The notes under the pieces are model-generated. The model had not been told where the DNA came from. It ran no database searches and saw nothing but the letters and a program-made list of their open reading frames with translations. DNA of 64,000 nucleotides. Origin: Halobellus sp. LT62. Lineage in GTDB: Archaea; Halobacteriota; Halobacteria; Halobacteriales; Haloferacaceae. The DNA lies in contig NZ_JAYEZO010000001.1 in NCBI RefSeq assembly GCF_037031285.1, forward strand, positions 186,001 through 250,000. The letters run 5' to 3'. Position numbers and translations under genes: made by a program. Shown one piece after another: positions 1 through 64,000 of this stretch (positions within the stretch are counted from its first letter, which is position 1; every line of letters begins with the position of its first letter).

Positions 1-404
1 ACGTCGAGCGCGCGTGTATGGTCGCGGCACAGCACGACAACGTCTACCTCGAAGTCGGCCTGTGGTGGGACGACATCCTCAACCGCCCGATGAACGACCC
101 CGACATCGGTCCCGACCAGCTGATGTGGGGCACCGACTGGGGCGCGTCCATGGTCGCGAAGGGGAACAACTCCGACAGCCCGATGGACTACCCGTCGATG
201 CGCTGGGAGCAGTTCAGCGCTGACGGCGTCCCCGCTCACCAGCCGGATTACTGGGGCACGTCGCTGCGGATGCTGAACAAGTACGCGATGGATCACAACA
301 TCCCACAGGACGAACTCAACAAGATTCTCGGCGGCAACTTCTGTGACATCTACGACATCGAGCCGCCGCACAATCGCCTCTTCCCAGAGTTCATCGACAA
401 GTAG
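1..404 (+). CDS. Amidohydrolase-2 family protein, C-terminal part
   Basis: This is the 3' part of a gene that starts before the window; the reading frame is open from base 3 to the TAG at 402-404. Near residue 36 is a WGTDWG segment, which fits the aspartate metal ligand at the end of the amidohydrolase-2 barrel. The tail has an ILGGN segment followed by Y, which closes many members of this family (decarboxylases and lactone or amide hydrolases). The acyl-CoA ligase gene starts six bases after the stop, so the two are probably co-transcribed. Substrate unknown. The family call rests on two motifs in about 134 residues. Confidence 0.72.
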   Translation, partial: VERACMVAAQHDNVYLEVGLWWDDILNRPMNDPDIGPDQLMWGTDWGASMVAKGNNSDSPMDYPSMRWEQFSADGVPAHQPDYWGTSLRMLNKYAMDHNIPQDELNKILGGNFCDIYDIEPPHNRLFPEFIDK

Positions 405-410
405 CGAACG

Positions 411-1955
411 ATGCAACGCATTCACAATCAACTGCCGGCGCTGAAAGACCTCTCGGCGCACAACGCGGCCAAGAGCGGCGACTCGATCGCGTTCGAGGAC
501 GCCACCGAATCGGTCACGTGGGCGGAGTTCGAAGAGCGCAGTCGCAAGGCGGCGAACGTCTTCAGCGAGTACGTGAGCAAGGGCGATCGGATCGCGCTGT
601 TCTCGAAACCCTCTGTCGAACACGCGACGCTGTTCAACGGCGCGCTCAAGGCCGGTGCGGTGACGACGAATCTCCACAAGCGCATCGCCCCCGGCTCCTT
701 CAGGGAGTGTCTCGACCGCACGAAACCGACGATCGCCGTCATCGATTCGGAACTTTCGGAGTCGTTCGCGGAGATGGTCGATCAAGAGCAGCTAGACCGA
801 CTCACCGCGGTCTTCAGCACCGGCGATCCGCAGCAGGAGTTCGAGACGGGCCTTTCGGAGAAGCTCGCCGCCGCTGAACCCGAAGCACCCGACGTGCTCG
901 TCGAGGAGGACGACATCGTGACCATCGCGTGGACCTCCGGCAGCACCGGCCACCCCAAGGGCTGGTGTCACACGAACCGGACGATGTTCCTCAAAGGTAT
1001 GGAACTCGGCACGCGGTCGGGCTTTTCCCGCTCCGACAAGCAGTTAGTCGTCAATCGGCCCTCCTTTCTGATCTGGACGAGCTTTCTCACCCGGTCGCTG
1101 CTCGGTTGCGAGAGCACCTACTATATGCGCGAGTGGGACCCCGAGCGGTGGCTGGAGGTCGTCGACGAACACGACATCACGCGGGCGGTGCTCGTCCCGA
1201 CGATGTGGAAGGAGATCCTCGAAAGCGGTCCCGAGGAGTACGATCTTGACTCGCTGCGCTCGATCAACTCGACCGGCGAGAAGCTGAGCCCCGACACGCT
1301 GAGCGAACTCCGCGACCGGATCTGCGAGAACATCAATCAGTCCTACGGGTCGACGGAGATCCACTCGACGGTCCTCTACAACAACGAGTTGACCGAAGAG
1401 CGCATCGAGAGCGTCGGCAAACCGCAGTCGGGCACGCAGGTTCGAATCCTCGACCCCGACGGCACGATCGAGGACACGCTGCCACCCAACGAGAGCGGCG
1501 AGATCGCCGTCAAGAGCTACCAGGCTCCCGCGTGGATGTGGGAGGACGAGCGCGGCGAGGCCGCGTTCGAGGACGGCTGGTGGCGCTCCGGAGACAAGGG
1601 CTCCCTCGACGAGGAGGGTTTCCTCTACATCGAGGGCCGCATCGATTTCCAGATCAAATCGAAGGGCGTGAAGGTCACGCCCGAACCGATCGAGGAGGCC
1701 CTCGAACGGCATCCCGATGTCACCAACGCTGCGGTTGTCGGCGTCGACGACGAGGAGTACGGCCAGAAGGTGACCGCGATCGTCGAGGGGAGCGCAGAAG
1801 TAACCGAGGAGGCGCTCGACGCGTGGATTCGAGAGAGCGACTCGGTCGCCAGCCACGAACGCCCCCGCGAGTACTACTTCGTGAAGGCGATCGACCGCAC
1901 CCCGAGCGGAAAGCTCGATCGACAGGGAACGAAAGCGCGTCTCGATCTCGACTGA
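411..1955 (+). CDS. AMP-forming acyl-CoA synthetase/ligase
   Basis: 514 residues, ANL adenylating superfamily. It should activate a carboxylic acid with ATP and load it onto CoA. The ATP loop TSGSTGHPKG is at about residues 174-183, SYGSTE at about 310, SGDKG at about 394, and the GR-D hinge plus KSKGVKVTPEPIEEAL at about 405-430. The C-terminal lysine of the second half-reaction lies in TPSGKLDRQ near residue 500. All core motifs are present, so the enzyme looks active. The start ATG lies just after the amidohydrolase stop. Neighbours suggest an organic-acid catabolic operon; the acid itself cannot be read from the sequence. Confidence 0.9.
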   Translation: MQRIHNQLPALKDLSAHNAAKSGDSIAFEDATESVTWAEFEERSRKAANVFSEYVSKGDRIALFSKPSVEHATLFNGALKAGAVTTNLHKRIAPGSFRECLDRTKPTIAVIDSELSESFAEMVDQEQLDRLTAVFSTGDPQQEFETGLSEKLAAAEPEAPDVLVEEDDIVTIAWTSGSTGHPKGWCHTNRTMFLKGMELGTRSGFSRSDKQLVVNRPSFLIWTSFLTRSLLGCESTYYMREWDPERWLEVVDEHDITRAVLVPTMWKEILESGPEEYDLDSLRSINSTGEKLSPDTLSELRDRICENINQSYGSTEIHSTVLYNNELTEERIESVGKPQSGTQVRILDPDGTIEDTLPPNESGEIAVKSYQAPAWMWEDERGEAAFEDGWWRSGDKGSLDEEGFLYIEGRIDFQIKSKGVKVTPEPIEEALERHPDVTNAAVVGVDDEEYGQKVTAIVEGSAEVTEEALDAWIRESDSVASHERPREYYFVKAIDRTPSGKLDRQGTKARLDLD

Positions 1956-2493
1956 GCTACGCACTTCCATTCCAAAATTAACACTCGCCTTTCTAAATCC
2001 TCTACTTTTTATATATATCTAAAGCACTATAAAGACGAATTAAGAAGAAAATTGGAATAGCCAATCGAGAGTATTTGACCGTATCTTACTGTCTCAATAG
2101 AATACAGATTTTTAAATACCAGATAAAATACTATAATTGGAAAATTAACTGTTCTATTCTCAATCAAGTCTGTGAGATAAAATAACACTGGTGTGGGAAC
2201 TGAATCAGCACGTGGCTGTCACCTTCCTCCTCTAGATTGTAACGAGTGTACAGGTGTTATTTGGATGTACTGGATCTTTTGTCCCCCCCAATGCACCGGT
2301 TGTGGATCACTACCAAATCCCCTATCCGAACGCGTCGTTTGGAGTCGCCGAAGCGAAGGTCCGATGTATGTAACTAACGTCCGTGATTCACAAGATCTAG
2401 TCTTTATTCGATCGTGGACTCCGAGGTTGTTTTGCTCTCCCATACAATGCGTTCACCTCTACCAGTTTCGTCTGGAAATTCGATTGTAGAGTA
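1956..2493. other. AT-rich gene-free stretch
   Basis: About 540 bases between the converging ligase and IclR genes. The first 250 bases are strikingly AT-rich with TATATATAT and poly-A runs, unlike the flanking coding DNA. Short open frames exist (for example 2193-2489 on the plus strand), but they match no family I recognise and lack haloarchaeal codon bias. I see no RNA gene and no clear insertion-sequence ends. It could be a remnant of an excised element. Confidence 0.5.
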
Positions 2494-3249
2494 CTACGAG
2501 TACTCAGTCCGGATGTGGATGACGTCGGCGCTCTGTATCACCAGTTCTGGCAGTTCCTCGCGGAATCGATCGCCCCGGAGATGGGTCGTCGGACCAGATA
2601 AGCTAATGGCCCCGAGGACGGTGTCGTCTTCGTCGAGAATCGGTGCCCCAACAGCTCTCAGCCCTCTGAGCCGTTCTTCGTCGTTGACTGCGAAACCCCG
2701 CTCTCTGATTTGATTGAGCGTATCGATGAACGCTTCTCGATCGGTAATCGTTCGATCGGTTCGTTCGGGAAGCCCGTGTTCGTTGAGTATCTCTCTCACT
2801 CTGTCGCGGTCGGTAAACGCGAGTATTGCCTTCCCGGCCGAGGTGCAGTGGAGTTCGGCTTGGCGTCCTGCGCGTGTGCTGACGCCTTGGCGACCCTTCA
2901 TCCGATAAATGTAGTATCCGGATGTGTTCTCCAGCACCATTATTTGCGCTTTCTCGTTCGTTTTCTCGGCGAGTTCGTCGACGATCGGAATCGCCGGTTC
3001 GTAGATCGGGATCCTGCTCCGCACTCGTTCACCGGTGTCGAAGAATTCGAGGCTGAGCCGAAAGGCTCCGTCGTCGTCCATCACAACGTACTCGTGCTTC
3101 CGCAGCGTCTGAAGATGTGTCCGTGCGGTACTTTTCGACACTTCCAGTTCCCGGGAGACGCGGGAGAGAGTCGCCCCACCGAGCGTCTTCAACACACGGA
3201 TGATCTCGAGAGAGGTCTCCGTTGTCTGGACCGTCGGGATCTCGTCCAT
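2494..3249 (-). CDS. IclR-family transcriptional regulator
   Basis: 251 residues. An N-terminal winged helix-turn-helix (about 5-65, with LSRVSRELEVSKSTARTHL as the recognition region) is followed by the IclR effector domain (about 80-250), including LHCTSAGKAILAF and a C-terminal GAISLSGP segment. IclR proteins bind small organic acids and control nearby catabolic genes. It is divergent from the MFS carrier and sits inside the catabolic island, so it is the likely local regulator. Its own start is about 27 bases from a TATA box at 3271-3287. Confidence 0.9.
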   Translation of the reverse strand: MDEIPTVQTTETSLEIIRVLKTLGGATLSRVSRELEVSKSTARTHLQTLRKHEYVVMDDDGAFRLSLEFFDTGERVRSRIPIYEPAIPIVDELAEKTNEKAQIMVLENTSGYYIYRMKGRQGVSTRAGRQAELHCTSAGKAILAFTDRDRVREILNEHGLPERTDRTITDREAFIDTLNQIRERGFAVNDEERLRGLRAVGAPILDEDDTVLGAISLSGPTTHLRGDRFREELPELVIQSADVIHIRTEYS

Positions 3250-3287
3250 ACACGCCTTTGTGTGCGGGTCTAGTATAAATATATCTT
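3250..3287 (-). promoter_or_regulatory. IclR promoter with small inverted repeat
   Basis: On the minus strand an ATATATTTATAC box (3271-3287) lies about 27 bases before the IclR start, the usual haloarchaeal leaderless spacing. Between box and start is ACAC-six bases-GTGT (3250-3263). A regulator binding there would block its own gene; this is inference. Confidence 0.35.
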
Positions 3288-3398
3288 ATTCCGTAACGTA
3301 GAGTCGAACGGTGTGTCTACCTCCGCGGAACGACTGCTGACGAAGCGGATTTCTCTCGGAACGAATGAATTAACATCCTCTGTGTCGTTCGATCAGTC

Positions 3399-4610
3399 GT
3401 GTTAGAACGACGGACCGCCGAGAGGGTACGTACGCTGTACGACGAGTACGAACCTCTCGTGCTCATTTCGATCCTCTGGTTTCTCGTGCAGTTCCTCCGA
3501 TTTGCGTTTCCCCCGCTTTTCGGGACGTTCCAAACGGAGTACGACGTCTCGAACACCGAGACGGGACTGCTCTTCACGTCGTTGATGATGGCGTACGCGG
3601 TTATGCAGTTTCCTGCCGGATTGATCTCCGATCGCATCGGCCGTTCTCGGAGTATCGCGCTGGGGGCGGTGCTGTTCGGTGGCGTCGGTGTCGCGATTCT
3701 ACTCGCGCAGAGCTTCGTACTGCTCTTCGGACTCGCGGTTCTGATGGGCGCGACGACCGCCGGCCACAAGACGATCTCGATCAATATGGTCTCGAATCGG
3801 TATCCGGACCGGACGGGTTGGTGTCTTGGCATCCTCGACACTGTCGGGCAGTTCGGCGGCGTCGTCGCCCCGCTCGCTGCGGTGGCGTTTTTGTCATCGA
3901 TCGGATGGCAGTGGACGTTCGCGGTCGGAGGATTGTTTTGTCTGCTCTTGGCGGGGATTAGCGAAACGCGGGTCCGAACGATCCCCGTTTCGTCTCGAAC
4001 GCGTGAAGACGAAAGCGAGGACGAGGCTGAAAACGTCCGTCGGCGCTATCTTACGCTTCTCTCGGACTGGCGACTCCTCGTGTTCATCGTTGTGACGATG
4101 GCGTTTACGTTCGCTTGGAACGGCGTTTCGGCGTTCTTGCCGCTGTATCTCACCGCGCAAAAGGGGATCTCGACACAGCTGTCGAGCGTGCTGTACAGCG
4201 CGTTCTTTGTGGTCAGTCTGAGTCAGTTGATCACGGGGAAAGTTAGCGATTCGATCGGACAGCTGTGGGTCGGATTTGGGACCTTCACTGGGATGGTCGC
4301 CACCGTCGCCGGCCTCTTGTTCGCCGAGGGAGTCCTCGTCGTCAGCGCGCTCACACTGCTGTTGGGAACGACGTTCCACAGCTTCCGCCCGGTCCGCGAT
4401 TCGTATCTGATGACGCTGATACCCAACGACATCGGCGGCGGGAGCCTCGGCATCATCCGGACGGGGATGATCGTCGTCGGAGCTACTTCACCAGCCGTCG
4501 TGGGATTCGTCGCCGACGCCTCCGGTTTCAGAGCCGCGTTTGGGGTGGTGTTCGTCGCCGTGTCTCTCGGTGGTCTACTGACGGGGACGCTGGCGGTGCT
4601 TGGACGGTAG
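3399..4610 (+). CDS. MFS transporter
   Basis: 403 residues with about twelve hydrophobic segments and a soluble central loop (about 205-222, RTREDESEDEAENVRRR) between the two six-helix halves. The first cytoplasmic loop reads GLISDRIGRSRS, the classic MFS D-x-x-G-R signature. It should move a small solute across the membrane, probably an organic acid given the neighbours. The start is GTG at 3399. It is transcribed away from IclR and converges with the MmgE/PrpD gene. Substrate unknown. Confidence 0.85.
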   Translation: MLERRTAERVRTLYDEYEPLVLISILWFLVQFLRFAFPPLFGTFQTEYDVSNTETGLLFTSLMMAYAVMQFPAGLISDRIGRSRSIALGAVLFGGVGVAILLAQSFVLLFGLAVLMGATTAGHKTISINMVSNRYPDRTGWCLGILDTVGQFGGVVAPLAAVAFLSSIGWQWTFAVGGLFCLLLAGISETRVRTIPVSSRTREDESEDEAENVRRRYLTLLSDWRLLVFIVVTMAFTFAWNGVSAFLPLYLTAQKGISTQLSSVLYSAFFVVSLSQLITGKVSDSIGQLWVGFGTFTGMVATVAGLLFAEGVLVVSALTLLLGTTFHSFRPVRDSYLMTLIPNDIGGGSLGIIRTGMIVVGATSPAVVGFVADASGFRAAFGVVFVAVSLGGLLTGTLAVLGR

Positions 4611-4642
4611 GTCGCCTGAAAAAATGAGTGAAGACAGACGGT

Positions 4643-5986
4643 TTAGCCGAGGTAGCTAGTGAGAACGTCGAGCTCTGTCCCTTCGAGGTCGAGAATCGAC
4701 TCTTCGAGCACTTCGGCGTCCGATCGACTGAGCCGCGACTCGGCGCACTCGAAGAATTTGCTCCGCAGTCGGTCCTCGCTCACGGGGTTGTTCGGGCTCC
4801 CGGGCGCGTACCGTACCTCGTTGTAGTACTCCTCGGAATCGGTCCGAACGCGGACGATCGCCCCGTATCCGGCGAAGTCGTCGCCGAAGAGATCCTCCTC
4901 GAACGCGCGAGAGACTTTCGAGATGGCGTCGCGCGTCGCCTCTTGGGTCACGTACTCGTCGGTGAACTCGTGAATACCGGCGTCGCTCTCGCGCAAGATG
5001 GCGGCGAGGCAGAATTCGATCGAGAATTTTGCTTGCAGGGCGTCGTCCGGTTCGGCGTGGATCAGCATCTCCGAGGCGGCGTCTTCGAGTGTGACGACGA
5101 CCTCCTCGACGTCGTCGGGCGTGAGGCCGTGGTCCTTCACCAACGTCCGCATCGCGTCCATCGCCGCGTGTGTGATGACGCCAGATGGGTACGGCTTGTA
5201 TCCGATGTCGCGGACGGCCCACTCCTCGCCGAGGCCCTCGGTGATCTCTTCGGGATCGTACGCCCCGTCGATGGTCATCACTTGGCTGTACCCGATGTCG
5301 CCTTCGAGAATTTCGGTATCCGCGGTGAACCCGTCGCGAGCGAGCAACGCGGATCGAACGCCCATCTGTGCGGCGTGACCGGCGTGCAGCGGTTTCGTCA
5401 TCGTCCCGAAGTTCTTTTTCAATGAGGAGGACGCGGAGCCGACGATACCCAGCGCGTGGTGGATCTCCGACTGCGGGAGATCGAACACTGACGCCGCGGC
5501 CGCCGTCGCACCGAACGATCCGGCCGTCCCAGTACTGTGCCAGCCGTTCTGGTAGTGTTCGGGATAGGTGCTCTGCCCGATGCGGTACGCCGCTTCGCAG
5601 CCGACGACGTAGCCGACGAGGAGGTCCTCGGTCGATCCGTCGACCTCCTCTGTCGCCGCGAGGGAGGCGGCGAAGATCGGCGAGGTCGGGTGGATGACGA
5701 TCGACTCGAACGTGTCGTCGTAGTCGATCGCGTGCCCGAACGCGCCGTTGGCGAGCGCTGCAGAAGGTGCCGAACGCGATCCCCGTTGGAAGACCGTTGC
5801 CGGTCCGTCGCCGCCGTACGTGGAGGTGTACGCCGAGATCTTGTCGCCGACTTCGTGGTGGGATCCGTACAGTGCCACGCCGACGTAGTCGCGGATCGCT
5901 TCCTTCGCGTGGGACACTGCTTCGGATGGAATATCGTCGTACGTAGTGGATGCTACAAACTCAGCTAGCTCTGCCGTTTCTGGCAT
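4643..5986 (-). CDS. MmgE/PrpD family protein
   Basis: 447 residues, close to the usual family length (2-methylcitrate dehydratase, cis-aconitate decarboxylase and relatives). Family hallmarks are ANGAFGHAIDYDDTFE near residue 80, the HPTSPIFAASLAA stretch, and DLPQSEIHHALGIVGSASS near 180. The family removes water or CO2 from tricarboxylates and similar acids. Its promoter region is shared with the divergent SDR gene, and a TATA-like AATAAATG lies about 26 bases upstream. Substrate is not deducible. Confidence 0.85.
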   Translation of the reverse strand: MPETAELAEFVASTTYDDIPSEAVSHAKEAIRDYVGVALYGSHHEVGDKISAYTSTYGGDGPATVFQRGSRSAPSAALANGAFGHAIDYDDTFESIVIHPTSPIFAASLAATEEVDGSTEDLLVGYVVGCEAAYRIGQSTYPEHYQNGWHSTGTAGSFGATAAAASVFDLPQSEIHHALGIVGSASSSLKKNFGTMTKPLHAGHAAQMGVRSALLARDGFTADTEILEGDIGYSQVMTIDGAYDPEEITEGLGEEWAVRDIGYKPYPSGVITHAAMDAMRTLVKDHGLTPDDVEEVVVTLEDAASEMLIHAEPDDALQAKFSIEFCLAAILRESDAGIHEFTDEYVTQEATRDAISKVSRAFEEDLFGDDFAGYGAIVRVRTDSEEYYNEVRYAPGSPNNPVSEDRLRSKFFECAESRLSRSDAEVLEESILDLEGTELDVLTSYLG

Positions 5987-6051
5987 AGCCGGTAGTTGCT
6001 ATCTTCTCATTTATTAGCTTTTCGCACGACACGGCATAGACTGGCAAAGAA

Positions 6052-6060
6052 TTTTATACG
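6052..6060 (+). promoter_or_regulatory. TATA box of the SDR gene
   Basis: TTTTATAC lies about 27 bases before the ATG at 6082. With that spacing transcription would begin at or next to the start codon, i.e. a leaderless mRNA. Confidence 0.55.
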
Positions 6061-6081
6061 ACGTTTTCCATCGTCTGCGTG

Positions 6082-6879
6082 ATGGATCTGGAACTGACCG
6101 ATCGCACTGCGATCGTCGCTGCGTCCAGTAAGGGTATCGGCTACGCCACGGCGGAACGGCTCCTCGAAGAGGGTGCGAACGTCACGATCTGTTCGCGATC
6201 GGTCGACAGCGTCGAGGAAGCGGCGGAGACTCTCCGTGAAACCGTCGGAATCGCCGAAGAACGGGTGCTACCAGCCGTTTGCGACATCACAAACCGAGCT
6301 CAGATCGAGCAGTTAGTGAACGACACCGTCGACACGTTCGGCGGCGTCGACGTCCACGTGAACAACCACGGCGGGCCGCCGGCGGTGACATTCGAGGAGG
6401 CAACCGAGGAGCAGTGGGACAAGAGCTACCGAAGCGTCATCAGTAGCACGCGTTGGCTGACAGAGGCGGTGTTACCACATCTCGAGGTGAGCGACCTCGG
6501 ATCACTGATCACCGTCACCAGTGCGTCGGCCCGGGAACCACCGCGCGGTCACGCCATCTCGAACGTGTTCAGACTTGGCCTCTACGGGTTGGCGAAAACC
6601 ATATCACGTGAGTACGCCCCCGACGTCAGATCGAACGCGATCACGCCCCGGTTCATTATGACCGACCGGATCGAGTACAAAGTCCAACGGCGGGCCGAGC
6701 AGCGAGACCTCTCACGAGAGGAGGCGCTTCAGTCGCGAGTTGAAGAGGTCTCGATGGATCGACCCGGCGAGCCGTCTGAGTTCGCCGACGCCGTTGCGTT
6801 CCTCGCCTCGCCACGATCGAGTTATATCACGGGCGAGGTACTGAGCGTCGATGGGGGGTGGAGCCGACACGTGTTGTGA
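6082..6879 (+). CDS. SDR-family protein with altered catalytic pair
   Basis: 265 residues from the ATG at 6082 (a GTG sits one codon earlier). Rossmann features are clear: ASSKGIGYA near residue 15, NNHGG near 95, a TSASA serine near 139 and a C-terminal SVDGGWS. Aligned by eye, the usual Y-x-x-x-K is S160-N-V-F-R164, followed by the expected G-L-x-K helix, so the catalytic Tyr and Lys are both replaced. Some SDR subgroups have the same change. It may bind NAD(P) and use other chemistry. First gene of a plus-strand run that leads into the transporter. Confidence 0.82.
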   Translation: MDLELTDRTAIVAASSKGIGYATAERLLEEGANVTICSRSVDSVEEAAETLRETVGIAEERVLPAVCDITNRAQIEQLVNDTVDTFGGVDVHVNNHGGPPAVTFEEATEEQWDKSYRSVISSTRWLTEAVLPHLEVSDLGSLITVTSASAREPPRGHAISNVFRLGLYGLAKTISREYAPDVRSNAITPRFIMTDRIEYKVQRRAEQRDLSREEALQSRVEEVSMDRPGEPSEFADAVAFLASPRSSYITGEVLSVDGGWSRHVL

Positions 6880-6904
6880 CAGCAACAGTCACAAACCACC
6901 CACA

Positions 6905-6915
6905 TATTTTTATAA
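6905..6915 (+). promoter_or_regulatory. TATA box of the enolase-superfamily gene
   Basis: ATTTTTATAAC lies about 28 bases before the ATG at 6940 and is the strongest TATA box in this island. It gives the enolase-superfamily gene its own leaderless promoter, although the SDR gene ends only 60 bases upstream. Confidence 0.6.
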
Positions 6916-6939
6916 CATAAACTGTACTACCGAACTGCA

Positions 6940-8067
6940 ATGGAAGTCACCGATATCGAAACTGCAGTTCTAGGCAGTGCCGTCGACGCCGCCTCTCTCC
7001 CGGCACAGGTCGGCGCGCGGGAACTGGACATCAGTTCGGTCGTCGTGAAAGTCCACACAGACGAAGGGATTACCGGACTCGGAGAATCGTTCTACCGATC
7101 CGAAGAGAACAACCGGTTCTTGGCACAGTCCATCGAGGCGATGGGTCGCCACGTCGTCGGCAAAGACCCGCGGAACGTCAAAGACATCTGGCACGAACTG
7201 TACCTCCACGTGAAGCGTGCGGGAGCGTACGGCGCACTCAGTGCGATCGACGAGGCACTCTGGGACATCGTCGGAAAGAAGGCCGGACTTCCGGTCTACG
7301 AACTGCTCGGCGGACAGACCGGGACGGTCAACGCGTACGCGACCTTCCCCGTCGACAAGGAGGCCGACGAACTGGTCGACTACGCGAACTGGCTCAACGA
7401 CAAGGGATTCGAGGCGATGAAGATCGGCGCGGGCTTCGGCGTCGAGGAGGACCGACACCGGATTCGAACGATCACCGAAGGGAGCCCGGAGGGGTTCGGA
7501 CTCGCGATCGACGCGAACACCTCCTACAACTACACGGACGCTCGTGCAGTCGCCGAAACTGCGGGCGAACACGAAGTCGAGTGGTTCGAAGAGCCGATCG
7601 CCCACACCGACATCCAAGGGCAGGCTCAGCTCAACGAGGCGGTCGACGTCCCGATTTCGGGATATCAAACGCACACGCCGCACTACCCGGCGCTGGATCA
7701 CCTCCAAGCGAACGCGCTCGACATCTACCAGCCGTCAGTCGACTACGTGGGCGGTATCACCGGGGCGATGCGCGTTGCAAGCCTCGTCGAAGCGTTCAAC
7801 AAGGAGATGGTCCCCCACGCCCTCGGACCGGCGATCAATTACGCCGCCAGTCTCCACGTTGCCGCGGCCAGCCGTCAGTGCTCGCTCATCGAGTTCGCCG
7901 TCTTGGACGACGACATTGACGATCCCGGTACCTACATCGCCGGGCAGTACGTCGAGAACCAAGAGGCGGTCTACGTCCAAGACGGCGGTCGGATCGATCC
8001 GCCGTCCGAGCCCGGTCTCGGCGTCACGATCGACGAGACCGCCTTCGAGGAGTACCGAGTCGATTAA
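6940..8067 (+). CDS. Enolase-superfamily (MR/MLE) protein
   Basis: 375 residues, the usual length for mandelate racemase/muconate lactonizing enzymes. An N-terminal capping domain (1-125) precedes the barrel. Metal ligands D191 (in LAIDANTS) and E217 (in EWFEEP) are present, as is H293 (in VPHALGP). Three usual positions differ by eye alignment: the second Lys of K-x-K is G163, the third metal Glu is Q243 (in PISGYQTH), and the Asp partnering His is S266 (in QPSVDY). The fold is certain. Whether it is a dehydratase, racemase or something else is open. Confidence 0.85.
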   Translation: MEVTDIETAVLGSAVDAASLPAQVGARELDISSVVVKVHTDEGITGLGESFYRSEENNRFLAQSIEAMGRHVVGKDPRNVKDIWHELYLHVKRAGAYGALSAIDEALWDIVGKKAGLPVYELLGGQTGTVNAYATFPVDKEADELVDYANWLNDKGFEAMKIGAGFGVEEDRHRIRTITEGSPEGFGLAIDANTSYNYTDARAVAETAGEHEVEWFEEPIAHTDIQGQAQLNEAVDVPISGYQTHTPHYPALDHLQANALDIYQPSVDYVGGITGAMRVASLVEAFNKEMVPHALGPAINYAASLHVAAASRQCSLIEFAVLDDDIDDPGTYIAGQYVENQEAVYVQDGGRIDPPSEPGLGVTIDETAFEEYRVD

Positions 8068-8268
8068 TTCTGCGACCGCTGGATACCTGAGGGCCGATCT
8101 TTTTTCGCGGCGACATCCCGATTCACAGGCACCCACGTCGCCGCAGTCCTGTGACTACTGCCAATTGACACGAAAGATTTATGTGGTATGTACAAACATT
8201 GTCTATCAGCCCCAAAGGAGAATGCGTACCGTACTCACACGTAGTGCTCCTGGGGAGAAAGTCAACCT

Positions 8269-9366
8269 ATGACCAACGACAGATTACCAACTCGACGCGA
8301 CTACCTGAAGTGGACGTCTGCTGCAGGGCTTGCAGGACTCGCAGGCTGTTCCTCAGGTGGCGATGGGAGCGGTGATGGTGACAGTTCCGGTGATAGCTCC
8401 GGAGACAGTTCGAGCGACGGCTCCGGTGACAGTTCGGGTGACAGCTCAGGGAGCGGGAGCGACTACCCGTCTCAGCGGATGACGATTGTCGCGTGGGCGA
8501 GCCGAGGCGGCGGCAGCGACACGATCGTTCGACAGGGGTACGTACGGTCGATCCGCGAGAACGACCTCCTCCCGGTCGACGTCCGAGCCATCAACCAGAC
8601 CGGCGGCGGTGGCGAAGCGGGAATGCGCTACACTCTCGATCAGGATCCCAACGGATACACGGTGCTCAACGTGACGACGAACCTCGTCGTGACGCCGCTT
8701 TCCCGTGACATTGGAATCTCGTATGAGGACTTCACGCCGATCGCACGGATGGGTGTCGAGCCGATCCTCCTCGTCGTCCGCGGCGACGACGACCGGTTCA
8801 ACGACGTTCAGGAGTTCCGCGACTACGCCGCTGAGAACCGCGTCTCGATCGCGTCCTTCGACGTCGGAACGCAGGACCACACGGCCGCGTTCCTCCTGAG
8901 CCAGCGGACGGATATGAACGCGGAGATCGTTCCGTTCTCCGGCGGTGGCGAGCAGGTCTCCGCACTCCTCGCGGGCGACGTCGACGCCGCAGTGACCGCA
9001 CCGAGCGAAGTCAGCGATATGCGCGAATCCGGAGAGGTGCAATACATCCTGCACTTCTCCGGGCAAGAGCTCGAACTCTACCCGGACGTCCCGTACGTCA
9101 GTGAGGCGTTCGACACCGAGATCGTCGTCGAGCAGTTCCGTGGCACCGTCGTCCACGGTGACACGCCCGACGAGCGCGTCGAATACCTCCGGGATCTCTA
9201 CGAGGAGATCTACAACACCGAGGAGTTCGAGGAGTACGCGGACAGCAACAACGTCAACCCCGCGTTCCTCCGCGGCGAGGAATTCTACGACTACGTCGAG
9301 GGAGTCAACCAACGGTTCACCGAGGTGTTCCAAGAAAACAACCTCGGTGTCTACTCGGATAGCTGA
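8269..9366 (+). CDS. tctC: TctC-type solute-binding lipoprotein
   Basis: 365 residues. A twin-arginine segment (TRRDYLKW, residues 7-14) leads into a hydrophobic stretch ending LAGC, a Tat-exported lipobox with Cys near residue 25. A Ser/Gly/Asp linker (about 26-65), typical of haloarchaeal lipoproteins, follows. The rest resembles TctC/Bug receptors, which capture carboxylates for the tripartite tricarboxylate transporter. GGGGAG lies 11 bases before the ATG. The stop overlaps the tctB start (TGATG). The likely ligand is the acid degraded by the neighbouring enzymes. Confidence 0.88.
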   Translation: MTNDRLPTRRDYLKWTSAAGLAGLAGCSSGGDGSGDGDSSGDSSGDSSSDGSGDSSGDSSGSGSDYPSQRMTIVAWASRGGGSDTIVRQGYVRSIRENDLLPVDVRAINQTGGGGEAGMRYTLDQDPNGYTVLNVTTNLVVTPLSRDIGISYEDFTPIARMGVEPILLVVRGDDDRFNDVQEFRDYAAENRVSIASFDVGTQDHTAAFLLSQRTDMNAEIVPFSGGGEQVSALLAGDVDAAVTAPSEVSDMRESGEVQYILHFSGQELELYPDVPYVSEAFDTEIVVEQFRGTVVHGDTPDERVEYLRDLYEEIYNTEEFEEYADSNNVNPAFLRGEEFYDYVEGVNQRFTEVFQENNLGVYSDS

Positions 9367-9914
9367 TGGAGCTAGACGCGAACACGTTCCGGGATCGGCT
9401 CGACAGGACACTCCGCCTGCGCAAGAGCACAGGCGAGATCGCGATAGTGATACTGCTCGGCGTCCTCGGCTTGTTCGCTGCCATCTACAGTCAACTGAAC
9501 CTCCCGCTGGAGAACCCGTTCGGTGCCGGGGTCGGTCCCCGTCTCTTTCCGCAGGTGGCCGGTGTAACGATGGTAGCGATGAGTGTCTACTTACTCGTAC
9601 TCAGGCTCTGGAGACGGCGAAAGGGAACGATAGACGACGAAGTCGTAGAGATGAACGTGCGGGACGGGCTGCGCGTCTTCGTGTTTATCGTGCTGTGCGC
9701 CGGATATATGTGGGTATTCGAGGCCGTCGGATTCGGCGTTTCGACCGTTGCGCTCCTGTTCTTGCTGTTCGTCACGAACGGGTTTCGACGCTACATCCTC
9801 GCCGCAGTCCTCGCTATCGCGTTCACCTTCGGGATCTATCTCATCTTCACTACGGCGTTAGGACTGCCGCTTCCGTCGCCGATCCTCCGCGACGTAACCA
9901 CTGGGATCTTGTGA
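9366..9914 (+). CDS. tctB: TctB-type small membrane subunit
   Basis: 182 residues with four hydrophobic segments (about 23-45, 60-80, 100-118, 125-160), matching the small membrane subunit of tripartite tricarboxylate transporters. It starts inside the tctC stop and ends six bases before tctA, so translation is probably coupled. The early PFGAGVGPRLFP is typical of TctB proteins. It works with TctA in the membrane; the subunit's exact role is poorly known. Confidence 0.85.
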   Translation: MELDANTFRDRLDRTLRLRKSTGEIAIVILLGVLGLFAAIYSQLNLPLENPFGAGVGPRLFPQVAGVTMVAMSVYLLVLRLWRRRKGTIDDEVVEMNVRDGLRVFVFIVLCAGYMWVFEAVGFGVSTVALLFLLFVTNGFRRYILAAVLAIAFTFGIYLIFTTALGLPLPSPILRDVTTGIL

Positions 9915-9920
9915 GTACTT

Positions 9921-11435
9921 ATGATTAGCCAAACCACATTACAAGTCGGAGCGATGTTCGAGATCTTCACCGATCCCTATCTGATCGGGATCACCATCGC
10001 GTCGGTGATCATCGGCGTCTCCGCCGGGATGATTCCCGGACTCAACGCCTCGGTCACAGTCGCGATCTTGCTGCCGGTCGCCTTCGGGATGGATCCGATC
10101 CCGGCGATGATCTTCTTCTTCGGCATCTACGCCGGAGCGCAGTACGGGGGATCTGTCGCCGCAATTCTGATCAACACTCCCGGGACGACGGCTGCGGCCG
10201 CGACGACGTTCGACGGCTACCCGATGTCGAAAAACGGGGAATCTGGTCGCGCGTTGGGAATCGCTGCACTCGCGTCCGGCATCGGTGGGCTGTTCAGTGT
10301 CATCGTGCTCATCACGATCGGGCCGCCGTTCGCCGAGTTCGCGCTCAACTTCGGTCCCGCAGAGATCGCCGCCATCTCTATCTTCGGACTGAGCCTCGTC
10401 TCGGCTGTCTCCGGTGACAGCCTCGCGAAGGGGCTCGTCGGGACTGCTCTGGGGATCTTCATTGCGACGATCGGTCGCGATCCGGTCTCCGGGTACAGCC
10501 GGTTCACGCTCGATACGCTCCTGCTGACGGACGGGATCGACTTCATCGCCGCACTCATCGGCTTGTTTGCGGTTTCGGAGGTGCTTCTCAACGTGGAAAC
10601 GATCCACGAGTCCGTCAAGGGATTCGGCCAGCGCGTCGACTCGACGTTCCCATCGCTGTCGGACATCCGCGAGTCCGCCCGTGTCATCGTGAGCGGGATG
10701 TTCGTGGGATCGTTCATCGGGACGCTCCCCGGTTCGGGATCGACGCTCGGTTCGTTCATCCACTACGGGATCGCACAGCGTATCGCACACCGTGGCAAGG
10801 AGTTCGGATCTGGTGTGATCGAAGGTGTTGCGGCCTCCGAATCGGCAAACAACGCCGCGACCGGCGGGGCGATGATCCCGCTTCTCACGCTGGGCATCCC
10901 CGGGAGCGGGACCACCGCGGTAATGCTGGGCGCGCTAAATATCCTCAACATCAGCCCGGGTCCGGAACTGTTCACCGAGCAGTCGGAACTCCTCTGGATG
11001 TGGTTCGGCGGCTTCATCCTCGCGAATATCTTCTTCGTCGTGGTCGCATTCTTGCTTCTTCCGGTGTTCGTCCGAGTCTTGGAGACGCCCAGAGCGATCC
11101 TGTTCTCGGTGATCGCTGTCCTGACTATCGTCGGGACGTTCGCGCTCGAGAACACGCTCCGGCAGGCGTGGTTGATGTTTTCGATGGGGGTTCTGGGCTA
11201 CGTTCTGAAGAAGTTCGACTTCCCCGTCGGACCGATCGTTCTCGCGATCGTCCTCGCCCCCATCATCGAACTGGGAATCCGGCGCGCGCTGTCGATCAGC
11301 GGCGGGGCGGTCGGTCCGGTCGTCACGAAGCCGATCGTCGCGATCCTGCTGGTCTTGTCGGTGATCACGTTCTTCTCGCCGTACTTCAGGGAGATCGTGG
11401 GCGGCCTCTCCCGAATTGGTGGGAGCCGATCGTAG
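9921..11435 (+). CDS. tctA: TctA-type large permease subunit
   Basis: 504 residues and about eleven to twelve membrane segments, the standard TctA size. Two inverted-repeat motifs are visible: GMIPGLNASVTVAILLPV near residue 35, and GTLPGSGSTLGSF near 272 with GIPGSGTTAVMLG near 328. It is the ion-coupled channel that accepts ligand from TctC. An alternative start is the ATG at 9954 (MFEIFTDPYL), which is closer to where family members usually begin. tctCBA is complete and in one strand order. Confidence 0.9.
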   Translation: MISQTTLQVGAMFEIFTDPYLIGITIASVIIGVSAGMIPGLNASVTVAILLPVAFGMDPIPAMIFFFGIYAGAQYGGSVAAILINTPGTTAAAATTFDGYPMSKNGESGRALGIAALASGIGGLFSVIVLITIGPPFAEFALNFGPAEIAAISIFGLSLVSAVSGDSLAKGLVGTALGIFIATIGRDPVSGYSRFTLDTLLLTDGIDFIAALIGLFAVSEVLLNVETIHESVKGFGQRVDSTFPSLSDIRESARVIVSGMFVGSFIGTLPGSGSTLGSFIHYGIAQRIAHRGKEFGSGVIEGVAASESANNAATGGAMIPLLTLGIPGSGTTAVMLGALNILNISPGPELFTEQSELLWMWFGGFILANIFFVVVAFLLLPVFVRVLETPRAILFSVIAVLTIVGTFALENTLRQAWLMFSMGVLGYVLKKFDFPVGPIVLAIVLAPIIELGIRRALSISGGAVGPVVTKPIVAILLVLSVITFFSPYFREIVGGLSRIGGSRS

Positions 11436-11489
11436 CTCTCCGTCTTCTCTTGCGGCGCTTCTTTGCTATTGAACCGAAGAGCAGTCAGG

Positions 11490-11927
11490 TCAGTCCTCAG
11501 TAACGATCGTGACCGGGCCGTCGAAATCGAGAACGAGTTTCTGCGCGTCGTCGCCGAAGAGCATTTTCCCAGCGGGAGAGCGCTTCTTTCCGACGGTGAA
11601 CACGTGCGTGCTGTTGGTCTCCGCGGCGATGTCGAGAACGTCTTCGGGAACGGTTCCGACCCGCCCGACAGCCGTGTGATTGATCTCGCTGAAGAACTCA
11701 GACGCGACGGCTTTCGCTTCGGCTGTCGCCTCCGCTTTGACTGCCTCGATGCTGTCGAAGCGCTCGTTTGACTCCGCTTTCCGGCGGACGTCCGATTGGT
11801 ACTTGTCGCGGTTGACGATCCGGCAGACGACTACCCCGAGGTTTGTTCCCACCACGTGGAGTTTGGCCGCTTGAATGAGCTGTTCATTGGGGCTATCGCT
11901 ATCTATCACGACCGCTATTGATTCCAT
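11490..11927 (-). CDS. Universal stress protein (UspA family)
   Basis: 145 residues, one UspA domain. It starts MESIAVVIDSD, and the C-terminal ATP-loop region reads VGKKRSPAGKMLFGDDAQ, a variant of the G-2x-G-9x-G(S/T) motif, so nucleotide binding is likely but not canonical. It converges with tctA and is divergent from a second Usp gene across an AT-rich gap. Probable stress or metabolic signalling role; no specific partner can be seen. Confidence 0.85.
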   Translation of the reverse strand: MESIAVVIDSDSPNEQLIQAAKLHVVGTNLGVVVCRIVNRDKYQSDVRRKAESNERFDSIEAVKAEATAEAKAVASEFFSEINHTAVGRVGTVPEDVLDIAAETNSTHVFTVGKKRSPAGKMLFGDDAQKLVLDFDGPVTIVTED

Positions 11928-12279
11928 ACACTTCGATACGTCTTTCCTGATATATAAATTATAGCCTGACGTATTCCTTGGGGTGGCTGTTCACGGTCAG
12001 CTCCCCGAATCTGTGACTTCCACGCTCTTTCGGTCGGCAAGATTCGAACCAGTACCGTAGTCTTATACAGATAGTATAAGTGAATTATAGTAATATATCT
12101 TATATAGAAAAATAAATAAAATTAATTATCAGATTTGTCCCCAAAAATACTCCAGAGGGCAATTTAAGTGTTTATAAAATATAAGAAATATATTATATTT
12201 AGCCAATTATCTGATAAAGAATACTTTGTTTACAGCAGCCGCGTTAAAGCTAAACAGCGGGCTATCCTATCATTCATAT
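11928..12279. other. AT-rich divergent promoter region
   Basis: About 350 bases between two divergent Usp genes. The central part (12060-12235) is extremely AT-rich, with repeated TATAAG/TATATA boxes and runs of A. Several could be TATA elements, so I do not assign one. A TTCGAACC-like motif near 12042 does not sit in a tRNA fold. No gene recognised. Confidence 0.5.
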
Positions 12280-12726
12280 ATGAGATTTCTCGTCGCCGTC
12301 GACGGATCGGACTCGAGTACCGAGTCGCTCGAATACGCGATCGAGCTCGCATCGCGAACCGGCGGATCGCTCGTCGTCGCGTACGCCGTCGAACCGCGGG
12401 TCTTGGTCGAGGGGGGCGAGGAGGCACCGACGAACGCCGAGGTCGGCCAGCGGATCTACACCGAGGACATCGAAGTCGCCGAAGAGCGGGGCGAGGAGGT
12501 CCTCGAAGACGCCCGCGCCCGAGCCGGGAAGGCGGACGTGTCGGTCGAGACGGCTCTCCTCTACGGCGACCCCGTCGACAGCATCGCCGATCTCGCCGAC
12601 AGCGAGGGTGTCGACGGGATCATCGTCGGTCACCGCGGGCTCTCCGATCGCGTTGAGGGGATGGTCGGCAGCGTCGCGAAGGGCCTCGTCGGGCACGCGA
12701 ACGTCCCGGTGACTGTGGTGAAGTGA
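12280..12726 (+). CDS. Universal stress protein (UspA family)
   Basis: 148 residues from the ATG at 12280 (MRFLVAVDGSDSS), chosen because upstream codons encode nothing Usp-like. The C-terminal loop reads G-HR-G-LSDRVEGMV-GS, an exact G-2x-G-9x-G(S) ATP-binding motif, so this copy should bind ATP, unlike the less canonical divergent one. The middle is very acidic (VEGGEEAPTNAEVG). Followed 18 bases later by rtcA. Confidence 0.92.
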   Translation: MRFLVAVDGSDSSTESLEYAIELASRTGGSLVVAYAVEPRVLVEGGEEAPTNAEVGQRIYTEDIEVAEERGEEVLEDARARAGKADVSVETALLYGDPVDSIADLADSEGVDGIIVGHRGLSDRVEGMVGSVAKGLVGHANVPVTVVK

Positions 12727-12744
12727 GCCGCGAGTGAGCCGAAC

Positions 12745-13923
12745 GTGACCCGCGAACTGCTCGAACTCGACGGCACCGACGGGGGCGGCCAACTGATCCG
12801 GACGGCGCTGACGCTCTCAGTCGTAGACGCTCGTCCGTTTCGGATGGAGAACGTCCGCGCGAACCGTCCGAATCCGGGGTTCAAGCGACAGCACCTCGCC
12901 TGCGTCGATCTACTGGCTGACATCGCCGACGCCGAGGTTTCCGGTGCGGAGGTGGGCTCCGAGACGCTCGCGTTCGAACCGAGTGAGCCGGGACGTGGCG
13001 TGGTTGGGACCGACGCGGCCGTTGAGGACGACACACCTGCGCCCGTCGAGGTTGCGGTCGACGTCGGCACCGCCGGGAGCGTCACGCTCGTCGCCGACAC
13101 GTTGCTGCCGCTCGCGACGCGACTTTCGAGGCCGATCCGCGCGACGCTCGGCGGTGGGACGGACGTGATGTGGTCGCCCTCGGCGGACTATCTCTCTCAC
13201 GTTAAGCTCCCGCTGCTTCGCGAGTGTGGACTCGATACGACCGTCGAGGTGACTCGACGGGGGTTCTACCCAGCGGGTGGCGGGGAACTCGTCGTCGACG
13301 TCCGCCCGTCCGCGCTCGCACCGATCGAGTTCGACGCCCCTCGCGGTGGTCCCGACGGCAACGCGGAGCGCTCGGATGTGGGGGATGCGCCGTCCTTCGA
13401 CTGGTCGGTCTACGCGGTCGCGTCCGAAGCCCTCGAAGACGCCTCCGTCGCCGACCGACTCGCTGAGACGGCTGCAACGTCGCTCGTCAACGAGGGGATC
13501 GCAGCCGATCCGGCAAAACGGGTGCGCTACGTCGAATCGGCGTCGCCCGGCGCAGTCGTCACGCTCGTCGCCGAAGGCGTCTCGTCGTCGACCGGGTCGG
13601 AATCGGCGCGCAAAGCGAGTCAGCGGTCGCGGGCGGGGTTCGGCGCGTACGGCGAACGGGGCGTTCCGTCCGAGGAGGTCGCCGCCGACGCGGTCGACGT
13701 GGCGGTCGAATGGACCGCGACGGACGCGCCAGTCGACGCTCACCTCGGCGATCAGCTCGTCGTCTGGCTCGCGCTGGTGGGCGGCCGGGTGCGGATCCCG
13801 CGCGTCACCGAGCACGTCCGGACGAACGTCGCGGTCGTCAGAGCGTTCGGCTACGACGTGTCGCTCGAGGAGACGGCTGACGGGCCGGAAGCGACGCTGT
13901 CGGCACCGATGAAACAGCGGTAA
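12745..13923 (+). CDS. rtcA: RNA 3'-terminal phosphate cyclase
   Basis: 392 residues from a GTG. RtcA turns an RNA 3' phosphate into a 2',3'-cyclic phosphate with ATP. Visible motifs are LDGTDGGGQLIRTAL (residues 5-19), GFYPAGGGELVVDV near 173, DQLVVWLAL near 336 and TEHVRTN near 352, whose His fits the adenylated histidine. A loop near 195-215 (PRGGPDGNAERSDVGDAP) looks like a haloarchaeal acidic expansion. No rtcB neighbour is seen. Confidence 0.92.
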   Translation: MTRELLELDGTDGGGQLIRTALTLSVVDARPFRMENVRANRPNPGFKRQHLACVDLLADIADAEVSGAEVGSETLAFEPSEPGRGVVGTDAAVEDDTPAPVEVAVDVGTAGSVTLVADTLLPLATRLSRPIRATLGGGTDVMWSPSADYLSHVKLPLLRECGLDTTVEVTRRGFYPAGGGELVVDVRPSALAPIEFDAPRGGPDGNAERSDVGDAPSFDWSVYAVASEALEDASVADRLAETAATSLVNEGIAADPAKRVRYVESASPGAVVTLVAEGVSSSTGSESARKASQRSRAGFGAYGERGVPSEEVAADAVDVAVEWTATDAPVDAHLGDQLVVWLALVGGRVRIPRVTEHVRTNVAVVRAFGYDVSLEETADGPEATLSAPMKQR

Positions 13924-13933
13924 AAGAGTCCCC

Positions 13934-15763
13934 TCAGGGCGCGTAGTAGTACTCGCCCTGCTTCTTCTGTTTGCGGTCCTTCTGTGAGTCCGGTTTGTTG
14001 ATCCGGGGTCGCTGGGTCCGCTCGTCGCGGCGGAACGTGATGTCGAGGTCCGCGAGGAAATCGTTCATCCCCTCACGCATCTCCTGCGGCGTCGACGCGT
14101 GCCCGTACTCGGAGGGCTCGCCGTCGAACACCATCAGCCGGTCCGCGAGCAGGTCGATCATATAGATGTCGTGGTCGATCACGAGTACCGTCTCGTCGTG
14201 ATTCTCCGCGTAGCGGCGGATCGCGGTCGTCGCCTGCACGCGCTGTTCGACGTCGAGGTGCGCGGAGGGCTCGTCCATCACGTACAGATCGGCGTCCTCG
14301 GAGAGACACGCCGCGATGGCGACCCGCTGGCGCTCCCCGCCGGAGAGGTCCTCGAGGTTGCGCTCCATAATCCGGTTCAACTGGAGCGGGTTCGCGACCT
14401 CGGTGTTCCAGTAGGAGGTGCCGAAGTCTTCGGTGATAGAAGAGAGGAACGCGTCGACGCGCATCGGCTGGTCGATCTCGATATACTGCGGTTTATAGGC
14501 GATGTCGAGTCGGAAGTCGAGTTCGCCCTCGTCGGGTTCGAGCGCGCCCGTGAACAGCTTCGCGAGCGTCGATTTCCCGATCCCGTTGGGACCGACGACG
14601 CCCAGCACTTCCGACTCGTAGATCGTTCCGGAGTCGACTTCGAGCGAGAACTCCCCTTCACCGTAGGACTTCGAGAGTTCGGGGTACTCGATGAGCGGCG
14701 TCGACTTCGACGTCTCCCGCGGCGCGTGCTGGTGGAACTCGATCTCGTCGGGGCGGATCCGCATGTTCTCGTTGGAGAGATACCCCGTGAGGTACTCGTT
14801 GATACCGTTGCGGACCGACTTCGGATCGGTGATCACACCGAACGCGCCGGGTTCACCGTAGGCGACGTGCAGCGAGTCGGCTAGCAGGTCCAAGATGGCG
14901 AGGTCGTGCTCGACGACGAGCACCGCGCGGTCTTCCTCCTCCGCGAGTTCGCGGATGAGTCGCGCAGCGGTGACGCGCTGGCCGATGTCAAGATAGGGCG
15001 AAATCTCGTCGAGGAAGTAGAAGTCGCGGTCGCGAGCGAGCGTGGCCGCGAGCGCGACCCGCTGGAGTTCCCCGCCCGAAAGCGTGTCGAGCGGCTGATC
15101 GACGACCGGACGAATGCCGAGTCGGTCGATGTAGTCGTCGAGCGCGCCGCGCTCGTCCGTCGACTCCAGCAGTTCGATCGTCGTCCCGTCGAACTGCTTG
15201 GGGATCTGATCGACGTACTGGGGCTTGCGGGCGATGGAGACATCGCCGCCCTGCACGCGCTCGATGTACGTCTGTAGCTCGGTCCCGCGGAAGCGGTCGA
15301 GGACGGTCTCCCACGACGGTTCGTCGCCGTATTCGCCGAGGTTGGGGATCATCTCGCCGGCGAGAGCGCGAACGGCGGTGGTCTTCCCGATCCCGTTGGG
15401 ACCGAGAATGCCCGTGACGCTACCCGACTCCGGAACCGGGAGCCCGTAGAGTGCGAAGGCGTTCTCGCCGTAGCGGTGGACGGGGTCGTCTTCGAGCTCC
15501 GTCGGGAGGTTGATGATCTCGATGGCGTCGAAGGGGCACTTCTCGACGCAGATCCCGCAGGTCTCGCCGAGACAGACCTCCTCGGAGATCCGAATTTGGT
15601 CTGGCCCGCCGTCGTACGGTTCGTCCTCCTCGTAGTACTCGCCACGCGTGACGATGCACTCCTTTCCGGTTCGGTTCGGCGGGCAGTAGTTCGCACACTC
15701 GTAACTGCAGCGGTCGGGCTGACATCGATCGAGGTCGACGACCGCGATGCTGTCGTCCGCCAT
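13934..15763 (-). CDS. rli1: ABCE1/Rli1 ribosome-recycling ATPase
   Basis: 609 residues, full length. Two N-terminal Fe-S clusters are marked by Cys runs (CSYECANYC near 19 and CLGETCGICVEKC near 67). Two ABC domains follow: Walker A GPNGIGKTT near 124, LSGGELQRVA near 219 and LDEIS; then GPNGIGKST near 390, LSGGERQRVA near 474 and MDEPSAHLD. ABCE1 splits 70S ribosomes after termination. The small membrane protein gene lies 3 bases upstream in the same direction. Confidence 0.97.
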   Translation of the reverse strand: MADDSIAVVDLDRCQPDRCSYECANYCPPNRTGKECIVTRGEYYEEDEPYDGGPDQIRISEEVCLGETCGICVEKCPFDAIEIINLPTELEDDPVHRYGENAFALYGLPVPESGSVTGILGPNGIGKTTAVRALAGEMIPNLGEYGDEPSWETVLDRFRGTELQTYIERVQGGDVSIARKPQYVDQIPKQFDGTTIELLESTDERGALDDYIDRLGIRPVVDQPLDTLSGGELQRVALAATLARDRDFYFLDEISPYLDIGQRVTAARLIRELAEEEDRAVLVVEHDLAILDLLADSLHVAYGEPGAFGVITDPKSVRNGINEYLTGYLSNENMRIRPDEIEFHQHAPRETSKSTPLIEYPELSKSYGEGEFSLEVDSGTIYESEVLGVVGPNGIGKSTLAKLFTGALEPDEGELDFRLDIAYKPQYIEIDQPMRVDAFLSSITEDFGTSYWNTEVANPLQLNRIMERNLEDLSGGERQRVAIAACLSEDADLYVMDEPSAHLDVEQRVQATTAIRRYAENHDETVLVIDHDIYMIDLLADRLMVFDGEPSEYGHASTPQEMREGMNDFLADLDITFRRDERTQRPRINKPDSQKDRKQKKQGEYYYAP

Positions 15764-15766
15764 CGG

Positions 15767-16081
15767 TTACAGCGCGACTCCTTCCGTCAGCAGGACCCCG
15801 AACGTGATGAACCACAGCGTGAAGGTCATAAACACCACGTAGAGGTAGTCCTTCGCGCCGAATTCGGAGACGTCGATGCCGACGACGCGGAGGATCGGGA
15901 ACTGCGCGAGGACGAGCGCCGCGACGTAGAGAAGCGACTGCTGGCTCGCCGCCGCGGCGACGCTGGTCCCGACGAACCTGGCGGTGGCCAGCGCGGCGAT
16001 GACGCCGGCGAGACAGGCGATCGTGGTGACCGTGACCCCCCGCATATGATCGGAGAGCCCGCTCTGCGTTTCCGTAGCCAT
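15767..16081 (-). CDS. Small three-helix membrane protein, possibly EMC6-like
   Basis: 104 residues from the ATG at 16079-16081 (MATETQSGLSDHM); upstream codons are arginine-rich and not protein-like. Three hydrophobic helices lie at about 14-36, 45-62 and 78-100. Size, topology and position beside rli1 resemble haloarchaeal proteins described as EMC6-like, which would be a membrane-insertase role. I recall this association rather than derive it from the sequence, so treat the function as tentative. Confidence 0.6.
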   Translation of the reverse strand: MATETQSGLSDHMRGVTVTTIACLAGVIAALATARFVGTSVAAAASQQSLLYVAALVLAQFPILRVVGIDVSEFGAKDYLYVVFMTFTLWFITFGVLLTEGVAL

Positions 16082-16328
16082 ACGTACGGTTCCGACACCC
16101 GGCGTCAAAAGCCGTTCGTTCCAGCGCGGCCCCGAAGCGGGGTCGGTCAACACGGGAGAGACGGTGTTACGACCCACCGATCGACATTCGAAGTCGTTAA
16201 GAGCGCCACGAGGAAAAACCCGGTAACTCGCTGGTCGAACGGGACGCCAGTGGGCACCCGAGCTATCGGGACGAAATGTGGGCCGGCGTCGAACGCCACC
16301 CGAATCGAAAGCGCCCGTGGTGAAACCA

Positions 16329-16919
16329 ATGGCACGAAGCTTCTACTCTCACATCAAGGAAGCGTGGAAACAGCCCGGCGACGGCAAGCTCGCCGAGCTG
16401 CAGTGGCAGCGAAAACAGGAGTGGCGCGATCAGGGCGCGATCGTCCGCGTCGACCGACCGACGCGCCTCGACAAGGCCCGCGAACTCGGCTACAAGGCCA
16501 AGCAGGGCATCGTCGTCGTGCGCGTCGCGGTCCGCAAGGGCGGCGCTCGCAAGCAGCGCCACAAGGCCGGTCGCCGCTCGAAGCGCCAGGGCGTCAACCG
16601 CATCGGCCGCCGCAAGAGTATCCAGCGCATCGCCGAGGAACGCGCCTCGCGGAAGCATCCGAACCTCCGCACGCTCGCCTCCTACTGGGTCGGCGAAGAC
16701 GGCTCCCAGAAGTGGCACGAAGTGATCCTCGTCGATCCCGAACACGGCGCGATCCAGAGCGACGACGATCTCAACTGGATCTGCAGCGACGACCAGAAGG
16801 GCCGCGCCTTCCGCGGCCTGACGAACGCCGGTCGCTCCAACCGCGGCCTGCAGAACCGCGGCAAGGGCGCAGAGCACACCCGCCCGAGCCTCGGATCGGA
16901 CCGCCGACGCGGTAACTGA
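16329..16919 (+). CDS. rpl15e: 50S ribosomal protein L15e
   Basis: 196 residues from the ATG at 16329 (MARSFYSHIKEAWKQP), the conserved archaeal L15e start. It is rich in Lys/Arg (GGARKQRHKAGRRSKRQGVN near 76-95), with the conserved C-terminal GLTNAGRSNRGLQNRGKG. A CGTTAAGA TATA-like box near 16195 would give a leader of roughly 100 bases, unusual here. Divergent from the rli1 unit. Confidence 0.97.
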   Translation: MARSFYSHIKEAWKQPGDGKLAELQWQRKQEWRDQGAIVRVDRPTRLDKARELGYKAKQGIVVVRVAVRKGGARKQRHKAGRRSKRQGVNRIGRRKSIQRIAEERASRKHPNLRTLASYWVGEDGSQKWHEVILVDPEHGAIQSDDDLNWICSDDQKGRAFRGLTNAGRSNRGLQNRGKGAEHTRPSLGSDRRRGN

Positions 16920-17054
16920 CGGCGTTCTCGATCGCTCGATTCTTTCGCGTCGACGAACTCGCTAGCGGCCGCGCCGACGCGCCAGCGGCTCACTGTTTTC
17001 ACCCGCTGAGAACGACGCCCGCGATTTTCACTTCCCGCCCGCGGACCGCCGCGT

Positions 17055-17156
17055 ATGGACGAAGAAGCCTGTCCAAAGTGCCGGTCAACGGAGTACGAGG
17101 TCGAAGACGGCGGTCTGTCCGTTTGTGCTAACTGCGGACTCCGTTGGCAAGGCTGA
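17055..17156 (+). CDS. 33-residue double-CxxC zinc-finger protein
   Basis: A very small gene: 33 residues beginning MDEEACPKCRSTEYEVEDGG, ending at the TGA 17154-17156. It has two CxxC knuckles (CPKC and CANC) 15 residues apart, enough to hold one zinc as a zinc ribbon. Haloarchaea have many such micro-proteins, several linked to stress or biofilm phenotypes. It lies between rpl15e and the rhodanese gene. The codons match local bias and the spacing of the cysteines argues for a real gene. Confidence 0.7.
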   Translation: MDEEACPKCRSTEYEVEDGGLSVCANCGLRWQG

Positions 17157-17161
17157 GCGGT

Positions 17162-17548
17162 TCAGAACGGCGCTCCGTGACCGTCTCGGTTAGTCGCGCC
17201 CGCCGCGGGCCCCTCGTCGTCGATCGGCGAGTCGTCCCGTCCGGTCGCGACCGGGCCGTCCCACGCGTCGAACCCGCCGCACAGACTCGAAATTTCCGCG
17301 TCGAGGTACCTTCCGAGGATCATCGCGACGCGCTTGGAGCTCTTGCCGACGTAGCAGGAGACGACGATCTCGTCGGCTCGCGCCCACGGCGCGTCGAGCG
17401 CGCCGGGGGACAGTCGGTTCGGCGGGACGTTCACCGCACCGTCGATGTGTCCGTCGGCGTACGAGGACGGATCCCGAATATCGACGACTGCGACGTCGTC
17501 GTCGCCGAGGCGCGCCTGCAACGTGCTGGGCGTCGTCTCTTGGACCAT
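17162..17548 (-). CDS. Rhodanese-domain protein
   Basis: 128 residues from the ATG at 17546-17548 (MVQETTPSTL). Single rhodanese domain: VVDIRDPSSYADGHIDGAVNVP (written in two parts, VVDIRDPSSY then ADGHIDGAVNVP) near 20-42 and the active loop VSCYVGKSS with Cys near 65. It should carry a persulfide on that Cys and hand sulfur to an acceptor. The TusA, DsrE-like and metallo-beta-lactamase genes nearby support a sulfur-relay role. The C-terminal 25 residues are disordered. Confidence 0.88.
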   Translation of the reverse strand: MVQETTPSTLQARLGDDDVAVVDIRDPSSYADGHIDGAVNVPPNRLSPGALDAPWARADEIVVSCYVGKSSKRVAMILGRYLDAEISSLCGGFDAWDGPVATGRDDSPIDDEGPAAGATNRDGHGAPF

Positions 17549-17627
17549 AGCGTTCCCTTCGTCGGGACGTTGAAACGGGCTTCGATTGTATTCCACTATG
17601 GCCGCACGTCTGCACTACAGCTCTGTC

Positions 17628-18269
17628 TCACGCACGCGGGTCGCGATCCGGCCCCGGATAGTCGCCGCCCTCGACCTCCCGATGCAGGCTCTCGGCGTCG
17701 AAAAGCGCCGCGAACGCGTCCGGCTGTCGGGCGCTCACGGACAGTCGACTGCCGAGTTCGGCCCCCGCCCTCGCCGACAGCAGGCGCTCGTCGAACGAGA
17801 GAATGTGCATCGCACCCCCGCGGTAGGCGGTCGCGAGCGCGGGGTTGTCACCCGAGGGATGGGAGACGAGTTCGCACCACGCCGAGACGCGCTCGCGCCA
17901 CGCCGATGCGAGGTCGGGGTCGGCCAGTTCGGCGATCACGGCCGCGGCCGCCGAGAGCAACGCGTCGCTCGCGAGCAGCGCCGTCCACGAGTGCGCGCGG
18001 AGGTGATCCAGCGCGCGTCTGGCGTCGCCGTCGACGAAGAGGTCCATCGCTAGCACGTCGGCGTCGGCGACGACTCGGGTGGGACTGGGCTCCGCCGGCG
18101 GAGATGAAAACGCATCCCGGTCGCTCGACTCCCGTCCGTTCGCGGCGTCGTCGCGGTCGTCCGCCTGCGAACGCTGTGCGTCCCGCACGTCGGCGAGCGT
18201 CTCGCGGACCGCGGTCTCGTTGACGTCGTACGCCGCCGCCTGCTCGAAGAGCGCGCTCCAAGAGTGCAT
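17628..18269 (-). CDS. PIN-like domain protein, haloarchaeal
   Basis: 213 residues from the ATG at 18267-18269 (MHSWSALFEQAAAYDVNE). After an acidic linker (about 40-68), the C-terminal part has the look of a PIN-like nuclease: an ADADVLAMDLF strand with paired Asp near 75, a helical middle, and HILSFDERL with a late Asp near 178. This spacing is typical of PIN folds, but I cannot confirm all four acidic residues. Function unknown; possibly an RNA endonuclease. Same strand as the DsrE-like gene but 80 bases apart. Confidence 0.6.
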   Translation of the reverse strand: MHSWSALFEQAAAYDVNETAVRETLADVRDAQRSQADDRDDAANGRESSDRDAFSSPPAEPSPTRVVADADVLAMDLFVDGDARRALDHLRAHSWTALLASDALLSAAAAVIAELADPDLASAWRERVSAWCELVSHPSGDNPALATAYRGGAMHILSFDERLLSARAGAELGSRLSVSARQPDAFAALFDAESLHREVEGGDYPGPDRDPRA

Positions 18270-18349
18270 AGCGAGGAATGTGACCGCACGGGCAAGAAAT
18301 CGGTCGGTCTCCGGTCGCCGCGAACGGCCCGATCGGGATCGTTCGCGAT

Positions 18350-18988
18350 TCAAACGAGCAGTTGGATGTCGGACTCGGCCATATCCTGAACGGCCGTCGC
18401 CGCGCCGACGCCCGTCCGAACGCCGTCGTAGAAATCGTTCTCTTCGTAGTCCATCAGTTCGATGGTCATCTGACACGCTTGGAACTCGACGCCCATCTCG
18501 AGGGAAGTCTCGATGAGTTCTTCGATTGTGGCGGTGTCGTTGTCGTCGATCCGCTTCTCCATCATCGAAGTCGTCACGCGGTCCATTCCGGGAAGCGCGC
18601 CCACCACGTTCGGAACCGGCATATTGGGGTTGCCGACGGAGCTGAGCTTGAGGTTCTTCGAGCGCTCCTCGTGGAGGATGTCCAGTCCCCAGAAGGTGTG
18701 AAACACCGTGACGTCGTAGCCGAAGGCGGCCGCCGTGCTGGCGAGGATGAGCGGCGGGTAGGCCATATCGAGGGTGCCTTTCGTCGCGATGATGGACATT
18801 TTCTTCCCACCGCCGGTCGCTGTGATCTCGTCGGTCGCCGCGACGTCGTCGAGCGCCGATTCGAGCGCTTCGATTCGTGCGGCGAGTTCGGCGCGGGAGG
18901 GGAGATCGCCGTCCGCCGCCGACTCGTTTCGGGTTTCCTCCTCAGTCTGCGTGCCGTCCGCCGCGGTGTCGGGTGTCTCCGTGCGCAT
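18350..18988 (-). CDS. DsrE2-like sulfur-relay protein
   Basis: 212 residues. The N-terminal 60 are low-complexity plus a coiled segment (LPSRAELAARIEALESAL). The rest starts KKMSIIATKGTLDMAYPPL and matches the DsrE/DsrF/DrsH-like family, with the conserved FGYDVTVFHTFWGLDIL, and VEFQACQMTIELM holding a Cys near 173 that would carry sulfur. It starts 3 bases after the TusA-like gene, so it is probably one operon. Proteins of this pair pass sulfane sulfur in other prokaryotes; the acceptor here is unknown. Confidence 0.87.
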   Translation of the reverse strand: MRTETPDTAADGTQTEEETRNESAADGDLPSRAELAARIEALESALDDVAATDEITATGGGKKMSIIATKGTLDMAYPPLILASTAAAFGYDVTVFHTFWGLDILHEERSKNLKLSSVGNPNMPVPNVVGALPGMDRVTTSMMEKRIDDNDTATIEELIETSLEMGVEFQACQMTIELMDYEENDFYDGVRTGVGAATAVQDMAESDIQLLV

Positions 18989-18991
18989 CAG

Positions 18992-19237
18992 TCACTCCGT
19001 CTTGCGGACGTAGTGTCTGTATACGCCGTCGCCTTCGACCTGTTCTAGCATCTCGACGCCGTCGGCTCCGGTCGCCCAGCCGTCGAGGTCGCTCATACTG
19101 CCCGAGTCGGTCGCGAGCACTTCGAGGACGGCTCCCGAAGAGAGGTCGTCGATGGCACCTTTGGTCTTGACAACCGGCATCGGACACGTTGCACCTTTCA
19201 CGTCGAGCGTCTCCGCGATGTTGAATTCTCCACTCAT
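18992..19237 (-). CDS. TusA/SirA-like sulfur carrier
   Basis: 81 residues, standard TusA size. The persulfide-carrying site is KGATCPMPVVKTK (Cys near 18, the CPxP motif). The remaining beta-alpha pattern fits. It heads the minus-strand pair with the DsrE2-like gene and is divergent from the rhodanese/metallo-beta-lactamase gene 258 bases away. An AATATAAC box about 20-25 bases upstream is a reasonable TATA element. Confidence 0.92.
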   Translation of the reverse strand: MSGEFNIAETLDVKGATCPMPVVKTKGAIDDLSSGAVLEVLATDSGSMSDLDGWATGADGVEMLEQVEGDGVYRHYVRKTE

Positions 19238-19495
19238 TGGATGTCCGCTCCGTGTGTTATATTGGAGCTAAAGCACAATATTATTCCGACGATTAAAAGA
19301 GTGTCGATTCTTGTGAATACTACAAACAACTATATACAGTCTACTGAATCTCGATGCCGTATACACCCTCAAAAACCGGCTAAAGAGCACATAATCAAGA
19401 AACACTGCGCGAACTGCTCTCTAATATATTGTGTAGATACTGAATTACCATACGAACATTTTTGTGCCACCGTCCAGTACGAACGGGTGTTCAGT

Positions 19496-20749
19496 ATGAC
19501 TCCAGACGACTTTCCAACACCCGAGACAGACGTCGAAACCGTCTCTCCCGACGCGCTGAAGGAACGCGTCGACGCCGACGCGGACCTCACGATCCTCGAC
19601 GCGCGAATGCACTCGGAGTACGACGAGTGGCACATCGACGACGAGAGCGTCACTTCGATCAACGTCCCATACTTCGAGTTCTTGGACGACGAGATCGACG
19701 CGGACGTCCTCGGTCGAATCCCGGACGACCGGACCGTCACCGTCCTCTGTGCGAAGGGCGGTGCCAGCGAGTTCGTCGCGGGGGCGCTCGCCGACCGCGG
19801 CTACGAGGTGAACCACCTTGAGGACGGAATGAACGGCTGGGCGAGCATCTACGAGCGCGTCCGCGTCTCGAACTACGACGGACCCGGGACGCTCTATCAG
19901 TACCAGCGCCCCTCCTCGGGCTGTCTCGGCTATCTGCTCGTCGATGGCGACGAGGCCGCGATCGTCGACCCGCTGCGCGCGTTCACCGATCGGTACCGCG
20001 ACGACGCCGAGGAGTTGGGCGCAGCGCTCACGTACGCCTTCGACACGCACATCCACGCCGATCACCTCTCCGGCGTCCGAGCGCTCCACGGCTCGGGTTC
20101 GTCGCGAACGGGGCGAAGCGACGGCGACCGCGATTTCGATCACGATCTCGATGGCGAGGGCGTCGAGGGCGTTATCCCGGCCGCGGCGGTCGACCGCGGC
20201 GTCACCTATGCCGACGAGCTCACGACCGCCGCGGACGGCGACACGTTCGCCGTCGGCGACGCGACAATCGAAGCCGTCTACACGCCCGGTCACACGACGG
20301 GAATGACCTCTTACCTCATCGGCGACAGCCTGCTCGCGACCGGCGACGGCCTGTTCGTCGAGAGCGTCGCGCGCCCGGACCTCGAAGAGGGCGACGAGGG
20401 CGCGCCCGACGCCGCGCGGACGCTCTACGACTCGCTGCAGACGCGTGTCCTCTCGCTTCCCTCCGACACCCTCGTCGGCGGTGCACACTACAGCGATGTC
20501 GCGGAACCGGCAGGAGACGGAACCTATACGGCCACGATCGGCGAATTGAAAGCACAGATGGCCGCACTCACGATGGACGAAGACGACTTCGTCGAGTTGA
20601 TCCTCTCGGATATGCCGCCGCGTCCGGCAAACTACGAGGAGATCATCGCGACAAACCTCGGACAGCACGCCGTCGACGACGAGGCGTTCACGCTCGAACT
20701 GGGTCCGAACAACTGCGCAGCGAGCCACGAGTCGCTGGCGGGTGACTGA
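19496..20749 (+). CDS. Rhodanese plus metallo-beta-lactamase fusion
   Basis: 417 residues from the ATG at 19496 (MTPDDFPTPETDVETV); the upstream open frame is AT-rich and not protein-like. Residues 1-125 are a rhodanese domain (LTILDARMHSEY; active loop VLCAKGGASE with Cys near 85). Residues 140-417 are a metallo-beta-lactamase fold with THIHADHLSG near 185 and a later TPGHTTG, the persulfide-dioxygenase-like arrangement. About 35 residues of acidic sequence are inserted right after the metal motif. It likely oxidises or hydrolyses persulfide or thiosulfate-derived sulfur. Followed by two YeeE/YedE genes. Confidence 0.88.
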   Translation: MTPDDFPTPETDVETVSPDALKERVDADADLTILDARMHSEYDEWHIDDESVTSINVPYFEFLDDEIDADVLGRIPDDRTVTVLCAKGGASEFVAGALADRGYEVNHLEDGMNGWASIYERVRVSNYDGPGTLYQYQRPSSGCLGYLLVDGDEAAIVDPLRAFTDRYRDDAEELGAALTYAFDTHIHADHLSGVRALHGSGSSRTGRSDGDRDFDHDLDGEGVEGVIPAAAVDRGVTYADELTTAADGDTFAVGDATIEAVYTPGHTTGMTSYLIGDSLLATGDGLFVESVARPDLEEGDEGAPDAARTLYDSLQTRVLSLPSDTLVGGAHYSDVAEPAGDGTYTATIGELKAQMAALTMDEDDFVELILSDMPPRPANYEEIIATNLGQHAVDDEAFTLELGPNNCAASHESLAGD

Positions 20750-20757
20750 GGTGGCCG

Positions 20758-21315
20758 ATGGTGATTGATCCAGTCGCGCTCCAAGCGGCCGCCGACCTGT
20801 TCCCGAACGGGATCAGTCGCTACGCCGTCGGCGGGCTGCTCGTCGGCCTCGGCGTGACCGTGATCTACCTCGGGACGGGGATCAGCGCCGGCGCGAGCAC
20901 GTTCCTCGAATCGACGCTGTCGTACGTCTCCGGGCAGTCGCGGTTCCAACGATATGTCTCCTCGCGGGACTGGCGGCTCGTGTTCACCGCCGGCATCGTT
21001 CTCGGCGCGGCGGCGTTCGCAGTGACGTTCCAATCCGGCGTCGTTTCCAGCCCGCTCTATCGGCCGGGGACGACCGGTCATCTCTACGAAGTCGGCGGCG
21101 TGACGCTGTGGACGACGGGCGTCCAGCCGTGGCGGCTGCTCGTGGGCGGTCTCTTCGTCGGCGTCGGCACCCGGATCGGGAAGGGCTGTACCTCCGGCCA
21201 CGGAATCTGTGGCGTCGGGTCGGCGTCGAAGACGTCGATCGTCGGCGTCCTCACGTTCCTCGTCGTCGCCGTCGTCACCGCACAGCTCGTCGCGGCGCTC
21301 GGGGTGAGCCCGTAA
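20758..21315 (+). CDS. YeeE/YedE-family membrane protein, half A
   Basis: 185 residues, about five membrane segments. The signature GKGCTSGHGICGVGS near 141 has the conserved Cys residues through which YeeE-type channels pass thiosulfate or other sulfur compounds. Half-length compared with the bacterial single-chain transporter, so it probably pairs with the next gene, whose ATG overlaps this stop (TAATG). Its place after the rhodanese fusion makes sulfur uptake the likely role. Confidence 0.85.
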   Translation: MVIDPVALQAAADLFPNGISRYAVGGLLVGLGVTVIYLGTGISAGASTFLESTLSYVSGQSRFQRYVSSRDWRLVFTAGIVLGAAAFAVTFQSGVVSSPLYRPGTTGHLYEVGGVTLWTTGVQPWRLLVGGLFVGVGTRIGKGCTSGHGICGVGSASKTSIVGVLTFLVVAVVTAQLVAALGVSP

Positions 21316-21797
21316 TGACCGAGGCGCGCGCGTCTCGGTCCGAGCGAGCGGGGAACGACTCCGCGGAGGGGCCCGCGAGCGACGACCGTCATCCTCTCTT
21401 TATCCCGCTGGTACTGGTCGGCGGCCTGCTCTTCGGCTTCGGCCTCGGATTCAGTCATATGGCCCGTCCGGAGGTCGTGCTGGATTTCCTCCAGTTCGAG
21501 GACCTCGGGCTGCTGTTCGTGATGTTCGGCGGGTCCGCGCTCGTGGGCGTGACGTATTTCCTCGCGCCGCGGCTGTTCGACCGCGCCCCGCTCACGGGCG
21601 ACGCCTTCGAGCGCCGACTGAAGTCGTTCGATCGGAACGTGCTGATCGGCGGTGCGATCTTCGGCGTCGGCTGGGGGCTCTCGGGCATCTGTCCCGGCGC
21701 GGCGTACGCCAGCCTCGGCGTCGGTAACGTCACGATCCTGTGGGCTATCGCCGGAATGTTCGCCGGCGCGTACCTGCAGGGCTACTGGCGACGTTGA
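21315..21797 (+). CDS. YeeE/YedE-family membrane protein, half B
   Basis: 160 residues from the ATG at 21315, which overlaps the upstream stop by one base. An N-terminal polar stretch of about 27 residues precedes four membrane segments. WGLSGICPGAAYASLG near 120 carries the family's second conserved Cys. Together with the previous gene it makes a complete two-half transporter, as in other archaeal and bacterial pairs. Last gene of the sulfur unit. Confidence 0.82.
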   Translation: MTEARASRSERAGNDSAEGPASDDRHPLFIPLVLVGGLLFGFGLGFSHMARPEVVLDFLQFEDLGLLFVMFGGSALVGVTYFLAPRLFDRAPLTGDAFERRLKSFDRNVLIGGAIFGVGWGLSGICPGAAYASLGVGNVTILWAIAGMFAGAYLQGYWRR

Positions 21798-22114
21798 GTG
21801 CGGGACTCCACCTCGAATGATGCGTACCGGACGCTTCGACACCGCTCGGAGTCAGCCTCCCGTCTGACACGGTTTTAAGTGCGGTAGCGAAGTGCACACG
21901 ACCGGGCGCGCACTGATACGGACGGTTTTCCGTCCTCGACGGCCATCAGTTCCCATCCTCCCACCGCGCGCCCCACACGCGGACGTTGCACCCCGGTATC
22001 TGCGTCGTCGTTCCCGCGACGACACGTCCGACGGCGCGCGGTGCGCCGTCTGATTCTCCCGCCTCTCAGTGACTTCTCCCGATCCGTCGCCTCTGGGCTC
22101 GAACGTGTCCGCGT
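21798..22114. other. Gap with hairpins and an orphan TATA-like box
   Basis: No protein gene recognised. On the plus strand a GGTTTTAAG box (about 21870) is followed by GGACGG-TTTT-CCGTCC (21920-21935) nested within CTGAT/ATCAG arms, and by GACGGCGC-loop-GCGCCGTC (22030-22050). These could end the two flanking convergent transcripts or belong to a short RNA. Confidence 0.4.
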
Positions 22115-22798
22115 TCACCCGTTCGAGACGGTCGTACTCGCGCCGTCGCCGAGGAGCACCTCCTTCGCCCGGTCGAGCCCGTCGTGCTCGACGACGAGCG
22201 CGAGCTGATCGTCCGCTTCGATCATCGTTCCGGGCAGCGGAATCGTCATCGGTTCCCGTTTCCGGCCGTGCGCGTATATCCGACCGAAATCTTCGAGGTC
22301 GATGTCGTTCACTTTCCGACCGATCACGGGTGAGCCCTCGGGTATCGACAGGGTGGTAAGCCGCAGTTGCTCGGTCAGTTCGCCGATCGCGTTGAACGTC
22401 CCGCCGAGCAGCGCCGTCTTCGCGCCCGCCGCCCCGAGCCGTTCGGGGTAGATCACCTCGTCGACGTCCTCTTCGTACTGCTCGTAGATCTCCTCTGTGA
22501 AGTCCTCGCTGATCCGCATCGCCACCCGGCACCCGTACTGTTTGCCGATCTTACACGCCGCGAAGTTCACGTTCGGATCGCCGGTGAGGCCGCCGAGCGC
22601 GACGGCGTCCTCGACGCCCGCCCGCTTCAGCACCGACTCGTTGCTGCCGTCGCCCTCGACGACCTCGAATCCCGCCTCTCGTGCGCGCTCGACCTTATCC
22701 GGGTCGTTTTCGACCACCACGACCGGATATCCCTCCTCGTACAGGATCCGAGCCGTCCGCGCACCGACCCGCCCGTATCCGACGATGATGAACGTCAT
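22115..22798 (-). CDS. TrkA-type potassium regulator
   Basis: 227 residues. N-terminal RCK/TrkA-N domain: IIVGYGRVGARTA (residues 4-16) binds NAD(H), with acidic ND at the end of the second strand. The TrkA-C domain (about 145-220) contains IPEGSPVIGRKVNDIDL and a late IEADDQLALV. Such proteins gate potassium channels, central to a salt-in haloarchaeon. No channel gene is adjacent. Confidence 0.92.
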   Translation of the reverse strand: MTFIIVGYGRVGARTARILYEEGYPVVVVENDPDKVERAREAGFEVVEGDGSNESVLKRAGVEDAVALGGLTGDPNVNFAACKIGKQYGCRVAMRISEDFTEEIYEQYEEDVDEVIYPERLGAAGAKTALLGGTFNAIGELTEQLRLTTLSIPEGSPVIGRKVNDIDLEDFGRIYAHGRKREPMTIPLPGTMIEADDQLALVVEHDGLDRAKEVLLGDGASTTVSNG

Positions 22799-22883
22799 AT
22801 GTCAACACAACACGCTCGGAGTACAAAAGCGTGGACCCGCGTTCGTCCGTAATGGTGAAACCCGATGAGTCGATGCCGCGTGT

Positions 22884-25709
22884 TCACTCGCCGTCCGCTG
22901 ATCGCTCGTTGAGTCGCCGTTGCCACTCTTGGACCCTCGTCATCACGTCGATCGGGGACGTTCCGTTCAGATCTAGCTCGTTCAACTCCGCGGCGATCGC
23001 TTCGACTTCCGGTGCGGTCGCGTTGCTGTCGTCTCCGGCGGCTTCTTCGGTTCTGTCGCTTTCTTCGACGTTCGTTTCCTCGACGTCGGCTGCGGCACCG
23101 TTTTCCCTGCCGCGAGACGATGAGCCGTCTGCGAGATCTGTGTCCTTACTGCCGTCGACCGCGCTCGTCGAGTCTGCACGCGACGAATCCGCGCCGACGA
23201 ACTGCCCGGCCGAGAGGTCGAACACCGCTTGGACCGGCTCGTCGCCCTCGCCGCCGCCACCGCGGGCTTCGATCGCCTCCTCGGCGCGGAGCCGCGCGAG
23301 CACGTCGTCGGCGCGGGAGACGACGGGATCGGGGACGCCCGCCAACTCCGCGACGTGGACACCGTAGGAGCGGTCGGTCGGACCCTCCTCGATCGTCCGG
23401 AGGAAGGTCACGCCATCGCTGTCGGCGGAGTCGCGGTCGCCGTCCACCGCGACGTGGACGTTCGCGACGCGGTCGAGGTGCTCAGCCAGCGACGTGAGTT
23501 CGTGGTAGTGGGTCGCAAAGAGCGTCTTCGCGCGCACCTCGTTGTGGAGGTATTCGGTGGCCGCCCACGCGATCGAGATACCGTCGTAGGTTGCGGTCCC
23601 TCGTCCCACCTCGTCGAGGATGACCAGCGACTCCGCCGACGCCGAGTGCAGGATGTTCGAGAGCTCCTGCATCTCGACCATAAACGTCGACCGCCCCTGC
23701 GCGAGTTCGTCGAGCGCGCCGACGCGGGTGTAGATGCCGTCGACGACGCCGATTGTCGCCGAACGCGCCGGGACGAAGCTGCCGATCTGCGCGAGCAGCG
23801 TGATGAGCGCGACCTGCCGCATATACGTCGACTTCCCGCTCATGTTCGGCCCGGTGACGAGCAGGAACGCTCTACGTTCTCCCATCCGGAGGTCGTTCGG
23901 GACGAACTCGGTCGTCTGCTCGACGACGGGGTGTCGCCCGGCCTCGATGTCGAGCGGGCCGGGATCGGTCAGTTCCGGTCGCACCCAGTCGTTTCCGGCG
24001 GCGTGCGTCGCCAGCGACGCCAACGTGTCGATTTCGGCGAGTGCGCGGCCGACGTCCTGCAGGAGCGCCGCGCGCTCGCCCACTCGGTCGCGGAGGTCGC
24101 AGAACAGCTCGTATTCCAAGTCGCCGCGGGCCTCCTCCAATCGGAGGATGTCCCGCTCGCGCTCTTCCAGTTCGTCGGTGACGAACCGCTTTGAGTTCTT
24201 CAGCGTCTTGATCTCCCGGTAGTGCTCGGGCACGTCGTCGGCGACGGACTTGCCCACTTGGATGTAGTGTCCGTCGGTCTTGTTGCGGTCGACAGTGACG
24301 TGGCTCAGGCCGTGTTGACGCTTCTCGCGCTCGGCGAGCGTGTCGATCCACTCCTGCGCTTCGGCGTGGCGCTCCAGCAGGTCGTCCAGTCCGTCGTCGT
24401 GGCCGCGGCGGAACAGCCCGCCCTGTCGGACCGTCTTCGGCGGGTCGTCGGCGAGCGCTGATTCCAGCTCCTCGCGTAGGCGACCTGCGGCCTCTCGATC
24501 CGGTCGGTCGACGACGTCGGCGAGCGGCGAGTCCGCTAGCGGCGATCCCTCGACGGCGCCGGCGACGTCCGGGAGGATCGCGAGGGTGTCGCGGACGGCG
24601 AGCAGGTCCCGAGCGTCGGCGCTGCCGGACGTGGCGCGCGCAGCCAGCCGTTCGAGGTCGTAGCCGCCGTCGAGCGTCTCCCGCACGCGTTCGCGAGCGA
24701 GCGCCGCCGACGCCAACGCGCCTACGCAGTCGAGGCGTCGGTTCAGCTCCCGTCGGTCACGTCGGGGGCGCGTCACCCACTCGCGCAGCAGTCTGCCGCC
24801 GGGGCTCGTCACGGTGTGGTCGATCGTGTCGACGAGCGTCCCGTCTCGCCCGCCCTGCATCGTCTCGGTGAGTTCGAGGTTTCGCTGGGTCGTCGCGTCG
24901 AGGTCGAGGTGCTCCTGCGTCTCGAACGTCTGCAGCCGCGTCATCGACGGTAACACGCCCGCGCCCGTCTCCTCGACGTAGCGGAGCGCTGCGCCCGCGG
25001 CTCTGATCGCGGGCTCCGCGTCGAGCCCCACGCTGTCTAGCGTTTCGCGGCCGAACTGCTTGCGGAGCGCGTGCGCCGCCCGCCCGGGCGCGAACGCGTC
25101 GGCCTCGAACAGCGCGACCGACGCGTCCGTCTCCTCCCGGAGGCGTCGGACGAACGCGTCGTCGTCGCGGGTCTCCGGCCCCGGGAGGATCTCGACGGGG
25201 CTGAAGCGGTACAGTTCCGAGAGCGCGTCGTCGGCGTCGGCGGCGACGGTGACGAGGAACTGGCCGGTGGTCGCGTCGACGAACGCGAGACCGACGTCGT
25301 CGGTGTCCGTGCTCGATTCCGTCCGGGAGTCGCTCTCGCCGCCGACGACGGCGGCGATGTAGCGCGCGTCGGCGTCGTCGGTTTCCAGCAGCGTACCCGG
25401 CGTGACGAGCCGCGTCACCTCGCGGTAGTGATCGCCTCCGTCCTCGAACTGATCGGCGACGGCGACGCGGTAGCCGCGCTCGACGAGCGCCTTCAGATAC
25501 GGCGTGAGGTCGTCGACGGGGACGCCCGCCATCGGGTACGACGACCCGTGCGAGGACTTCTGAGAGACTTTCAGATCCAACTCGTCGGCGACCAACTCGG
25601 CGTCGTCGGCGAAGAACTCGTAGAAGTCGCCGCACTGCATCGTCAGCACGTCCGCGTCGGTGTCGGACTTCAGAGAGAGAAACTGCTCGACGATTCCCTG
25701 CGAGGCCAT
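22884..25709 (-). CDS. mutS: DNA mismatch repair protein MutS
   Basis: 941 residues from the ATG at 25707-25709 (MASQGIVEQF). The mismatch-reading motif GDFYEFF is near residue 26, Walker A GPNMSGKSTYM near 625, and Walker B VILDEVGRGTATYDG near 700. Between the ATPase and the C-terminal helices (LNELDLNGTSPIDVMTRV) is a roughly 110-residue acidic low-complexity segment (about 800-910) not needed by the family. mutL is 28 kb away in this window. Its promoter shares the gap with noncoding element copy A on the other strand. Confidence 0.96.
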   Translation of the reverse strand: MASQGIVEQFLSLKSDTDADVLTMQCGDFYEFFADDAELVADELDLKVSQKSSHGSSYPMAGVPVDDLTPYLKALVERGYRVAVADQFEDGGDHYREVTRLVTPGTLLETDDADARYIAAVVGGESDSRTESSTDTDDVGLAFVDATTGQFLVTVAADADDALSELYRFSPVEILPGPETRDDDAFVRRLREETDASVALFEADAFAPGRAAHALRKQFGRETLDSVGLDAEPAIRAAGAALRYVEETGAGVLPSMTRLQTFETQEHLDLDATTQRNLELTETMQGGRDGTLVDTIDHTVTSPGGRLLREWVTRPRRDRRELNRRLDCVGALASAALARERVRETLDGGYDLERLAARATSGSADARDLLAVRDTLAILPDVAGAVEGSPLADSPLADVVDRPDREAAGRLREELESALADDPPKTVRQGGLFRRGHDDGLDDLLERHAEAQEWIDTLAEREKRQHGLSHVTVDRNKTDGHYIQVGKSVADDVPEHYREIKTLKNSKRFVTDELEERERDILRLEEARGDLEYELFCDLRDRVGERAALLQDVGRALAEIDTLASLATHAAGNDWVRPELTDPGPLDIEAGRHPVVEQTTEFVPNDLRMGERRAFLLVTGPNMSGKSTYMRQVALITLLAQIGSFVPARSATIGVVDGIYTRVGALDELAQGRSTFMVEMQELSNILHSASAESLVILDEVGRGTATYDGISIAWAATEYLHNEVRAKTLFATHYHELTSLAEHLDRVANVHVAVDGDRDSADSDGVTFLRTIEEGPTDRSYGVHVAELAGVPDPVVSRADDVLARLRAEEAIEARGGGGEGDEPVQAVFDLSAGQFVGADSSRADSTSAVDGSKDTDLADGSSSRGRENGAAADVEETNVEESDRTEEAAGDDSNATAPEVEAIAAELNELDLNGTSPIDVMTRVQEWQRRLNERSADGE

Positions 25710-25798
25710 ACCCGCACGAGGGCAGCGGGCGGATAAAACGCTGCGGTCTGTTGCGTACGCGGCCCGCACCGACGACGCGCGGCCCTCACCGCCGATAG

Positions 25799-25807
25799 TT
25801 TATATAC
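25799..25807 (+). promoter_or_regulatory. TATA box of noncoding element copy A
   Basis: TTTATATAC starts exactly 30 bases before GTGACGT (25829). The same box and spacing occur at copy B (37365/37395), and no plus-strand protein gene follows either one. Confidence 0.55.
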
Positions 25808-25828
25808 GAAGACGCGGCCAGCGTCCCC

Positions 25829-25970
25829 GTGACGTAAGCATTACCCCGCGTCGGGCCGCGGTTGCTTGGCACGTCGGCGCGGGAGACGATCGGCGACCTT
25901 CGGGGACGCGTCGTCGCGAGCGGGTGCCGGCTGTTCGCCAATTCGGGCCGACGAGCGACTGTGTTGTCGG
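25829..25970 (+). ncRNA. Candidate structured RNA, copy A
   Basis: A noncoding stretch between mutS and ubaA with a clear partner at 37395-37552. A 40-base core (25845-25884) matches copy B at 35 positions, and all five differences are transitions. CCCGCGTCG (25845-25853) pairs with CGGCGCGGG (25875-25883) around a 21-base loop. Loop bases TTGGCAC (25866-25872) can pair with GTGCCGG (25924-25930), a pseudoknot layout. GTG-ACG-TAA at the start rules out a short protein there. Transcription is inferred from the TATA box; it could instead be a DNA repeat. Confidence 0.5.
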
Positions 25971-25978
25971 TCACCTAA

Positions 25979-26031
25979 CCGGCCACCGTAGCGCTCTCAG
26001 CCACCCTGACCGGCCACCGTAGCGCTCTCAG
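25979..26031. repeat. 31-base tandem repeat over the ubaA stop
   Basis: CCGGCCACCGTAGCGCTCTCAG occurs at 25979-26000 and again at 26010-26031 (quoted in full it is 22 bases; key parts CCGGCCACCG and GCGCTCTCAG). The second copy includes the ubaA stop codon. It looks like a slippage duplication of the gene's 3' end. Confidence 0.8.
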
Positions 26032-26840
26032 TCCGCGCTGATGGTGCACGCCGCGGTGTACTCCACGTCGTCGATGGAGCCGATCGGATCGTCGCCGCAG
26101 ACGGGGCAGTCGGGGTTCCGCTGGTAGGGGACCGTCTCGAAGCTCATCTCCATCGCGTCGTAGAAGAGCAGCCGCCCGCCGAGCGTCTCACCGGCGTCGA
26201 GCAGCAGCTTTACGGCCTCCGTCGCTTGGATGCAGCCGACGGTCCCGGGGAGGACGCCGAGGACGCCCGTCGTCGCGCAGTCGGGGACCGTTCCGGGTTC
26301 GGGGGCTTCGGGAAACAGGCAGCGGTAGCAGGGGCCGTCGGGTTCGAGCGTCGTGATCTGCCCCTCGAACTTGTAGATGGCACCGTGAGCGATGGGTATC
26401 TCGTGCAGTCGGCAGAAGTCGTTCAGCAGATAGCGGGTCGGGAAGTTGTCGGAGGCGTCGACGACGACGTCGTAGCCGGGGACCACCTCGTCGACGTTCT
26501 CCTTTCCCAGCCTCGTCTCGTAGGTCTCGACGTCGACGTCGGGGTTGAGGCTCGCGACGAAGTCTGCGGCGCTGTCGACCTTCGGGCGACCGACGTCGTC
26601 GTCGCCGTGGATGATCTGCCGCTGGAGGTTGCTCCGCTCGACGACGTCGTCGTCGACGACGCCGAGTGCGCCGACGCCCGCGGCGGCGAGGTACTGGATC
26701 ACCGGCGCGCCGAGGCCGCCCGCGCCGACGACGAGCGCGCGGGAGTCGAGGAGCATCGCCTGTCCCTCGGGGCCGACCTCGTCCATAATGATGTGTCTGG
26801 AGTACCGGTCCAGTTGCGTCGAATCGAGTGAGAGTGACAT
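26028..26840 (-). CDS. ubaA: SAMP-activating E1-like enzyme UbaA
   Basis: 270 residues, MoeB/ThiF/E1 family. The ATP loop VVGAGGLGAP is near 37, the catalytic-Cys region PDCATTGVLG near 188, and two CxxC zinc pairs are CYRC near 172 and CPVC near 245. In haloarchaea this protein adenylates the small archaeal modifiers (SAMPs) for protein tagging and for sulfur transfer to tRNA and molybdopterin. No rhodanese domain is attached. Its 3' end carries the tandem repeat. Confidence 0.92.
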   Translation of the reverse strand: MSLSLDSTQLDRYSRHIIMDEVGPEGQAMLLDSRALVVGAGGLGAPVIQYLAAAGVGALGVVDDDVVERSNLQRQIIHGDDDVGRPKVDSAADFVASLNPDVDVETYETRLGKENVDEVVPGYDVVVDASDNFPTRYLLNDFCRLHEIPIAHGAIYKFEGQITTLEPDGPCYRCLFPEAPEPGTVPDCATTGVLGVLPGTVGCIQATEAVKLLLDAGETLGGRLLFYDAMEMSFETVPYQRNPDCPVCGDDPIGSIDDVEYTAACTISAD

Positions 26841-26915
26841 ACGCCTACTCGGTGCTCGAACGGGATAACTTCTCGTGGAACTCGACGAGCCGTCTCACGC
26901 AGTCGCTGGCGTGCG

Positions 26916-27212
26916 TTACTCGGCGCAGCAGGCTTCCGCCTCGTCGGCGTCGCCCTCGGTGGGATGCGTATCGGGCGCGTCGTCGGTGAGCTGATAGAGG
27001 TTCTGTCGCGCGTCCGCGAAGTAGACGTCCTCGTCGACGACGTCGATCTCTTCGAGCCGTTCGAGCGCGTACCGGACCGTCCGAGCCGAAAGCATCGATT
27101 CTTGGACGATCCCCTTCTGGGTCAGCGGGCCGTTGTATTCGAGTACCTTGAAAACCAGCTTCGCGCTCGGCGGGAGGTCGTCGAGACTCTCCTGTTCTGC
27201 CTCTGCCATCAA
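26916..27212 (-). CDS. Winged-helix DNA-binding protein
   Basis: 98 residues (97 if the ATG at 27209 is used). Residues 15-70 form a winged helix (LVFKVLEYNGPLTQKGIV, then SARTVRYALERLEEIDVV). The tail is acidic and ends EACCAE with two adjacent Cys. Target genes unknown; it could read salt or redox state through the Cys pair, which is speculation. A GTTTATGCC box about 27 bases upstream is a fair TATA. Confidence 0.8.
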   Translation of the reverse strand: MMAEAEQESLDDLPPSAKLVFKVLEYNGPLTQKGIVQESMLSARTVRYALERLEEIDVVDEDVYFADARQNLYQLTDDAPDTHPTEGDADEAEACCAE

Positions 27213-27317
27213 TACGATTCAGCGGTCGAACGGGCATAAACCTTCGCGAGTCGGGACGGGAAATAGTCCAACTAGCGGAATGACAGCGGGTTACGGCGGT
27301 GTAACCACTATCGATGT

Positions 27318-27401
27318 TATCGTAGCGTTTGCAACTGATTGCGCATCCGATCGCACCCTGTCGTGCGATTGAGTGGGTGAAGACTCGCAAATGCTACTAT
27401 C
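27318..27401. mobile_element. 84-base palindromic MITE, copy 1
   Basis: Aligns without gaps to copies at 37568-37651 and 50695-50778. It begins TATCGTAGCGTTTGCAAC and ends with GCAAATGCTACTATC, imperfect terminal inverted repeats. The inner arms around CATCCGATCGCA and TGCGATTGAG are partly decayed, so this copy is older than the one at 50695. It lies between a winged-helix gene and leuS, outside coding sequence, and codes for nothing. Confidence 0.8.
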
Positions 27402-27453
27402 GCCCGACGTCGCACCTCGATTTGGGAGCGTTACTCGGCTTCCGTTTTGACGA

Positions 27454-30414
27454 TTACTCCGCTTCGAGTTCGATCGCCGGACGGAACGGCACGGCCTGCT
27501 TGCGGGCTTCGACGTCCTCGCCCTCGCGCTGGACGACGATCTCGGCGTCGAACTCCGTCCCGAGGAAGTCCGTCGCACGCTCGTAGGCGCTCGCCTCGTC
27601 GATTTCGGCGAGCACCGCGAGCTCCTCGTCGTCGCGGCCGCGGGCGAACTCGATCAGTTCGCCAACGAGGTCGTTGACCGCGTTGCCGCGCTCGCGGAGG
27701 TCGGGGTCCTGCATCACCTTCCCCATCACCGCGCCTTGATCGGCTCCGACGTCAGCGACCGTCGCGAACACCTCTCGCTTCCAGTCGGCGGCGACGGTGA
27801 TGCGAATGCGGTCGGGATCCGCTTCGGGGACGTCCTCCTCGGCGTTTTGTAGCGACTGCTGAATTCCCTGAATATCGTCGACGAGCCGTTCGACTTGGGT
27901 TTCGGCTGTTTCGATTTGAGCGTCCAACAGGTCCTCGTCGACCGTCGGCCACGGAGCGTCCTCGGCGGGCGTGCCCGTGAGCTGTTCGTGCAGCTCGTTC
28001 GTCAGGAAGGGTACGAACGGCGCGAGCAGTCGAAGGCGCGTCCTCAAGACCTCTCGAAGGGTCCACCGCGCGGCGGGTCGTGAGAGGTCCGTCCGGCGGC
28101 GGTACCACCGCAGATCCTCCTCGAAGTCGTAGAAGGCGGCCTGACTCGCCGTGCGAGTCTCGGAGCCTTCCATCGCCTCGGTGACCTCGGCGACGGTGCG
28201 CTGTAGCCGCGACAGCAGCCAGCGATCTTCGGTCGCGAACTCGGGGCGCTCCTCGGGACCGGGATTGTCGATGACGTCCTGCGCTCGGTTCCAGAAGCGT
28301 TCGAGCTGATTCTGGACGGAGGCGACCTGCTCGGCGCGCCAGTCGTAGTCCTGCCACGGCTCCGCGGAGTTGAGCAGGAAGAAGCGAACGGTGTCCGCGC
28401 CGTATTCGTCGATGGCCTTCCCCGGGAGAACGACGTGGCCCTTCGAGGAGGACATCTTCTCGCCCTCCAAGAGACCCATCCCCATAATGACGATTCCCTC
28501 GGGCCACTGCGCCTCGTCGAACAGTTCGGCGTGGTGGAAGAGATAGAAGGTCAGGTGATTGGAGATGAGGTCGTTCGCGGAGAACCGATAGGTGACCGGA
28601 TACCAGTAGAGCCACTCCGCGCGGAGTTCGAGCGCCCGCTCGTCGGGGTCGTCGACGGCGTCCGCGCCGTAGAACAGGGCGTCGAAGAACGCCCGATCGA
28701 GGTCCTCGGTGGGGATCTCGTCGAGTCGGTGGGCGATCGTGTAGTACGCCATATATATCGTCGAGTCCGACAGCGGCTCGATGACGAAGTCTTGGTCCCA
28801 CGGCAGTCGGGTCCCGAGCCCGTAGTTTCGGATGCAGGGCCACTCGTTCAGCCAGTCGATCGTGTGATCGTACTCGCCGCGGGTGTTCTCCGGGATGGCC
28901 TCCATCCGCGAGACGACCTCGTGCGCCTTCCGCTTCCACGCCTCGTCGTTGTAGCGCAGGAACCACGTGTCCTGCTCGGCGACGACGACGTCGCCGCCGC
29001 ACCGGCAGACGACCTCCTCAGAGAACTCCCGCATCGTTCCGAACGCGCCCTCCTCGCGGTAGGCGTCGCGGAAGCGACCGCGAACGTCTTCGACGATCTC
29101 CCCGGCGAACTCGCCGTATTCGTCGTTCAGTCGGCCGCTGTGGAACTCGCTGTTGTACAGCTCTTTGGTCGCTTCTTCGAGCGCGGGGTCGGCGCTCGAT
29201 TCGATCCCCGCCTCCTCGACGGCGGTCTTCGCGGGGATCTCGCCGTAGCCCTCGATCGTGAGGATCGGAATCGGTTCGATCTCCTCGACCTCGGCGGGAT
29301 CGATTTCATATTCCCGCATCCGCTCGTCGTCGGCCTTCGCCTCCTCGAGCGCGACGTAGTCGTCCGGCGAGTGCGCCGGCACCGACATCACGACGCCGGT
29401 GGCGTTGTCGGCGTCGACGAAATCGGCGGGCAGGACGAGCACCTCGTCGCCGGTAATCGGGTTGGTCACGCGCTCGCCGACGAGATGCTCGCCGGCGACG
29501 GTGCGCTTCGCGGTGACGTCGTGACCCTGCAGTTGGAGCTTCTCGACGGCCGCCGCGGAGACGAACCACTCCTCGCCGTCGACGTCGGCGATCACGTAGT
29601 CGGCGTCGGGATCGATGTAAGCGTTCGTGACGCCGCGGACCGTCTCGGGCCGGAGCGTCGCCATCGGGACGATCGTGTCGCCGTGGCCGAACCGGACCAG
29701 CGTGTACTCTTGGAACTCGGCCTCCTCGCCTTCCAGCAGGTCGTGGGTCGTCACCGGCTGTTTCTCGTTAGTACAGTACTTGACCGGGTGGAGGCCCTTT
29801 TCGAGCAGGTTCCGGTCGCGGAGCGTCTCGTACTGCCAGGTGATGAACTTCGAGTAGCGGTCGTCGTTGGTGGTGAACTCCCGCCGCCAGTCGATCGAGA
29901 GCCCGAGGTCCTTCATCCCCTTCTTGTAGTGCTCCTCGATGAAGTGGCGGGCGTAGCCCATCGGCGTTTCGAGGTCCTGTAAGGTGTCCTCGGCGACGTC
30001 GTAGGTGTCGCGAAGCACCGAGAGCTGTTCTTCTTCGCCCTTTTTCAGGCGCTCGACCGCGCCGATGATCGGCGTGCCGGTGACGTGCCAAGCGATCGGA
30101 AAGAGCACGTTGTCGCCCTGCTGTCGTCGGTACCGAGCGTAGACGTCCGGAACGGTGTACGTCCGGGCGTGTCCGATGTGCATCCCGCCGCTGGGATACG
30201 GATACGGGACCGTGATGAACGTGGGTTCGTCGCCCGCGGCGTCTCCGTCGCCGGAACCGCTCGTTGCGTCCCCGTCGCCGGCATCGCTCGCGGCGTCCCC
30301 GTCGGTAGCGCCGCCTGCGGCGACCACCTCGGCGTCGGGATCCGCCTCGTAGCGACCCTCCTCGGCCCACCGCTCGCGCCAACGCGCTTCGAGTTCCTGC
30401 GGGTCGTAGTCCAT
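27454..30414 (-). CDS. leuS: Leucyl-tRNA synthetase
   Basis: 986 residues from the ATG at 30412-30414 ([16 protein letters not shown]); a longer frame upstream does not look like protein. HIGH motif in [17 protein letters not shown] near 75-90, editing domain in the middle, and KMSKS-type [11 protein letters not shown] near 655. Between helix one and the HIGH strand lies a roughly 35-residue Gly/Asp/Ala insert (about 28-62, coded by an imperfect DNA repeat), not usual for the enzyme. A GGTAAAATAG box about 27 bases upstream suggests a leaderless mRNA. Confidence 0.96.
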
Positions 30415-30436
30415 ACCTATGCTCTCAAGATGGGAG

Positions 30437-30446
30437 GGTAAAATAG
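30437..30446 (-). promoter_or_regulatory. TATA box of leuS
   Basis: CTATTTTACC on the minus strand lies about 27 bases before the leuS ATG, which supports that start over the longer upstream frame. Confidence 0.5.
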
Positions 30447-30541
30447 CTCCTAACTCCGACGAGTGGCCGCTCCCGGGCGTCGCCGACCGTGACGCGCAAC
30501 GAAGGGACAACGCTAAGGCTCCCGCCCGGTCGGGTTCCAGT

Positions 30542-31405
30542 ATGCACGCAGACGCGGTCGTCCTCGACATCGACGGCGTCCTCCTCGACGTCGCCGACTC
30601 CTACCGGCGGGCTATCGTGGAGTCCGTCACACGACTGTACGACCGGACGATCGACCGCGACGACGTCCAGCTGTTCAAGGACGCCGGCGGCTTCAACAAC
30701 GACTGGGACGTGACGTACGCCGCGGCGCTGTACGTCCTCGTCGACGAACGCGAGCCGATCGACCTCTCGACGTTCACAGCGCGGATCGAACCCGGCGGCG
30801 GCCTCGCCGGAGCCGAGTCGGTCGCCGCCGACCACCTGAGCGATGCCGACCTCGCCGCCGTCCGCAACGAGTGGGATCGATACGGGCTCCGTGACGCCTT
30901 TCAGGCGCTCTACCTCGGTGGAGACCTGTACCGCGAACTCGAAGGCGGTGAGCCGCCGTTCGAGACGGCGGGCTACATCCACGACGAACCGATCATCGTC
31001 GAGTCCGAAACGCTCGAATCGCTCGAAGCGAACGCCGCAGTGGGCGTGCTCACCGGCCGTCCGGCAGCTGAGGCGGACATCGCGCTCGACCGCGTCGGAC
31101 TCGACGTCCCAGCGGAGCACCGGTTCACGATGGACGACTGGGACGAGGGGAAACCGCACCCGCACGCGCTGACGACGCTCGCGGAGCGCTTCGACGCCGA
31201 CAGCGTCGCCTTCGCGGGCGACACCCTCGACGACGTGAAGACCGCCGTCAACGCCGCCGAGGCCGACCCCGCGAGGACCTACTACGGTATCGGCGTTCTC
31301 ACAGGCGGGCTGACCGGCGAATCCGGTCGCCGGGCGTACGAATCGGTCGGCGCGGCCGCGGTCGTCGACTCCGTGAACGACCTCCCGGCGCTGCTCGGGG
31401 GGTGA
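30542..31405 (+). CDS. HAD-superfamily phosphatase
   Basis: 287 residues from the ATG at 30542 ([17 protein letters not shown]). The nucleophile motif is LDIDGVLLD (D9, D11), motif II is VGVLTGRP near 175, and motif III/IV is EGKPHPHAL and [12 protein letters not shown] near 225. It resembles the TIGR01548-type HAD subfamily common in haloarchaea. Substrate unknown, probably a small phosphate ester. Divergent from leuS and followed 7 bases later by two membrane-protein genes. Confidence 0.85.
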
Positions 31406-31412
31406 CGACGGT

Positions 31413-31790
31413 ATGGAGGCGATTCGTGTCGAACGGCTGTTCTGGGCCGGGATCTTCGCCGCGTTGGTCGCGGTCACCCTCTCGCTCCTCCTCGTTCCGG
31501 ATCCGACGGGCGCGCTCTCGGTGGGCGTCGCCCTCGCGACGTTCGTCATCGTCGCGCTGATCGCGGCCCGGATCTCACGCGGGACCGTCTCACCGCGGAC
31601 GAAACCGGGAGACCAGACCGTCCGCTACGTCGTGTTCTTCCTCGTCGCGGTCGTCGGTCGCGTCGCGTTCGGGATCCTCGGCTTCGAGGGGATCGCCGTG
31701 AACGTCGTCACGTTCGGCGCGGCGTGGCTCCTCGCGACCCGGGCGGAGTGGCTGAACCCGGTCCGGTGGGGCGGAGGCCCGACGCCGTGA
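31413..31790 (+). CDS. Small membrane protein
   Basis: 125 residues with four hydrophobic stretches (about 10-30, 33-50, 72-92, 95-110). No recognisable domain. It follows the HAD gene by 7 bases, and its stop overlaps the next GTG start (GTGA), so it is translated as part of a unit. Function unknown. Confidence 0.7.
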   Translation: MEAIRVERLFWAGIFAALVAVTLSLLLVPDPTGALSVGVALATFVIVALIAARISRGTVSPRTKPGDQTVRYVVFFLVAVVGRVAFGILGFEGIAVNVVTFGAAWLLATRAEWLNPVRWGGGPTP

Positions 31791-31984
31791 GCGACGTTCG
31801 ATCCGACCTGCTCCGTTTCGTGACCGTCGTGATCGTCGTCGACGCGCTCGGGTTACTCGCGTGGGCACTGCTCCCGCCGGAGACGACGGCGCGAACGGTC
31901 GTCCTCTTCGGTACCCTGCTCGCCGCGCCGCTGCTCGGGTTTCTCGTCGTCTACGCCCCCGCGCTGTCCGGCCCGCGAACCTGA
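31787..31984 (+). CDS. Small two-helix membrane protein
   Basis: 65 residues from the GTG at 31787, whose GTGA overlaps the stop of the preceding gene. It reads VSDVRSDLLRFVTVV with two hydrophobic helices (about 9-30 and 38-58). No family recognised. The overlap with a second membrane protein suggests the two act together. Confidence 0.65.
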   Translation: MSDVRSDLLRFVTVVIVVDALGLLAWALLPPETTARTVVLFGTLLAAPLLGFLVVYAPALSGPRT

Positions 31985-32049
31985 TTCGATGCACCCGCTC
32001 CCGGCGGGCGCTCGCAACCCTTTACCCGGTCGCTGCCGCACGCTTTCGT

Positions 32050-32715
32050 ATGCGAATCGCGCTACTCGGCGGCACCGGCGACCTCGGCGAGGGGCTCGCG
32101 GTCCGGCTCGCCTCCCACACTGACCACGAGGTGGTGATCGGCTCTCGCGACCCCGACGCCGCCCACGACGCCGCGGACGCGTACCGGGCGACCGTCGCCG
32201 ACCACGGCCGCGACGTCAAGGTCACCGGTTTCGAGAACGCGATGGCGACCGACCGCGCGGACGTCGTCGTGCTCGCCGTCCCGCCGTACACCGTCGCCGA
32301 CACCGTCGACTCCGTCGCCGGTGGCCTCCGCGAAGGGAACGTCATCGTCACACCCGCCGCGGGGATGTGCCGCGACGACGACGGCGCGCACGCCCATCTC
32401 CCCTCGGCGGGTAGCGTGACCGCACTCGTGGCCGAGGCCGCGCCCGCGGGCGTCGACGTCGTCGGCGCGTTCCACTCGCTTCCCGCGGGCCGCCTCGCCG
32501 ATCTCGACGCGGAGCTCGGCATCGACACCCTGCTCGTCGGCGACGACGACCGGGCCAAACGCGTCGTTTCGGGGATCGTCGACGACGTCGACGGCCTTCG
32601 CGCGCTCGATGCGGGCGAGCTCGCCAACGCCGCCGAAGTGGAGTCGCTGACGCCGCTTCTGCTCAACGTCGCGAGGCAGAACGACGCACGCGACCTCGGC
32701 GTCTCGTTCCGGTAG
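32050..32715 (+). CDS. npdG: NADPH-dependent F420 reductase
   Basis: 221 residues from the ATG at 32050 (MRIALLGGTGDLGEGLA). The nucleotide loop GGTGDLG near residue 7 and IGSRD near 31 fit NADP binding. VVLAVPPYTV near 77 and GAFHSLPAGRL near 142 fit the F420 reductase family (Npd/Fno). It would move hydride between F420H2 and NADP in the cytoplasm. The only 56-base gap downstream separates it from the convergent methyltransferase. Confidence 0.9.
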   Translation: MRIALLGGTGDLGEGLAVRLASHTDHEVVIGSRDPDAAHDAADAYRATVADHGRDVKVTGFENAMATDRADVVVLAVPPYTVADTVDSVAGGLREGNVIVTPAAGMCRDDDGAHAHLPSAGSVTALVAEAAPAGVDVVGAFHSLPAGRLADLDAELGIDTLLVGDDDRAKRVVSGIVDDVDGLRALDAGELANAAEVESLTPLLLNVARQNDARDLGVSFR

Positions 32716-32770
32716 CCGCTGGGTTAGCTCCGAGACCGTTTGGAGGGCCCCCCACGCCGGAATCTGACTG

Positions 32771-33823
32771 TCAGGGCTTCGTCGCCTCGACGATCGCCAT
32801 CCCGGAGAGGGGGCCGACGCGTCGCCGCCGGATGTCGGTGAATTCCGCAGCCTCCAGCCACGCCGAGACCTCCTCGTGGGAGTACACGCTCGCGCCGAGC
32901 GTCGTCAGATACGTCAGTGCGACGAACCGCAGACTGGCGCTGGCGACCGGTGTCCGGCCGCTTCCCTCCCACTGGTCGAGGACGGCGATCCGGCCGCCCG
33001 GTGCGAGCGCGTCGGCAACGCGCTCGAAGAGCGCCACGTTCTCCGCCGGATCGTGCGCGTGGACGACGTTGAAAAGCAGCGCTATGTCGTAACTCGATCC
33101 GAGGTCGTCGTCGAAATAATCGCCAGCCTGCGTCTCGATGCGGCCCGTTAGTTCAGCGGGGATGTCGTCGTGGATAGCCTCGACGGCACCGGGAACGTCG
33201 AAAATCGTCGCCGAGAGACCGCGATACCGTTCACAGAGCTCCATCGAATACAGCCCGTGACCGCCACCGACGTCCAAGAGGTGGCCGCCGCCCTCGGGGA
33301 CGGTCACCGCCTCTGCGACGTCGTCGACGACGAGCGACGCCGTCGCGCGGAAGCCTTCCTGTGCGATCGCCCAGCGCTCGGGCGCTTCGTCGAACCACTC
33401 GTAGATGGACTGACTCGGCTCACCCTCCCGCACCGCCGTTTCGAGTTCCCGCTCCCAGAAGGGAAACACGAGCTCGTCCCAGAAGGTGAGCCACGGTCCC
33501 ATATCCGTCTCGGCGTCCGGTAGCAGCCACGTCTCGGTCATCGCCGTGAGCCGGTAGCCCTCGCTGCCCTTCGTCAGGTATCGCTCGGCCACGAGGAAAT
33601 TACACAACATCGCGACTCCGTCCGGGTGCGCGCCCGTTCGCTCGGCGAGCGTCTCGGCGGTAAGTGGCCCGTCAGACCGCGCGAGCGTCCGAAAGAGACC
33701 CATATCCAGCGCGAGCGAGACCGACTCGAAGCTCGCGGCACCGAGGAGATCGAGCAACGGCGCTGGCCCCCGGTTGAGCCGAAACAGCACGAGCCGTTCG
33801 AGGAGGTTGGGGCTGACTGGCAT
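32771..33823 (-). CDS. SAM-dependent O-methyltransferase-like protein
   Basis: 350 residues, about the size of acetylserotonin/polyketide O-methyltransferases. Residues 20-100 form a dimerisation/winged-helix domain. The SAM loop is LLDVGGGHGLYS near 182, followed by an acidic DVPG strand end, GDYFDDDLG near 232 and LLFNVVHAHDP near 250, the usual H-D region of the active site. Substrate unknown; no biosynthetic neighbours are visible. Confidence 0.85.
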   Translation of the reverse strand: MPVSPNLLERLVLFRLNRGPAPLLDLLGAASFESVSLALDMGLFRTLARSDGPLTAETLAERTGAHPDGVAMLCNFLVAERYLTKGSEGYRLTAMTETWLLPDAETDMGPWLTFWDELVFPFWERELETAVREGEPSQSIYEWFDEAPERWAIAQEGFRATASLVVDDVAEAVTVPEGGGHLLDVGGGHGLYSMELCERYRGLSATIFDVPGAVEAIHDDIPAELTGRIETQAGDYFDDDLGSSYDIALLFNVVHAHDPAENVALFERVADALAPGGRIAVLDQWEGSGRTPVASASLRFVALTYLTTLGASVYSHEEVSAWLEAAEFTDIRRRRVGPLSGMAIVEATKP

Positions 33824-33896
33824 CGCATCGGGTTACGTCCCGAGTCGGTATAGACCCACCTTCGAGTACCGGTGTGTTACCGGCGCATCTCACCGC

Positions 33897-34199
33897 TCAG
33901 AACCGCTCTCGAAGCTCCACGCGGAGATCGTCGAGCGTGACATCCTCCATCGCCAGCAGGACGAGCAGGTGATAGACGAGGTCCGCGCTCTCGGCGAGTA
34001 GCTCCTCGTCGTCTCCGTCCTTCGCCGCGAGAATCGTCTCCGTCGTCTCCTCGCCGAGCTTCTCCAGGACGGCGTTTTTCCCCTTCTCGTGGCTCAACAG
34101 CGAGGCGGTGTACGAGCCCTCGGGCAGCGTCTCCTTGCGGTCCTCGATCGTCGCGAACAGCTCGTCGAGAACGTCTTCTGCGGGCGTGTCGGCGTCCAT
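33897..34199 (-). CDS. hisE: Phosphoribosyl-ATP diphosphatase
   Basis: 100 residues, all-helical MazG-like HisE. Acidic residues for magnesium lie in EKLGEETTETILAAK near 46-60 and ESADLVYHLLVLL near 69-81. It performs the second step of histidine synthesis, cutting pyrophosphate from phosphoribosyl-ATP. A stand-alone gene here, as is common in haloarchaea; other his genes are not in the window. Confidence 0.95.
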   Translation of the reverse strand: MDADTPAEDVLDELFATIEDRKETLPEGSYTASLLSHEKGKNAVLEKLGEETTETILAAKDGDDEELLAESADLVYHLLVLLAMEDVTLDDLRVELRERF

Positions 34200-34263
34200 A
34201 CCCGAGGGTGTCGGCGTCGGGAAAAGAATCGTCCGGTTCGAGGCCCGATTCGAAAACCGAGCC

Positions 34264-36126
34264 TCAGGCCGAGTGAACCGTGATCTGCTGTCGGCGGTCG
34301 ATCGCCTGTTCGAGTTCGTCGGCGATGGCGCTGCCTCTCGACACTTGGATGTCGCCGCCGCGGCCGACCGTCGCGGTGAAGAGGTACTCGCCGTCCGCGC
34401 GGATCTCGACGGTCTCGCCGACGTGCTCGTCCATCCGGATGACCACGTGCCGGGAGGTCACCTCCGGCGTGACGACCACGCCATCGGAGGTTCCACCGCC
34501 TGTTCCGCCGTTGCCGCCGTCGCTTCCCGACCCGCCGTGTCCGGGTTTTTCGTCGTGCGTCCGCACGTCGATGTCGATTCCCAGCCGGTCTTCGACGTCG
34601 GAGATCCGACCGCCGCCCTTGCCGATGACGTAGGAGATGTCGTCCTCCTCGACGTAGACGACGGCCTCGTTCTGGCCCTTGAGCTCGACGTCTACGTGGC
34701 CGCGAGCGATCGAGCGGATCTCGCGTTCGATCTCTTGGCGGGCCAGCCGACCGACGCCGGTCTCGTCGCTCCCGCCGTCGTCGTCGCTGAGCGGCACAGT
34801 GACGACTTGGCGGTTGAAGGTGTAGATCTCGTATTCCGGCTTTCCAGTCTCGAAGTCCGCGACTTGGATGACCGGGCGCGCGAGATCCTCGGCGGTGAGC
34901 CCCTCGGGCACTTTCACCTCGGTCCGCACGTCGTAGACGGTGTCGACGCGGCCGTCCTCGATATAGACTACAGTATCGACGACCTGCGGGATCATCCCGA
35001 GTTCGACGCGGCCGACGAGCCGCTGGAGGGCGTCGATGGCGCGGGTCGCGTGGACGACGCCGACCATCCCGACGCCCGCGAGCCGCATATCCGCGAAGAC
35101 GCCGAAGTCCTTCGTCTTCCGCACCTCGTCGTAGATCGTGTAGTCCGGGCGGACGAGGAGCAGCGAGTCCGCGGTCTTCTCCATGTCGCCGCCGAGAGCG
35201 GTGTACTGGGTGATTTCGGGGCCGACTTGGAGGTCTCGGGGCTTCTCCATCGTCTTGACCGCGTAGTCGCTGTCGGTGAGGAACTCCGCAACCGCCTGCG
35301 CGAACGTCGACTTCCCGGCACCGGGCGATCCCGAGATCAGGACGCCGCGCTGGCGCTCTCGCAGCCGATCTTTGAGTTCGTCGGCGAACTCGTAGTCGTC
35401 TAAGTCCGTCTTGACGATCGGCCGGACGGCGGTGATCTCGATGCCGTCGGCGAAGGGTGGGCGGGCGACCGCGATGCGGTAATCGCGGAACTGCACGATG
35501 CTCATTCCGGGCTCCGAGAGCTCCAAGAAGCCGTCCGGACTGCTCCGGGCGGTGTTTTCGATGTCGTCGGCCCACTCCTTCATCGTCGCCTCGTCGGTCA
35601 CCGTCTCGTCGATCGTCTGATAGTGCATCTCGCCGATGGCCCCCCGCTTGGCCTTCGGCTTCGTCCCCGTTTTCAGGTGCACCGACATCGTCTCGTCGTC
35701 GAAGAACTCCTCGATGATGAGTTCGCCGGAGCCGCGGATTCGCGGCTCGACGTACTCGACGTCGAGGCCCTTCGCCCGCGCGACCTCGGCTTGGACGACG
35801 TCGCTGGTGAGAAGCGTCGCGCCCTCGTCCTCGGCGACCTCGCGGATGAGCGCGTCGATGTCGCCTTCGTGGGCTCCGGTGGCCTCGCTCGGTTTCGTTC
35901 GCCGGCCGACGTACCGGATCTCGACCGCGCCGTCGTCAGCGAGTTCGGCGAGTCGCTGGAGCTCTTCGAGCCCCTCCCACCCGGTGTCGAGGCCGTCGTT
36001 GGCCTGCGATTCGAGCTCGCCGACGACGGCTTCGGGGACCAACACCGTTACCGCGTCGCCGTCCGACTCGACCCGCTCGGACACGCGACCGTCGATGATC
36101 GCGCTGGTGTCCGGCACTAGATTCAT
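34264..36126 (-). CDS. PIN-KH domain ATPase
   Basis: 620 residues with three parts. A PIN domain (1-130; VPDTSAIIDGRV) is followed by a secretion-type ATPase core (about 180-430; Walker A SGSPGAGKSTFAQA near 267, DEVRKTKDFGVFADMR near 328, HATRAID near 358). A KH RNA-binding domain (about 490-530; GKGGGRISDVEDRLGI) and a glycine-rich spacer come next. This archaeal family (often named PINc/VapC ATPase) is presumed to act on RNA, but its job is unknown. All parts are intact. Confidence 0.88.
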   Translation of the reverse strand: MNLVPDTSAIIDGRVSERVESDGDAVTVLVPEAVVGELESQANDGLDTGWEGLEELQRLAELADDGAVEIRYVGRRTKPSEATGAHEGDIDALIREVAEDEGATLLTSDVVQAEVARAKGLDVEYVEPRIRGSGELIIEEFFDDETMSVHLKTGTKPKAKRGAIGEMHYQTIDETVTDEATMKEWADDIENTARSSPDGFLELSEPGMSIVQFRDYRIAVARPPFADGIEITAVRPIVKTDLDDYEFADELKDRLRERQRGVLISGSPGAGKSTFAQAVAEFLTDSDYAVKTMEKPRDLQVGPEITQYTALGGDMEKTADSLLLVRPDYTIYDEVRKTKDFGVFADMRLAGVGMVGVVHATRAIDALQRLVGRVELGMIPQVVDTVVYIEDGRVDTVYDVRTEVKVPEGLTAEDLARPVIQVADFETGKPEYEIYTFNRQVVTVPLSDDDGGSDETGVGRLARQEIEREIRSIARGHVDVELKGQNEAVVYVEEDDISYVIGKGGGRISDVEDRLGIDIDVRTHDEKPGHGGSGSDGGNGGTGGGTSDGVVVTPEVTSRHVVIRMDEHVGETVEIRADGEYLFTATVGRGGDIQVSRGSAIADELEQAIDRRQQITVHSA

Positions 36127-36213
36127 ACGATCGGATTCGACCGGCGGACGGATAAGGCTATAGACTGCCGTCCTCGGTTCAGTGGCGCGCTGTCAGCGAC
36201 GGGATTCCGTCTC

Positions 36214-36864
36214 TCACTCCGACCGCGATTCGAACCACTCGGCGAATTTCGCGAACGCCCGGCCGCGGTGGGAAACGGCGTTCTTCTCGACGGCGCTCAT
36301 CTCGGCGAACGTCGTCCCGTCGTGCTCGAAGATCGGATCGTAGCCGAAACCGCCCTCGCCGCGGGGTTCGACGATCCGGCCGCGGACCGTCCCGTGAAAC
36401 AGTTTCACCGGCAGCGTGTCGGCGTCGCCGTCGTCTGAACCGCCGACCGCTCCGGCAGCGCCCGCGGCCGCCGCAGCGCTTCGGTCGTCGCGGTCGACGG
36501 GATCGGGCGAGGCCTCGAACGATTCGCCGTCGCAGTACGCGAGGACGCAGCGGAACGACGCCCGACGCGGCCCGTCGATTTCGCCCTCGACGAGTCGCTG
36601 GACGGTCTCGACGCCCAGCGTGTCGTCGACGTAGGCGGAGTACGGGCCGGGGAAGCCGTCGAACCCCTCGATGAACAGTCCGGCGTCGTCGACGAGGATC
36701 GGCTCTCCGGCGTACCGGTAGGCCTCGCGCGCACCGCGAGCGGCGATCGGGCCCAACTCGGCGGCCTGTATCTCCGTGTAATCGTAGTCTAACTGCTCGA
36801 CGCCGTCGAGGTACTCGCGCGCTTCGCGCACTTTTCCCGCGTTCGTCGTGACGTAGCGAAGCAT
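36214..36864 (-). CDS. XTP/dITP diphosphatase (RdgB/HAM1)
   Basis: 216 residues. The start MLRYVTTNAGKVREA matches the family's T-x-N-x-x-K substrate motif. LVDDAGLFIEGFDGFPGPYSA is split here as LVDDAGLFIE and GFDGFPGPYSA, and GFGYDPIFEHDG near 174 and SHRGRA near 200 complete the set. It destroys damaged purine nucleotides. A roughly 30-residue Asp/Ala/Gly insertion (about 122-150) interrupts the fold, larger than in most members. Same strand as the PIN-KH gene. Confidence 0.93.
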   Translation of the reverse strand: MLRYVTTNAGKVREAREYLDGVEQLDYDYTEIQAAELGPIAARGAREAYRYAGEPILVDDAGLFIEGFDGFPGPYSAYVDDTLGVETVQRLVEGEIDGPRRASFRCVLAYCDGESFEASPDPVDRDDRSAAAAAGAAGAVGGSDDGDADTLPVKLFHGTVRGRIVEPRGEGGFGYDPIFEHDGTTFAEMSAVEKNAVSHRGRAFAKFAEWFESRSE

Positions 36865-36977
36865 CTGCTCAGGTTCTCGTCGAGTCGCGAGAAAGTACCG
36901 TCGGTTCCGCGCCGTGTGGGCGGGGACAGAGACGTCGGAGCCGCGGCCGCGCGCTCACCCGGGCCGCAGTGCCGCGA

Positions 36978-37259
36978 TCAGTCGACGATGACTTCGACCG
37001 GGCCGTCGTCGCCGTCGTCGGCCTCGACGTCCTCGCCGCTTCGGGACTTCTGTTCCTGCCAGAGCAGCCCGCCGACGACCGCGAGGGCGACCCACGAGCG
37101 CCAGTTCGCGAGGTTGAGCGTGTAGCCGATGCCGAAGGGTTTCTTCACGAGCATTTTCTCCCCCGGCTTCCAGTACGAGGCGAGCATCCGCCCGATCGAC
37201 GGCCGTTCGAAGTTGTACGGAATCCCGAGAATCTCTCCCTGCTTCGGCTTGTCTACCAT
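36978..37259 (-). CDS. DUF5808-like single-helix membrane protein
   Basis: 93 residues. Conserved-looking ILGIPYNFERPSIGRMLASYW and KPFGIGYTLNLANWRSW (given as two short quotes: GIPYNFERPS and PFGIGYTLN) precede one membrane helix (about 57-68) and an acidic tail. It resembles haloarchaeal DUF5808 proteins. Function unknown. It is divergent from noncoding element copy B. Confidence 0.7.
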   Translation of the reverse strand: MVDKPKQGEILGIPYNFERPSIGRMLASYWKPGEKMLVKKPFGIGYTLNLANWRSWVALAVVGGLLWQEQKSRSGEDVEADDGDDGPVEVIVD

Positions 37260-37364
37260 ACGACACGGTACGCCGGGCTGTCATAAATCGTTTTGGCATC
37301 CGAACCTCCCTGACGGCGACGCCACCGAACCGCATCGGGAGAAGCCGACGAACCGCTGCGAGCG

Positions 37365-37371
37365 TTTATAT
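37365..37371 (+). promoter_or_regulatory. TATA box of noncoding element copy B
   Basis: TTTATAT starts exactly 30 bases before GTGATGT (37395), the same spacing as copy A (25799 to 25829). Confidence 0.55.
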
Positions 37372-37394
37372 CCGATGCCGGGACCATCGCCGCC

Positions 37395-37552
37395 GTGATG
37401 TGACAGTTACCCGCGTCGGGCTGCGATTGTTCGGCACGTCGACGCGGGACTGACGGCGACGTTCGGGAGGGGCTGGCTCCCGACGACGTCGCCGACGCTG
37501 GTGCCGACTGTTCGCCCTAACCGTTTCGGATCCAAGCGACGGTGCTACCGAC
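37395..37552 (+). ncRNA. Candidate structured RNA, copy B
   Basis: Partner of the element at 25829-25970. CCCGCGTCG (37410-37418) and CGACGCGGG (37440-37448) pair perfectly around a 21-base loop, the same loop length as copy A. Loop bases TCGGCAC (37431-37437) pair perfectly with GTGCCGA (37501-37507) downstream, while copy A keeps the same pairs through G-U. A shared 3' block GGTGCCGACTGTTCGCC (37500-37516) differs from copy A at one of 17 bases. No open frame (ATG-TGA at the start). Transcription and function are inferred. Confidence 0.5.
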
Positions 37553-37567
37553 TCCTCGCGACGGCAT

Positions 37568-37651
37568 TATCGTAGCGTTTGCAACTGATTTCCCATCCGA
37601 TCGCACGCAGTCGTGCGGGCGGGTGAGTGAAGACTTGCAAACGCCACGACA
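37568..37651. mobile_element. 84-base palindromic MITE, copy 2
   Basis: Gap-free match to the copies at 27318 and 50695. The left end TATCGTAGCGTTTGCAAC is intact, but the right end reads CTTGCAAACGCCACGACA and has lost symmetry, so it is probably immobile. It ends one base before the kae1-bud32 stop codon and sits just downstream of noncoding element copy B. Confidence 0.8.
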
Positions 37652-37652
37652 G

Positions 37653-39266
37653 CTACTGCGACGCCGACTGATACCGGCCGCGGCCTTCGATCTCGCGGAG
37701 CCGCGTCCGGACCTCCTCGTCGCCGACGGCGGCGTACCCCTCCTCGACGGCCGCGAGCAGTGGCTCCGCCTCTGCGGCCGTCCCGGCGACGCTCTGTTTG
37801 AACACGTGGAGGTCCATCGCTTGGTCTTCGACGTGGCCGGTGTGATAGCCGAGGCCGAAGTCGATGAGATACGTCCGCTCGTCGTCGACGCGGACGTTTC
37901 GCGTGGTCGGGTCGCCGTGGACGAAGCCCGCCGCGTGGATCGCTGCGAGGTGTCGGCCCACCGCGCGGCACCGATCGACGGAGAGCGCCGCGGCGAGGTC
38001 GTCGTCGCCGACGCGCTGGAACACGAGCGTTCCTGTCGCGGGGTCGACGTCGTAGACGACCGGCGTCGGGACGCCGACGCGCCGGGCGGCGCTCGTGAGC
38101 CGCGCCTCCGCGCGGGTGCGCTCGGCCCGAAGCCGGTCGTCGAGCGACGCGTGTCGATACGCCTTCGGGACGCGGCGCTTGATGACTCGATCGCCTTCGA
38201 TCGTCACCGTCGCCTCCGCGCCCCGGACCGTCCCCGACGCCGTCGGAGCCCGGACGACGTCCTCGTCGTCGCCGCGCCACGTCACTGGGACCTGATCCGG
38301 ACGGAAGTTCGGATCGACTGACGACTCTGCGATTTCGAGCGTGTCGCCCGCGGCGTGCATTTTCGCGCCCAACACCGCGATCATTCCCGCGTTGTCGCGG
38401 AGAAAGCGCGGCTCGGGAGCGTAAAACTCCGCGCCGCGCTGCTCGCACATCGATTCGAGCATCTCGCGGAGCCGCGCGTTCTGGCCGACGCCGCCGCCGA
38501 GGACGAGTTCGTCCGTGCCCGTCAGCGACAGCGCCCGCTCGGCGACCTCCGTCAGCATCGCGAAGATGGTCTCCTGTAACCCGGCGCAGACGTCCTCAAC
38601 GGGTACGCCGTCGTCGACGGCGTCCTTCGCGGCGGACATAATCCCCGAGAAGGAGAAGTCCATCCCCTTGACGACGTAGGGGAGGTCGTGGTACTCCCCC
38701 TCTGCGGCTCGCTGTTCGACCTTCGGACCGCCGGGATGCGACCAGCCGAGGTGGCGCGTGAACTTGTCTATTGCATTTCCAACGCCGGTGTCCATCGTCT
38801 CACCGAGGATTCGATAGCGGCCGTTGTGATAGCCCAAGAGGTGCGCGTTCGCACCCGAGGCGTTCAGACAGACGGGGGAGTCGAAACCCGACTGGTGGCG
38901 ACCGATTTCGAGGTGCGCCACCATGTGGTTGACGCCGACGAGCGGCACCGACAGCGACTGCGCCAGCGCTCGCGCGGCGGTGCCGACGATTCGGAGACAC
39001 GGGCCGAGCCCCGGGCCGCGAGAGAACGCCACCGCGTCGATGTCGGGGCCGTCAGCCTCGGGTGCTGCCGTCGCGGCCGCGTGATCGAGAATCGTCGAGA
39101 CGACCTCGGGGACCGCAGATCCCATATGCTCGGCCGCCTCGCGCGGGTGAATACCGCCGCTGTCCGGTTCGTAGGGGTCGGACTCGATGACGACCTCGTC
39201 GGTTTCGCTGTCGTAGAGCGCGGCACTGGCGGCCCAGGCGGTCCCTTCGATTCCGACGGTTCGCAT
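37653..39266 (-). CDS. Fused Kae1-Bud32 (KEOPS complex)
   Basis: 537 residues. The N-terminal Kae1 (about 1-325) transfers threonylcarbamoyl to A37 of ANN-decoding tRNAs. It has HMVAHLEIG metal-binding histidines near 112 and VLGGGVGQNARLREM near 255. The C-terminal Bud32 kinase (about 340-537) has HGDPTTRNVRV and YLIDFGLGYHTG. A fused form is usual in haloarchaea. It starts 34 bases after the S24e stop; the S27ae gene I would expect between them is not there. Confidence 0.95.
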   Translation of the reverse strand: MRTVGIEGTAWAASAALYDSETDEVVIESDPYEPDSGGIHPREAAEHMGSAVPEVVSTILDHAAATAAPEADGPDIDAVAFSRGPGLGPCLRIVGTAARALAQSLSVPLVGVNHMVAHLEIGRHQSGFDSPVCLNASGANAHLLGYHNGRYRILGETMDTGVGNAIDKFTRHLGWSHPGGPKVEQRAAEGEYHDLPYVVKGMDFSFSGIMSAAKDAVDDGVPVEDVCAGLQETIFAMLTEVAERALSLTGTDELVLGGGVGQNARLREMLESMCEQRGAEFYAPEPRFLRDNAGMIAVLGAKMHAAGDTLEIAESSVDPNFRPDQVPVTWRGDDEDVVRAPTASGTVRGAEATVTIEGDRVIKRRVPKAYRHASLDDRLRAERTRAEARLTSAARRVGVPTPVVYDVDPATGTLVFQRVGDDDLAAALSVDRCRAVGRHLAAIHAAGFVHGDPTTRNVRVDDERTYLIDFGLGYHTGHVEDQAMDLHVFKQSVAGTAAEAEPLLAAVEEGYAAVGDEEVRTRLREIEGRGRYQSASQ

Positions 39267-39300
39267 CGAAAAGTAGTGGTGTTCGGGCCGTGCGACCGAA

Positions 39301-39615
39301 CTATGCCTCTTCGGCTTCCGCTTCGGCGGCCTCGTCGGCCTCTATCTTGTTCCGATCGAGCATGTAGTCCTGCTCGATGTCGCTGGCGAGTTCGGGCGAA
39401 TCGTAGACCTTCGCGTAGCCGACGGTCTTGCGCATTCCGAACTTCGTGTCGAGTTTGTGGACGACGACTTCGTCGGAATCCTTGTTCAGCTTCGCGGCGA
39501 GGCTGTCGCGAACGGAGAGCCGCGAGGGCGTGGCTTCGTCGTGAACGATCTCGAATCGGACGTCGGACCGATGCAACATCGGGTTGCCGTCCTCGGAGAT
39601 GATGTCGATTTCCAT
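39301..39615 (-). CDS. rps24e: 30S ribosomal protein S24e
   Basis: 104 residues, correct size. MEIDIISEDGNPMLHRSDV opens the protein and VVVHKLDTKFGMRKTVGYAK near 50-69 is the conserved core. The tail is acidic (ADEAAEAEAEEA). It belongs to the conserved archaeal cluster with Spt4, Rpo7 and DUF359 kinase upstream. Confidence 0.95.
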   Translation of the reverse strand: MEIDIISEDGNPMLHRSDVRFEIVHDEATPSRLSVRDSLAAKLNKDSDEVVVHKLDTKFGMRKTVGYAKVYDSPELASDIEQDYMLDRNKIEADEAAEAEAEEA

Positions 39616-39714
39616 GGTTCAGTTGTCCTACCATCCTCCCGAAAGGAGTAAAAGGATTTCGAAGGGACGAACGCGGGGTTCGCCCGCTGTGCTCGCGGTG
39701 ATTGTCGGCTTCAG

Positions 39715-40248
39715 CTACTCGTCGACGCCCATAGCGGCCAACGCGCCGGCGACGTCGCCGTCCATCCGTTCGATCAGCGACCGCATCTCGGCTTTCGATT
39801 CCTCGGTCACCGCGACGCGGACCATCCCCTCGTCGGGTTGGCCGTAAACGACCGTGGCTCCGAGGGGGGCGACGAGCACCGCCGGGAGCGCCGCGAGGTC
39901 CTCCTCGCCGTCGACGACGATCGTGGTCGGCTCCGCGGCCGCGACGGCGGCCGCGAGCGCCGCCAGGAGGGCTTTAGAGATAGCTCCCGGTGGATTCTCG
40001 ACGTCCCGACGGTGCTCGGGATCGGCGAGCGCCTCGCGGATCTCCGCGTCGACCGCCTCGCGTTTCGTCTTCCCGTCGACGACCGCGACCGACGGGGCGT
40101 GGCCCGCGCGTCGGAGGTGATAGGTGACGACGTCGCCGACGGCGATAATCGGCTCTCCGGCGTCGGCGAGCAACGCCTCTGCGTCGGTGTAGACCGGGCC
40201 CAACGGTCCCTTGAACGCGCTTCGGAGATCCTCGGGAAGCGTGAGCAT
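39715..40248 (-). CDS. GTP-dependent dephospho-CoA kinase (DUF359)
   Basis: 177 residues, DUF359 family, which performs the last step of archaeal CoA synthesis using GTP. Motifs are GDVVTYHLRRAG near 39, VVDGKTKREAV near 57, NPPGAISKALLAAL near 84 and VVDGEEDLAALPAVL near 111. The gene starts 5 bases after the spt4 stop and is part of the translation/transcription cluster. Confidence 0.92.
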   Translation of the reverse strand: MLTLPEDLRSAFKGPLGPVYTDAEALLADAGEPIIAVGDVVTYHLRRAGHAPSVAVVDGKTKREAVDAEIREALADPEHRRDVENPPGAISKALLAALAAAVAAAEPTTIVVDGEEDLAALPAVLVAPLGATVVYGQPDEGMVRVAVTEESKAEMRSLIERMDGDVAGALAAMGVDE

Positions 40249-40253
40249 CCGCG

Positions 40254-40451
40254 TCAGCGGACCTTCAGCGCGTAGCCGCCCGGCTCGTTGACGTTCATCT
40301 CTTCGGCGATCTCGGATTGCTCGGGGTGCGTGATGACGACGTAGCCCGCCCAGTCCTCGGTGAGACTGCTGGATCCGCAGTTCTCACACGCCTGCGCGTC
40401 GCCGTGGTTGATGTAGTGACACTCCCGGCAGGCGAGACGGGACGAGGCCAT
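40254..40451 (-). CDS. spt4: Transcription elongation factor Spt4 (RpoE2)
   Basis: 65 residues with two CxxC pairs (CREC near 8 and CENC near 22) forming the zinc ribbon. The rest (DWAGYVVITHPEQSEIAEEM) fits Spt4, the partner of Spt5 that clamps RNA polymerase. It begins directly after the Rpo7 stop. Confidence 0.95.
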   Translation of the reverse strand: MASSRLACRECHYINHGDAQACENCGSSSLTEDWAGYVVITHPEQSEIAEEMNVNEPGGYALKVR

Positions 40452-41030
40452 CTATTCGCCCTCCGCACCGGTCGTGGCGGTGTTGGCCTGTCGATCGGCT
40501 TCGAGCCAGCCGTGCTTGCCGAGTCCCGGCTGTTTGGCGGTGAGGCCGATCTTCGAGTCGCGTGGGTTGCGTTCGTCGATGCTCTTCGTGACGACGCGGA
40601 CGCGGACGGAGTCGCCGACGCTGAGCGTCCGGTTCGACTCCGTCGACGCGAGCTGTTGGTTCTCGCCGTCGTACGCGAGGAACTCGTCGGAAATCTGGGA
40701 GACGTGTAAGAGCCCGTCGACCGGTCCGATACCGACGAACGCGCCGAACTCGACGACTTCGACGACCTCGCCGTCGACGACCTCCTGCATCGCGGGGTCG
40801 AAGGTGATCGCGTCGAACTCCGCCTCGTAGTAGACGCCCGCCCGGCCGGGCAGCACCGTCCCCTCGCCGATGTCGTGCACGTCGACGACGCTGACGACAC
40901 TGCCGACGTCCTCGTCCATCCGTCCTTCAAGTTTGTCCTGCAGGAGCCGCTTGACCCGCTGTGGCGTCACATCCGCGAGATGCGCTGGTGGCACCTCGAC
41001 TGTGTCTTTGAGTCGTACCCGTTTGTACAT
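40452..41030 (-). CDS. rpoE1: RNA polymerase subunit Rpo7 (RpoE1)
   Basis: 192 residues. N-terminal tip domain (1-80, MYKRVRLKDTVEVPP) and S1/OB domain (about 80-165, VEFGAFVGIGPVDGLLHVSQ). Rpo7 forms the RNA-binding stalk with Rpo4. Followed without a gap by spt4 and preceded at 1 base by the PIN-domain gene, an operon order seen across archaea. Confidence 0.96.
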   Translation of the reverse strand: MYKRVRLKDTVEVPPAHLADVTPQRVKRLLQDKLEGRMDEDVGSVVSVVDVHDIGEGTVLPGRAGVYYEAEFDAITFDPAMQEVVDGEVVEVVEFGAFVGIGPVDGLLHVSQISDEFLAYDGENQQLASTESNRTLSVGDSVRVRVVTKSIDERNPRDSKIGLTAKQPGLGKHGWLEADRQANTATTGAEGE

Positions 41031-41031
41031 G

Positions 41032-41415
41032 CTATGGTTCTGTTATCTCCAATGTGTTTCGACCCCTTAAACCGATTACGTGAACGCCGCGTTCGAGCAA
41101 CCGGTCGCGGAGCGGCCTGTCGTTGGTGAGGACGTATCCGCCCTCTCGCGCTGCGAGTTCGACCACTGCGTCGTCGGCGTAGGAGACGCCGGTCTCGACG
41201 ACGCGACACCGCGAGACGAGATCGCGTCCGACGCTCGCCGCGGTCGCCTCCGTACCGTTTCCGGCCGCACTGAGCTTCTCCAATTCGGCGACGACGGCGC
41301 GCGGGACGACCAGATCGATGTTGGTGGGGAAGAGCCGATCGAGCTCGTCGAAGACCCGTACGTCGAGTTCGATGGGCATCATCAGCGCGTTGGTATCGAG
41401 TATCACAGTCGTCAT
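41032..41415 (-). CDS. PIN-domain nuclease, FCF1/Utp24-like
   Basis: 127 residues. The acidic PIN residues are visible in VILDTNALMMP (D near 7), AELEKL (E near 46), DDAVVEL near 84 and LTNDRPLRDRL (D near 98). In archaea this gene between aIF2-gamma and Rpo7 is proposed to be an rRNA-processing nuclease. The catalytic set looks complete. Confidence 0.88.
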   Translation of the reverse strand: MTTVILDTNALMMPIELDVRVFDELDRLFPTNIDLVVPRAVVAELEKLSAAGNGTEATAASVGRDLVSRCRVVETGVSYADDAVVELAAREGGYVLTNDRPLRDRLLERGVHVIGLRGRNTLEITEP

Positions 41416-41464
41416 CTCCTCTCGTCTCGTGGTTCGGTCTCGACTCGTCTGATCGGCGCGGTCC

Positions 41465-42697
41465 TCACTGCAGCGTGCCGATCCCGATGAGTCGCCAGCG
41501 CGCGCCGACGCGGCGGTTGATGGCGATCTTCGCGCCCGAGTCGGCGCAGACGGGGCGCTTCAGCGACACCTCGGCCTCGCCCGAGCGGGCGCTGGTCACC
41601 GCGCCGACGGTCGTCGCGGTGCCGACGGTGAGCATCAGCGGCTCGCCGGTCGAGATCTCCTCGATCGCGCCCTCGTCCTCGCCGACGATCCGGTCGAGGA
41701 GTTCGACGTCCATCGTGAACTCTTCGCGCGTCGGCGGCAGCGTCCCGGGTTCGCCCGCGACCTGTCCGGCGAGGGCGTCGCCCTTCGTGAGGCTGGGGTC
41801 GAGGCCCGTTCCGATCCCGCAGAGGCCGCCCGGTCGAACCTCGTCGACGGACTGGCCGCCGGCCTGCAGCGAGCGGATCTCGGTCGTGATCGGCTCCCAC
41901 TCCGCCGAGCCGCCCTCTTCGACTTCGCGGCCCGGACGCAGTTCGAGCTCCTCGCCCGCGGCGAGTTTGCCTTGGACGACGGAGCCGCCGACGACGCCGC
42001 CTTTCAGGTCTTCCCACGTCGTCCCGGGGCGGTTGATGTCGAACGAGCGTGCGGCGAACAGCCGCGGCGACTCGCCCTCGTCGCGCTCTGGCGTGGGGAT
42101 CTCCCGCTCGATGGCGTCGATCAGGAGATCGATGTTGACCTCCTGCTGGGCGCTGACGGGAACGATCGGCGCGTCCTCGGCGACGGTGCCCTCGACGAAC
42201 TCCTCGATCTGTTCGTACGACTCCACCGCGCGCTCGCGGTCGACGAGATCGATCTTGTTCTGCGCGATGACGATGTTCTCGATGCCGATGATGTCGAGCG
42301 CCATCAGATGCTCTTCAGTCTGGGCCTGCGGGACGTTCTCGGTCGCGCTCACAACGAGCACGGCCCCGTCCATAATGGCCGCGCCCGAGAGCATCGTCGC
42401 CATCAGCGTCTCGTGGCCCGGGGCGTCGACGAACGAAACCGTCCGAAGCACCTCGGTCTCCTCGCCGTCCGGGCCGGTCTCCTCGACCGTGTAGCACTCC
42501 GGCGGGTCGACGCCGGGAACCTTCCGGAACGTGGCGTCAGCGTAGCCGAGTCGGATGGAGATGCCGCGCTTCATCTCCTCAGAGTGCTGATCGGTCCACG
42601 ACCCCGACAACGCCTGTACGAGCGTCGTCTTCCCGTGGTCGACGTGTCCGACGAGTCCGATGTTCACCTCCGGTTGCTGTGTTTGTTGTGTCACCAT
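41465..42697 (-). CDS. eif2g: Translation initiation factor aIF2 subunit gamma
   Basis: 410 residues from the ATG at 42695-42697 ([16 protein letters not shown]). GTPase motifs: [10 protein letters not shown] near 14, DAPGHE near 96, AQNKIDLV near 150. It carries initiator Met-tRNA to the small subunit. The zinc knuckle that usually precedes DAPGHE has four Cys; here only one is seen (PPECYTVEE near 70). Otherwise full length. Confidence 0.96.
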
Positions 42698-42866
42698 TGA
42701 CCTCCTAGAGAGTAATCTTGCGTGCAATTCGCCGCGAGCGACTGATAAACTTGCTGTTCTCCGCCCGACACGCGCCGTGGGAGGCGGTTACACGGGGCCC
42801 CGTGTCGCCCGGTCGTCTCGACCGGAGTCGGCTCCTCGGACTCATCACTCCGATCGGGTCAGTTCC

Positions 42867-44444
42867 TCATTTCGACAGCGCGCGAACGAGGCTCGCCGCC
42901 ACCGACCGGGCCTTCTCGGCGGCCGGTTCGGGGACGTGTCCGGCCTCGACGGCCGCGTCCAGTTCGTCGTCGTCGACGCGCTCGACCGTCCCGTCTGGGT
43001 GCTTTACGACGTCGACGTGCAGATCGACGTACCGGATCTCGTCGGGGAAGCACTCGACGGGCGTACAGACGTTGACGTACGTGCCCCGGAGGTCGCCGTC
43101 GGCGCTCCGGTAGACGGTCGGGTACCACCAGCGCCCCTCGCGGAACTTCGTCAGCGCGGTGTCGCCCGCTTCGCGCCGCGTCCCGAGTCCGTCGTACGTG
43201 CCGCCGCCGGAGAGCGTTCGCGTGACCGAGACGGTGCCGTCGACGTCCCAGTCGGTGACGTCCCCGGTTCCGAGCGAGAACGCGCGACCGTCCGGCTTCC
43301 CGTGCGTGATCTCGACGGTGTCGCCTTCGACGGGGCCGAACTGCCGCGAGACGACCGCGAACGGGAAGTCGGTGTCGCCGGTTTCGTCGTCGTCGCTTCC
43401 CGCCGCTCCACTTCCCTCGTCGCCCGCGAATCCGCTCGCCCCGCAGAGCGCCTCCGCGAGATCGACCCCGGCGCTCGCCGATCCGCTGGCCGCCTTCGTG
43501 CGGTGGTGGCCGGGCATCGTCCCCGTCACCGCCCGCCGCCTCTCGTCGAGCGCGAAGCGGGACTCCCGGCCGAACCACAGCCACCGGCCCGCCGACGGCG
43601 TTGCGATCGCGGCCGGTTCCGAGGCGGGTTCGGACGTCGCGGGGTCTGACGCCGCCGATCCCGCCGCGCCGTTGTCGTCGCCATCGTCGTCAGCGAGCGC
43701 GGATTCGAGGTCGTCCGCGCGTTCGACGGCCCGTTCGAGCGCGGCTTCGAGCGTGCCCATATCGGCGTTCGTGGCCGCGTGCGACCACTCGATTCCCCAG
43801 CCGTCGGGGGGAGTGACAGAAAGGAGGTCGGTCATCCCGGCGAGTTCCCGCCCCGCGGCGTCGTCGCGGGTGTCGACGGTGACGCCGTCCCGGCCGCGGA
43901 CGAGCGTGGCGAGTCCGCCGGTCGCGCGGAGTCCGGTGCCGAGCCGCGGGCGACGGTCGACCCACGGCGGGGCGCTCTCGCGGACCTGCACCCGAACCCT
44001 GTCGCCCGTCTCGACGTAGTCATCCGCGTCGCTGTAGGGGAGAAAGCCCTCCGCGTCGCCGAGGTCGCAGACCGCGCCCGAACCGAGCGTGTCGCGAACG
44101 GTCGCGTCGAACACCGCGCCCGGCGGCGTCGGATCCGACCATCCGAAGGTGTCGCGTCCGACGGTACGGAGCTCCGCGCCGACGGCCTCGACCGCCTCGG
44201 CGTCGCCGCTGACGCCGACGCCCTGACGGTCCGCCGTCGTCGCGACGGTGGCCTCGTGCGCGCCGTCGCCGAAGTCCGCGTCGAAGCGCTCGCGGATCGA
44301 TTCGGAGGCCTGCACGACGTCGACTCCCGCGTCGAGGAGAAGCCGCGTCACGGCGGTCGCGTAGATGCCGCGGACGCGGGCCTTCGGGGTGGTTCCCCTG
44401 CCTTCGGAGTCGCCCCTGCCTTCGGAGTCGCCTCCTCCGCTCAT
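42867..44444 (-). CDS. RNA-binding protein FAU-1 (DUF402 family)
   Basis: 525 residues from the ATG at 44442-44444 (MSGGGDSEGRG). N-terminal RNase E/G-like S1 part (about 95-165; DATVRDTLGSGAVCDLGDAE) and C-terminal DUF402 (about 440-510; FREGRWWYPTVYR, YVDLHVDVVKHPDG). Two acidic/Ala-rich inserts lie near 240-270 and 345-365. An 18-base tandem DNA repeat encodes GDSEGR twice at the start. FAU-1 binds AU-rich RNA and helps 5S rRNA maturation in other archaea. The start overlaps the stop of the next upstream gene. Confidence 0.88.
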   Translation of the reverse strand: MSGGGDSEGRGDSEGRGTTPKARVRGIYATAVTRLLLDAGVDVVQASESIRERFDADFGDGAHEATVATTADRQGVGVSGDAEAVEAVGAELRTVGRDTFGWSDPTPPGAVFDATVRDTLGSGAVCDLGDAEGFLPYSDADDYVETGDRVRVQVRESAPPWVDRRPRLGTGLRATGGLATLVRGRDGVTVDTRDDAAGRELAGMTDLLSVTPPDGWGIEWSHAATNADMGTLEAALERAVERADDLESALADDDGDDNGAAGSAASDPATSEPASEPAAIATPSAGRWLWFGRESRFALDERRRAVTGTMPGHHRTKAASGSASAGVDLAEALCGASGFAGDEGSGAAGSDDDETGDTDFPFAVVSRQFGPVEGDTVEITHGKPDGRAFSLGTGDVTDWDVDGTVSVTRTLSGGGTYDGLGTRREAGDTALTKFREGRWWYPTVYRSADGDLRGTYVNVCTPVECFPDEIRYVDLHVDVVKHPDGTVERVDDDELDAAVEAGHVPEPAAEKARSVAASLVRALSK

Positions 44445-44815
44445 CTGAGCGCGTCCTCGTCGCGTGCGAACCGAACGCGACCGTCGACCGTCGGCCCGAG
44501 CGTGAGTTCGACGACGTCCTCCGAGAGGATTCGGCCGCCCTCGACGGGGACGCCCCACGAGTCGAAGCGGAGGTAGCCGCGGAGGTCGCTGCCGTGGGTA
44601 AAGAGGTCGATGAACGCCACGGCGTGTTCGTTGATCCCGCCGCTCGAGTGGGCCATCTCCATGTCCGAGTAGACGACGTCGCACTCGAAGAACGATCGGA
44701 GTCGGTCGGCGTCGCGCTCGACGGCGTCGGCGACGAGATCGGACGCCTCGCGGATCTCCGCCTTCGAGAGGCCGATGTCTCCGAGCGCCTGCTGTGTTCG
44801 CTGATCGAAGTGCAT
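44441..44815 (-). CDS. Conserved haloarchaeal protein of unknown function
   Basis: 124 residues. An N-terminal helical part (DERTQQ-like start MHFDQRTQQALGDIGLSKAE) is followed by beta-strand sequence with SDMEMAHSSGGINEHAVAF. No motif I can assign. Its stop overlaps the FAU-1 start by four bases, so the two are co-translated and may share an RNA-related role. Belongs to a haloarchaeal family of unknown function. Confidence 0.7.
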   Translation of the reverse strand: MHFDQRTQQALGDIGLSKAEIREASDLVADAVERDADRLRSFFECDVVYSDMEMAHSSGGINEHAVAFIDLFTHGSDLRGYLRFDSWGVPVEGGRILSEDVVELTLGPTVDGRVRFARDEDALR

Positions 44816-44984
44816 CGTACCCGCCCTACGACCGGGGGACGTTTGAATCTCATCAGTGGCGTCGAGCGCGACGCGTCGGTGCTCGGGTGCCTCGCGTCTG
44901 CTGCAGAGACTGACTCGCGTCGGCTCCGGGGTACGCCTCCGAACGCCCGAAGACCTTAGGGCGGAGGGCGAGAATCCCGGTTCG

Positions 44985-45989
44985 ATGAGAGAGCGACGCG
45001 ATCCGATCGAGGAGGCCGCGGACGACTCGATGGACCTCTACGACGTGGCGACGTGGAACATTCGCACACCGCTGGACAGGGCCTCCTCGATCATCTGGCG
45101 CATCCTCGCCGGATCGGCCCGGCTCGCGATCGTGCTCTTCGCGTTCCTCCTGCTTTTGGGAATCGGCGGGTTCGCAGCGCTGACGGACCCACAGATCGGC
45201 CTCCTCACCGCGCTCTCTGCGATTCCCGCGATCGGACTGGCCGCGTACGTGTACTCGACGGACGTGACGTCGAGCGAGCCGCTGTCGCTCCTCGTCGCGA
45301 CCTTCCTGCTCGGGGTGCTGACGGCGAACTTCGCGGCCGTCCTCAACTCAGTCCTCAGCCCGTACTTCGAAGTCCTCGGCTTTCTCGGAACCGCGCTGTT
45401 CTTCTTCCTCGTCGTCGGCCCGGTCGAGGAGACGGTGAAGCTGTTGGCCGTCCGGCTGTACGCCTACACCGACGACCGGTTCAACGCCGTCCTCGACGGG
45501 GCCGTGTACGGCGCGATGGCCGGCCTCGGGTTCGCCGTCATCGAGAACGCGATTTACATCACTCGCGAGCTGCCGAACGAGGGACTCGATATGGGGCTCG
45601 GACTCATCGGTATGGGCGGCGGCATCACCGCGATCAGAGCGCTCGCGGGTCCCGGACACGTGATCTACTCGGCGATCGCGGGCTACTACCTCGGGCTCGC
45701 GAAGTTCAACCCCGGAAACCGCGGCCCGATCGTCGTCAAGGGAATCATTCTGGCGGCGCTCGTCCACGCGACGTACAACACGACCGTCGGGATCGGCTCG
45801 GCGGTGATCGGCGCGCTCACCGGGCTCTCGGGGCTCGCGCCGTTTTTGATCTACGTGCTCATCTACGACGGCGTCTTCGGCCTATTCCTGCTGCGGAAGA
45901 TCCAGAAGTACCGGAACGCGTACCGCGACGCGCACGCGCCGGCGAGCACCGAGTCCGATTTCGACTCCGAACTGACCGAGTTCGAGTGA
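44985..45989 (+). CDS. PrsW-like intramembrane protease
   Basis: 334 residues from the ATG at 44985 (MRERRDPIEEAAD); the longer frame upstream is not protein-like. Eight to nine membrane helices. PrsW motifs appear: VGPVEETVKLLAV (EE-x-x-K near 149), GFAVIENAIYI (F-x-x-x-E-N near 185) and ALVHATYNTTVG near 270. PrsW enzymes cut membrane regulators. Target unknown. The polar tail has a Glu-rich end. Confidence 0.85.
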   Translation: MRERRDPIEEAADDSMDLYDVATWNIRTPLDRASSIIWRILAGSARLAIVLFAFLLLLGIGGFAALTDPQIGLLTALSAIPAIGLAAYVYSTDVTSSEPLSLLVATFLLGVLTANFAAVLNSVLSPYFEVLGFLGTALFFFLVVGPVEETVKLLAVRLYAYTDDRFNAVLDGAVYGAMAGLGFAVIENAIYITRELPNEGLDMGLGLIGMGGGITAIRALAGPGHVIYSAIAGYYLGLAKFNPGNRGPIVVKGIILAALVHATYNTTVGIGSAVIGALTGLSGLAPFLIYVLIYDGVFGLFLLRKIQKYRNAYRDAHAPASTESDFDSELTEFE

Positions 45990-46010
45990 CGGCGCTGCCG
46001 GGCGCTCGCC

Positions 46011-46685
46011 TCAGCCTTCGTCGATGACGTCGCGATAGCCGCTGACCATCTGCTCGACGTACTTCGCGACGACGTCGACTTCGAGATGAACCGGGTCGCC
46101 GACGGACTTCTCCGAGAGCGTCGTCAGCGCGTAGGTCGTCGGGATGATCGCGACCGCGAACCGGTCGGTGCCGCGGTCGGCGACGGTGAGGCTGATGCCG
46201 TCGAGGGTGACCGATCCCTTCTGGACGACGTACCGCTTCACCGACGGCGGCAGGGCGAACTCGAAGAACCAGTCGTCGCCGACCTGTTCGACCCCGGTCA
46301 CCTCGGTCGTCGTGTCGACGTGGCCTTGGACGAGGTGGCCGTCGAACCGCCCGTCGGCGGCGAGCGCGCGTTCGAGGTTGACCGCGTCGCCGACGGCGAC
46401 CTCGCCGAGATACGTCTTCTCGACGGTCTCGGCCGCCAGAAACACCTCGAACCGGGCGGTCGGGTCGGTCCGGAACGCCTCGACGGTCAGACAGACGCCG
46501 TTGACCGAGATGGACTGGCCGTGGTGTAGGTCGTCGTAGACGACGGTCTCGCCTTCGTCGGGTGTGAGCTTTCCGTCGCCGCCCGTGCCGTCCGCGTCGT
46601 CGACTTCGATGCGGAGGCGTCGGCCGCCCTCGTCGTCGCTCGCCTCGACGACGGTGCCCGTCGTCTCGACGATTCCGGTGAACAT
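46011..46685 (-). CDS. ribE: Riboflavin synthase
   Basis: 224 residues with two lumazine-binding repeats: MFTGIVETTGTV at residue 1 and VQGHVDTTTEVTGV near 118. ISVNGVCLTV near 59 and VTLDGISLTV near 155 are the paired substrate loops. This is the bacterial-type trimeric enzyme rather than the archaeal RibC. It joins two lumazines into riboflavin. About 30 residues of acidic sequence (about 30-45) extend the first loop. Confidence 0.93.
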   Translation of the reverse strand: MFTGIVETTGTVVEASDDEGGRRLRIEVDDADGTGGDGKLTPDEGETVVYDDLHHGQSISVNGVCLTVEAFRTDPTARFEVFLAAETVEKTYLGEVAVGDAVNLERALAADGRFDGHLVQGHVDTTTEVTGVEQVGDDWFFEFALPPSVKRYVVQKGSVTLDGISLTVADRGTDRFAVAIIPTTYALTTLSEKSVGDPVHLEVDVVAKYVEQMVSGYRDVIDEG

Positions 46686-46918
46686 ACCCTGAGGTTCGTC
46701 TCAGTTCTGAAAAGCGTCTCGAAAGCGCGTCTCTCGCGTGACGATCTGCGCTCTCCCGTGTGACGGACCGCGGGATGGCGTGTTGCGCACGCCGTCGGCG
46801 GCCGCCCAGTTGCGCCGGGGTTCGGACCGCCTCGACACCCGACTCCGCGTCTGATCGCGTCACGTCGGCCGGTGGGGTTTCCAAAGGTCTTTGCCGCTCC
46901 CGTCGCTAGGGAGTGTCG

Positions 46919-47614
46919 ATGGACGACGCCGTGCGGGTCCGTGACGCCGCGCGCGAGGCGGTTGAGGACATTGCGCCCGATCGCCTCCGGGAGGTGCTGT
47001 TCGAGCACCTCTCGGCCGCGCCGATGACGCCTGCCGTGTTGGCGCTGGTGAGCGCTCGCGCACCCGATACTGGAGTGGAGACGGACGCCGACGGGCTCGC
47101 GGAACGAGCCGCCGGTGTGCAGCTGATCTACGAGGGCCTCCGGCTCACCCGCTCGCTCGCCCGCGAGGAGCCGTGGACCGCAACGCTCGATGACGTCCCC
47201 GGCGACATCGACGCCGACCTCGACGTCCTCGCCGCGGACGTGCTCGTCTCCCGGGGCTTCTATCTTCTCGCCCGAACCGACGCCGCCGACCGCGCGGTCG
47301 ACGTCGTCCGCGCGTTCGGTCGTGATCAGACGCTCCGCCGCGCCGACGGCGCGGACGTCGACGCCCTCGATCGGAACCTCGAATCGGACGTCTTCGCCCT
47401 CGCGGTCGTCGCCGGGATGACGGCCGTCGGCGCGACGCCCTCCCCGGCGGTCCTCGAATACGCGGCGGATCTGGGCCGCGACTGCGACGGCGACGGCGAG
47501 TTGCAACCGGCGGACGCGGCGTTCTCGGAGGCGACCGCCGAACGCATCGCGTCGCTGTCGGCCGTCGGCGGCGGTTCTGACGATCGGGTGCCGTCGTCGG
47601 CGACGGACTCGTGA
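46919..47614 (+). CDS. Conserved haloarchaeal helical protein
   Basis: 231 residues from the ATG at 46919; a GTG two codons earlier (46913) is also possible. Mostly alpha-helical, Ala/Asp-rich, with no membrane segment. The layout (VQLIYEGLRLTRSLA; LDVLAADVLVSRGFYLLARTD) recalls a polyprenyl-synthase-like helical fold without the DDxxD motif, so catalysis is doubtful. Function unknown. Followed 70 bases later by tRNA-Thr. Confidence 0.65.
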   Translation: MDDAVRVRDAAREAVEDIAPDRLREVLFEHLSAAPMTPAVLALVSARAPDTGVETDADGLAERAAGVQLIYEGLRLTRSLAREEPWTATLDDVPGDIDADLDVLAADVLVSRGFYLLARTDAADRAVDVVRAFGRDQTLRRADGADVDALDRNLESDVFALAVVAGMTAVGATPSPAVLEYAADLGRDCDGDGELQPADAAFSEATAERIASLSAVGGGSDDRVPSSATDS

Positions 47615-47684
47615 CTGCGTCTGATCGGCCGACACCGCCACGAATCGAAACTCCTAAAGACGAATCCGCGCTACGGAGAACTGC

Positions 47685-47756
47685 GCCTGGGTAGCTTAGC
47701 GGTAAAGCGCGTCCTTGGTAAGGACGAGACCCCGGGTTCAAATCCCGGCCTAGGCT
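47685..47756 (+). tRNA. tRNA-Thr (GGT)
   Basis: Full cloverleaf: acceptor GCCTGGG/CCTAGGC, D arm GCT...AGC, anticodon stem CGTCC/GGACG with loop TTGGTAA giving GGT, and T arm CCGGG-TTCAAAT-CCCGG. Discriminator T fits archaeal threonine tRNA. No intron; CCA is not encoded. The DNA on its right side is accessory and degraded. Confidence 0.95.
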
Positions 47757-47773
47757 TATATACGGTACCCTAA

Positions 47774-47799
47774 ATCCCAAGACATAGTCGTCTTGGGAT
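47774..47799. terminator. Perfect hairpin downstream of tRNA-Thr
   Basis: ATCCCAAGAC (47774-47783), six-base loop, GTCTTGGGAT (47790-47799), followed by a C/T-rich run. It may end the tRNA transcript, or be a protein-binding palindrome at the edge of the island. Confidence 0.4.
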
Positions 47800-47974
47800 A
47801 CCCTCTTCTCCCATAGCTATTACTATAAATTCTGACAGATTCTGCTGGTGGTCGAGCGGACCGGACTCACTGGCGCGTCACGGGCGGTCCCTGATCGTGC
47901 CATTGGTTCTCTGTCTGAATCAAGGTAGCACGTCAAGAGTTTTCCTCGGCTCCTTAAGACATTAGAAAACAGAC

Positions 47975-48763
47975 CTAGCGTTCCATAGCTTGTACGTCGA
48001 AAGATGTAGTAATTAACTCTCCGTCGGGCTTCGCTTGTAAGAAGAGTCGGTATCGACTCGCGGTGGGGAATCGAACAGTAAACTGCACAACGCCATCCTC
48101 TGGATCCGTCTCTTCGGGGTGGACGTGAAGATACGCAAGATCTCCGTCTCGAAGCGCAACGAGGTGGCCGAGCGCACCGAGATACGGCTCAAGTTGCGGG
48201 ACGCCGCCGTCTTGGCTAAATCCGAATTCAAGCGTGAGATCTTTCTCAGCCGGTATATTCTCCGGGGATAACTCGATATCGTACCCATTAGTCGTTGCCA
48301 CACGTGAGGACCGGGGAGGCTCTTCGTAGTTTGCTGAGCCAGATGCAAACAGATCGGTACCGAGTGTCGTCGGGCGGCCATCCACGAGTACGTCGACGAA
48401 TGCACGATAAACACCAGGATCTGGAAGCGTAAACTCTACCGACCACGTTCCGTCCTCGGCTAACTCTGGATGGAGGTGTTGGAAGCGGGTGAGATCACGG
48501 CGGATGAGGATCAGATGTGCGAGTTGGTCGTGCGTCTCTTGGAATCGTCGGATGGCGGTTCCCTCCTCATTGCGTATTTGATACGTCCATTCGTGGCTTT
48601 CTCTTGGTTTGATCCTCGTCTCCGACGCCTCTAGTTGGAGTCCATCTACGGCGACAGTCACCCCGCCTGGAAGGGCGTGGCTACCTGTATCGGTGTATCC
48701 GTGAGGAGGGCCGTGCTTATCGTCACTCTCAGCTGGATCAGTGCCGTGATGATCGTCGGCCAT
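47975..48763 (-). CDS. Histidine-rich protein of the copper-type locus
   Basis: 262 residues, soluble. Opens MADDHHGTDPAESDDKHGPP with several His residues. Two similar beta-rich parts each hold an H-rich motif: HDQLAHLILIRRDL then FQHLHPE near 78-95, and GALGHLVALRDG then YLHVHPEE near 205-225. Proteins with this paired motif are seen beside copper ATPase and SHOCT genes, as here; metal binding is inferred. Codon bias and GC are lower than neighbours, a sign of transfer. Confidence 0.6.
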   Translation of the reverse strand: MADDHHGTDPAESDDKHGPPHGYTDTGSHALPGGVTVAVDGLQLEASETRIKPRESHEWTYQIRNEEGTAIRRFQETHDQLAHLILIRRDLTRFQHLHPELAEDGTWSVEFTLPDPGVYRAFVDVLVDGRPTTLGTDLFASGSANYEEPPRSSRVATTNGYDIELSPENIPAEKDLTLEFGFSQDGGVPQLEPYLGALGHLVALRDGDLAYLHVHPEETDPEDGVVQFTVRFPTASRYRLFLQAKPDGELITTSFDVQAMER

Positions 48764-48881
48764 ACAGAGAGTACGCCCGTGAGCGACTTACGGTCTTGGT
48801 CCATATGGTTGGGCGAGTCATTAGTGGATCTTCATAGTCTTTACCTCAATCCTATGGCTCAAGGGGATCTCACGGCCCCTG

Positions 48882-49241
48882 TTACTCTTGATCTCTCTGT
48901 AGTCGCTGTTGTCGCCGCTCGAACTCTTCGTCCGTGATGTCTCCACGGGCGTACGCCGTCCGTAGTTCGTCAAGGGCACGGTCGCCGTCGGCGAACTGGC
49001 CACTGACCAAACCGCGGTACAGAAAGTAACCGATGGCGAGCAAGACGATGAGAAAGAGCAACATCATTCCGATCCCCCAAATCGGGGAGATTCCCATACC
49101 AAATCCACCACCCCACCACCAGCCCATCATTCCCATCATCGGCATCGCAAACACCATCATGAGAAGCGGAAACAGCACAATAATTGCGAGAACGACGAGA
49201 ACCACCCGTAATAACGGATCTCCGTGGTGTTGGCTGGACAT
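48882..49241 (-). CDS. SHOCT-domain membrane protein
   Basis: 119 residues from the ATG at 49239-49241 (MSSQHHGDPLLR). Two hydrophobic helices (about 10-35 and 55-78), joined by a Met/Gly/Trp-rich stretch (MMGMMGWWWGGGFGMG) that could bind copper or other soft metals, and a C-terminal SHOCT domain (LDELRTAYARGDITDEEFE). Sits between the His-rich gene and the copper-ATPase remnant, all on the same strand. Confidence 0.78.
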   Translation of the reverse strand: MSSQHHGDPLLRVVLVVLAIIVLFPLLMMVFAMPMMGMMGWWWGGGFGMGISPIWGIGMMLLFLIVLLAIGYFLYRGLVSGQFADGDRALDELRTAYARGDITDEEFERRQQRLQRDQE

Positions 49242-49353
49242 AATGTGTACCTCTTCATATAGATAATAGCCGAAGTCACTCATAAATTGCCCTCCGAACG
49301 TGAGGGCCGTTTAGACCGTTGGTTGCATAGGCAGAGGGAGATGGGGAGTTCTG

Positions 49354-49551
49354 TTAATCTGCTGGCTGCAGCCGCTCAGACGAGGAGACGCTCGGGAGCG
49401 ACGGAAGATCCAGATCGACTCGTCGGAGGAACTGGGCGTTGATGGCGACGATAACTGTGCTCAAGGACATCAGTAACGCGCCGATGGCAGGTGAGAGCAA
49501 GATACCGATCGGCGCGAGGACGCCCGCCGCGAGCGGGATGGCGAACACGTC
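49354..49551 (-). pseudogene. C-terminal remnant of a copper P-type ATPase
   Basis: Only the last 65 residues remain: [19 protein letters not shown], then [20 protein letters not shown], the final two membrane helices of CopA-type heavy-metal ATPases. Everything upstream (ATPase core, metal sites) is gone, cut at about base 49551 beside unrelated sequence and an IS6-type transposase. Not functional. Confidence 0.8.
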
Positions 49552-49686
49552 AGGGACGGGATTCCCCTCGATGTGAACGGGCCGACGGCAGCGCTGCTCG
49601 ACGACCTCTCGGGCCCGATCATCTCGAATCCTGTGACAGAGGAGTACCTCGGCGTGCTCGTGCGGCCGGAAGAGGTCGGCGGCGAG
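49552..49686 (+). other. Unrecognised fragment between copA and IS remnants
   Basis: A 135-base piece whose plus-strand frame is open and protein-like (for example [19 protein letters not shown]) and runs straight into the transposase frame. It belongs neither to CopA nor to any IS6 N-terminus I know. Probably a leftover of a third gene joined by rearrangement. Confidence 0.4.
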
Positions 49687-50236
49687 ACCGTCTCTATTCT
49701 CGAAGAGTTGGGTGTCGAGCGCTCTCGCAAGGCAATCCACGATTGGGTCCAGAAGGCCGATCTACAGCCCACAGATGGGCGAAGCCCGAATCACGTTGCG
49801 CTCGACGAAACCGTGATTCGAATCAATGACGAGCAATTCTGGCTGTACGCCGTCCTCAGAACGGCGCCGCCGTTCTGATGGGCTGCGCAAGAGCTTCGCT
49901 CTTGCGAACGCCGCCGATCCCGACACAAACGATCTGCTGCATCTGCGGCTCTTTTCGACGACAACGACCGCATTAACTGAAATTTTTCTGCGAGAACCCC
50001 GCCAGAAACACGATGTCGAATCTGCTGTGTTTCTGGTCGATGGCGCTCAACACCTCCAAACTGCGCTGGCCAGAGCTGGGCTCCGATTTCAAACTGAACG
50101 AAATGGAAACCGGAACGCCATCGAACGAATCTTTCGAGAACTCAAGCGCAGAACTTCCTCGTTCTCAAACTGTTTCAGCCACGTTGAGCCGCAAACCGCC
50201 CAAGCATTTGCCGCCTGGTTCAATGCTCCAAACTAA
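49687..50236 (+). pseudogene. Broken IS6-family transposase
   Basis: The first part ([20 protein letters not shown] ... NHVALDETVIRINDEQFWLY, quoted in pieces) has the DDE start Asp of haloarchaeal IS6 transposases and the second part (VFLVDGAQHLQ, ERNGNRNAIERIFRELKRRT) has the later Asp and Glu. The usual N-terminus (about 50 residues) is missing, and the C-terminus looks shortened. The two parts are in different frames because of a 61-base insert at 49855-49915. Dead copy. Confidence 0.8.
49855..49915. mobile_element. 61-base double-hairpin insertion in the transposase
   Basis: Removing these bases rejoins LYAV to DPDTNDLLHLRLF, the expected transposase reading. The insert is two hairpins: TCAGAACGG-CGCCG-CCGTTCTGA and GCAAGAGC-TTC-GCTCTTGC, with eight or nine bases between. 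Two end hairpins almost touching resemble a collapsed IS200/IS605-type element or its palindromic derivative; this origin is inference. Confidence 0.55.
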
Positions 50237-50378
50237 ACACGACCGCGCTCACAGAGGGAGGAATGAAGCGTAGTCAGGAACGTGATAGAACACCCTCGAT
50301 GCGGCTATCCACGACGAGTACGCGGCGAGTGGGATTCCGGCGAAACGACTATTGGTAAGACCAGCGTATTACGTCCAT

Positions 50379-50699
50379 ATGTCTGAAGCGGCCACGAACG
50401 ACGACGGCGGGGACGACATCGCCACAGTGAATTTCAAACTCACCGAGTCGTTCCTCGAAGAGATAGACGACACGTGGCAGGGACGCGGGTTCAATAGTCG
50501 GAGTGAGTTCATCCGGTACACGCTTCGAGACGCCGTCGAATTCCCGACGTTCGACCGCGACGAACTCGTCGCCCTGCTCGAAGTCGAGGAGGACATCCGC
50601 GAGGGGCGGACGACGAGCGCCGAGGAAGCCCGCGAGCGGTTCGGCGCGAGCGGTTCGGCGCGAGCGGTGAGTGACGACGGGTGGACGTGGGAACTATAG
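50379..50699 (+). CDS. Ribbon-helix-helix antitoxin, altered C-terminus
   Basis: 106 residues from the ATG at 50379 (MSEAATNDDGGDD). Ribbon-helix-helix DNA-binding core in IATVNFKLTESFLEEIDDTW and SRSEFIRYTLRDAV, typical of antitoxins that repress their own promoter. A 14-base tandem duplication (50631-50658) shifts the frame, so instead of ending RERFGASGE it runs into the first ten toxin codons (VSDDGWTWEL) and stops at a TAG supplied by the MITE. Core intact; the toxin-binding tail may be changed. Confidence 0.85.
   Translation: MSEAATNDDGGDDIATVNFKLTESFLEEIDDTWQGRGFNSRSEFIRYTLRDAVEFPTFDRDELVALLEVEEDIREGRTTSAEEARERFGASGSARAVSDDGWTWEL
50631..50658. repeat. 14-base tandem duplication in the antitoxin gene
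   Basis: CGCGAGCGGTTCGG occurs twice in a row (50631-50644 and 50645-50658), and its first ten bases continue at 50659. Deleting one unit restores a stop (TGA 50672-50674) overlapping the toxin GTG (50667). Confidence 0.9.
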
Positions 50700-51033
50700 T
50701 AGCGTTTGCAACTGATTACTCATCCGATCGCACGACGGCGTGCGATCGGATGAATGAAGACTTGCAAACGCTACTATATCCTCGACCGCCGAAGACGACC
50801 TCGACGGACTGTCCCCCGCCGACCAAGACCGGATACTCGACAAGCTCGATGAAATCGTCTCCTCGCCGTGGCGTGACCCGCCGGACTACGGGGAACCGCT
50901 CCAGAACAGCTCGTACAGGAAAATCCGCATCGGGGAGTTTCGGCTCTCTGTGAGCTTTCGTCAACAGGACGGGCGGCTGATCGTCGCGCGTATCAAGCGT
51001 CGTGGCGGCGCGTATACCGCTGATGACGATTGA
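50667..51033 (+). pseudogene. RelE-family toxin split by a MITE
   Basis: The first ten codons (GTG at 50667, VSDDGWTWEL) and the remaining 84 (from 50779, SSTAEDDLDGLSPADQDRIL to RIKRRGGAYTADDD) together make a 94-residue RelE/ParE-type toxin, the normal haloarchaeal size. They include LDEIVSSPWRDPPDYGEPL and YRKIRIGEFRLSVSF. The 82-base interruption (MITE plus TA duplication) is not a multiple of three and brings stops, so no full toxin can be made. Frame joins exactly once the insert is removed. Confidence 0.88.
50695..50778. mobile_element. 84-base palindromic MITE, copy 3 (intact)
   Basis: Perfect 17-base terminal inverted repeats: TATAGTAGCGTTTGCAA (50695-50711) and its complement (50762-50778). 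A nested perfect 12-base arm CATCCGATCGCA (50721-50732) pairs with TGCGATCGGATG (50741-50752). The flanking TA is duplicated, the target choice of IS630/Tc1-mariner elements. It interrupts codon 11 of the toxin. Youngest of the three copies. Confidence 0.9.
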
Positions 51034-51073
51034 GCGGGACTGCGGTCGTCAGAGCATAAGCGATCTCTTTGCC

Positions 51074-51586
51074 TCACTCCTCGACGCGTGCCTGTTCGAT
51101 ATCCTCGCCACCGACGAACTCGTTCAGCGCGCGCGTGATCGCGTCGAACACCACCACGAGGGGGTACAGCAGCCGTTCGACGACCGAGAGCGGCCCCGCG
51201 ATCCTGAGCGACCACGTGGTCGCGTGCCCCAGTCCGTAGGACTTCGGGACGATCTCGCCGAAGATCAGCACGATCGCGCTCGCGACGACCGTGGCGACCG
51301 AGACCGCGATGCCCGCCGGGAGGTACTCGGTCGCCAGCAGGGTTGTGAGGCTCGCGATCGCCACGTTGACGACGTTGTTGCCGACCAGAATCGTCACGAG
51401 GAGCCGGTGCGGGTCGGATCTGAGTTCGCGGAGCGTGACCAGCCGCCGGTCCGTCGACGACGCCGATTCGGCGAGCCACTCCTCAGAGAGCGTGAAGATC
51501 GCCGTTTCGCTGCTGGAAAAGAACGCGCTCAGAACGACGAGGACGCCGATCACGGCCGCGGCCACGCCGAGAGATGCGAGTACCAT
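51074..51586 (-). CDS. DUF21/CNNM-type membrane protein, no CBS domains
   Basis: 170 residues with four membrane segments. FSSSETAIFTLSEEWL near 23-38 and GEIVPKSYGLGHAT near 109 are DUF21 signatures shared with CNNM magnesium/cobalt-efflux relatives. The usual cytoplasmic CBS pair is absent; the protein ends soon after the fourth helix. Short versions occur in haloarchaea, so it may be complete. Ion unknown. Confidence 0.8.
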   Translation of the reverse strand: MVLASLGVAAAVIGVLVVLSAFFSSSETAIFTLSEEWLAESASSTDRRLVTLRELRSDPHRLLVTILVGNNVVNVAIASLTTLLATEYLPAGIAVSVATVVASAIVLIFGEIVPKSYGLGHATTWSLRIAGPLSVVERLLYPLVVVFDAITRALNEFVGGEDIEQARVEE

Positions 51587-51628
51587 ACCGGGTAGTTCGG
51601 GGCGATCGGCAAAAGTCCCGCGCGGCGG

Positions 51629-51832
51629 TCACGCCGGAATGACGTCTCGGATCTCGAAGCGTGCGCCGCCGCTCGCGGCGTCGGTCACCGCGATCGACCA
51701 GCCGTGTGCCTGCACGGGTCCCTCGACGATCGCGAGCCCCAGCCCCGCGCTGTCGAAGCCGGTTGTGTACCCCGCGTCGGAGAGAACGCTCTCGGAGCCA
51801 TCAAAATCGAGGCTATACGCTGAACCGTCCGC
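51629..51832 (-). pseudogene. C-terminal remnant of a sensor histidine kinase
   Basis: About 65 codons survive: SDAGYTTGFDSAGLGLAIVE, then AHGWSIAVTDAASGGARFEI, matching the ATP-lid and last strands of haloarchaeal HATPase domains. The N and G1 boxes, phospho-His and sensor parts are missing and the G2 box reads SAGLGL rather than GTGLGL. No start codon in a sensible place. Non-functional leftover. Confidence 0.65.
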
Positions 51833-51973
51833 TCAGCCGTCCGGCCGACAGTGTACACACAGCGAACGCTCGACGTCGTCCGACGGAACGGCCGTCCCAC
51901 AGCGGCGACAGCGAACGCGACCGTGTGCGTACTGCGTGTGCGCTTCGACCGGACTTCGTTCAGTATTCGACAT
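51833..51973 (-). CDS. 46-residue double-CxxC zinc protein
   Basis: Starts at the ATG 51971-51973 (MSNTERSPVEAHTQYAHG) and stops at 51833. Two knuckles CRRC and CVHC, 17 residues apart, make a likely one-zinc ribbon. A TATACT box lies a few bases to 30 bases upstream in an AT-rich gap. No family recognised. It is the only intact-looking small gene between the kinase remnant and the DUF457-type gene. Confidence 0.6.
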   Translation of the reverse strand: MSNTERSPVEAHTQYAHGRVRCRRCGTAVPSDDVERSLCVHCRPDG

Positions 51974-52064
51974 CATAGTATACAGATACACGAACTAAGT
52001 GGAAAAATTTCTGGACAGTATCGTATATATTCTTAATATCTTCCACTCAGTCGGAACTTCTCAT

Positions 52065-52691
52065 TCACCGAATATCTTCGACGAACCGCGACGGCAGTCG
52101 ATCGATGAACGTGTCCGGAAGGGCGGCGACGAGCGTCTCTGCGGCCACCACCATCGGTTTCCGCAGCAGGACGTAGACCGCAGAGACGACCACTGCGGCG
52201 AGGACGCCCGTTTCTGCAACGCCGTCGAGGGCGTACACGGCCGGGACCGCGAACGCGACGGCGACCGCGAGGTCCTCCGGTGCACCGTCGTATCGGATCC
52301 ACCGGCGCGGGCGGATCCACCGGCCGTGGTAGTGGTTGTAGACCGCCTGTTCGGAGGTCCCGAGCCACGGTTTCAGCTCCAGCCCGCCGCCGAGGGCATC
52401 CATCGCGGAGTGCAGCGCCGCCGCCGCGAGAAACAGCGCGACGGCGACGGTGAGCGTCGTCGGAACGGCCGCGGCGACGACCGCGGCCGCGACGCCGGCG
52501 GCGCTGAAGTACACCGGGAAATGCAGCGTCTTCCGGTGGCCGGCGTAGAGATCGAAATCCGGAAACAATCCGCCGAGCGCGGCGGCCGCGATCGGAAGTA
52601 CGGACGCCCCCGCGGCGCTCTCCGGGAAGAGCGCCGCGACGAGAACTGCGAGCACGACGCCGGCCAGCGCGTGCGTGGTTGCCATCATCAT
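52065..52691 (-). CDS. DUF457/YdjM-type membrane-bound metal hydrolase
   Basis: 208 residues (MMMATTHALAGVVLAV). About five membrane segments. Conserved metal-type residues: TTHALAG near 5, LFPDFDLYAGHRKTLHFP near 42-59 and ALHSAMDALGGGLEL near 92. The family is annotated as metal-dependent hydrolase but biochemistry is thin. Stands alone. Confidence 0.8.
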   Translation of the reverse strand: MMMATTHALAGVVLAVLVAALFPESAAGASVLPIAAAALGGLFPDFDLYAGHRKTLHFPVYFSAAGVAAAVVAAAVPTTLTVAVALFLAAAALHSAMDALGGGLELKPWLGTSEQAVYNHYHGRWIRPRRWIRYDGAPEDLAVAVAFAVPAVYALDGVAETGVLAAVVVSAVYVLLRKPMVVAAETLVAALPDTFIDRLPSRFVEDIR

Positions 52692-53004
52692 CGAGTCGTA
52701 TGTGAGACAACAATATCATCGTTTCGCGTGACTTGGTACCACGCTTATCGTTGGCAATATCCAATCATCGGTGTCGAGGCCGTCCTCCTCCAGACGGACT
52801 CGAAGACACAATTTTTGCTCTCGGTCCGACGCTTCACGACCGGCTGTCGCGGAAGTAGTCTCCGAGGTCGTTCGTCGGCTCCGACACGCGGCTTCGATGT
52901 GCGCTTCGACACTTCCGTTCGCTGTCGCGACCGGTAACGATTAGGCGGCTACCGCACAGTACAAACACGATGAGTCGCAGCGAACGCTCACGCGGGGTGA
53001 GACG
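52692..53004. other. Gene-free stretch before the nudix gene
   Basis: About 310 bases with divergent promoters only. An ATG at 52970 opens a 12-codon frame (MSRSERSRGVRR) whose TGA overlaps the nudix GTG; it might couple translation but has no other support. No RNA gene or repeat seen. Confidence 0.4.
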
Positions 53005-53451
53005 GTGACCGAGGACCATCTCGAAGCGACGATCAGCCTCCGCGGCGTCCTCTTTTCGCCCGACGGCGACGTCCTCCTCGTCAGACGGGCGAGCGACGAC
53101 GGGTGGGAACTGCCGGGCGGACGGCTCGGGACTCACGAGGACGTGCGGGCGGGCCTTCACCGCGAAATCGAGGAGGAAACGGGTCTCGACGCACAGGTCG
53201 GACAACCGGTGCACGCCGCCTCGTGGCGGAACGAGACCGATCGGGGACGATTCGCCGTCTACTACTGGTGCGACGCCCCCGAGGATACCCGATCGGAACC
53301 CGACGCCGCTGCGAGCGCGAATGTCGAGTCGGTCACGCTCAGTCACGAACACACCGACTACGCGTGGCTCGCGCCCGAACCGGCGGCCGAACGCCTGACT
53401 GACGTTCAGACGCGGGCCGTGACGGCGGCGACGGAGGTGCACGAGCCGTGA
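53005..53451 (+). CDS. Nudix hydrolase
   Basis: 148 residues from the GTG at 53005. The Nudix box G-x5-E-x7-REUxEExGU is complete: GGRLGTHEDVRAGLHREIEE followed by ETGL (about 35-58). It cleaves a nucleoside diphosphate linked to another group; substrate unknown. Its stop overlaps the mutL GTG start (GTGA), so it is coupled to mismatch repair, hinting at nucleotide-pool cleaning. Confidence 0.92.
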   Translation: MTEDHLEATISLRGVLFSPDGDVLLVRRASDDGWELPGGRLGTHEDVRAGLHREIEEETGLDAQVGQPVHAASWRNETDRGRFAVYYWCDAPEDTRSEPDAAASANVESVTLSHEHTDYAWLAPEPAAERLTDVQTRAVTAATEVHEP

Positions 53452-55910
53452 GTGACGACTCCGACCCGTCCCAATCGCGTCCGACGATCCGGGCGCTCGA
53501 CGATCGGACGATCAGGCAGATCGCGGCCGGAGAGGTGGTCGAACGGCCCGCGTCGGTCGTCAAAGAGCTAGTCGAAAACAGCCTCGACGCCGACGCGAAC
53601 CGCATCTCCGTCGCGATCGACGCCGGCGGCACCGAGGGCGTCCGCGTCCGCGACGACGGCCTCGGGATGGATCGCGAGGCGGTCCAGCGCGCCGTCGAGG
53701 AACACACGACGAGCAAGATCGAGGACATCGCGGACCTCGAAGCGGGCGTCGGGACGCTCGGCTTCCGCGGCGAGGCGCTGCACACCATCGGCGCGGTCTC
53801 GCGGCTCACGATCCGGACGAAGCCGCGAACGACCGGCAGCGTCGACCGCGGTGACGGAGTCGACGATGCCGCCGGGACCGAACTTCGCATCGAAGGCGGT
53901 GAGGTGAGCGAGGTCGGACCCGCGGGTTGCCCTGAGGGCACCGTCGTCGAGGTCGAGGATCTGTTTTTCAACACGCCCGCGCGCAAGAAGTTCCTGCGGA
54001 CGACCGCCACGGAGTTCGACCACGTCAACGCCGTCGTGACGCACTACGCGCTCGCGAACCCCGGCGTCGCGATCTCCCTAGAGCACGACGGTCGCGAGGT
54101 GTTCGCGACCGAGGGGCGCGGCAACCTCCGCTCGGCGGTGCTGGCCGTCTACGGCCGCGAGGTCGCCGAGTCGATGATAGATGTCGAGTACGAACCCGAG
54201 GCGGACGCGATCGGTGACGGCGAATCCGACTCGGGCGATGGCGACGCGTCGGCAGCGATTGAGGGCGTCCGGGGACTGGTCAGCCACCCCGAGACGAACC
54301 GGAGCACGCGCGAGTACCTCTCGACGTTCGTCAACGGACGGTACGTCACCGCGAGAGTCCTCCGAGAGGCCGTCCTCGAAGCCTACGGCGGTCAGTTGGC
54401 GGCCGACCGATACCCCTTCGCGGTCCTGTTCGTCGACGTCCCCGCCGACGCGGTCGACGTGAACGTCCACCCGCGGAAAATGGAGGTTCGCTTCGACGAC
54501 GAATCCGGGGTTCGGGCCGCCGTCACCGACGCCGTCCGGAGCGCGCTGCTCGATGCGGGCTTGATCCGATCGACCGCACCGAGAGGACGTTCGGCGGCCG
54601 ACGAGACCGAAATACGGCCGGAGTCGCCCGAATCGGAGGTTCACGGCGGGCCGGGACACACGCCACAGCCCGGAACAGAGGCTGCCGAAGACGCCGCCGC
54701 TGCCGACGAATCGGGATCCAAACCGGAATCCGAGTCCGACGGGACGGGGACGCCGAGCGATCTCGTGCGATCGAGAACCGCGAGGAACGTCGAGCAGGGG
54801 CAAACCGGCAGTAACGCCGACAGCGTGGAAAGTTCCGGTACCGACGCGGCTGACGCTCCCGACGACGAGTCCCGACGCGTCCAGACGGAACTCGGCGACG
54901 ACGACGCGAAAACACCCCCACAAACCGACGATGGGCACGACCGCGCGCGGACGGTCGATCCGATCGACGACGACGCGTGGTCGGTCTCGGGGTCCGAACG
55001 GGGCGATCAGCGGGCCGGTTCTCGTTCCTCGACGACCGGACGAACAGACGCCGATTCGCGAATTCCGCCGGGGTACGAGTCGTCGACTGCCGATCGCTCG
55101 ACAGTCGAGCGCGATGAGTTGGCGACCGAACGCAATGATTCGATCGCCGGGCACGACGAGTCGACTGCCGAACACGACGGTTCGACCGTCGATCGCGACG
55201 ATGAGGGCGTGTCGTCGCCAGCGTCGCGACCGACGGGAATCGTCGGCCCGACCGTCCAGCGGGATTTAGGCGGCGACGAAGCCACCCTCGAACCGCGGTT
55301 CGACTCGCTGCCGTCGATGCGGATCCTCGGACAGCTACACGACACCTACGTCGTCGCCGAGACCGACTCCGGAATGGTGCTCGTCGATCAACACGCGGCC
55401 GACGAGCGAGTCCATTACGAGCGCCTGCAACGCGAACTGGACGGCGACGTCGTGACGCAGGCACTCGCCGAATCGGTCGAACTCGAACTCACCGCGCGGG
55501 AGGCGGCGCTGTTCGACGAGTACGTCGACGCGCTCTCGAGCCTCGGCTTCCGCGCCGAGCGCGTCGGCGACCGAACCGTCGCGGTTGAGACCGTCCCCGC
55601 GGTCTTCGCGGCGGCGCTCGATCCCGAACTCGTTCGCGACGTCCTCTCGGCGTTCGTCGGCGAGGCGGACGGGGAGTACGGCGGCGAGGAGACGGTCGCG
55701 GCCGTCGCCGACGAACTCCTCTCGGATCTGGCCTGTTACCCCGCCGTGACCGGCAACACCTCGCTCACCGAGGGGTCGGTCGTGGACCTCTTGGAGGCAC
55801 TGGACGCCTGCGAAAACCCCTACGCGTGCCCGCACGGGCGGCCGGTCGTCATCGAGATCGACGGCGAGGAGATCGGCGACCGGTTCGAGCGGGACTACCC
55901 GGGGCATTGA
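53448..55910 (+). CDS. mutL: DNA mismatch repair protein MutL
   Basis: 820 residues from a GTG overlapping the nudix stop. N-terminal GHKL ATPase (1-350): IAAGEVVERPASVVKELVEN (20 residues, near 25), DDGLGMD near 68 and GFRGEALHTIG near 104. A 250-residue acidic linker (about 370-610) follows, with DExxxTE-like repeats. The C-terminal domain has VDQHAADERVHYE near 646, an exact DQHA-x2-E-x4-E endonuclease motif, and CPHGRP near 800. So it should nick DNA like bacterial MutL. Confidence 0.96.
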   Translation: MSDDSDPSQSRPTIRALDDRTIRQIAAGEVVERPASVVKELVENSLDADANRISVAIDAGGTEGVRVRDDGLGMDREAVQRAVEEHTTSKIEDIADLEAGVGTLGFRGEALHTIGAVSRLTIRTKPRTTGSVDRGDGVDDAAGTELRIEGGEVSEVGPAGCPEGTVVEVEDLFFNTPARKKFLRTTATEFDHVNAVVTHYALANPGVAISLEHDGREVFATEGRGNLRSAVLAVYGREVAESMIDVEYEPEADAIGDGESDSGDGDASAAIEGVRGLVSHPETNRSTREYLSTFVNGRYVTARVLREAVLEAYGGQLAADRYPFAVLFVDVPADAVDVNVHPRKMEVRFDDESGVRAAVTDAVRSALLDAGLIRSTAPRGRSAADETEIRPESPESEVHGGPGHTPQPGTEAAEDAAAADESGSKPESESDGTGTPSDLVRSRTARNVEQGQTGSNADSVESSGTDAADAPDDESRRVQTELGDDDAKTPPQTDDGHDRARTVDPIDDDAWSVSGSERGDQRAGSRSSTTGRTDADSRIPPGYESSTADRSTVERDELATERNDSIAGHDESTAEHDGSTVDRDDEGVSSPASRPTGIVGPTVQRDLGGDEATLEPRFDSLPSMRILGQLHDTYVVAETDSGMVLVDQHAADERVHYERLQRELDGDVVTQALAESVELELTAREAALFDEYVDALSSLGFRAERVGDRTVAVETVPAVFAAALDPELVRDVLSAFVGEADGEYGGEETVAAVADELLSDLACYPAVTGNTSLTEGSVVDLLEALDACENPYACPHGRPVVIEIDGEEIGDRFERDYPGH

Positions 55911-56011
55911 ACCCGATGAGGGCTGTCGGCCGCGTCTCGTCTGTGGCCCACCAGGTAACCGACGGCCGATCGATAACGGCAATTATGTACCCGCTGCCGT
56001 AACGAGCGAGT

Positions 56012-56971
56012 ATGACAGACGTTGTGACGTTCGGCGAGACGATGCTCAGGCTCTCACCGCCGCGAGGGGACCGCTTGGAGACGACGCGCGATCTCGACGT
56101 ACAGACCGGCGGCGCGGAGAGCAACGTCGCCGTCGCCGCCGCGCGCCTCGGCTGCGAGGCGACGTGGCTCTCGAAACTCCCCGATTCGGCGCTCGGCCGC
56201 CGGATCGTCTCGGAACTGCGCAGCCACGGCGTCCGGACGGACGTCGCGTGGGACGATTCGGCGGCCGCGCGCTTGGGAACGTACTACCTCGAACAGGGCG
56301 GCGAGCCGCGCGGCACTGACGTCATTTACGACCGTGCTGGCGCGTCGGTGACGACTGCGACGCCCGAAGAGCTCCCCGTCGGCGGGCTCGAAGACGCTGA
56401 GATCTTCTACACGAGCGGGATCACCCCGGCGCTCTCCGCGACGCTCGCAGAGACGACTGCGGCGCTGCTCGAAGGGGCTCGGGGGACGGGCGTGACCACC
56501 GCCTTCGATCTGAACTACCGCTCGAAGCTGTGGACGCCCGAAGAAGCCAAGCGGGGGTACGAGTCGCTGTTCCCGCACGTCGACGTGCTCGTCGCCGCCG
56601 AGCGCGACGTCGCAACCTGTCTCGACCGAGACGGCGATCCCGTAGAGGTCGCGAACGGCCTGCGTCGGGATTTCGATTTCGAGACGGTCGTGCTCACCCG
56701 CGGTGAGCAGGGGTCGCTGGCCGTTCACGACGGCGAAGTGTTCGAGCAGGACGTCTACGACGCCGAGACGCTCGATCCGATCGGGACGGGCGACGCCTTC
56801 GTCGGCGGCTTCCTCGCGAAACGAATCGGTGGCGGCGACGTCGGCGACGCGCTCGCCTACGGCGCTGCGACGGCCTCGCTGAAGCGCACGCTCGGCGGTG
56901 ACCTCGCGGTGGTCACGCCCGAGGAGGTCGAGTCGGTCATCGACGAGAACGCCGGCGGGATTTCGCGGTGA
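56012..56971 (+). CDS. kdgK: 2-keto-3-deoxygluconate kinase (PfkB family)
   Basis: 319 residues. [20 protein letters not shown] opens the ribokinase fold; [15 protein letters not shown] near 33 binds sugar; [13 protein letters not shown] near 249 holds the catalytic Asp and anion hole. Closest to KDG kinases of the haloarchaeal semi-phosphorylative Entner-Doudoroff path. Isolated from other ED genes in this window. Overlap in function with fructokinase cannot be excluded. Confidence 0.85.
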
Positions 56972-56984
56972 ACGGGACGAGCCG

Positions 56985-57641
56985 ATGACGCCCACGACGA
57001 GCGGTCGTTTCCGGGTACTCGGCCGTCCGCGCGATCCGGGGGAGCTGTTGCTCGTCTCGGTTGGCACGATCGAAGGCGGCGCGGCGGAACACGCCACGGA
57101 GCCGACGTTCGATCCGGCCTACGTCGGGATGACCGAATACTCGGGCGACCTCGCCGACGACGTGGCGTCGCTCGCGGCGGGCAACCTGATCGACGCGACG
57201 CTCGCGTGGGACGACGGCGAGCCGCGATTTTCGGCGGTCGATGTCGTCGCCGACAGCGCGTTCGAGTTCTACGACGACGTCACTGGGATCTTCGAGGCGG
57301 CGAAGGAGACGTGGATGGTCGCAGAAGCCGACAACGCGGCGATGCACGGTCGCGTGACGAGGAACACCGACGGCGAACCGAACGGAGCGCTGTACGCGTT
57401 CGCGAAGCAGTCCGGCGCTCGCGATCTCTTCGAGGAATTCAGAACCGGCGTAACACCGCTGGATCCGCTCGTCCGACGGGCCGACGAGGGCGAGTCGGTC
57501 CCGCCGGAGGCCGAACAGGCCCGTGCGGTGTTCGTACTTCGTCCCATTGACGAGCCGTTCCTCGTCGTTTACGTCGTGTTCCGCTCTGACGGCGTGTTGG
57601 CGGAGACGATTCGGTCGACGTACGACCCTTCAGTGGGCTGA
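56985..57641 (+). CDS. Conserved haloarchaeal protein, DUF6663-like
   Basis: 218 residues from the ATG at 56985 (MTPTTSGRFRVLGRPRDP). Mixed alpha/beta with no catalytic motif I can name; DDVTGIFEAAKETWMVAEAD near 101 and NGALYAFAKQSGARDLFEEF near 131-150 are the best-conserved parts from memory of haloarchaeal relatives. It starts 14 bases after kdgK. Function unknown. Confidence 0.65.
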   Translation: MTPTTSGRFRVLGRPRDPGELLLVSVGTIEGGAAEHATEPTFDPAYVGMTEYSGDLADDVASLAAGNLIDATLAWDDGEPRFSAVDVVADSAFEFYDDVTGIFEAAKETWMVAEADNAAMHGRVTRNTDGEPNGALYAFAKQSGARDLFEEFRTGVTPLDPLVRRADEGESVPPEAEQARAVFVLRPIDEPFLVVYVVFRSDGVLAETIRSTYDPSVG

Positions 57642-57686
57642 GTCCTTGGCAACCGGGGGATTTCTCGCTGATCAGAGTCAGATTTA

Positions 57687-57697
57687 CGAAAGATTAA
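57687..57697 (+). promoter_or_regulatory. TATA-like box of the NikR-type gene
   Basis: AAAGATTAACA about 30 bases before the ATG at 57723, inside a locally AT-rich stretch. Other AT boxes nearer the start make the choice uncertain. Confidence 0.35.
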
Positions 57698-57722
57698 CAT
57701 ATCTTTTCATCCATTTTAATAT

Positions 57723-58151
57723 ATGACTGTTGTCAGCGTCTCGATGCCCGAAGGGTTGGTCGAACGGATCGACGCGTTCGCCGAAGAGCACGGCTACACC
57801 GGCCGAAGCGAGGTCGTCCGCGAGGCCTCCCGCAACCTCCTCGGGGAGTTCGAGGACAAGCGGCTCGAAGACCGCGAGTTGATGGCGGTGGTGACGGTCG
57901 TCTTCGACTACGAGACGACGAGCGTCGAAGAGCGGATGATGAAGCTCCGCCACGAGTACGAGTCGATCGTGGCCTCGAACTTCCACAGCCACGTCGGCGA
58001 GCACCGCTGTATGGAACTGTTCGTCCTCGAAGGCGGCTTACAGGATATCTCGACGTTCGTCGGGAAAATCCGCGCGACGAAGGACACGCTCAGCGTCGAC
58101 TACTCGGTGATGCCGGTCGACGAGTTCAGCGGATTCGACATCGAAGCGTGA
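57723..58151 (+). CDS. NikR-type metal-responsive regulator
   Basis: 142 residues, NikR size. N-terminal ribbon-helix-helix ([20 protein letters not shown]) and C-terminal ACT-like domain with metal ligands: His in MKLRHEYES near 78, H-S-H in [11 protein letters not shown] near 91-93 and Cys near 99, the same spacing as nickel-binding NikR. So it should sense nickel (or a similar ion) and repress a metal transporter. A ZIP transporter lies 740 bases downstream, one gene away. Confidence 0.9.
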
Positions 58152-58170
58152 GCCACAGCGCGAGCTGACG

Positions 58171-58692
58171 TCAGTTGTCGGTACGGTCCGCCGAGTCCAG
58201 CCGCGTCGTACACCACGGACAGAAGTCTAACTCCGGATCCAATTCCTTCCCGCAGTGCGGACAACTGTCGGCGCTCTCGGACCCGACCGCGGCTTTCACC
58301 GACTGCGTCGTCGCCGCGGTACTCGCACCCGGTTCGCCCTCGCGACGCTCCTCGAGCGAACCCGTCGAGCCGTCCGATTCCGACGTGACTGATTCCGCCG
58401 CGGTGGTCGATTGGCGCGCGCGCTGCTGGTCACGGCGCGCGACGACGTAGGCGTCGGCGATGCTGGCGACACTGACCGCGATCACGGGGGCGAGCGCCAC
58501 CGGATCGGCGTTCTCTCCGGCCAACAGCGCCTGCGTGGCCTCCATAGGGACGAAGAGATACGAGACGGCGACGGCGGCCGCGAACCAGCCTAGCCCTCGC
58601 CGCCAGCGGCGCAGATAGAGGTGGCCGAGCCCGGTGGCGAACGTCCCGAGCAGCGCCGCCAGCCACGGTCGCTTCCCGCCGGTCCGTTCCAT
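58171..58692 (-). CDS. Zinc-ribbon membrane protein
   Basis: 173 residues. Three hydrophobic stretches (about 10-25, 32-50, 65-85), then a disordered acidic/Ser/Thr linker and a C-terminal zinc ribbon with CPHC near 145 and CPWC near 158. Resembles haloarchaeal zinc-ribbon/TM2-like proteins of unknown function. Convergent with the NikR-type gene. Confidence 0.72.
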   Translation of the reverse strand: MERTGGKRPWLAALLGTFATGLGHLYLRRWRRGLGWFAAAVAVSYLFVPMEATQALLAGENADPVALAPVIAVSVASIADAYVVARRDQQRARQSTTAAESVTSESDGSTGSLEERREGEPGASTAATTQSVKAAVGSESADSCPHCGKELDPELDFCPWCTTRLDSADRTDN

Positions 58693-58888
58693 ACGCGTTG
58701 GTTCGGACGCGTCCGATTAGGTCTTGTGGGTTTCGTCTCCGGTGGTCGTCCGGTTTCACCTCCCGGTCACGACCAATTTATAAGCCCCTCGCAGGCGACG
58801 TGTCTCCTATGACCCGCTCTCGCAGCTCTCGAATGGCCGGGATCGTCTTTCGGCCGCGAGCGCGGGGGACCGACGGGGGGGTCTCGAA

Positions 58889-59716
58889 GTGATCGCCGAG
58901 CTGTTCGTCCGGTGGTTCGGAACCAACCCCGTGGTCCACGGGCTCGCCGGGGGGCTCGTCATCGCCGGGATGAACCTCTTCGGCGCGTCGCTTGTGTTCG
59001 TCTGGCGGAATCCCTCCGAACGGGCGCTCGACGGCGCGCTCGGGTTCGCGGCGGGCGTGATGCTCGCGGCGAGTTTCACGAGCCTCATCATCCCCGGCAT
59101 CGAGCAGTACTCGAACGGCAATCCGATCCCGGTCCTCGTTGGCGTCCTCCTCGGCGCACTGTTTTTGGACCGCGCCGACGTCCTCGTCCCGCACGCGCAT
59201 TTCCTCCTGACGGGTCGCCGCCGCGCCGACGCGGCCGACCCCAGCGAGTCGCTACCGCTGAACGACGAGCGCCTCGCCCCGGTGGTGCTGTTCATCTTCG
59301 CGATCACGCTGCACAATATGCCGGAGGGGCTCGCCGTCGGCGTCGGGTTCGGCAGCGGCGACGTCGCGGGCGCGATTCCGCTGATGCTCGCGATCGGAAT
59401 TCAGAACATCCCCGAGGGATTGGCCGTCTCCGTCGCGGCCGTCAACGCCGGACTGAACCGACGCGCGTACGCCGTCTTCACCGGGATCCGCTCGGGCGTC
59501 GTCGAGATCCCGTTGGCCGTGTTCGGCGCGTACGCCGTCCAGTCGGCCGCGGTGCTGCTCCCCTACGCGATGGGATTCGCCGCCGGCGCGATGCTGTTCG
59601 TCATCAGCGACGAGATCGTTCCGGAGACGCACACCGGCGGACACGAGCGCGTCGCGACGCTCGGGACGATCCTCGGCATCGTCGTGATGCTGTATCTCGA
59701 CATCTCGCTGGCGTGA
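58889..59716 (+). CDS. ZIP-family metal transporter
   Basis: 275 residues from the GTG at 58889. Eight membrane segments. Paired metal-site helices: HNMPEGLAVGVGFGSG near 142 and IQNIPEGLAVSVAA near 170, the H-N-x-P-E-G signature of ZIP proteins, with a polar His-containing loop before them. It imports zinc or a related divalent ion. Substrate not determined; a NikR-type regulator is nearby. Confidence 0.93.
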   Translation: MIAELFVRWFGTNPVVHGLAGGLVIAGMNLFGASLVFVWRNPSERALDGALGFAAGVMLAASFTSLIIPGIEQYSNGNPIPVLVGVLLGALFLDRADVLVPHAHFLLTGRRRADAADPSESLPLNDERLAPVVLFIFAITLHNMPEGLAVGVGFGSGDVAGAIPLMLAIGIQNIPEGLAVSVAAVNAGLNRRAYAVFTGIRSGVVEIPLAVFGAYAVQSAAVLLPYAMGFAAGAMLFVISDEIVPETHTGGHERVATLGTILGIVVMLYLDISLA

Positions 59717-59763
59717 CTCTCGAGCGTCGCCAGCGTGACCCTCGAGCGTCGGCGGCGTGCTGA

Positions 59764-61164
59764 TCAGACCCCCTCGAACCCGTCGGCGAAGGAGTTGTAG
59801 CCGGAGGGCCCCTCTTCGGCGACGCGCTGCAGCGGGTCCGTGCTTCCGGTTCTGTGCCGCGCGGCCCACAGCAACATCTCCGTTTCGAGCTCGCCGACGA
59901 CGGCGGGACGTTCGTCGGCAACGTTCCGCTGTTCCCACGGGTCCGCGTCCATCTCGAAGAGCTGGTACGCCGGGAGGACGCCGTCCCACATCCCCGGGTG
60001 ATACGTCCGGATGAGCTTCCACTCGTCCGTTCGAATCGCCCGCTGGGCGGTGTACAGGCCGTGATCGAACACGACGAACTCCCGGCCCTCGGCGTCGGCA
60101 GATTCGAGAATCGGCCGAAGAGAACTCCCCTGCCAGCGTTCCGGCGGCGTCTCACCGAGGTAGTCGGCGATCGTCGGCGCGAAGTCGACGTTGGTGATCA
60201 ACTGCTCGCGAGCGCCCGGCTCGAATCCGGTCCCCGAGGGCGGTTTGATCACCATCGGGACGCGCTGTGTCCCGTCGTGGGTGCTCCAGTGCTCGCGGTA
60301 GAGACCGTGCTCGCCGAACTCCTCGCCGTGGTCGCCAGTGAGGACGATCAGCGTCTCGTCGTACTGCCCCGTCTCTTTGAGATGATTCAAGAGACGGCCG
60401 ACGTGGCGGTCGGCGTAGCGGATCTCGGCGTCGTACGCCGAGAGGAGTTCGTTGAGATCCTCGCGCGATTCGATTCCCTCTTGGGTGGCTCCGCGCAGCG
60501 TGTCCCACTCGCGGTGGCGCTCGATCTGCTCCGCTGTGGGATGCGGCGGCAACTCGACGTCGCGGAACCGCTCGATCTGCTCGTCGGTCCGGTTGTACGG
60601 CGCGTGCGGGTCCCAGTACTGCGCGTAGAGGAAGAATTCATCTCCATCGACTGACTCCAAGGCGTCGATGGCTTCGTCGGTGACCGCCTCCGCCCGAGGC
60701 GTCTGAAAGGAGACGTGTCCCCACTCGACGGTCATCTCCTCGTCGGGTTCCTGCGGCTGTCTGAACTCGTGCCAGACGTGGTAGAACCACGGAGCCGGGT
60801 GTCGCGGGAACGATGAGACGCCGATCGTTCGGATGCCCTGCTGGAAGAACAGCTCCGGAAGCGTCCACCACGGCCGCTCGGGCCCGTTCTCCGTCCACGA
60901 CCCCGCCCAGTCGGTCCGGTTCTCGGGACGGTCGATCTGCTGGGACTGCTGGCCGTGGGTCTCGACGCCGTTCGCGATGCCGTACCGCCCGGACGTCAGC
61001 GCCGCGCGGGAGGGCATACACGGGGAGTTGGCGACGTAGCCCCGCTCGAACGCGACGCCGTCGTCGATCAGCGTATCGATGTTCGGGGTCGTGTGGCCGT
61101 GGTAGCCGTAGCCGCTCACGTGATCGGCTCTGAGCGAGTCGATGTCGATGCAGAGGACCTTCAT
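59764..61164 (-). CDS. Sulfatase-family hydrolase
   Basis: 466 residues from the ATG at 61162-61164 (MKVLCIDIDSLRADHV). Metal Asp residues near 7 and 9; the sulfatase signature is SPCMPSRAALTSGRYG with Cys 49, which would be changed to formylglycine; LTGDHGEEFGEHG near 275 is the second metal site. No signal peptide, so cytoplasmic unless exported otherwise. Substrate unknown, possibly a sulfated sugar or phosphonate/phosphodiester. A maturing enzyme is not in the window. Confidence 0.88.
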   Translation of the reverse strand: MKVLCIDIDSLRADHVSGYGYHGHTTPNIDTLIDDGVAFERGYVANSPCMPSRAALTSGRYGIANGVETHGQQSQQIDRPENRTDWAGSWTENGPERPWWTLPELFFQQGIRTIGVSSFPRHPAPWFYHVWHEFRQPQEPDEEMTVEWGHVSFQTPRAEAVTDEAIDALESVDGDEFFLYAQYWDPHAPYNRTDEQIERFRDVELPPHPTAEQIERHREWDTLRGATQEGIESREDLNELLSAYDAEIRYADRHVGRLLNHLKETGQYDETLIVLTGDHGEEFGEHGLYREHWSTHDGTQRVPMVIKPPSGTGFEPGAREQLITNVDFAPTIADYLGETPPERWQGSSLRPILESADAEGREFVVFDHGLYTAQRAIRTDEWKLIRTYHPGMWDGVLPAYQLFEMDADPWEQRNVADERPAVVGELETEMLLWAARHRTGSTDPLQRVAEEGPSGYNSFADGFEGV

Positions 61165-61256
61165 ACCGGCCGAAAGAGGCATTGAGGAAACATAAAACCC
61201 GCTGCGGCTTCGGCGAAAACACCGTGCTTTCGGCTCGAAAACGGGGGTTTAGAACA

Positions 61257-61331
61257 TGGGCCCTGTGGGCTTCGAACCCACGACCACCCGGTTATGAGCC
61301 GAGCGCTCTGACCAGACTGAGCTAAGGGCCC
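61257..61331 (-). tRNA. tRNA with CAT anticodon (Met or Ile2)
   Basis: Minus-strand cloverleaf: acceptor GGGCCCT/AGGGCCC, D arm GCTC/GAGC, anticodon stem CTCGG/CCGGG (one G-U) with loop CTCATAA giving CAT, T arm GTGGG-TTCGAAG-CCCAC, discriminator A. CAT can be elongator Met or the modified Ile2 tRNA; the sequence alone does not let me decide. Not an initiator by its acceptor stem. Confidence 0.93.
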
Positions 61332-61452
61332 GACGGTCTACCGTTCCGCGGTCTCCCTCTTAGACGTTGTCGTTAGCGGTCGTCGGAGGGAACATCCCGG
61401 GGCGCAGTCGCTCGGACGCCGTCGCTCCGAAGGTCGCGTCGAGAGGAAGTGA

Positions 61453-61525
61453 CGCCGTCGCCAGGGCTCGAACCTGGGACCACCTCGTTAACAGCGAGGT
61501 GCTCTACCACCTGAGCTACGACGGC
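61453..61525 (-). tRNA. tRNA-Asn (GTT)
   Basis: Minus-strand cloverleaf: acceptor GCCGTCG/CGACGGC, D arm GCTC/GAGC, anticodon stem CCTCG/CGAGG with loop CTGTTAA giving GTT, T arm CCAGG-TTCGAGC-CCTGG, discriminator G. No intron. Immediately upstream of the CCA-adding enzyme gene on the other strand. Confidence 0.95.
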
Positions 61526-61679
61526 TCTGTCCGCACCCGAATGTAGACCGAGGTAGTATGATAGGGCTTTCGTTTTCGCCGCACGGGTGCGTGATACCCA
61601 CAGACCGACGGACGCGTCCTCCGGAGGGCTCGCCCGCATCGACACCCTTTCGCCGGGGGCTCTCGAAGCCGTGACAACG

Positions 61680-63071
61680 ATGGCCGCCGACGAACAACGC
61701 CGGGTGATCGAACGGGTCCGCGAGCGCGTCACCCCCGACGCCGAGGAACGCGAGGCGATGCGGGCGGCGGTGGCCGAACTCACCGCGCGGATCGAGGCCG
61801 AAATCGACGCGCGCGGGATCGACGCGGACGTCGTGCAGGTCGGCTCGACGGCGCGGGGGACGTGGCTCGCGGGCGACCGCGACATCGACCTCTTCGTGCG
61901 GTTTCCGGCCGATCTCAACCGAGAGACGCTGGAGCGTTACGGCCTCGACATCGGCAACGCGGTCCTCCCCGACGGTCACGAGGAGTACGCCGAGCATCCC
62001 TACGTCACCGGCGCGTTCGATGGGTTCGACGTCGACCTCGTGCCCTGCTACGACGTCGGCGACGGCTCGGCGCTCCAGTCGGCGGTCGACCGGACGCCGC
62101 ACCACAACGCCTACCTGCTCGAGCGCATCGACGACGACCTCGCGGGCGAGATGCGGGTGTTCAAGCAGTTCCTGAAGGGCATCGGCGTCTACGGCAGCAA
62201 TTTGCGGACCGAGGGCTTCTCGGGCTATCTCTCGGAACTGCTCGTGCTCGAACACGGCGACGTCGCGACGCTGCTTTCCGCCGCCGCGGACTGGCACCCG
62301 CCGGTCGTCTTCGACCCCGAGGACCACGCCGCGCGATCGCACGACGACCCGCTGGTGATGGTCGATCCGACGGACCCGGCGCGGAACGTCGCGGCGGTCT
62401 GCTCGGCGGAGAACGTCGCGCGGCTCCAACACTACGCCCGCAAGTTCCTCGCCGAGCCGCGCGAGGATCTCTTCGAGTCGCGGACGCCCGATCCGATCGA
62501 TCCCGACGCCGTTCGCGCCCACCTCGACCGCCGCGGGACGACGCCCGTCGCGGTCGTCTTCGACGCGCCCGATCTCGTCGACGATCAGCTCTATCCTCAA
62601 CTCCGAAAGTCGCTGTCGGGCGTCCGCGACGAACTCGACCGGCGCGGGTTCGAGCCGATTCGCGCGATGTACGCAGCCGACGAGCGTGCCGTCCTCCTCG
62701 TCGAACTGTCGCATCTGACGCTGCCGTCGATCGAACGCCACGACGGCCCGCCGGTGCACGTCCGCCACCACGCCGAGGGGTTCTACGAGGCGTACGCCCA
62801 CGAGGGGAGCGATCCCGGAGACGGGAATGACACGCCGCCCGAGAGCTACGGCCCGTTCGTCGACGGCGACCGCTACGTCGTCGAGCGCGACCGAGAGTAC
62901 ACCGACGCCGCGGCGTTGCTCCGCTCTCCGGAACTGTTCTCCGTCGGCCTCGGCGCGCAGATCGAAACGGCGCTTTCCGCCGACTACGACGTGCTCGTCG
63001 GCGACGAGGTCGCGACGCTCTGCGAGGATTTCGGCGCGGAACTGGCGTCGTACTTCGACCCGCGACCCTGA
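61680..63071 (+). CDS. cca: Archaeal CCA-adding enzyme
   Basis: 463 residues from the ATG at 61680 (MAADEQRRVIERVRERV). Nucleotidyltransferase site GSTARGTWLAGDRDIDLFVR near 55-74 with the two Asp of the G-S-D-x-D motif; DGFDVDLVPCYDV near 115 gives the third acid. Helical body and C-terminal domain as in archaeal class I enzymes. It adds CCA to tRNA 3' ends; both neighbouring tRNA genes lack encoded CCA. Confidence 0.95.
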   Translation: MAADEQRRVIERVRERVTPDAEEREAMRAAVAELTARIEAEIDARGIDADVVQVGSTARGTWLAGDRDIDLFVRFPADLNRETLERYGLDIGNAVLPDGHEEYAEHPYVTGAFDGFDVDLVPCYDVGDGSALQSAVDRTPHHNAYLLERIDDDLAGEMRVFKQFLKGIGVYGSNLRTEGFSGYLSELLVLEHGDVATLLSAAADWHPPVVFDPEDHAARSHDDPLVMVDPTDPARNVAAVCSAENVARLQHYARKFLAEPREDLFESRTPDPIDPDAVRAHLDRRGTTPVAVVFDAPDLVDDQLYPQLRKSLSGVRDELDRRGFEPIRAMYAADERAVLLVELSHLTLPSIERHDGPPVHVRHHAEGFYEAYAHEGSDPGDGNDTPPESYGPFVDGDRYVVERDREYTDAAALLRSPELFSVGLGAQIETALSADYDVLVGDEVATLCEDFGAELASYFDPRP

Positions 63072-63146
63072 AGCGTTCTGGCCGTCGCGTCCGTGGTCAG
63101 TCTCCTTCGGGCGTCGAGAACGCTCTTACCGTCGAGAACCCCGCCC

Positions 63147-64000
63147 TCAGCCGTCGAGACCGTGCACCCGACGGATCTCGTCGACGAGTTCTCGGGTCTC
63201 CTCGTCCGCGTCGCCCTCGGGTTCCATCGGCGAGCGGCCGTCGAAGGTTTCGTGGACGGTCGCGACGCCCTCAGAGAGCGTGTCGAGGCCGTATCCGCCT
63301 TCGAGAACGAACGCGACGCCCGCGTCGACGGCGTCGGCGATCGAGCGGACGCGATCGGTGAGGAGGGCGTACCCCTCCGTCGAGACGCGCATCCGCGAGA
63401 TCGGGTCGTGACGGTGGGCGTCGAAGCCCGCGCTGACGACGAACAGGTCCGGATCGAACCGCTCGACGACTGGCGCGAGCACTTCTTCGACGGCGAGGAG
63501 GAACTCCTCGTCGCCCGCGCCCGCCGACAGCGGGATGTTCAGCGTCGTTCCCTCGCCGTCACCCGCGCCGGTCTCCTCGATCTCGCCGGTTCCGGGGTAG
63601 AGGCCGTCCTCGTGGGTCGACGCGTAGAGGACGTCGCCCTGCTCGTAGAAGATGTCCTGCGTGCCGTTACCGTGGTGGACGTCCCAGTCGAAGATGACCG
63701 CGCGTTCGGCGTCGGCCTCGGCGTCGTCGAGGACCGACTGGGCGGCGACGGCGGCGTTGTTGATGAAGCAAAAGCCCATCGCGTCGTCGGCGACGGCGTG
63801 ATGGCCGGGCGGGCGGCCGATCGAAAAGGGCGTGTCGCGACCGCTCGCGCCCGCGGCGGCCTCCTCGGCGGCCCACTGCGCGAGGCCCGCAGAGGTGGTC
63901 GCGGCCTCCCACGTGGCCTCGGAGGCGACGGTGTCGGGGTCCCAGTTCCCGCCGCCGCCCCGACAGAACTCGCGGATCTCCTCGACGTAGTCGGCGTCGT
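63147..64000 (-). CDS. Histone deacetylase family protein, partial
   Basis: The 5' end lies beyond the window. Zinc and catalytic residues of class II-type HDAC/acetoin utilization proteins are visible: RPPGHHA, GFCFINNAAVAA, FDWDVHHGNGTQDIF, VSAGFDAHRHDP and LEGGYGLDTL. It deacetylates lysines or small amides. The 3' part is complete and converges with the CCA gene across 75 bases that include an AGCGTTCT/AGAACGCT repeat. Confidence 0.92.
   Translation of the reverse strand, partial: DADYVEEIREFCRGGGGNWDPDTVASEATWEAATTSAGLAQWAAEEAAAGASGRDTPFSIGRPPGHHAVADDAMGFCFINNAAVAAQSVLDDAEADAERAVIFDWDVHHGNGTQDIFYEQGDVLYASTHEDGLYPGTGEIEETGAGDGEGTTLNIPLSAGAGDEEFLLAVEEVLAPVVERFDPDLFVVSAGFDAHRHDPISRMRVSTEGYALLTDRVRSIADAVDAGVAFVLEGGYGLDTLSEGVATVHETFDGRSPMEPEGDADEETRELVDEIRRVHGLDG

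Follow-up and report, generated by a model that had tools for sequence, protein, structure and literature searches.

The bar minigenes of phage lambda carry a leader. Like the two-codon minigenes of E. coli they consist of a start codon, one sense codon and a stop, and the haloarchaeal RNA described here has the same arrangement. Such minigenes are the subject of Hernandez-Sanchez 1998 and Tenson 1999, both cited in PMC8012679, and AUGxxxUGA constructs in E. coli show what start-X-stop ORFs can do (PMC4965119). By analogy, engagement of the ribosome followed by abortive or one-codon translation would be the expected consequence. The hallmark of bar-type minigenes is that the engaged ribosome releases peptidyl-tRNA or that translation is inhibited. 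The haloarchaeal RNA differs from bar in its predicted 5'-terminal start, its variable second codon and a covarying pseudoknot where the edge of the ribosome would lie, and it forms a chromosomal multi-copy archaeal family.

Streptococcal csRNAs are several near-equivalent sRNAs under one regulator and are linked to DNA uptake. The haloarchaeal RNA is like them in its multi-copy near-equivalence, with no homology, and we know of no start-stop mini-ORF and no pseudoknot of such a kind in the competence csRNAs. In the Ups/Ced regulon of the Sulfolobales, pilus and DNA-transfer proteins are co-expressed (PMC11868833). The likeness is one of logic only, as the gene set and the organism group are different, and in the part of that account considered here no multi-copy RNA is described. 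For Haloferax, ribosome-associated sRNAs without coding potential exist, and rancRNA_s194 and the ribosome-occupied sRNAs of H. volcanii are likewise small, have no long ORF and make contact with ribosomes (PMC6104027, PMC12482152). However, rancRNA_s194 has 97 nt and is reported to be confined to H. volcanii (PMC6104027, PMC3956466). In the main texts of the open literature we found no description of such an RNA family and established no sequence link to the published H. volcanii sRNAs; an unnamed sRNA in a published Haloferax list may belong to it. Identity with H. volcanii IG1.7/htsf242 (HVO_1933s) was unsupported by the neighbours: in two Haloferax-like genomes we recognised no HVO_1934 (aIF2B-like) out to ~5 kb from the second copy.

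Copies A and B and the fold of the RNA

The window (the whole stretch of 64,000 nucleotides that was analysed) contains two copies, A and B, whose parts are listed in Table 1. A sequence-only reading had described them as a repeated noncoding element with a 40-base core, in which 35 bases match and only transitions differ. Direct comparison of 25845-25884 with 37410-37449 reproduced this, with 35 of 40 bases identical and every one of the five differences a transition. The coordinates also confirmed that TTTATAT (25799, 37365) lies exactly 30 bases 5' of GTGAYGT in both copies. A 38-base degenerate core matched only the A and B sites in the window and nothing in 100 shuffles. The similarity continues past the core, through a variable hairpin to the 3' block GTGCCGR-CTGTTCGCC, which pairs with the core loop. 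The ends first proposed, 25970 and 37552, are too far 3' of the RNA-like units given in the table; downstream of the 3' tail we found neither conservation nor a U-tract. The earlier statement that neither copy leads into a protein needs a qualification: there is no protein, and no protein gene covers the core, but GTGAYGT opens a conserved two-codon ORF. The names MutS and Mre11, like those of other unscanned neighbours, are our assignments by eye from the sequence.

Table 1. Features of copies A and B and of the genes flanking copy A (positions in the window).
Feature	Position	Strand	Remarks
Copy A TATA box TTTATAT	25799..25805	+	30 nt before start codon; spacing repeated in parsed own-genome copies
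Copy A regulon box GCGGCCA (consensus GNGRCCA)	25814..25820	+	common to leaderless protein genes
Copy A predicted ncRNA, 111 nt	25829..25939	+	R2 covariance model 66.4 bits, E 1.1e-12
Copy A predicted leaderless start-X-stop mini-ORF GTG ACG TAA	25829..25837	+	
Copy A stem 1, 5' strand CCCGCGTCG	25845..25853	+	covariation
Copy A conserved loop GCGGTTG	25858..25864	+	alignments A2 and A3
Copy A pseudoknot 5' strand TTGGCAC	25866..25872	+	partner 25924-25930
Copy A stem 1, 3' strand CGGCGCGGG	25875..25883	+	
Copy A variable hairpin 2	25885..25915	+	MFE fold; differs among copies, missing from short ones
Copy A pseudoknot 3' strand GTGCCGG	25924..25930	+	99.5% pairing in alignment A2
Copy A conserved 3' tail CTGTTCGCC	25931..25939	+	class-wide conservation
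Copy B TATA box TTTATAT	37365..37371	+	
Copy B regulon box GGGACCA	37380..37386	+	
Copy B predicted ncRNA, 122 nt	37395..37516	+	R2 59.2 bits, E 4.4e-11
Copy B start-X-stop mini-ORF GTG ATG TGA	37395..37403	+	
Copy B stem 1, 5' strand CCCGCGTCG	37410..37418	+	
Copy B conserved loop GCGATTG	37423..37429	+	
Copy B pseudoknot 5' strand TCGGCAC	37431..37437	+	
Copy B stem 1, 3' strand CGACGCGGG	37440..37448	+	
Copy B variable hairpin 2	37454..37494	+	MFE fold, z -2.54 for whole RNA
Copy B pseudoknot 3' strand GTGCCGA	37501..37507	+	
Copy B conserved 3' tail CTGTTCGCC	37508..37516	+	
mutS, divergent neighbour of copy A	22884..25769	-	ORF
ubaA-like gene (name from the sequence-only reading), convergent neighbour of copy A	26028..26840	-	ORF

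Other repeats were seen close to both copies. Between copy A and the next gene there are two tandem repeats of ~31 bp (25980-26032; CCGGCCACCGTAGCGCTCTCAG...), and just 3' of copy B lies a palindrome-ended element of ~80-90 nt (37571-37655; GTTTGCAAC...TTGCAAAC), possibly a non-autonomous repeat of the IS200/IS605 type. A similar palindrome-ended element splits the GCGGT loop at the same site in the own-genome RNA copies L063, L070, L071 and L075.

In the parsed copies the parts follow one another in the order promoter, 5' nonamer, 9-bp stem, loop GCGGUUG-YYCGGCAC, 3' strand of the stem, variable hairpin and GUGCCGR-CUGUUCGCC. The predicted fold of the family is a conserved H-type pseudoknot, composed of the 9-bp stem and a 7-bp helix that the loop forms with the 3' GUGCCGR. 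For 59 sequences of the genus we observed pairing in 97.9% of the cells, with two-sided changes in 12 pairs and 56 cells; this covariation was matched by 0 of 500 shuffles and the slid controls collapsed. For 32 class-wide sequences 99.8% of the pair cells were formed, with 12 pairs and 77 double compensatory changes (0/500 shuffles). In copy L082 (C1:958349-958427) the pairing is intact despite an entirely different stem and knot sequence. The loop GCG and the tail CGC could pair in 96% of the cells of the 59 genus sequences, with no double change. The widespread form of the RNA has ~79 nt, and hairpin 2 is added in part of Halobellus and in a few others. GCGGUUG may resemble the 16S 3' end.

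The Rfam 15 scan of the window returned only 3 tRNAs, and a search with 5 member loci gave no match over the element at E≤1. A noncoding RNA element, as first proposed, is thus supported by the class-wide covarying pseudoknot, by a promoter at fixed distance outside the model and by the lack of an Rfam match. Box C/D RNAs have a C box RUGAUGA near the 5' end and a D box CUGA near the 3' end. We rejected this class, as the 5' consensus reads RTG-NNN-stop and the 3' end CTGTTCGCC has no CUGA; the absence of C/D boxes and of an Rfam match bears out the first impression that the element is unlike tRNA, SRP RNA, RNase P and C/D RNA. Box H/ACA RNAs have a hairpin with an internal pseudouridylation pocket and a 3' ANA, whereas here the covariation is that of an H-type pseudoknot and there is no conserved ANA tail. 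An IS200/IS605 TnpB omega-RNA, which would overlap tnpB or follow it, was also rejected, as we saw no tnpB among the immediate neighbours (by eye), which are housekeeping genes. The multi-copy structured RNA, found across the Halobacteria, and its architecture appear to be new and uncatalogued in Rfam.

Distribution and genomic context

The recurrence in two places is correct inside the window, but the family is much larger. BLAST with A or B as query found dozens of dispersed copies in the same genome, and the matches from BLAST, box and covariance searches combine to at least 43 loci on two large contigs, a lower bound by the way it was assembled; four of them have a loop insertion. A chance repeat of two copies is ruled out by the dozens of BLAST copies and by the shuffles (0/100). 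In the same genus 12 of 17 genomes had BLAST matches, 10-46 each, and 5 of 17 had none. These five (G011, G013, G014, G015 and G016) look AT-rich upstream of mutS; G014-G016 are RNA-negative by covariance model too, and G014 still has a DUF7283 gene with a recognisable box.

Covariance-model searches, which the sequence-only reading had proposed as a check, recovered a dispersed family across Halobacteriales genomes. Model R1 (RNA only) was positive in 122 of 392 genomes of the order and the broader model R2 in 224 of 391, representing 48 of 87 genera; in some genomes as many as 12 of the 12 candidates scored were hits. Limited candidates were scored per genome, so copy counts from these scans are lower bounds. 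The 24 genomes that were positive in a phylum-wide sample all belonged to the order, and a more sensitive rerun on 33 mostly negative genomes matched only two that were already positive. Among the carriers are Haloferax, Haloarcula, Halomarina, Haloarchaeobius, Halegenticoccus, Salinigranum, Natronomonas, Halorubrum vacuolatum and Halobellus. The two Haloferax copies lie at a Zn-protein/HAD locus and at a DUF63-like locus. A pattern match in Rhodobacteraceae (L137) has neither TATA nor stem and was dismissed as chance.

The copies are intergenic, amid unrelated housekeeping genes. The commonest arrangement was that of A and B, with a divergent gene upstream and a convergent gene downstream (19 of 36 own loci); it was also frequent in other genera. 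We found no common neighbour: some copies in Haloferax and Haloarchaeobius have what we take to be rtcB nearby, and those in Haloarcula a LigT-like gene, also named by eye, but neither is general. As the upstream neighbour is often divergent and only ~60-140 nt away, the element could be a cis element of its neighbours, i.e. a riboswitch, attenuator, UTR or bidirectional promoter. This is very improbable in our view, because A, B and 23 of the 36 parsed own loci are followed by a gene on the opposite strand, and because the neighbours are unrelated housekeeping genes. A riboswitch or leader would lie in the 5' UTR of a co-oriented gene and was rejected on the same grounds of strand.

Copy numbers from 1 to >40 per genome, the dispersed positions and the different neighbours in different genera would suit a mobile or selfish, MITE-like repeat that carries a promoter. 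However, for 26 of the 37 elements in other Halobellus species synteny with an own copy extends to both flanks and for 2 more to one, and 12 of 17 same-genus genomes have the element upstream of mutS, even where the other (ubaA-side) flank differs. Synteny of this kind between species indicates that the copies are not mobile repeats, and neither did we see the IS-like behaviour expected of a known insertion sequence, which had been named as a possible refutation. Another indication is that the copies are mostly only 72-85% identical and yet keep the promoter, the mini-ORF and the compensated helices, whereas a MITE would show near-identical copies at sites peculiar to each species. We therefore hold a mobile repeat to be highly unlikely.

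The comparison of the mutS-locus orthologues also bears on a possible family of antisense sRNAs, in which the variable parts of each copy would pair with mRNAs. The 7-nt linker and hairpin 2 do vary among paralogues, and sRNA deletions in H. volcanii show phenotypes (PMC3956466). Yet when the element at mutS is compared between species, neither the linker nor hairpin 2 is conserved, hairpin 2 is absent in six of them and only the common core is kept. As the orthologues retain no locus-specific part, the copies look functionally equivalent rather than target-specific, and antisense action is improbable.

A promoter shared with protein genes

The promoter consists of the TATA box followed by a GNGRCCA box at fixed spacing. 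The pattern TTTATANNNGANNNNGNGRCCA with at most one mismatch had 43 matches in the own genome, mostly RNA copies, compared to 0 for the reversed pattern. Seven box matches precede leaderless genes, at a distance of exactly 30 nt from the start codon; by Pfam these genes are DUF7310, a T2SSE ATPase, DUF7283, a PLD-domain protein, a small ORF, DUF7857 and DUF7382. The DUF7283 gene forms an operon with DUF7285 and DUF7284, and the small ORF is upstream of a gene which we take, by eye, to be Mre11-like. None of the 63 called genes of the window has the box. One RNA copy (L124, G032:C125) has neither TATA nor box, and a short palindrome 5' of it recalls an insertion-sequence end.

Across 35 genomes of the order the strict box occurred at 113 sites, compared to 0 in the reversed control. 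Of the 83 sites that we read, R2 identifies ~20 as RNA copies, and at 49 the box is followed by a leaderless frame that stays open for at least 60 codons. The recurring families are DUF7382, DUF7283, NucS_N with a topoisomerase zinc ribbon, PLD, DUF3006, T2SSE, TctA, DUF6735 and a Cas4/DUF83-like family whose match is below the Pfam cut-off; HerA/DUF87, ParA-like, archaeal pilin and HNH proteins were boxed once each. The box stands at the start codon of 26 of 30 DUF7283 loci and 18 of 30 PLD loci. At the level of sequence, the RNA and the pilus and DNA-processing genes share one promoter. The usual haloarchaeal promoter comprises BRE, TATA and a WW -10 element (PMC4983044), so the combination of TATA and GNGRCCA looks like a distinct class.

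We also compared the occurrence of the RNA with that of the DUF7283 operon: the RNA was present in 28 of 38 genomes with the operon compared to 2 of 21 (Fisher 1.9e-6, uncorrected for phylogeny), and the remaining 10 of 38 have the pilus-like operon and no detectable RNA. Judging by the gene families the regulon may be concerned with DNA uptake, exchange or repair. The promoter box reveals a conserved regulon of type-IV-pilus-like machinery, surface and repair nucleases and the RNA, and offers a handle on how haloarchaea take up or exchange DNA. Two loci show boxes close together. At L190 (G000:C1:596785-603765) a type-IV-pilus-like operon of DUF7310, T2SSE, weak T2SSF, DUF7283, DUF7285 and DUF7284 has three regulon-box promoters within ~5 kb, and at L281 (G057:C2:259674-259731) genes for a HerA/DUF87 ATPase and DUF7382 diverge from adjacent back-to-back boxes.

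The 5' mini-ORF and its possible role

The conserved 5' nonamer reads as a start-X-stop mini-ORF. We compared 81 distinct class-wide copies, and in every one ATG or GTG stands at the model start or at most 3 nt away; the stop is codon 3 in 75 of them, codon 2 (ATG TGA) in 2 and codon 4 in 2, and 2 have none. The codon-4 stops follow in-frame, codon-sized insertions (L135, L147) and the ATG-TGA copies (L126, L373) keep the start-stop pair. For Halobellus we found the stop in 57 of 61 copies (58 with one shifted copy): TGA in 29, TAA in 14 and TAG in 14. Overall 131 of 138 copies have the start, the few sense codons at most and the in-frame stop of a bar-type minigene; the codon-3 stop in these 131 compares with 115.5 expected from shuffled columns, and it is missing in 7. 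TGG was observed at codon 3 once compared to 13.6 times expected (P<1e-4, 138 copies). A plain RNA motif would not shun TGG and yet allow TGA, TAA and TAG, which argues that the 5' end is read in codons. The second codon is variable. Of 142 distinct copies, 137 have RTG just where the first base is expected, and we infer that transcription starts there.

In most copies stem 1 starts at +16/17, i.e. 15-16 nt past the first base of the start codon. The 70S toeprint on 5'-terminal AUGs in E. coli is at +15 (PMC4965119), and by this analogy stem 1 would begin about where a ribosome bound at the start codon has its leading edge.

We give a probability of about 0.5 to the reading that A and B are genes of trans-acting, ribosome-engaging structured RNAs, co-expressed with the pilus/DNA-processing regulon. 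The TATA and GNGRCCA promoter stands at leaderless spacing before the predicted terminal GUG or AUG, and with the regulon on, many equivalent loci would produce the RNA. A 70S ribosome would then bind the 5'-terminal start codon, as with other leaderless transcripts, and would terminate after reading one codon, while its leading edge held the pseudoknot; the 5' end of the RNA may be ribosome-protected. The RNA would thus act in trans, as a regulator or decoy that retunes translation in the regulon-on state. If true, this would be a ribosome-engaging RNA built on the plan of leaderless transcripts, with a 5' end that is read in codons and yields no protein. A bolder form of this proposal is tentative: the 5' codons would be a ribosome dock, where the ribosome makes one peptide bond and stops while the pseudoknot sits at the mRNA entry, and a DNA-uptake/exchange regulator would run it from up to >40 loci, reprogramming leaderless translation.

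The chief rival is a protein-binding RNA with the mini-ORF as a mere safeguard, which we consider rather unlikely but the most serious of the alternatives. The pseudoknot with GCGGUUG and CUGUUCGCC would bind a protein, as its scaffold or decoy, when the pilus/DNA-processing state is on, the start codon being a by-product of a leaderless-gene promoter and the stop a guard of the fold against translation. The strong conservation of the unpaired segments beside covarying helices agrees with this, the equivalent copies suggest dosage of one product, and GUG is a weak leaderless start (PMC4983044). However, nearly all copies have RTG where the first base is expected, and the shifted ones retain the start-stop pair; were translation a mere nuisance, loss of the start codon would be simpler. 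Furthermore, in some lineages protein genes begin at TATA+31 instead of +30, so the promoter does not force RTG into one position.

The choice of start codon also bears on how strongly the ribosome would be engaged. Most transcripts of H. volcanii lack a leader, and haloarchaea translate poorly from a leaderless GUG (PMC4983044), so that engagement is expected to be inefficient but real. Among the copies GUG is commoner than AUG, and this excess fits weak engagement better than an efficient trap.
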